Of a stretch of DNA of 20,652 bases, positions 1 to 20,652 are shown in pieces. This DNA is from a virus. Positions within the stretch are counted from its first letter, which is position 1. Every line of letters begins with the position of its first letter. The translations under genes were made by a program, and so were the position numbers. The notes below the pieces were generated by a model. That model ran no database searches. It was not told the origin of the DNA and saw only the letters and a list, made by a program, of their open reading frames with translations. The DNA is taken from the IMG/VR virus record IMGVR_UViG_3300023443_000173, positions 1 through 20,652 of that record. The stretch is one strand, 5' to 3'.

Positions 1-1
1 A

Positions 2-271
2 GTGGCAGCCCTTAGGCTGAGAGCCAAGCATGAAGAAGAGGACATTAAACACCTTGTGAAAATGACTAAAGAAAAACAAGCCATTGAGGCGGAACGCAAG
101 GAAATGGGGCGCGAGAAGGAAAAGTTAGAAGAGATTGCTAAGGTCAAAGATGAGTACCGCGACAAGCTAGAGAAAGACCTGCGTGACCGTGGTGATGAGA
201 TTAAGGGTATGTACGGTGAAATCCTTGCTCGGCTTCCCAACATCACCGCACGGTTGAAAGGAGAACTCTAA
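2..271 (+). CDS. Coiled-coil protein, 5'-truncated by window edge
   Basis: The open frame runs in from the left edge, so the GTG at its first position need not be the true start and the N-terminus is probably missing. The visible 89 residues are very rich in Lys, Glu and Arg. Their heptad-like spacing (KEKQAIEAERKEMGREKEKL and onwards to about residue 65) predicts a long charged coiled coil, followed by a short tail ending in RLKGEL. No catalytic motif or membrane segment is visible. The stop codon overlaps the next start as TAATG, so the two genes are translationally coupled. Such coiled coils occur in phage nuclease-accessory and structural proteins, but no function can be assigned. Confidence 0.7.
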   Translation: MAALRLRAKHEEEDIKHLVKMTKEKQAIEAERKEMGREKEKLEEIAKVKDEYRDKLEKDLRDRGDEIKGMYGEILARLPNITARLKGEL

Positions 272-525
272 TGGTCCCTGGATATTTCCCCTCTGCGGGA
301 CTTCTTGGATTAGCAACAGGACAATCTTCTCTTAGTGGACTAAGTGACATTGAACAGTTCCAACGAGATGCTATGATGTTCAGGAGTCAGCCACCGCCAG
401 TTTTTAATCCAACTTTTCCCAGCAGTATTTTGCAGGAAAGGTATGAATGGTTATCTCGGGATGTATCAAAGCCAAAAACCATTCGAGAAGAACTTCAAGA
501 AGAAGTGGATGAATGGATTAAATAA
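271..525 (+). CDS. Small hypothetical phage protein
   Basis: An 84-residue protein whose ATG overlaps the upstream TAA (TAATG), with AAAGGAG placed just ahead as ribosome binding site. The N-terminal half is Gly/Ser/Pro/Phe-rich and probably disordered. The C-terminal third (from about residue 55, around LQERYEWLSRDV) is charged and likely helical, ending in an acidic EELQEEVDEWIK. I recognise no family. It is the last gene of its operon: the RNA1 promoter begins two bases after its stop codon. Confidence 0.65.
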   Translation: MVPGYFPSAGLLGLATGQSSLSGLSDIEQFQRDAMMFRSQPPPVFNPTFPSSILQERYEWLSRDVSKPKTIREELQEEVDEWIK

Positions 526-526
526 C

Positions 527-555
527 TTGCAATAAAACACAGCAAGCAATATAAT
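527..555 (+). promoter_or_regulatory. Strong sigma70 promoter for RNA1
   Basis: A -35 hexamer TTGCAA (527-532), a 17-nt spacer and a perfect -10 hexamer TATAAT (550-555) lie immediately after the stop codon at 525. The predicted start is about 562, exactly where the first helix of the downstream structured region begins (563). It is the best promoter match I found in the window. It implies that host RNA polymerase transcribes RNA1 and the genes after it. Confidence 0.75.
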
Positions 556-561
556 TTACAT

Positions 562-960
562 CTCACACGTTCTGATCACTCAGTGTGGTCATGTGATAAG
601 GGGAGCTAGAGATAGCTCTTGAAACGGATGCCCGATACATCCAATGCTCCCCATTTTACTCTATATCGGTTCGCTTATCGGGAGCGAAGAATGTCTTTTC
701 AGACAAACAAAATCCCAAAAAAGGTTTTACACAGGCTAGCTATCCTTAAAAGTTTTGCCTCTAGACTACAAAACAAATGTTCTAGCTCTCGCGACCCGTA
801 GAACTAGACACCTTGGCGACCAAATTTTGGTTGTGGGCACAAAAGGCAAGTGTTGTTAGTGACTATCGCTTGTAGAGAAGGGCCTTAATGCTTCTCTGGG
901 GACTACGATTACCCGGCCTCACAGGCTTCGCTTAACTGGCGACTTGGAAGTATACCAAGG
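562..960 (+). ncRNA. Structured RNA 1 (long leader or free ncRNA), class unknown
   Basis: This gene-free stretch between the promoter and the gene at 1005 folds by eye into a chain of perfect or near-perfect helices: 563-567/592-596, 574-579/585-590, 600-606/646-652, 626-630/638-642, 670-675/683-688, 693-696/701-704, 779-784/799-804, 817-823/827-833, 847-852/867-872, 874-880/891-897, 916-919/923-926 and 943-947/955-959. An alternative hairpin, 603-608/613-618 with a GAGA (GNRA) loop, competes with the 600-606 helix. CCTTGG at 811-816 can also pair with CCAAGG at 955-960. No U-tract follows, so transcription probably continues into the gene at 1005. It may therefore be a very long 5' leader or a processed RNA. 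The 3' boundary is approximate. I cannot match it to a known riboswitch, tmRNA or intron; large phage RNAs such as GOLLD or ROOL are candidate classes to test. Confidence 0.65.
626..688 (+). other. Pair of kissing-loop hairpins inside RNA1
   Basis: Hairpin A has a 5-bp stem GGATG/CATCC (626-630/638-642) and a 7-nt loop CCCGATA (631-637). Hairpin B has a 6-bp stem TTCGCT/AGCGAA (670-675/683-688) and a 7-nt loop TATCGGG (676-682). The two loops are exact reverse complements over all seven bases. This is the geometry of a kissing complex, either within one molecule or between two copies. A second TATCGG at 664-669 offers a competing partner for loop A. Confidence 0.6.
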
Positions 961-1004
961 GGGAAAGGGTAGAATTATGTCTAAAACACAAAAGGAGAGA
1001 CAAA

Positions 1005-1217
1005 ATGAACGATGCTACAGCAACATTAATAGGTGAAACAATTGGACAGATCACACTTGCACTTGCGCCACCTTCCCTACGCGACCAATTCGCAATGGCT
1101 GCATTAACTGGGTTGATTGCGTCTAATCCGACTGTTCAGGCCTCAAGGATAACGGCAATAGACGCCTATGTTCATGCTGACGCCATGATGAAAGCACGGG
1201 AGCAAGACAGTGAGTGA
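1005..1217 (+). CDS. Small conserved-type phage protein, unknown function
   Basis: 70 residues, starting at ATG behind AAAGGAGAGACAAA, a good Shine-Dalgarno. Residues 24-66 (SLRDQFAMAALTGLIA, then AIDAYVHADAMMKARE) match the pattern of small phage proteins that often sit beside replication genes, which have an LRDYFAAQAL-type motif and a Y-HADAML-ARE ending. I know no established function for them. It is the first gene after RNA1 and probably shares its transcript. Its TGA lies 8 bases inside the next frame. Confidence 0.75.
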   Translation: MNDATATLIGETIGQITLALAPPSLRDQFAMAALTGLIASNPTVQASRITAIDAYVHADAMMKAREQDSE

Positions 1218-1440
1218 TTGGATCAAGATAGAAAATCCTGTTCCGCACGCAGTGGTAATTGTAACTGATGGCTGGTCGGTTAGGTTCGGGTTCTGGCAAG
1301 ACGGCAAAGAACATGAAGCGCAAGGCAGTAAGGGCGGCGGCTGGCGAGACAATGATATTTACAGAGGTCTAGCGTTTCTACCCACGCATTATATCGAAGT
1401 GCCTTCAACTGAAAGCCTGCGGGAGAAATCCAGTGAATGA
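1210..1440 (+). CDS. DUF551-like small phage protein
   Basis: 76 residues with a GTG start at 1210 that overlaps the end of the upstream gene by 8 bases. The pattern is W-I (residues 4-5), a stretch VVIVTDG-WSVRFGFW, then GGGWRDND and finally THYIEVP. It resembles the small phage proteins with an N-terminal WI, a central beta hairpin and a C-terminal THW-LP signature (DUF551-like). The role of that family is unknown. No ATG lies nearby in frame, so GTG is taken as the start. The family call is by eye and moderate; the coding call is firm because of the coupled overlaps on both sides. Confidence 0.65.
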   Translation: MSDWIKIENPVPHAVVIVTDGWSVRFGFWQDGKEHEAQGSKGGGWRDNDIYRGLAFLPTHYIEVPSTESLREKSSE

Positions 1441-2140
1441 GAGAGAATTAACAGAATACAACGAACGCTGGCTGAAAGAGTGCCTGAAGGACGAGAACCT
1501 TTTCGACCATGAGCGCGCATTACTACGGGTGATGATTGGTGCACTGCCTATGGGTTTGGAGCCTAAAGAATTAAACGGTGCTCCTAAACATATATCCCAT
1601 CCTATCCCGTACGTTACAGAACTATTCGAACAGAACACTAAAAATAGAGGTGACGCACAACAATCTGAGCCGGGCGGTGATTACGTCCTGACTGGCAAGA
1701 AGAAAAAACTAACGGGTACAGACTTGGAAAAGTTCTGGTTGTTCTGGAATGCATTCGACTACAAGAAAAGTCGTGCCGAAGCTGCACAAGCCTGGATGGA
1801 CATACCCGACACCAAAGACGAAGCATTCATGGAACACATCCTGTATGCGGCCCGTCAGACAGCAAGCGAACGAAAGCCAGCAGTTACACCCAAGATGGCA
1901 CAAGGCTGGCTCTCAGCGCGTCGGTGGGAAGATTACGAGGCATCTAGTGCACAATCACCTACAGAGTGGAGCATAGAGAAGTGGAAAGAGTTCCTTGATG
2001 GGCCGAGCGGTTCATATATGCACAAGTCTAAGTCATGGCCTGATTATCTGTCTGGGCCTAACCCTTGGGAATATATAAACCGGGACATTCCACAAGAAGT
2101 TTTAAACATTTATGGTAAGGCATGGGGATGGCTAAGGTAA
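1433..2140 (+). CDS. Replication protein / helicase-loader-like
   Basis: 235 residues, GTG start at 1433 coupled to the upstream gene. Residues about 100-170 carry the pattern seen at the C-terminus of many phage replication initiators and loaders (O/DnaT/DnaD-associated): FW-FW-AF-YKKSRAEAAQAW, a helix with ILYAARQTASER, and PKMAQGWLSARRWEDY, equivalent to the usual TWLN-RWED motif. In that family the segment contacts helicase or DNA during origin loading. The N-terminus (1-60) is acidic and helical, with no clear HTH. The C-terminal extension (175-235) is Trp-rich and unfamiliar. Its place among small early genes fits a replication role. The exact partner cannot be read from sequence. Confidence 0.6.
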   Translation: MNERELTEYNERWLKECLKDENLFDHERALLRVMIGALPMGLEPKELNGAPKHISHPIPYVTELFEQNTKNRGDAQQSEPGGDYVLTGKKKKLTGTDLEKFWLFWNAFDYKKSRAEAAQAWMDIPDTKDEAFMEHILYAARQTASERKPAVTPKMAQGWLSARRWEDYEASSAQSPTEWSIEKWKEFLDGPSGSYMHKSKSWPDYLSGPNPWEYINRDIPQEVLNIYGKAWGWLR

Positions 2141-2325
2141 AGAAACCCGTCAAGCATATGACGCAGGATGATATTAAAGATCACTATTGCCATTGTGGTA
2201 AATTCGGTAGATTTGGAAGGAAAGATAATGGATGGAAAGCAAGAACAATTTGGTTTTGCTGGCAACACTGGGACGGCAACACCGGCGATAGTTCAGCTAC
2301 TCAGGACTTATTCGGAGAAAGGTAA
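2122..2325 (+). CDS. Small zinc-knuckle phage protein
   Basis: 67 residues, starting at ATG 2122 and overlapping the end of the upstream gene by 19 bases; a second ATG at 2128 is a possible start. The core HYCHCGKFGRFG followed by IWFCWQHW gives a Cys-x-Cys-Gly and Cys-x-x-His arrangement. It resembles small phage proteins with a C-x-x-CG-G-FG and WFC-x-x-H pattern that probably bind one zinc. Function unknown; a nucleic-acid or protein-binding accessory role is inferred only from the fold pattern. The overlap with the next gene (2228) is large (98 bases), which is unusual even here. Confidence 0.55.
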   Translation: MGMAKVKKPVKHMTQDDIKDHYCHCGKFGRFGRKDNGWKARTIWFCWQHWDGNTGDSSATQDLFGER

Positions 2326-2452
2326 GACGCTAGAATGGTGTGCCGGTCCTCAGGTCTTAGGCAGAAGCCCAAGAACTTTAAAGCAATATTGTCGCTGGTA
2401 CAGCATATCTTTTTCAGACTATACGCCGCGAGCGATGAAGGAAAAGGAATGA
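2228..2452 (+). CDS. Putative HTH protein, overlapping reading frame
   Basis: 74 residues starting at ATG 2228, which has GGAAGGAAAG upstream as Shine-Dalgarno. The same frame opens at 2168, but that ATG has no such site. Its TGA overlaps the next ATG as ATGA, the coupling used throughout this phage, which supports it as real. The stretch PAIVQLLRTYSEKGKTL, then LGRSPRTLKQYCR and SFSDYTPRAM, looks like a short helix-turn-helix as found in small phage DNA-binding proteins. It shares 98 bases with the preceding gene in another frame, so one of the two could still be spurious. Confidence 0.5.
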   Translation: MDGKQEQFGFAGNTGTATPAIVQLLRTYSEKGKTLEWCAGPQVLGRSPRTLKQYCRWYSISFSDYTPRAMKEKE

Positions 2453-2820
2453 TTAATTTTCAGACCATTACCGGACCGGAGCCTAATCATGAGGTCAAAG
2501 AGTTTCTTAACGCCCATAGATTGCGACTGTATAGACCATGTATACAATGTGACAGGGTGGTCAACGTTAAACTAACTAGGCCGTACCAAGGAAAATATTG
2601 TAGCCGCGAGTGTCAGACTGAGCATTGCAAGAAAAATATAACTTGTGACAGGTGTGGTAAGAAACTAAATCGGCCTAAATGGCGGGAATTAGGGCGCATT
2701 AAAGATGGATATGTTCATCATTTCTGTAATATTTCATGCTCGTCACAATATCACGGCAACAAGCGTGCACAGAAAACGACGAAAGCTAAATTATTACGCG
2801 ATTTGAAAGCAGGCAACTGA
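2449..2820 (+). CDS. Cysteine-rich double zinc-ribbon-like protein
   Basis: 123 residues from the ATG at 2449, chosen over an upstream in-frame ATG at 2335 because it forms an ATGA overlap with the preceding stop and has GGAAAAGGA just before it. Two Cys clusters are visible: PCIQC with YCSREC (residues about 30-55), and TCDRCGKK with FCNISC (about 66-95). Each could bind zinc as a treble-clef or ribbon unit (HNH-like or FCS-like ligands without an obvious HNH His). The C-terminus is basic (KRAQKTTKAKLLRDLK). It is probably a nucleic-acid-binding accessory protein; no catalytic residue set is seen. Confidence 0.6.
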   Translation: MINFQTITGPEPNHEVKEFLNAHRLRLYRPCIQCDRVVNVKLTRPYQGKYCSRECQTEHCKKNITCDRCGKKLNRPKWRELGRIKDGYVHHFCNISCSSQYHGNKRAQKTTKAKLLRDLKAGN

Positions 2821-3119
2821 TGATTTTCAGGAGAAAAAGAGTTTATGAAGATCACCAGTATGGGGCAATAGAAAGGCTAAATGAAACACTTGGGCGGCAT
2901 GTCAATATCTCAGAAATCGCGGATTACATGGATTGCACTGTAATTGATTTAGCTGGCCCAATACTTAAACTAATAAAAAAAGGATTAGCTGATAATGGAA
3001 AATATGGTCGGTCTTATTACAAGGTGGTGTCGCCACGTTTTGTTGAAATTCCAAGTAAAAAGAATACTAGCGCGGGCGGAAAGAAAGCTGAATACGGGCT
3101 TGAAATAATGCAACAGTGA
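2820..3119 (+). CDS. Small winged-helix-like protein
   Basis: 99 residues with a TGATG stop/start overlap. Residues 12-65 (HQYGAIERLNETL, VNISEIADYMDC, PILKLIKKGLADNG, SYYKVVSPRF) read as a winged helix: three helices followed by a strand pair, with the NISEIADYM segment as recognition-type turn. Such small proteins are common in phage early regions as transcription or replication accessories. Family-level identity is not recognised. It ends the early cluster; a 125-bp gap with a candidate promoter follows. Confidence 0.6.
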   Translation: MIFRRKRVYEDHQYGAIERLNETLGRHVNISEIADYMDCTVIDLAGPILKLIKKGLADNGKYGRSYYKVVSPRFVEIPSKKNTSAGGKKAEYGLEIMQQ

Positions 3120-3206
3120 TGTGGCGTAAATACAACACAAGCTAAAAGTTATTATTTATCAAGTTCCTATAGGGGTATTTGTCTAATCATAATTGTGGCC
3201 GCTGAG

Positions 3207-3234
3207 TTAATATTTAGTAGGCGAGATTTATAAT
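3207..3234 (+). promoter_or_regulatory. Candidate promoter for fibre genes
   Basis: A perfect -10 TATAAT (3229-3234) stands 16 nt after TTAATA (3207-3212), a four-of-six match to the -35 consensus. The predicted start near 3241 is only a few bases before the ATG at 3245, so an mRNA from here would be leaderless or nearly so. The gap 3120-3206 shows nothing else clear. Confidence 0.4.
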
Positions 3235-3244
3235 TGGATAAATT

Positions 3245-4453
3245 ATGCCTCCTCCCTATAAGTACATCGGCGGTGAGATAGCTACCCCTAACGGTATCGA
3301 ATTGATCGAATCGGTGTCAGACTTTCCAGTCGCTGTAGATGGGGTAATAAAACTAGAGGCAAAACAATACTGGATCGACGGTATTGTTACTATTTCGGAC
3401 GAAATGGAGCCGCCTTCTACGGGAGTATGCAGCTTTATAGGCGTTAACGTAATTGCCAGCGGCATTGTTTACACTGGCACCGGGTCAATGTTCAAAAACC
3501 TTTCCTTTGCCGCTGGCTTTCTTATCAACCTTGAATGTTCATTTTCTGCGCCAAACGGTCAATTATATGAAATAACGGGCGATCCAGCAGGGTTTCTAGC
3601 TGCATTCAACTGTGTATTTAGTGACATTGATAGTCTTGGGATTTTATCAGGCATAGGGTTTTCTCTAGTCCAGAGTAATATTATAGATGTTGGTCAAGGG
3701 ATAATTGCAGACAATAACGCCGCCGCTACAGTTGGGAGACTGAATTGGTTTCTGGGCAAAAATCAGCCTGGTGCTACCTTTGTGACCATTCAGGGAGCGC
3801 AAGGAAACGTTCAAATGTCTGCAAATTTCTTCACCGCGGCGGGTTCTAATGAAACTGTATTCGACATTAAAGCCGCATCAACAATAGTTGCTGGTATCGC
3901 GATAGGTAACGGTATAAATCTTACTTCTGGCGGAACACTTTTCGCGCCGGGTAGCAAGGACCAGACAGATATTTTCTGGATGTATGGCGCTAATTCAGGG
4001 ATTGAAAACAGTAAAGCAATCGCTGGTGTTTTGACAAACTCAAACGTGGCAGTAACAGTAACTTCAGCATCTTTTCAAGACATGAACCTTGGCACTGCAA
4101 TAGTGTCCAGCAGTATAGAGCGGTGGAAGCTAAATAGCACAACAACGGGCGAGCTGGAATATGAGGGCCTAGAAGATCGCAGACTACAACTAACAGCCAG
4201 CATAACGGCTGTTAAGTCTGGTGGAGGGGCGACTATTACCTGTGATTTCAGAGCATTTATTGATAGGGGTGCGGGATTTGTAGACTTAGCTGATGTAATC
4301 GACGCACCGCTTGAGATTAAATCGACGATTGATTCAAAAACCTTAGTCGTTCCGGTGACTGTCTCAACTGGAGACAAGATAAAAATTCTCCAAAGGAACA
4401 ACACCAACACAGATTCCATTGTTGTTTGCAATTTCTCCGTAGTTATAGATTAA
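3245..4453 (+). CDS. Tail spike / fibre-like protein with beta-helix
   Basis: 402 residues. The N-terminus (KYIGGEIATPNGIELIESV) and the long run of short hydrophobic strands with Gly/Asn turns up to about residue 260 (for example FAAGFLINLECSF, GIGFSLVQSNIIDVGQGI) suggest a right-handed parallel beta-helix of the kind found in phage spikes. From about 275 to the end (LTASITAVKSGGGATITCDF, then LEIKSTIDSKTLVVPVTVS) the pattern fits a trimeric jelly-roll head. No lyase catalytic triad can be named. There is only a weak GGA ahead of the ATG, so initiation may be leaderless or weak. It heads a block of host-contact genes and is probably a receptor-binding virion protein. Confidence 0.6.
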   Translation: MPPPYKYIGGEIATPNGIELIESVSDFPVAVDGVIKLEAKQYWIDGIVTISDEMEPPSTGVCSFIGVNVIASGIVYTGTGSMFKNLSFAAGFLINLECSFSAPNGQLYEITGDPAGFLAAFNCVFSDIDSLGILSGIGFSLVQSNIIDVGQGIIADNNAAATVGRLNWFLGKNQPGATFVTIQGAQGNVQMSANFFTAAGSNETVFDIKAASTIVAGIAIGNGINLTSGGTLFAPGSKDQTDIFWMYGANSGIENSKAIAGVLTNSNVAVTVTSASFQDMNLGTAIVSSSIERWKLNSTTTGELEYEGLEDRRLQLTASITAVKSGGGATITCDFRAFIDRGAGFVDLADVIDAPLEIKSTIDSKTLVVPVTVSTGDKIKILQRNNTNTDSIVVCNFSVVID

Positions 4454-4518
4454 TCTTAAAGCTTTAAAATTAACCTACTTCATAGTAAGCTGCCTACAAA
4501 CAATTAAAGGATATAAGT

Positions 4519-5436
4519 ATGGCGGGTTTATTCTCTAGTGGCGGCGGTGGCGGAGGCGGTGGTGACGGCGGTTCTCCCGCGCCACTGAACAGCGCTGTTC
4601 CTTTTTACTTGGCAAACGAAACCTTGGACTGTTTTACCGATGTTGACGGCGCTAGGTGGCTGAAGACGGGTGTTACTCAATCGGGCGCTAGTGTACCTGA
4701 CAATCCCAATGCTTTTACTAATTTAGCAACATTCACCGGGACTTCTTTCAGCACTACAAATGAAGATACTGCAATGCAAGGCATAACCTGGGATGGTACA
4801 CATTTCTGGGTTGTTGGTCTTATTAATATGACAGTCTATAAATATGACGCTTTGGGTGTATTCACCGGCACTTCTTTCAGCGTAGCAAGTGAGGAAACAG
4901 CACCATCTGACTTGACATGGGATGGTACACATTTCTGGGTTGTTGGTTCTTCTACTGACGCAGTCTATAAATATGATGCCTTAGGTGTATTCACCGGCAC
5001 TTCTTTCAGCACCGCAAGTGAAGATACATTCCCCCGCGGGGTAGTGTGGGACGGCACACATTTCTGGGTTGCTGGTGATTCCACCAACACAGTCTATAAA
5101 TATGATGCCTTAGGTGTATTCACCGGCACTTCTTTCAGCACCGCAAGTGAAGATACGTCAATACACAGCATAACATGGGACGGCACACATTTGTGGGCTG
5201 CCGGTGATTCCACTAACGCGGTCTATAAATACGACGCTTTGGGTGTATTCACAGGGATCTCTTTCAGCGTAGCAAGTGAGGATACAACACCTCGTGGAGT
5301 AGTGTGGGACGGCACACATTTCTGGGTTGTTGGTGATTTAAATGATGCTGTGTTCCAGTACACTTTGTCAATTGGCGACCCTGTAGCTCGCATAGACACA
5401 GATACCGGCTACGCTATTTTTATAAGGATTAACTAA
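4519..5436 (+). CDS. Repeat beta-propeller-like virion protein
   Basis: 305 residues behind a good AAAGGATATAAGT site. It starts with a short helix and a glycine run (residues 8-15 all Gly), likely a flexible linker. Residues about 72-286 are five tandem 43-residue units. Each has the pattern FTGTSFS-ASEDT, a variable position, WDGTHFWVVG, a variable loop, and VYKYDALGV. Four-strand units of this length with WDGTHFWV resemble NHL/YVTN-type propeller blades. The C-terminus (residues 287-305) is short. Five blades plus ends could close a propeller, which would suit ligand or receptor binding on the virion. It is tightly coupled (TAATG) to the next small gene. The function as a fibre component is inferred from the neighbours. 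Confidence 0.6.
   Translation: MAGLFSSGGGGGGGGDGGSPAPLNSAVPFYLANETLDCFTDVDGARWLKTGVTQSGASVPDNPNAFTNLATFTGTSFSTTNEDTAMQGITWDGTHFWVVGLINMTVYKYDALGVFTGTSFSVASEETAPSDLTWDGTHFWVVGSSTDAVYKYDALGVFTGTSFSTASEDTFPRGVVWDGTHFWVAGDSTNTVYKYDALGVFTGTSFSTASEDTSIHSITWDGTHLWAAGDSTNAVYKYDALGVFTGISFSVASEDTTPRGVVWDGTHFWVVGDLNDAVFQYTLSIGDPVARIDTDTGYAIFIRIN
4732..5376 (+). repeat. Five tandem 129-bp repeats in the propeller gene
   Basis: The motif TTCACCGG-ACTTCTTTCAGC recurs with starts at 4732, 4861, 4990, 5119 and (diverged) 5248, exactly 129 bp apart each time. Copies 2 to 4 are nearly identical at the DNA level. The period is 43 codons, so gain or loss of a unit keeps the frame. Confidence 0.95.
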
Positions 5437-5777
5437 TGGGTACAGTAAGCATTGAATATGTTGATCTACGTGTGGCTAACGCTACGGTGGGAACTCCGAT
5501 AGGTGAAACTCCGGTAGATGTGAATTCCATTGATTATACAGATGTTTCTTTCGAGGTTCTAGATTCGACATCTACTACAAGCATTGATGCGGGAACCCCG
5601 CCTGACGACGCTACGCACGCTGTAGTAACTAGCTTAATATCGAATCATTATATACGACTAGACGTAAACCCCACCCCAACAACTGGTGGTAAAGTGTGTA
5701 TAGTAGGTTCATCAAGGTTAATAGCTGTGAGAGGCGGTGATGCATCGTCTGTTCTTAAGATTTGCACGACAGTATAA
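5436..5777 (+). CDS. Small beta-rich protein, fibre partner candidate
   Basis: 113 residues, start overlapping the propeller stop (TAATG). The sequence is rich in Thr, Val, Asp and Ser with alternating strands (YVDLRVANATVGTPIGETPV, then VVTSLISNHYIRLDV and KVCIVGSSRLIAVRGG). It has no signal peptide or membrane segment. It reads like a small all-beta capsid or fibre accessory domain. I recognise no family. Its position directly after the propeller gene suggests that the products act together on the virion. Confidence 0.6.
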   Translation: MGTVSIEYVDLRVANATVGTPIGETPVDVNSIDYTDVSFEVLDSTSTTSIDAGTPPDDATHAVVTSLISNHYIRLDVNPTPTTGGKVCIVGSSRLIAVRGGDASSVLKICTTV

Positions 5778-5787
5778 GGAATTCACT

Positions 5788-5883
5788 ATGGGTACGGAGA
5801 CAATGATTGAACAATGGCTAATTGAGGGTGATGGCGGGATAATCGCGTAGGACCGCACAGAGATCGAAGATAAAACCGAATAA
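5788..5883 (+). pseudogene. Micro-ORF interrupted by an in-frame amber codon
   Basis: An ATG at 5788 with AAGGA seven bases upstream opens a frame MGTETMIEQWLIEGDGGIIA that meets TAG at 5848-5850. The same frame then runs ten more sense codons (DRTEIEDKTE) to a TAA at 5881-5883. That TAA overlaps the AAGGAG of the next gene, which is where stops normally fall in this phage. The natural product is therefore probably 31 residues, either broken by a nonsense change or read through by an amber suppressor. A 20-residue peptide ending at the TAG is the alternative. Function unknown. Confidence 0.4.
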
Positions 5884-5895
5884 GGAGAAAAACTG

Positions 5896-6117
5896 GTGGG
5901 CGGCAGTTTAGAAGACGGCAAGACATTTCACGCTATATGCACCATAGGCGCGCAGACAGCGGAATGCACTCAAATCACGGCACTAGGCGTTAAAGGTGGG
6001 GGTGTTATAGTCCGCACGAAGACAACCACACAGAAAACCGTAGCTGAAGCACTAGCATACCTACCAGGCGCACGCCTCACTGAAGACAATAACTGTGTGG
6101 TGATTAACAATGGCTAA
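5896..6117 (+). CDS. Small hypothetical protein before terminase small subunit
   Basis: 73 residues, GTG start at 5896 eight bases after AAGGAG. The N-terminal part (TFHAICTIGAQTAECTQITA) is beta-like with two Cys; the C-terminal part holds a helix (TVAEALAYLPGARL) and ends VVINNG. No family is recognised. Its stop lies 8 bases inside the terminase small-subunit gene, so it is coupled to packaging functions, but nothing in the sequence shows a role there. Confidence 0.6.
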   Translation: MGGSLEDGKTFHAICTIGAQTAECTQITALGVKGGGVIVRTKTTTQKTVAEALAYLPGARLTEDNNCVVINNG

Positions 6118-6532
6118 CACAGGGCGACCAACAGACTACAAACCAGCACTAGTAGAAGAGTTCCTAGAACGCATAGCAGGCGGTGAGAAGATAACACACA
6201 TCTGCCGTGACGATCATATGCCAGAGCCTAAGACTATTTATAGATGGGAAGGGAAGCACGAAGAGTTTTGTCAATCTTTCGCCCGCGCCAGGGATAAAGC
6301 ATGTGATGCAATCTCCTACGAAGCTATGGAAATAGCCGATGATCTAAGCATAGAGCCAGCACACAAGCGGGTTATGGTTGACACCAGGCTTAAGCTGTTA
6401 GGCATGTGGAGCAACCGATACAGCTCCAAGCAGTCCATAGACCACACCACAGCAGGCAAAGAGATCAAGACCGTTGCAACAGTGACCACCGCAGAGCTTG
6501 AAGCTATGGTGGCCGCACAAATGAAGAAATAA
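6110..6532 (+). CDS. terS: Terminase small subunit
   Basis: 140 residues. It begins GRPTDYKPALVEEFLERIA and continues with KITHICRDDHMPEPKTIYRW (residues 27-46), the N-terminal helix-turn-helix of a widespread small-terminase family whose members read GRPTDYTPE then ICRDDGMPS-STV-RW. The middle helices (EEFCQSFARARDKACDAISYE then ADDLSIEPAHKRVMVDTRLKLLGMWSNRY) form the oligomerisation core typical of the family. It recognises phage DNA at the packaging site and regulates the large subunit. Length is normal. Oddly, the large-subunit gene is not adjacent: 2.8 kb with RNA2 and eight small genes lie between. A terminator follows. Confidence 0.9.
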   Translation: MANTGRPTDYKPALVEEFLERIAGGEKITHICRDDHMPEPKTIYRWEGKHEEFCQSFARARDKACDAISYEAMEIADDLSIEPAHKRVMVDTRLKLLGMWSNRYSSKQSIDHTTAGKEIKTVATVTTAELEAMVAAQMKK

Positions 6533-6554
6533 GCACTCGCAGCTCTCGCCAACT

Positions 6555-6579
6555 AAGCCTCCTTGTGGGGCTTTTTCTT
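6555..6579 (+). terminator. Intrinsic terminator after terminase small subunit
   Basis: Stem AAGCCTC (6555-6561) pairs with GGGGCTT (6567-6573) across a 5-nt loop, with one G-U pair. It is followed directly by a T-rich tail (TTTCTTT). It closes the fibre/terS transcript 23 bases after the terS stop and isolates the RNA2 promoter downstream. Confidence 0.8.
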
Positions 6580-6664
6580 TGCCCAGTATGCAAGTATCTT
6601 GTAGGATATTAAGAAGTGAACGCGCTCTAAGACCGGAAAGTATCAGAAATATTGTATTTAGGCC

Positions 6665-6692
6665 TTGATTTACTGTTTTTAGGGGTTATATT
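6665..6692 (+). promoter_or_regulatory. Promoter for RNA2
   Basis: TTGATT (6665-6670), a 16-nt spacer and TATATT (6687-6692) fit a sigma70 promoter. The predicted start near 6699 coincides with the 5' strand of the first long helix of RNA2 (6694-6706). The stretch 6580-6664 shows no gene and no clear structure. Confidence 0.6.
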
Positions 6693-6698
6693 AGGTTT

Positions 6699-7123
6699 GT
6701 AACGAGCGGCGTTGAAAGTAGAAGCGCAAACGATGCATAGTTTTACAGTGGGAAACATGGAATCCTTAATCTGTTGCGAGGATTAGGGCGGTAGGTTCAA
6801 AACCTACGCTGTATAGCCTCAGTAACGCGGGGCCTCGTTACAAGTTCTGAGTATGTTTTGAGTTAGGTGTGTGCAGATGAGTGGATACAAGAGGAAGTTG
6901 GCGAAACAGCGATAGCGTTAGCCTGACCGGAAGCCAGAGACTGCTCATTAATGCCGGACCGCACACCGCTCAACACAGTGATAGCTATACCCGAAGGATT
7001 GGGTGAGAGACAGCCGCCCCTCCTAATGTGGCAATACTAGTTCTTGGCGAGTTGATCATAGCCTCTTGCTGGTCGGGGAAACGCACGAGTTAGTCGCGTG
7101 CATCCTTCGGATATAGTTAACAC
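6699..7123 (+). ncRNA. Structured RNA 2 with tRNA-like domain, class unknown
   Basis: The region holds no convincing gene and folds into nested helices. A 13-bp helix (10 Watson-Crick pairs, 3 G-U) joins 6694-6706 to 6834-6846 and encloses the tRNA-like fold. TTGAG/CTCAA (6858-6862/6969-6973) is stacked with GTGTGC/GCACAC (6869-6874/6961-6966) and ATGAG/CTCAT (6877-6881/6944-6948). A long final helix pairs 6978-6999 with 7102-7123, with two mismatches, one G-U pair and an uninterrupted 9-bp core CCGAAGGAT/ATCCTTCGG. Inside it is a GCACG/CGTGC hairpin (7083-7087/7097-7101). No U-tract follows, so it may be a leader of the gene at 7147 or a processed RNA. The layout (tRNA-like 5' domain, ornate 3' domain, phage setting) recalls GOLLD-type giant RNAs, but I cannot confirm membership. 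Confidence 0.65.
6742..6815 (+). other. tRNA-like cloverleaf inside RNA2
   Basis: The T arm is canonical: stem GTAGG/CCTAC (6791-6795/6803-6807) with loop TTCAAAA. The anticodon-like arm is AATCT/GGATT (6768-6772/6780-6784) with a 7-nt loop GTTGCGA; the reading would be TGC (Ala type). A D-like arm is GGA/TCC around AACATGGAA (6751-6753/6763-6765) with the usual GG. The acceptor TTTACAG/CTGTATA (6742-6748/6109 side at 6809-6815) has one T-T mismatch. An extra base (6808) and a 3-bp D stem make it non-standard, and no CCA is encoded. It is more likely a tRNA mimic than a working tRNA. Confidence 0.45.
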
Positions 7124-7146
7124 AGTTATAAACACAGGAGACCTGC

Positions 7147-7434
7147 ATGATCTGGAAAGTTAGAGACCCAAACAGATGGCGCAAATGCTTTGCTGTTTTC
7201 CCCAAGAGGATAGGTGACAAGTGGATATGGTTGTCACGTTATGCATGGAGGCCTTTACCGGAAGAATATACTCAATCTCCACCTTTCGCCTTTCGGTTCT
7301 ACCAAGAATTTTCTCTACCTTGTGGGTATTGTATATGGAAAGAACACTTTAATGTGGTTGGTTGTCCGCTTGTCTCGATATCATGGGTTTCACCTAAGGC
7401 AACGCTTAAAGTTGTTGATGAACACAGGGGTTAG
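7147..7434 (+). CDS. Aromatic-rich hypothetical protein
   Basis: 95 residues with ATG preceded by CACAGGAGACCTGC, a clear Shine-Dalgarno. It is unusually rich in Trp, Tyr and Phe (WKVRDPNRWRKCF, KWIWLSRYAWRPLPEEY). It is basic at the N-terminus, with three Cys and no membrane segment. I recognise no family. It is the first gene downstream of RNA2 and probably on the same transcript. It is one of only two clearly intact genes here that end in TAG; the next gene starts two bases later. Confidence 0.55.
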   Translation: MIWKVRDPNRWRKCFAVFPKRIGDKWIWLSRYAWRPLPEEYTQSPPFAFRFYQEFSLPCGYCIWKEHFNVVGCPLVSISWVSPKATLKVVDEHRG

Positions 7435-7436
7435 AT

Positions 7437-7607
7437 ATGAGGGAAGTCTCTAAAGACGAGTGGTTTGATGCGTATAAGTCTGCGTTTGGTGATATTCCGG
7501 TTATTGTTCGTGACGATAGCCTAATGATGTCAAAGGGCTATGTGGATGGAAAGATATTTAACATGATACGCGATGGTGACGAGATTAAGTTCTACATCAA
7601 AGAGTAA
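7437..7607 (+). CDS. Small hypothetical protein (56 aa)
   Basis: The ATG at 7437 lies two bases after the TAG of the gene before it, with ACAGGGG as likely binding site. The product reads MREVSKDEWFDAYKSAFGDI and continues to a C-terminal EIKFYIKE. It is acidic, probably a helix followed by a small beta sheet (VIVRDDS, KGYVDGKIFNMI, KFYIKE). No family is recognised. It is too short for common gene-finding cut-offs, but spacing and codon use match its neighbours. Confidence 0.5.
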   Translation: MREVSKDEWFDAYKSAFGDIPVIVRDDSLMMSKGYVDGKIFNMIRDGDEIKFYIKE

Positions 7608-7717
7608 TATCTTGTGGTGTGCAGTTGTTAGACAACGTCCTTGTACGCGAGGGTGCGAAGGTTATCGTAAGACCCTTTCCGGCTACACACCTCACGATAT
7701 TATTTAAGGAGAGAGAC
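7608..7717 (+). promoter_or_regulatory. Structured leader of the Ala-tract gene
   Basis: The 110-nt gap folds: GGTGTG (7616-7621) pairs with CACACC (7686-7691). Inside lie hairpin GTTGT-TAG-ACAAC and a CCTT...AAGG hairpin with an inner CGC/GCG stem. AAGGAG at the end is the binding site of the next gene. GTGTGCAGTTG (7617-7627) nearly repeats GTGTGCAGATG of RNA2 (6869-6879). The next gene's frame is open back to 7619, but this structure and the binding site argue that the gap is untranslated. Confidence 0.4.
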
Positions 7718-8377
<660 letters not shown>

Positions 8378-8382
8378 TAGTG

Positions 8383-8553
8383 ATGAATGAAGCAGCATTT
8401 TACGCCGTAGCACTGCTCACCAACGTTTGGTACATGCAGGTGAACTACATTACAGGTGCTGGCTTCATGTACGGTGCGTCTCTGCTGGTGGCGTGGATTA
8501 CATGGGAGCGAGGCAGGGTTAATTCAGGGGTAGACCGGGTCATACCCGGCTGA
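8383..8553 (+). CDS. Small membrane protein (56 aa)
   Basis: The ATG at 8383 is five bases after the previous stop; no strong Shine-Dalgarno is visible, so translation may be coupled. Two hydrophobic segments are visible, about residues 3-20 (EAAFYAVALLTNVWYM) and 25-42 (GAGFMYGASLLVAWITW), followed by a basic/polar tail (ERGRVNSGVDRVIPG). This is the layout of a small two-span inner-membrane protein. A holin or a superinfection-exclusion protein is possible, but no endolysin or spanin neighbour is in view to support lysis. The last codons lie in a perfect hairpin CCGGGT-CAT-ACCCGG (8535-8549). Confidence 0.5.
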   Translation: MNEAAFYAVALLTNVWYMQVNYITGAGFMYGASLLVAWITWERGRVNSGVDRVIPG

Positions 8554-8720
8554 TGTGAGGGGATGCAGGGTAGCCTTACGAAGAATGACAAAAAGCCTGC
8601 ACATTAACTAGGCCCGATAAGGTATTTGAGTGTACCTGTGACTCAACACTTTCCCGTCAGTGTGGCCAAAGGCGGGGCTAATTCAAGGGACGGTGTGCGC
8701 ACACCACAAGGAGGCGAGAC
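8554..8720 (+). promoter_or_regulatory. Structured leader with possible pseudoknot
   Basis: The 167-nt gap contains TGCAGG/CCTGCA (8564-8569/8596-8601). TTGAGT/ACTCAA competes with GGTA/TACC in the same stretch (about 8621-8646). ACACT/AGTGT (8646-8650/8659-8663) has an 8-nt loop in which CCGTC (8654-8658) is complementary to GACGG (8689-8693), a pseudoknot option. A perfect 14-bp palindrome GGTGTGCGCACACC spans 8692-8705. AAGGAGG (8708-8714) follows, so folding here could control access to the binding site. No known riboswitch consensus is recognised. Confidence 0.4.
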
Positions 8721-8897
8721 ATGTTTAATGCGGAACAAATGCTGAAAGAGTCGGTTGCTGAAGTAGCGAGGCTTGTTGCTGTTATAGATATGGCCATAAC
8801 ACTGCTCGGTAATGACATGCCGGATATAGACGAAGCGGAGCGCCACGTTAGGCACATCCAGAAATATCTATATAAGAACCTACGGAACCCTCAATGA
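8721..8897 (+). CDS. Small helical protein (58 aa)
   Basis: ATG at 8721 with an excellent site (AAGGAGGCGAGAC). The product begins MFNAEQMLKESVAEVARLVA and continues through DMAITLLGNDMPDIDEAERHV to KYLYKNLRNPQ. It is predicted to be two helices with acidic and basic faces and no membrane span. Its stop overlaps the next start (ATGA), so it begins the cluster that leads directly into the large terminase. No family is recognised. Confidence 0.6.
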   Translation: MFNAEQMLKESVAEVARLVAVIDMAITLLGNDMPDIDEAERHVRHIQKYLYKNLRNPQ

Positions 8898-9133
8898 ACT
8901 TTGTAGACAAGCTATCAGCAGCAGGCTTCCCCAGTAAGCGACAGTTCGCGCTGTACGTAAAGTATACGCCGCAGGCTGTGAGTGACTGGAAAGAGAAGCC
9001 GCCACATTGGGTGCATATTATCCTGGATCAGTGCATAGGTGAACAAAGAGACGAAGAGACGCGACGAGCATGGAGAAAAGAGAGAGAAGAATTAAATAGA
9101 ATTATTGCGTTTATACGGGAGTGGAAGGGATGA
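8894..9133 (+). CDS. Small Cro-like HTH protein
   Basis: 79 residues with ATGA coupling on both sides. Residues 5-45 (KLSAAGFPSKRQFALYVKYT, then PQAVSDWKEKPPHWVHIIL) form a clear helix-turn-helix of the YdaS/Cro type: helix, KRQFALYVKYT, turn, PQAVSDWK recognition helix. The C-terminal half is a long charged helix (EQRDEETRRAWRKEREELNR), suited to dimerisation. It could bind phage DNA as a regulator, or act as a second packaging-site binding factor given that it lies just before the large terminase. The regulator reading is the more conservative. Confidence 0.65.
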   Translation: MNFVDKLSAAGFPSKRQFALYVKYTPQAVSDWKEKPPHWVHIILDQCIGEQRDEETRRAWRKEREELNRIIAFIREWKG

Positions 9134-9306
9134 ACGGTAGAAGCGGCATTGGAATGAAGAAGCACGGCGTTTGCGGTTCTCGTAATGGCTGCGGTAAATC
9201 ACCAAAGCTTAGACTTCAGATGAAAATGAACGCAGAAAAAGACGAGCGGAAAGCCAAGCCGTCAACCTGTGACAAGTCTAGTATTAGGGATTTGTTTAAG
9301 GCATGA
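9130..9306 (+). CDS. Small basic Cys-containing protein (58 aa)
   Basis: The start is taken at ATG 9130, which makes an ATGA overlap with the previous gene; a GTG three codons earlier in the same frame lacks that coupling. The product is strongly basic (MKKHGVCGSRNGCGKSPKLR, then NAEKDERKAKPSTCDKSSIR) with a G-V-C-x5-C pair and one further Cys, so a small zinc or nucleic-acid-binding protein is possible. It ends in another ATGA overlap with the large terminase. No family is recognised. Confidence 0.55.
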   Translation: MNGRSGIGMKKHGVCGSRNGCGKSPKLRLQMKMNAEKDERKAKPSTCDKSSIRDLFKA

Positions 9307-10832
9307 ACATTGAAGAAGCAGCTAAAGAGCTACTACGGCGCAGACGGGCAGAAAGTAGCCTGATAGACTTTACTCGGTATACCTTCCCAAAGTACCGGCC
9401 TGCGGACCATCATTTCCAGATTGCAGAGAGGCTTGAAGCTGTAGAACGTGGTGACATTAAACGCCTAATGATCTTCATGCCGCCCCGCCACGGTAAGAGT
9501 GAGCTAGCATCAAAGCGTTTCCCTGCGTGGTGCCTTGGCCGTGATCCAGATAAGAATTTCATATCAGCATCGTATAACTCAGAGCTTGCAGGTGATTTTG
9601 GCCGGGAAGTCCGTAACATTATCCAGGAGCAAGAATATGCAAACCTGTTCCCCAATACCAGCATTGCTAAGGATAGCGGTTCAGCCCCTCGCTGGCACAC
9701 TAACGGTCTAGGCGGTTACGTTGCTGCGGGTATTGGTACAGCAGTTACGGGTCGGGGCGCTCATATATTCACAATTGATGATCCCGTTAAGGATAGAGAA
9801 CAGGCAGAAAGTGAACGGCAACGCAGAACTATTTACGACTGGTACAAGTCAACGGCATACACACGCCTGGAATCAGAGTTAAGTGGTGAGGTAACAGAGG
9901 AAGACTTGTTTTGGGATGTATCCGCATCACTCAGGGAAGGACTAATCAAGCCGTTCGAGGGTGCAATCGTTCTTATTCAAACACGGTGGCATGAAGATGA
10001 TTTAGCAGGCAAGCTGATAACCGACATGGAACGAGGTGCCGACCAGTGGGAGATTTTAGATTTACCCGCAATACAGGACAACCAAGCTTTATGGCCTTCA
10101 AAGTACCCGCTTGATAAGTTAGAGAAAATCAAGACAGCAATCGGCGCTCGGGAATGGTCGGCATTATATCAACAGCAGCCGCAGCCTGACGAGGGCACAT
10201 ACTTCCTGAAGACGTATTTCAACAGATACGACAAGTTGCCTGACCCTGTTAACGTGTGGCTGACTTCAGATTACGCGGTAAGTGAGGACAAAGGCGATTA
10301 TACTGAGCATTCGGTATGGGGCATTGACCATGTAAACAACATCTACCTGATGGATAATTGGCACGGGCAAACAACACCGGACGTATGGATTGACGAGGCA
10401 TTGAAATTAATCCTAAAATACAAGCCTTATGTGTGGTTTGGTGAGGGTGGTGTAATTCGCAGGTCAACAGAACCTTTCATCAAGAAGGCTATGGAGGATC
10501 AAAAGACATACGTTCGTCTAGAGTGGATTAACCCGGTTGGTGACAAGCCTTCAAGGGCTAGATCATTTCAGGCCCGCGCCGCAATGGGCAAAGTATACCT
10601 TCCTAACAATGCTGTAGGCGATAGGGCTTTAGACCAGATGATAAGGTTTCCAACAGGTAAGCATGATGACTTTGTTGATACAGCTTCATTGATGGGATTA
10701 GTGATAGATCAGGCACACCAAGCATATATACCAACCGAGGATGTTCCAACGGACTACTTGCGCCCAGCAAGGTTTAAAGATATTGTGAGGGGCACAAGTA
10801 AAAACCGCAAAGCAAGAGAAAAGGCTTGGTAA
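9303..10832 (+). CDS. terL: Terminase large subunit (packaging ATPase/nuclease)
   Basis: 509 residues. The N-terminal ATPase has Walker A MPPRHGKSE (residues 59-67), Walker B IFTIDDP (155-161) and coupling motif QTRWHEDDLAG (226-236). The C-terminal RNase H-like nuclease has a first acidic site SDYAVSEDKGDYTE (322-335) and the late motif GKHDDFVDTAS (452-462). It pumps DNA through the portal into the prohead and cuts the concatemer. The length is normal. A segment of about 29 residues between YTRLE (186-190) and GAIVLIQTRWH replaces the few residues common in relatives. The start is coupled to the gene before it (ATGA) and the stop to the portal (TAATG). Confidence 0.95.
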   Translation: MNIEEAAKELLRRRRAESSLIDFTRYTFPKYRPADHHFQIAERLEAVERGDIKRLMIFMPPRHGKSELASKRFPAWCLGRDPDKNFISASYNSELAGDFGREVRNIIQEQEYANLFPNTSIAKDSGSAPRWHTNGLGGYVAAGIGTAVTGRGAHIFTIDDPVKDREQAESERQRRTIYDWYKSTAYTRLESELSGEVTEEDLFWDVSASLREGLIKPFEGAIVLIQTRWHEDDLAGKLITDMERGADQWEILDLPAIQDNQALWPSKYPLDKLEKIKTAIGAREWSALYQQQPQPDEGTYFLKTYFNRYDKLPDPVNVWLTSDYAVSEDKGDYTEHSVWGIDHVNNIYLMDNWHGQTTPDVWIDEALKLILKYKPYVWFGEGGVIRRSTEPFIKKAMEDQKTYVRLEWINPVGDKPSRARSFQARAAMGKVYLPNNAVGDRALDQMIRFPTGKHDDFVDTASLMGLVIDQAHQAYIPTEDVPTDYLRPARFKDIVRGTSKNRKAREKAW

Positions 10833-12934
10833 TGGCTCGAGAACGTTCAAAAACAGATTCCCAAAAATTCTGGGGTAATCAGATTTCCGACCAACAGAAG
10901 CGGTTTAAGGATGGTTGGTACAGTCGTGGTGAAAACACCGTGGAGCGTTACCGTAATGGCGGCCAGGGCGGTAAAGAGACTAGTTTTAATATTCTGTGGT
11001 CAAATACAGAAATCCTCAAGGCTGCAACATTCTCTCGCACGCCACCGCCTAATGTGGCAAGGCGACATAAAACGGTCAATACAAACAATGACCCACAAGT
11101 TAACATACAAATAGCGGTAGCAAGGGAAGCTTCCGAAACAATAGAACGGGTTTTAGAGTTTTATAGCGAAGAGAAGACATTCACCAAAAACCTGCGTAAA
11201 TGCCGTGATGATATGTTGTTACCTGGACGCGGTGCAGTTTGGGTTCAATACAATTCAGAATTCAGGACTATAGAGCTTGAGATAATGGACGAGGTTCTTG
11301 ACCTAGACGTTGAGAGAGAACCAACATTCCAATTTGAAGGCCGCATAGTAACACCTGATAGATTTATAGAGATTGAAGGCGAGAATATCCCTGTAGCTGA
11401 CGAGTTCGTAACTGAAAGCGTTGAACTTCAGTATGTATACTGGCAGGATTTCTTAACGTCAGATTCAAGAGCATGGGAAGATGTGTGGTGGGTTGCGCGT
11501 CAGCATGGTCTTGATAAAGATGAGCTGGTTGACAGGTTTGGCAAGGAAAAAATAGATAGCATAGGCATTGATGGAGCTACCCAAACAGACAGTAACGATA
11601 ACAAAAGAGATGTTTTTAACGTCTGGGAGATATGGGACAAGACGAAAGGCGAAAGGGTGTGGTTTATGAAAGACGCCCTGGATACATTAAAGATTGAGCC
11701 GGTTAAACTGAATCTTAAAGATTTCTTCCCTTGTCCTGAACCTATTATGCCGTTTGAGACTAACGACACAATGATGCCCATCCCTGAGTTTTTGGTTTAC
11801 AAAGACTTGGCCGTTGAACTTGACGTAATATCCAGCCGCCTTACTTCGCTTACTGAAGCTATGAAGCTTACAGGTCTTTATGGCACCATGAACAAGGACG
11901 CAATCGCCAATTTACAAAATGGGTCCGACGGACAATTAATTGGCGTTAATATGGCGGCATTTACTGAGGGCGGAACATTAAACCAGCAAATTGTCTGGAT
12001 GCCTATTGGCGAGGCGGCGGGCGTAATTCAGCAGCTTGAGTCCCGCAAGGCTATCATTAAAAATGAAATCCATGAAATTACAGGCATTAGCGACATTGTT
12101 CGCGGTGCTACTGATCCTAACGAGACAGCAACCGCTCAACGGCTAAAGGGTTCCTTTGGCTCTCTTCGTTTACGCCCAAGGCGTGAGCCTATGGAAGAGT
12201 TAATCCGTGATGTTTATGGCATAATGGGTGAAATCATTGCAGAACAGTTTGACCAATCAACAATTGAGAAGATAACAGGAAAGCCTGTTCATCCTTTTGT
12301 TATGGAGTTCTTGCAAGACGATGAGCTTCGTGACTTCCGTATTGATATTGAAACGGACGCAACAGTCCAGCCTAACCAAGAGATAGACCAGCGGAACGCG
12401 GTGCAGTTTGTTGAGGTTATCAACAGCCTGTTTACAGTCGCGCTCCCGGCTGTAAAAGAAACACCTGAATTAGGCCCATTAGTAGGCGCAACCATGAAGT
12501 TCGTCGGCAATCAGTTTAAAGCTGGTCGCGAGCTTATGGGTATATTCGATGAAACAATTGATCGCCTATCTCAACAGGGACAGCAGCCACAAGGTGAAGA
12601 CGTAGCATCACAGATTGCCGCACAGCAACGGCAGATTGAACAGGGTAAGCTACAAATAGAACAAGGTAAATTACAGGTAGAGCAAGGAAAGCTTCAAGGG
12701 CAACAGCGCGATCAACAGTTAGAGCAGCAACAACAACAGATTGACGTCGCAGCACTTCAGCAGGAAGAACGCTTAACTAATCAAAACAATGAGGTCGATT
12801 TATTGCAAGACCAAATCAGGGGTGGCGTACAAGTGACAACCGCTCAAATAGAGGCTGCAACTTCTGCCGATGACAACAATACCAAATTAGCTGTTGAACA
12901 ATTAAAACAACTCGCTAGCCGCCGTCTAAATTAA
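10832..12934 (+). CDS. Portal protein, P22-like
   Basis: 700 residues from ATG 10832 (TAATG overlap with terL); a TTG six bases earlier is unlikely. Features of the family include early WGNQISDQQKRFKDGWYSRG, FNILWSNTEILKAATFSRTP, the central DVWWVARQHGLDKDELV, and VRGATDPNETATAQRLKGSF (about residues 427-446), a well-kept segment of these portals. From about residue 590 to the end lies a Gln-rich coiled coil with three RQIEQGKLQIEQGKLQ-type repeats, matching the C-terminal barrel of long podovirus portals. Twelve copies form the DNA entry ring at one capsid vertex, docked by TerL inside the cell and by the adaptor after filling. Confidence 0.9.
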   Translation: MARERSKTDSQKFWGNQISDQQKRFKDGWYSRGENTVERYRNGGQGGKETSFNILWSNTEILKAATFSRTPPPNVARRHKTVNTNNDPQVNIQIAVAREASETIERVLEFYSEEKTFTKNLRKCRDDMLLPGRGAVWVQYNSEFRTIELEIMDEVLDLDVEREPTFQFEGRIVTPDRFIEIEGENIPVADEFVTESVELQYVYWQDFLTSDSRAWEDVWWVARQHGLDKDELVDRFGKEKIDSIGIDGATQTDSNDNKRDVFNVWEIWDKTKGERVWFMKDALDTLKIEPVKLNLKDFFPCPEPIMPFETNDTMMPIPEFLVYKDLAVELDVISSRLTSLTEAMKLTGLYGTMNKDAIANLQNGSDGQLIGVNMAAFTEGGTLNQQIVWMPIGEAAGVIQQLESRKAIIKNEIHEITGISDIVRGATDPNETATAQRLKGSFGSLRLRPRREPMEELIRDVYGIMGEIIAEQFDQSTIEKITGKPVHPFVMEFLQDDELRDFRIDIETDATVQPNQEIDQRNAVQFVEVINSLFTVALPAVKETPELGPLVGATMKFVGNQFKAGRELMGIFDETIDRLSQQGQQPQGEDVASQIAAQQRQIEQGKLQIEQGKLQVEQGKLQGQQRDQQLEQQQQQIDVAALQQEERLTNQNNEVDLLQDQIRGGVQVTTAQIEAATSADDNNTKLAVEQLKQLASRRLN

Positions 12935-12937
12935 ATG

Positions 12938-12984
12938 TTTACGAATAACATAATTTTAGCTAAGATTAACTGTAATTTAGTTAA
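12938..12984 (+). promoter_or_regulatory. Weak promoter candidate and hairpin before capsid block
   Basis: TTTACG (12938-12943), 17 nt, TAAGAT (12961-12966) is a four-of-six match at both boxes. A hairpin TTAACT/AGTTAA (12966-12971/12979-12984) with a 7-nt loop ends one base before GGGCG, so it could affect access to the next binding site. Evidence is weak; read-through from terL/portal may be enough to express the capsid genes. Confidence 0.3.
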
Positions 12985-12993
12985 GGGCGAATA

Positions 12994-13260
12994 ATGACTA
13001 TTTCACAGGAAACATTTGCGTACTGGCGTAAACACGGCGCTCCCGGCATCACAACTAGTGAACGGGAGGCCTTTGTTTCTCATGCCGACGGCAAGAGATA
13101 CACTTGTTCAAAAAAATATGAAGCTGAAGTTAAGGCTCGCGGTTATGAGATTGTTGGTGATGCAGCAATTGAAATGGACGATAAGCCTAGTGCTGAATAT
13201 GTAGCAAAGCTGGATGATGATATTAGGACAGCATACAACAATCATGAGGGCGAGACATGA
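12994..13260 (+). CDS. Small hypothetical protein in capsid operon
   Basis: 88 residues behind AAGGGCGAATA. It opens ISQETFAYWRKHGAPGITTS, followed by HADGKRYTCSKKYEAEVKAR and an acidic C-terminus. A segment TCSKKYEAEVKARGYEIVGD could be a small alpha/beta domain. It stands between portal and scaffold and is coupled to the scaffold start (ATGA). Small proteins at this place are sometimes head-assembly accessories, but no family is recognised. Confidence 0.6.
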   Translation: MTISQETFAYWRKHGAPGITTSEREAFVSHADGKRYTCSKKYEAEVKARGYEIVGDAAIEMDDKPSAEYVAKLDDDIRTAYNNHEGET

Positions 13261-14387
13261 CTGATTTGACACAAACAGAGCAGCTAGATGCTGACATTGA
13301 AAAGGCTATGGAGAATTTTTCACCTAATGTTTCTGAAGAGGTAACGAAAGAGGCTTCAGAAGAGGTTGAGGAAAAAGTCGAGGAGACGGTAGTTGAAGAA
13401 ACCGCAGAGCAACCCGAAGTTCAAGATACTGATGGTTCTGCCAATACCGACATCGAAGATACCGAAGATACGGAAGCCACCAGCGTGGCTGATGACGCAG
13501 CCCAAGAATTAACTGAAGACGAAACAGAGGAATTATTAACAGTATCCGAAAGCTGGTCTAAAGAAGACCGCGCCGTTTTTGACGGAATGGAGCCGGATGC
13601 ACAACAAATACTACTTCAGCAATCCAAGAACCTGGAAAAAGGGTTCACTCGCAAATCTATGAAGCGTGCGGATGATCTGAAGTCTTATGAGGATATTGTC
13701 AGCCTATACAGTGGTTTTGAAGTACAGTTGAACCAAGCAGGCCTGAACCCGGTGACGGCAACTCAGAGACTTGTGGGCGCTCAACAAGCACTTATGCAGA
13801 ACCCTGAAGCTGGGCTAAGGCAATTAATGACAGAGTATGGCGGAGGCGACCTTAAGGGTATCGTCACGCGCATGGCAACAGATTTAGGCATAACCGCAGC
13901 AGCCGATGACGGTCAAGCTGATTATGTAAGTGATACAGAGCGAGCGTTGCAACAGCGTCTAACTGCAATGGAGCAGTCACAGGCGCAGCAGGCTCAAGCA
14001 ACTCAAACACAACAGCTCAACCAGCTGCAAAATCAAGTCAAATTATTTGAAGGAGCAGTCGACGAACATGGAAATAAGCTACACCCTCACTTTAATGACG
14101 TAGAAGGCATTATGACTACGCTGCTACGGAGCGATCCATCATTAGGATTAGACCGCGCATATGATGTGGCAGTCCGTAGTAACGACACGCATTTCGATTC
14201 ATTAGTGAGTGACAGAGTTACCGCAGCGCAGAAATCAGCAGACGCCAAGCGGAAACAAAAAGTAGCGAAATCCAAGGACGCCGGAAGTAACGTAAATTCA
14301 AATAAAGCACCATCTAAGGGCCGTGATAAGCGTATCAGTACAGATGATGCAATCAGAGACGCGATTAGCAAGCACAAGTTTGGCTAA
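13257..14387 (+). CDS. Scaffolding protein
   Basis: 376 residues. The first 95 residues are extremely acidic (runs such as EEVTKEASEEVEEKVEETVV) and probably unfolded. A middle helical region follows, with SWSKEDRAVFDGMEPDAQQI and a Gln-rich coiled coil near 230-262 (MEQSQAQQAQATQTQQLNQL). The C-terminus is basic (KRKQKVAKSKDAG, then GRDKRISTDDAI), as in scaffolds that bind coat protein by a charged terminal helix. Its place right before the major capsid gene and the acidic, coiled-coil, basic layout are the classic signs. It directs prohead assembly and then leaves or is cut. No protease domain is visible. Confidence 0.85.
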   Translation: MTDLTQTEQLDADIEKAMENFSPNVSEEVTKEASEEVEEKVEETVVEETAEQPEVQDTDGSANTDIEDTEDTEATSVADDAAQELTEDETEELLTVSESWSKEDRAVFDGMEPDAQQILLQQSKNLEKGFTRKSMKRADDLKSYEDIVSLYSGFEVQLNQAGLNPVTATQRLVGAQQALMQNPEAGLRQLMTEYGGGDLKGIVTRMATDLGITAAADDGQADYVSDTERALQQRLTAMEQSQAQQAQATQTQQLNQLQNQVKLFEGAVDEHGNKLHPHFNDVEGIMTTLLRSDPSLGLDRAYDVAVRSNDTHFDSLVSDRVTAAQKSADAKRKQKVAKSKDAGSNVNSNKAPSKGRDKRISTDDAIRDAISKHKFG

Positions 14388-14399
14388 TGGAGAAATAAC

Positions 14400-15380
14400 A
14401 TGGCTTCGGCTAACGCACTATTTGACGACATTCTGACGTCAACGCTGATCAATCGTGACGGCGCTATGGCAGATAACGTGTCAAATCATAACTCACTCTT
14501 GCGCTTTCTGCGTAAGGCTGGGAATATAACCGTATATGACGGCGGTACATCGTTGATTCAGAACATTGACTTTGTAGAAAACACCACTTTCAAGTGGTAT
14601 AGTGACTACGATGTCCTTGATGTTTCGGCATCACAGACTTTCAGCGCCGCTGAATTCGACGAAAAGCAATCTGCTGTTACAATTACTGTATCTGGTAAAG
14701 AGATGCGCCAGAACGCAGGCAGTAAAACCCGCGTATTTGATCTTGTAAAAGCACGCATTATGAATGCAGATCGTACCGCTGCTAACGAGATTTCTACAGC
14801 AGTATATTCTGATGGAACTGGTTCTGGTGGTCAAGAGATTGGCGGTTTACAGCTTCTTGTTGCTGATGATCCGACCACAGGTATCGTTGGTGGTATTGAT
14901 CGTGCTAACTTCAGCTTCTGGCGTAACCAGAAATTCGATACAACGGCTGACGGTTCTGGCGCTGCAACTGCTGCAAATATTCAAGAGTACATGGATCAAC
15001 TTTGGCTCGACTGTGTTCGCGGTGAAGACGTCCCGAAAATGATTGTTGCAGACGTGAACTTCTATAAGTTTTTCCGTGGATCACTAACAGACATTCAGCG
15101 CATCACAAGCACTGATACCGCAGGCGCAGGCGCAAATACGCTTGCATACCACGGTACAGGCGGCACTGCGCAAGTAATGATGGATAAATCAGGTCCGGTA
15201 AATCATATGTACTTCTTGAATACAGACTTCCTGTTCTTTAAGGCGCACCGTGATGCTAACTTTACGTTCCAGCCTGAGCAAACACCAGTCAACCAAGACG
15301 CTGTTGTGAAGCATCTACTGTTCCAGGGTAATATGACCTTGAGCAATGCTTCCCTCCAAGGCGTTCTGTTTGACGCATAA
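14400..15380 (+). CDS. Major capsid protein
   Basis: 326 residues behind GGAGAAATAAC. The sequence follows a well-known capsid family: LFDDILTSTLINRDGAMADN, then FKWYSDYDVLDVSASQTFSA and AAEFDEKQSAVTITVSGKEM, and the invariant block VYSDGTGSGGQEIGGLQLLV (about 139-158) followed by ADDPTTGIVGGIDR. The fold is expected to be HK97-like. There is no long cleavable N-terminal delta domain, consistent with a separate scaffold gene. The strong codon bias and good binding site suit the highest-expressed virion protein. The next gene begins 15 bases after. Confidence 0.95.
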   Translation: MASANALFDDILTSTLINRDGAMADNVSNHNSLLRFLRKAGNITVYDGGTSLIQNIDFVENTTFKWYSDYDVLDVSASQTFSAAEFDEKQSAVTITVSGKEMRQNAGSKTRVFDLVKARIMNADRTAANEISTAVYSDGTGSGGQEIGGLQLLVADDPTTGIVGGIDRANFSFWRNQKFDTTADGSGAATAANIQEYMDQLWLDCVRGEDVPKMIVADVNFYKFFRGSLTDIQRITSTDTAGAGANTLAYHGTGGTAQVMMDKSGPVNHMYFLNTDFLFFKAHRDANFTFQPEQTPVNQDAVVKHLLFQGNMTLSNASLQGVLFDA

Positions 15381-15395
15381 GAAAGGAGATTAAAA

Positions 15396-15860
15396 ATGTC
15401 TAATGTAGGCTTAATTACCGATCGTATCGACGAAAAAAAGAGATATACCGTTGGCACGATTTTCGAACAAAACCTTGACGGAACAGAAACCAAGAAGTTC
15501 AAATATATCCAATATGAAGCTGGTACAGCCGCTGTTGCGGGTGTTGCTGGTGAGGTTTGCTACTATGATGGTGTTGGGGCAGCTCAAACTAACATTGTAA
15601 CAAGTGATCTTACTGACAGTATCAATTTAGGTGCCGGTGTTCTTCAGGCTAATCTTCCTGACAAAAACTTTGGCTGGATTCAGATTAGAGGTTCAGCCAC
15701 GCTTACTATCGCACTTACGGCAGGCGCAAACGGTAACGCGCTAACGCCAGTAGGAGCCGGTGACGGTACGCTTGATGTGTCAGCATCGGTAACAGATCAT
15801 ATTTGTGCATATGTTGATGATGCTGCTACTAATAAAATCATCTGCGCATTTCCAGATTAA
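15396..15860 (+). CDS. Probable head decoration protein
   Basis: 154 residues with a near-perfect site AAGGAGATTAAAA. An N-terminal helix-like segment (MSNVGLITDRIDEKKRYTVG) is followed by an all-beta domain rich in Gly, Ala and Thr (YEAGTAAVAGVAGEVCYYDG, then RGSATLTIALTAGANGNAL). Small beta proteins directly downstream of the capsid gene in such phages commonly coat the capsid surface or its three-fold axes. The family is not recognised with certainty; an Ig-like or stabilising protein is the inference. It ends at a strong hairpin that may lower expression of the genes beyond. Confidence 0.6.
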   Translation: MSNVGLITDRIDEKKRYTVGTIFEQNLDGTETKKFKYIQYEAGTAAVAGVAGEVCYYDGVGAAQTNIVTSDLTDSINLGAGVLQANLPDKNFGWIQIRGSATLTIALTAGANGNALTPVGAGDGTLDVSASVTDHICAYVDDAATNKIICAFPD

Positions 15861-15867
15861 TGAATTC

Positions 15868-15893
15868 GAGGGAGGGGCTTCGGCCCTTCTCTC
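15868..15893 (+). terminator. UUCG-capped hairpin after capsid genes
   Basis: GAGGGAGGGGC (15868-15878), loop TTCG, GCCCTTCTCTC (15883-15893): an 11-bp stem with two G-U pairs and the exceptionally stable UUCG loop. The tail is pyrimidine-rich but has no U-run, so termination would be partial. It could also protect the capsid mRNA 3' end. It sits 8 bases after the decoration-protein stop. Confidence 0.5.
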
Positions 15894-15917
15894 TCCTCAA
15901 AAACAAAGGGCGAGACA

Positions 15918-16541
15918 ATGACTGACACAGAATTTTCTATATCTCACATCCATCAAGGCGGACTTGACACGGGCACTTTTCTTTCAATCTATACCAAACC
16001 TGTGAGGATGAATAGAGAGAGCGATGAAGCCGGTCGCGAGATTTACGAGGACAGAATATATATAAAGATTGAGCCTCCTGGCCAGACAAAATCCGTAGTT
16101 AATCGAGTGATCACCGATGAACACAAAAAGAAATTTCCCGAGGCATGGGCTAAGTTTGAGAGCGGAAAAGAATGCAATGAAGGCGGCACACCTATTGAGC
16201 GCCTTGGTAACTTGCCAATGTCCAGGTACAAAGAATTGCGTGCTATGGGCATTAGAACAATAGAGCAATTAGGCAACACACCTGATTCAAAAATTGGCTT
16301 TATTGGACCCGATTCTATGAACCTTAAAAAGGAAGCTAAATTATTTCTTGCGGGACAAACCGAAGATAGTGTAAAGTTACATGAGCTTGAAGCTGAAAAT
16401 TCCGCCATGAAAGAACAAATGGCAGAGATGAAGGAAATGCTTGAGCAACTAACGGCAGCCGAGGCCAAGCCGTCTACAGCGAAACGTAGAGGAAGGCCAC
16501 CGAAACATGTCCCTGCTGACGATAATCCAGACAGCGCTTAG
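15918..16541 (+). CDS. Head-associated protein with coiled coil and AT-hook
   Basis: 207 residues behind AAAGGGCGAGACA. Residues 71-146 (KKFPEAWAKFESG, GTPIERLGNLPMSRYKELRA, MGIRTIEQLGNTPD, FIGPDSMNLKKEAKLFLAGQ) match a phage family found between capsid and adaptor genes: F-P-E-A-W, G-T-P-L, then a helix-hairpin-helix-like G-I-x-T-x-E-Q-L. Residues about 153-180 are a coiled coil. KRRGRPPK (189-196) is a perfect AT-hook core, a minor-groove DNA-binding element. It ends in TAG. The last 35 bases overlap the adaptor gene. It may bind packaged DNA or connect head and DNA; the role is inferred. Confidence 0.65.
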   Translation: MTDTEFSISHIHQGGLDTGTFLSIYTKPVRMNRESDEAGREIYEDRIYIKIEPPGQTKSVVNRVITDEHKKKFPEAWAKFESGKECNEGGTPIERLGNLPMSRYKELRAMGIRTIEQLGNTPDSKIGFIGPDSMNLKKEAKLFLAGQTEDSVKLHELEAENSAMKEQMAEMKEMLEQLTAAEAKPSTAKRRGRPPKHVPADDNPDSA

Positions 16542-17220
16542 AGAAATTGGCAGCATTGAGGTACCTACAACAGTTGTAGGGAATCAGAATGAAACAGCTA
16601 TAAATTCTTTGGCGCTTACTAATCGGGCGCTGAGGGAGACTGCAAAGCGTACAAAGTGGGAACTGTTAACCAGAGAAGCCACAATTAACACTGTTGCAAG
16701 TCAAGCAGAATACGATCTCCCCTCTGATTTTAAATCAATTCACAATCAAACAATGTGGAACATCAGCCAACGCCGTCCAACGCTGGCCGTCACGCCTCAA
16801 ACTTGGTCTTTCTTGCAGGCATTTACTGACGTTAGTGGGATTATTTTGCACTATAGAATTTTTCGTGATCCAGCGGGGAACGGCCAAAAGGTGCAGTTTT
16901 TCCCAACTCCCGGCGCGGGACAAATCATAACATATGAATATGTATCCAATGGATTAGTGCAATCATCTGGTGGAGTGTTGCAAGAAGAGTTCTTAGCAGA
17001 TACAGACACGGCATTACTTGATGAAGATACTATTTTGCTTGGTTTTAAGTGGCGCTTCCTGGCGTCTAAAGGGTTCCCGTATGCAGAGGCTTTCACTGAT
17101 CACGAAAAGTCAATTGCAAAAGATGTAGACGATACACCCAGTCAGATCGTTAATATGGGTGGCGGAAACAGACGCTTGCGTACAGTTCTTATTGTGCCAG
17201 ATTCGATTGTTGGCTTATGA
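16507..17220 (+). CDS. Head-to-tail adaptor (P22 gp4-like)
   Basis: 237 residues. The start is ATG 16507 inside the previous gene. The family pattern is clear: MSLLTIIQTALREIG, WELLTREATINTVASQAEYD, LPSDFKSIHNQTMWN, then GQIITYEYVSNGLV, ADTDTALLDEDTILLGFKWR and FLASKGFPYAEAF. These phage adaptors bind beneath the portal as a ring that closes the filled head and receives the nozzle. The length is typical. Stop and next start overlap as ATGA, coupling it to the nozzle gene, its assembly partner. Confidence 0.85.
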   Translation: MSLLTIIQTALREIGSIEVPTTVVGNQNETAINSLALTNRALRETAKRTKWELLTREATINTVASQAEYDLPSDFKSIHNQTMWNISQRRPTLAVTPQTWSFLQAFTDVSGIILHYRIFRDPAGNGQKVQFFPTPGAGQIITYEYVSNGLVQSSGGVLQEEFLADTDTALLDEDTILLGFKWRFLASKGFPYAEAFTDHEKSIAKDVDDTPSQIVNMGGGNRRLRTVLIVPDSIVGL

Positions 17221-18815
17221 GGCAGCCCTTAGCAGATACACGAAGGTTCGTTCAAACCTCCACAGTGATACCCCTACAAGCTCCTGTTGGCGGCTGGAAC
17301 ACTGCTGACAGCTTGGCAACAATGCCACAGCTCGACGCTATTGTTATGGATAATTTTATACCGGAAGAAACAGGCGTAATTCTGCGGGGAGGGGATACCA
17401 TCTTCGCAACTGGAATGTCGGGCGCGGTTGAAATGTTGATTGAATATGTCTCGCCCACAGATAATCAACTTTTGGCCGCGTCGGACGGTAATATATACAA
17501 TATCACATCTGGCACGCCTGTACTAATTGGCAGTGGGTTCACTAATGCGCAGTGGCAGACAGCTAATTATAATACATTTACGTTTTTCGCAAATGGTGCG
17601 GATACAGTCCAGAGATATGACGGTACCACGCTAGCAGATTCAACCTTTACCGGCGTTACGCTGTCAGAGTTGATTAATGTTTCGGCTGTTCGTAACCGTG
17701 TCTGGTTTGTTCGCAAGGATACCGGAGAAGCATACTACGGCGGATTGAATGCGGTATCTGGTGCTTTAACATTATTTGATGTTGGTGAAGTGGCCAGAGC
17801 CGGTTTCCTTGTTGAGATTTCTACGTGGTCACGAGATGCGGGCGACGGTATGGACGATTTAACAATCTTCACAATGTCCACAGGTGACACACTGGCCTAT
17901 ACAGGCGATGTTGCAAGCACTTTTACCCTTGTTGGAAATTTCGAAGCCCCTAAGCCTATTGGTTTCAGATGCACTACGAATATCGGCGGTGAATTGGCCG
18001 TCATCACTGAAGGTGGTTATTTCACCCTTTCTGACATCATGTCAGGGCAGATCAGGCCACAAGATGCGCTTTCAGCCAAGATACGCCAAGCGGTTAACGA
18101 TGCATTTAAATTAAGTGGTAATTTATTCGGTTGGAGCATTCATTTAACTGAAGACAACAGGAAAATGATTATTAACGTCCCTGTGACCTCAGACATATAT
18201 AACCAGCATGTGTTTAACACAGTTACAAAAGCTTGGGGCAGATGGTTAGACAGAAACACTTTCTCTATTGCTTCATTCCTTGGAAATTTATACGGGGGGT
18301 TTGCTGATGGCAAAGTATTTATACTTGAAACAGGAAGAACAGACGCAAGTAGCCCGGCTACTTGGGAAGAAACAAACATAAATTGGGAAGATGCGACTCA
18401 ATTATGGCAGTCGGCTCCAGGCGCTAACATTAAAGGCTATGTTATACAGGCTTTTAATGATTTTAATGGCGTATTGCCCGGCGTAAGGAACAAACAGCTA
18501 TCAATGATACAGCCTTTCATCGAGGGCACAGGAAATATTAACACTACCGTAGGTGTGTGGACTGATTTTTCTTTTGGCACATTAGTTTCAAACTTGCAGA
18601 CGCTTAATCTTCAAAGTTTGGATTGGCAAGAGGTGGAAGACTTATGGGAATCTGCTGACTTCGATTGGGACTTCAACCAAGGTGCAGTGTCACAAGTAAA
18701 TCTTTCAGCCAATGCAATAGGCAGCAGTTTTGCTGTTGCTGTAGACGCAGACACAAACCAGAGTATTGCCTGGTATAGCTCAAATTTAACAATCAGGCCG
18801 GGAGGAATTATATAA
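17217..18815 (+). CDS. Tail nozzle / stabilisation protein (P22 gp10-like)
   Basis: 532 residues with the N-terminal pattern of the family: PLQAPVGGWNTADSLATMPQ, DAIVMDNFIPEETGVILRGG, then repeating short beta blades (MLIEYVSPTDNQLLAASDGN, FTFFANGADTVQRYDG, NVSAVRNRVWFVRKDTG) that build a propeller. The later part keeps GWSIHLTEDNRKMIINVPV and WGRWLDRNTFSIASFLGNLY. Trp-rich near-repeats NINWEDATQLWQ and DWQEVEDLWESADFDW occur near the end. In P22-type tails six copies form the nozzle that continues the portal channel. This firmly indicates a short-tailed phage. Confidence 0.88.
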   Translation: MRQPLADTRRFVQTSTVIPLQAPVGGWNTADSLATMPQLDAIVMDNFIPEETGVILRGGDTIFATGMSGAVEMLIEYVSPTDNQLLAASDGNIYNITSGTPVLIGSGFTNAQWQTANYNTFTFFANGADTVQRYDGTTLADSTFTGVTLSELINVSAVRNRVWFVRKDTGEAYYGGLNAVSGALTLFDVGEVARAGFLVEISTWSRDAGDGMDDLTIFTMSTGDTLAYTGDVASTFTLVGNFEAPKPIGFRCTTNIGGELAVITEGGYFTLSDIMSGQIRPQDALSAKIRQAVNDAFKLSGNLFGWSIHLTEDNRKMIINVPVTSDIYNQHVFNTVTKAWGRWLDRNTFSIASFLGNLYGGFADGKVFILETGRTDASSPATWEETNINWEDATQLWQSAPGANIKGYVIQAFNDFNGVLPGVRNKQLSMIQPFIEGTGNINTTVGVWTDFSFGTLVSNLQTLNLQSLDWQEVEDLWESADFDWDFNQGAVSQVNLSANAIGSSFAVAVDADTNQSIAWYSSNLTIRPGGII

Positions 18816-19546
18816 TGGTAACATTAACAGGACAGCAAATATCCGACAGTTTCAAGGACTTATTACAGGTAAGCAATAACAATTCAGGCATTGATGCTAC
18901 TGTTCGCCCTCTCGAAGACGGGGAAGGGACACAGGGGCCATTCAGCGTCTCCACAGGCGTATTCCGGCTTAACGCTGGCACAGCGGTGGATGCAAGCGCG
19001 GGCGCTTCAATGGATTTCACAAATATAGCGGTGTCAAACCTGCCTGTGTGGAAAAAGCTTTCGCAAGTATCACCAGTAGATGTTTCAAGCTTTCAAATAG
19101 TTGGTCTACCAGCAACCGCTGTTGCTGTTTTGATCACTTGCGCGGATATGGATTACGACCAAAGCACAAACATGAGTGTTGCTGTAATGGATGATTCAGT
19201 GGTTCAGACTAGTGATTATCATTGTGTATCTATCATGTTTGATCAAACTATTACGGTAATTGCTGCTGTAACCACTATAAATTTGCATATGATTAGATTA
19301 TCCAACGTTGACGGACAGAGTACCCAGTCCTGTCTTGGCATGCTGGTTAGAAATGGCACAACAAACGTGTGGACTTGGACCTGCTCCGGTACAAACGATC
19401 AGACAATAGACGATATTAGCTACGCACACGCCATTGGTGTTACGCCAGAGATTGTTGGTACAATGAATGGTTTTGAGTTCTCGCCAGCTAATGGTGATTT
19501 CAAAGGTGGCACCGTGACGGTGTATTATCAGGAGGAAATAGTGTGA
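18815..19546 (+). CDS. Fibre-like virion protein
   Basis: 243 residues, TAATG overlap with the nozzle gene. The N-terminal 50 residues (GQQISDSFKDLLQVSNNNSG, then GPFSVSTGVFRLNAGT) look like a short helix and beta hook that could attach to the tail. The rest is beta-rich (VAVLITCADMDYDQSTNMSV, IMFDQTITVIAAVTTINLHM, TVTVYYQEEIV), compatible with a trimeric receptor or jelly-roll head. No enzyme motif is seen. Together with the fibre-assembly-like gene after it, a tail fibre or short appendage is the likely role. Confidence 0.6.
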   Translation: MVTLTGQQISDSFKDLLQVSNNNSGIDATVRPLEDGEGTQGPFSVSTGVFRLNAGTAVDASAGASMDFTNIAVSNLPVWKKLSQVSPVDVSSFQIVGLPATAVAVLITCADMDYDQSTNMSVAVMDDSVVQTSDYHCVSIMFDQTITVIAAVTTINLHMIRLSNVDGQSTQSCLGMLVRNGTTNVWTWTCSGTNDQTIDDISYAHAIGVTPEIVGTMNGFEFSPANGDFKGGTVTVYYQEEIV

Positions 19547-20043
19547 AGTTTTATCTTAGAAAAGAAGACCAGATTTTCCCCTGCTATCAGGCTGAAATTG
19601 ATGAAAATGGGATCGATAATTATATTGAGGTTGTTGGTATTGAAGCTGATTATGACCGTAAAACCCAACGCCTTAGCAGTTGGACGGTTCCTGGTATTGC
19701 AGAAGGCGAAGCAATCACACAAGTTGATGCTAAAGGCAAAGAGATAATTGTTGGACATAAAGCTGGTGTGATGACAGCCTATAGATATGCTGTTGACAGG
19801 TCACAGAATGAAATTGATGCCGTCGTGCGAGAAGGCTGGGGAGATGTTCGTATGGCTCGCAATAAGGTCTTTGCTGAGACGGATTTAATAATATTGCGGG
19901 GTCTTGAAGACCTATTACCGGCTGCTGAATATCAGAAGCTCAGAGACTATAGGAAGACACTTCGAGATATTACTAACCCGACCAAAAACGGCGGTATAAC
20001 TGACCCTCGTTTGATTACAATAAAGAAGTTTAGCGATGCCTGA
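19543..20043 (+). CDS. Tail fibre assembly / chaperone-like protein
   Basis: 166 residues starting at GTG 19543 (GTGA overlap), with AGGAGGAAATA as strong site. The N-terminal half is a small beta domain (FYLRKEDQIFPCYQAEIDEN, TYPE YDRKTQRLSSWTV). The C-terminal half is helical, with ARNKVFAETD, LPAAEYQKLRDYRKTLRDIT and NP: the Y-R-x-x-L-R-D-I-T/P ending is characteristic of phage fibre-assembly and DUF4376-like proteins. Its position right after a fibre-like gene supports a chaperone or fibre-tip partner role. It overlaps the acetyltransferase gene by 8 bases. Confidence 0.6.
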   Translation: MKFYLRKEDQIFPCYQAEIDENGIDNYIEVVGIEADYDRKTQRLSSWTVPGIAEGEAITQVDAKGKEIIVGHKAGVMTAYRYAVDRSQNEIDAVVREGWGDVRMARNKVFAETDLIILRGLEDLLPAAEYQKLRDYRKTLRDITNPTKNGGITDPRLITIKKFSDA

Positions 20044-20458
20044 TATTGTAACAGATCAAAAATATTCTGATGATATTCGTGATTGGGTTTCCGGCCAAAT
20101 TGGTATTGGTAAAATTGGCGGTGATTATTTTAGTTCAATTGGAATTATCAAGGAAGGCGAACTTGTCGGCGGCGCTATTTATCATGATTTTCATGGGCAT
20201 ATGATTGATATCAGTTTAGCAACAACAGATAAAAGGTGGTGTACACGAAAGGTTTTGAGAGCCTTATTCGCGTATCCATTTGAAAAATTAGGCGTTATCA
20301 GGCTAGGCGTCACATGCTCAAAAAAGAATAAAAATATAAGAAACTTAATGAAAAAATTAGGCTTCAAACAAGAAGGTTGCGCCCGCAAAGCCTTTGACGG
20401 CAAAAATGATGCAATGGTGTATTCTATGCTTAACACAGAATGTAGGTGGTTAAAATGA
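20036..20458 (+). CDS. GNAT-like acetyltransferase
   Basis: 140 residues. The layout is of the GNAT fold: strand SIGIIKEGELVGGAIYHDFH, strand MIDISLATTD, helix after it KRWCTRKVLRALFAYPFEKL, strand GVIRLGVTCSKKNKNIRNLM, helix MKKLGFKQEGCARKAF. The R/Q-x-x-G-x-G/A acetyl-CoA loop is altered (WCTRKVL, no glycines), so activity is uncertain, while the NIRNLMKKLGFKQEG motif is well kept. GNAT genes are common within podovirus tail operons. Targets could be a virion or host protein; no substrate can be read. The end overlaps the next ATG (ATGA). Confidence 0.75.
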   Translation: MPDIVTDQKYSDDIRDWVSGQIGIGKIGGDYFSSIGIIKEGELVGGAIYHDFHGHMIDISLATTDKRWCTRKVLRALFAYPFEKLGVIRLGVTCSKKNKNIRNLMKKLGFKQEGCARKAFDGKNDAMVYSMLNTECRWLK

Positions 20459-20652
20459 GTAGCAAAGGCGGCGGAACACCTCCCCCAGCTCCAGACCCAA
20501 CAGTAATTGCAGGTGCTCAGGGTACGGCAAATATTGAATCTGCAATCGCAAGCGCCATTCTAAACCAACAAAGCACTGTTGGTCCTGAAGGTACTGTAAA
20601 CTTCGCACAGACAGGCGGCCAGAACGTAGGCGGTCAATTCGTCCCATCATTC
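20455..20652 (+). CDS. Start of a tail or ejection protein (3'-truncated)
   Basis: The ATG at 20455 overlaps the GNAT stop and the frame is open to the window edge (66 codons). It begins MSSKGGGTPPPAPDPTVIAG and then AQGTANIESAIASAILNQQS. The flexible Gly/Pro-rich start, the A-Q-x-x-A-N-x-E-x-A-I helix and N-Q-x-x-x-x-G-P-x-G-x-V-x-F pattern match phage proteins encoded after the nozzle and GNAT genes that are thought to be internal ejection or tail-needle-associated proteins. The call rests on the N-terminus and position only. Confidence 0.6.
   Translation, partial: MSSKGGGTPPPAPDPTVIAGAQGTANIESAIASAILNQQSTVGPEGTVNFAQTGGQNVGGQFVPSF

Follow-up and report, generated by a model that had tools for sequence, protein, structure and literature searches.

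The window analysed here is a whole IMG/VR virus record (IMGVR_UViG_3300023443_000173; 20,652 bases), perhaps itself a genome fragment, in which a protein family scan recognised the terminase, portal, and major head protein of a tailed phage. An intergenic gap of about 480 nt, bounded by an upstream ORF that ends at 525 and a downstream ORF that starts at 1005, contains a promoter-like sequence followed by a series of predicted hairpins, two of which carry the loops considered here, L1 and L2 (Table 1). Promoter-like sites numbered 2, as compared to 1.1 in shuffles, and the transcript would start near 562, at the base of the P1 hairpin. The third gene after the leader (1433–2140), whose product is a weak match to replication-initiation proteins of phages (PHROG 9474, E 5e-5), makes the next recognisable gene a replication-like one. 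The product of the first gene (1005–1217) carries a C-terminal domain common to many phage contigs (141 relatives, of which the best 80 were kept, with most matches confined to the C-terminal part).

Table 1. Features of the leader and the genes that follow it, in window coordinates
Feature	Position	Strand	Basis or remark
Sigma-70-like promoter, TTGCAA-17-TATAAT	527–555	+	10/12 consensus matches
P1 hairpin, putative 5' end (563–567/592–596, 573–579/585–591)	563–596	+	RNAfold
Three-way-junction scaffold: P2 (600–606/646–652), P3 (608–611/616–619), and P4	600–652	+	RNAfold
Hairpin 1 (P4): GGATG 626–630/CATCC 638–642; loop L1 CCCGATA 631–637	626–642	+	
Linear copy of the L2 motif, TATCGG, complementary to L1 632–637	664–669	+	Sequence scan
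Hairpin 2 (P5): TTCGCT 670–675/AGCGAA 683–688; loop L2 TATCGGG 676–682	670–688	+	
P6 hairpin, TGTCT-TTTC-AGACA; the conserved block ends here	692–705	+	RNAfold, alignment
Remaining leader, not alignable with the relative	713–1004	+	167/500 shuffles align equally well
First downstream genes	1005–2140	+	70-aa, 76-aa, and 235-aa proteins

The original prediction, that L1 and L2 are exact reverse complements and are closed by perfect stems of 5 and 6 bp, was reproduced in sequence and in coordinates. In a scan for pairs of hairpins with perfect stems of at least 5 bp, loops of 5–9 nt, and loop complementarity of at least 6 nt within 150 nt, L1/L2 was the sole such pair on either strand of the window. 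Dinucleotide-preserving shuffles of 527–1004 contained a 7-nt pair in 0 of 2000 cases and a 6-nt pair in 1 of 2000, and shuffles of the whole window (n = 20) gave a mean of 0.05 pairs of at least 6 nt and no pair of 7. A similar scan (loops of 6–9 nt, within 120 nt) over both strands of 184 loci, 1.03 Mb in total, yielded one other 7-nt pair, in locus L054 within a 175-codon ORF, which was taken as chance. The probability of 4^-7 that had been attached to the match took no account of how many loop pairs were compared, but an excess well above chance stands.

A relative of the phage (IMG/VR 3300029927_000028; 33,958 bases) was located with the 235-aa protein encoded downstream of the leader as the query of a scan. 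Its terminase and head protein share 92% and 94% identity, respectively, with those of the window. A contig of a metagenome-assembled genome (MAG; JAESRW010000002.1) carries the same sequence as the relative, with 1 mismatch over the 8000 bases compared, so that there are two distinct leader sequences in all. The relative's phage (L175) is a 34,146-base contig in this MAG, which is labelled Flavobacteriales; a host relationship and a binning error are both possible.

The promoter and leader (520–718) share 69% DNA identity with the relative, whereas the flanks, 1–520 and 720–1420, gave no blastn or tblastx match to the compared stretches of the relative (L002 and L177), except for the Shine-Dalgarno stretch. 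These results indicate that the leader is a conserved island. Within it, positions 600–623 are identical between the two phages, a TTGACC/GGTCAA hairpin occupies the place of P1 in the relative, and the promoter hexamers of the relative at the aligned place are weaker (TTGCAC-17-TACTAT). The Shine-Dalgarno-containing stretch 5' of the ATG at 1005 is also kept and matches the relative downstream of its HNH ORF. This ORF, which encodes a 163-aa HNH endonuclease (PF01844, E 6e-9; locus L083, 1164–673, minus strand), separates the leader of the relative from the gene that follows and is flanked by an 11-nt direct repeat, GTAGAGCTATG (1215 and 676); the window has no such insert. The HNH ORF raised the possibility of a group I or II intron, which was rejected, as there was no Rfam match.

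Elsewhere in the window, a single tRNA-Ala (TGC) gene (6742–6818) sits 3' of the small terminase gene, where 600 nt contain no long ORF on the plus strand, and the sequence around it (6554–6933) has 73% identity to the relative. An ORF 5' of the terminase genes (4519–5436) contains several TGTSFS-ASEDT...WDGTHFWVVG repeats with a beta-propeller-like look, and a 252-aa ORF (7619–8377) ends in a long, low-complexity C-terminal tail rich in Ala, Asp, and Tyr. In the region 9303–15380, the nearest isolate match of the terminase is Pseudanabaena phage Pam1 (56.5%), whereas the nearest isolates for the major capsid protein are Bradyrhizobium phage ppBjS10J-1 (45.7%) and Myxococcus phages Mx9/Mx8, suggesting that the genome is mosaic.

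Both hairpins are present in the nested structure predicted for the window by RNAfold, which adds a U676–G682 wobble to hairpin 2 and leaves a loop of 5 nt. In the nested ensemble, L1, the linear copy, and L2 were mostly unpaired, except for the two end bases of L2. The fold of 562–707 was more stable than those of shuffled sequences (z −2.68; 3/300 equally stable), and the stability of the corresponding block of the relative was unremarkable (z −1.63; 19/300). An ornate large RNA spanning 562–1004 was rejected, because its 3' half cannot be aligned to the relative and the fold of 708–980 was no more stable than shuffles (z −0.43). A coding role for 619–801 was also rejected, since this ORF has no relatives and its frame is not kept in the relative.

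No clear intrinsic terminator was found in the leader, where the sole call was weak and fell on hairpin 2 itself. The two sites complementary to L1 (664–669 and 676–682) are followed in the window by GGGAG and then by ATG at 691, a possible start, and the relative has no ATG here. The GGGAGC at 680–685 in hairpin 2 duplicates the 5' strand of P2, so that GCTCCC (646–651) could pair with either; this duplication is not kept in the relative. The scaffold has candidate long-range pairings with 738–744 and 764–770, and a stretch considered as a possible Rho site has, in raw counts, C exceeding G by 11 and 15 per 78 nt.

A third site, missing from the original prediction, is the unpaired linear copy of the L2 motif just 5' of hairpin 2. 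On the plus strand of the window, TATCGG occurs at 664, 676, and 17981 only. Because the linear copy is complementary to L1, L1 has two candidate partners. In geometry, L1 and the linear copy would form an H-type pseudoknot (the 5-bp P4 stem and a 6-bp second stem), L1 and L2 would form a kissing complex, and the two are mutually exclusive. The bases that flank the linear copy and L2 differ, and a recent tandem duplication is thus not an obvious cause of the repeat. Two sites, one of at least 6 nt, arose in 0.1% (window) and 0.05% (relative) of the mononucleotide shuffles, and in 4% and 0.5%, respectively, of the dinucleotide shuffles of the 35–37-nt segment, which are a weak control in that much of the motif is retained.

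All three sites differ between the two phages, and they have changed in concert. In the relative, L1 is CCCCAGT (L083, minus strand, 1548–1542), L2 is TACTGGG (1505–1499), and ACTGG stands at the place of the linear copy (1517–1513). From the window to the relative, the core of L1 thus goes from CCCGAT to CCCAGT, that of L2 from ATCGGG to ACTGGG, and the linear copy from ATCGG to ACTGG, where TC is replaced by CT just as it is in L2. The GA to AG change in L1 and the TC to CT change in L2 compensate for each other and leave CCCAGT complementary to ACTGGG over 6 nt. For a random 7-nt loop with the local base composition, the frequency of a match to L1 over 6 nt would be 0.0011. The estimated duplex energies were −9.2 and −8.9 kcal/mol for each phage's own L1 and L2, −7.2 and −6.9 kcal/mol for its own L1 and linear copy, and −4.4 and −4.3 kcal/mol for the crossed L1 and L2. 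These values suggest that the loop of each phage prefers its own partners.

The stems are less uniform. In the relative, 2 of the 6 pairs of P5 carry a change in both strands, 3 are unchanged, and 1 is broken; in P4, 1 of the 5 pairs carries a change in both strands, whereas 2 are broken. P2 and P3 are invariant between the two sequences and hence offer no covariation evidence. In a control on the whole structure, 63 of 500 shuffles reached the observed values, indicating that the helices are not settled by two sequences, and, since the material searched held two distinct sequences only, the covariation amounts to one comparison. In the fixed register of the alignment, the L1–L2 helix keeps 3 of 7 pairs, with 0 pairs changed on both sides; this register fails because the relative's loop has an extra C, by which the helix slips one base. 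Hairpin 1 of the relative has a contiguous stem of 3 bp only (AGG/CCU) and is absent from the unconstrained RNAfold structure, and L1 and the linear copy are each predicted to be partly paired elsewhere in the ensemble.

The original prediction had proposed that complementarity of the loops in homologs be taken as a check on their pairing. In the one relative available, the loops are complementary after both had changed, which supports a real loop–loop pairing, whereas the fixed register and the weak hairpin 1 speak on the other side. The support from the relative appears good but not clean. Base pairing of L1 with its complementary site or sites is, in our judgement from these comparisons, highly probable. 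A chance complementarity in an ordinary leader would agree with there being two sequences only and with the one chance 7-nt pair met in the compared loci, but the absence of such pairs from all 2000 shuffles and the complementarity retained in the relative despite the sequence change make it very improbable.

The concerted change at three sites would also fit a switch in the specificity of a protein that acts on DNA, namely a DNA-binding protein or a replication initiator that binds TATCGG (two direct sites and one inverted) with a specificity differing between phages, and a replication-like gene does lie downstream. However, the spacings are unequal, the sites lie 3' of the putative transcript start and in loops of hairpins with stems that have changed in pairs, and the plus strand has no extra TATCGG nearby. 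We regard sites at the DNA level as improbable. A transcript element acting directly on RNA polymerase, as does the put antitermination RNA of HK022, which makes the enzyme read through terminators, would suit a block that is conserved next to the promoter and placed where an operon transcript begins. It would leave the concerted change at three sites unexplained; moreover, put consists of two stem-loops in about 70 nt, and the text of the paper on it uses neither "kissing" nor "pseudoknot" (PMC9378689). Such an element is quite improbable here.

The linear copy also bears on the purely structural readings. The original suggestion that the RNA locks itself remains one of several readings, and is rivalled by the second complementary site at 664–669. 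In the form weighed here, an L1–L2 kiss within one molecule would lock the 5' domain of a stable leader or non-coding RNA, with the linear copy as a folding intermediate or an accident. The loops, stems, and lengths suit an intramolecular 7-bp kiss, and the greater stability of 562–707 over shuffles agrees with it, whereas the linear copy, which a pure L1–L2 lock does not need, changed in step with L2, and the relative's block is not unusually stable. On balance, we consider a lock rather unlikely. Self-complementary pairs of loops can also act between molecules, and the phage RNAs GOLLD and ROOL make kissing-loop multimers (PMC12286853). Sequence cannot separate inter- from intramolecular pairing, but nothing here favours multimers, and the leader has no Rfam match to GOLLD or ROOL. 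An intermolecular L1–L2 contact that builds dimers or larger rings has a low probability. The second site at 664–669 makes a two-partner switch, or a self-antisense leader, likelier than a single lock or ring.

Further relatives of the leader were sought with a model, R1, built from the sequences of the window and the relative only. For R1, 50 of the 80 terminase-scan records, 50 of the 80 records found with the downstream protein, and the best 80 of the 141 loci with the 70-aa protein domain, all of which may include fragments, gave no match. Because R1 comes from two sequences, these blank searches say little on distant relatives. Among phages, there was no match for window 527–1010 or for the relative; plasmids gave no match; and among 7 genomes of the order that contains the MAG, only that MAG matched. 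Several candidates were rejected as leader relatives: in L087 and L088 the pattern matches lie inside ORFs, L170–L174 share GGGGAGC...GCTCCCC only, L176 is a pattern match, and the best of L178–L184, L182 at 22 bits, faces a 1198-codon ORF on the other strand.

We propose that the promoter starts a transcript whose structured 5' leader precedes an operon beginning with replication-related genes. The first 145 nt would fold into P1, a three-way junction that presents L1, and P5, which presents L2. L1 would pair first with the linear copy, forming the H-type pseudoknot with P4, and then with L2, forming the kissing complex. The most probable use of this pairing is regulation: whether L1 acts in cis, as the transcript emerges, or in trans, on a second or a processed RNA copy, it would set the level of transcription or translation of the genes from 1005 on. 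As a whole statement, that pairing of L1 in cis or in trans regulates the downstream operon is plausible, at somewhat short of an even chance.

The leader may further represent an undescribed family of phage leader RNAs, in which a single loop has a choice of partner, a linear site or a hairpin loop of the same sequence, and would act as a cotranscriptional two-state switch; set against open-access texts, through searches whose aim was not to rule out earlier publication, this is possible but doubtful. Within the same reading, the three sites may drift together so as to provide recognition of the phage's own transcript, as an RNA-coded specificity of immunity or copy control, a suggestion to which we give an equally modest chance. 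No antirepressor was found among the window proteins scanned, most of which have no assigned family, and the proteins scanned in all included no repressor, integrase, or recognised lysogeny gene product. An immunity role is therefore without genetic support, and "immunity" serves here as a label for a mechanism only.

If the pairing is real, three short sites that change together would give a phage a compact self-recognition in a few nucleotides, and RNA control of the c4/CI type would extend to environmental tailed phages that are missed by known RNA models. In addition, compensatory mutation could cleanly separate the competing pseudoknot and kissing states.

The original prediction had drawn parallels to ColE1 and phi29, and these are loose. 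The kissing loops of ColE1 RNAI/RNAII are, as here, 7 nt long and fully complementary, but both loops here are on one strand and, presumably, one transcript, and no opposing antisense gene is needed. The packaging RNA of phi29 carries complementary loops on one phage RNA and serves packaging without an ordinary terminase, whereas both small and large terminase subunits are present here, and there is no Rfam match to it. Overall, no Rfam family reached threshold for the leader. The GOLLD and ROOL RNAs resemble it as phage RNAs with kissing-loop contacts (PMC12286853), but gave no covariance match, and conservation is limited here to about 145 nt.

The closest likenesses are to two self-antisense leaders. 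The CI RNA of the satellite phage P4, an untranslated leader RNA ahead of replication genes, pairs with two complementary sequences, seqA and seqC, and halts transcription of the replication genes (PMC4825925). Here too, in the window and in the relative, L1 is complementary to two sites (664–669 and 676–682) on what would be a shared transcript; in P4, however, seqA lies upstream and the other site downstream of CI, whereas both sites here lie downstream of L1. In the c4 RNA of P1 and P7 (PMC5320573, PMC12197685), variable loops on a constant scaffold act against sites near the ribosome-binding site, and a few changed bases separate the specificities of the two phages. The present leader likewise has a constant three-stem scaffold and a short variable loop whose specificity would differ between related phages. 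It differs in that c4, which RNase P processes to about 77 nt, has a second antisense loop, b', whereas the scaffold here has about 53 nt, with no b' and no ant gene found; the C4 covariance model (RF01695) matched 0 of the 2 records, window and relative, at E up to 10, and an E-10 Rfam scan of 500–1050 gave no C4 match. We file the leader under no family and propose that P4 CI and P1/P7 c4, as self-antisense leaders, are the nearest models of how it would work.
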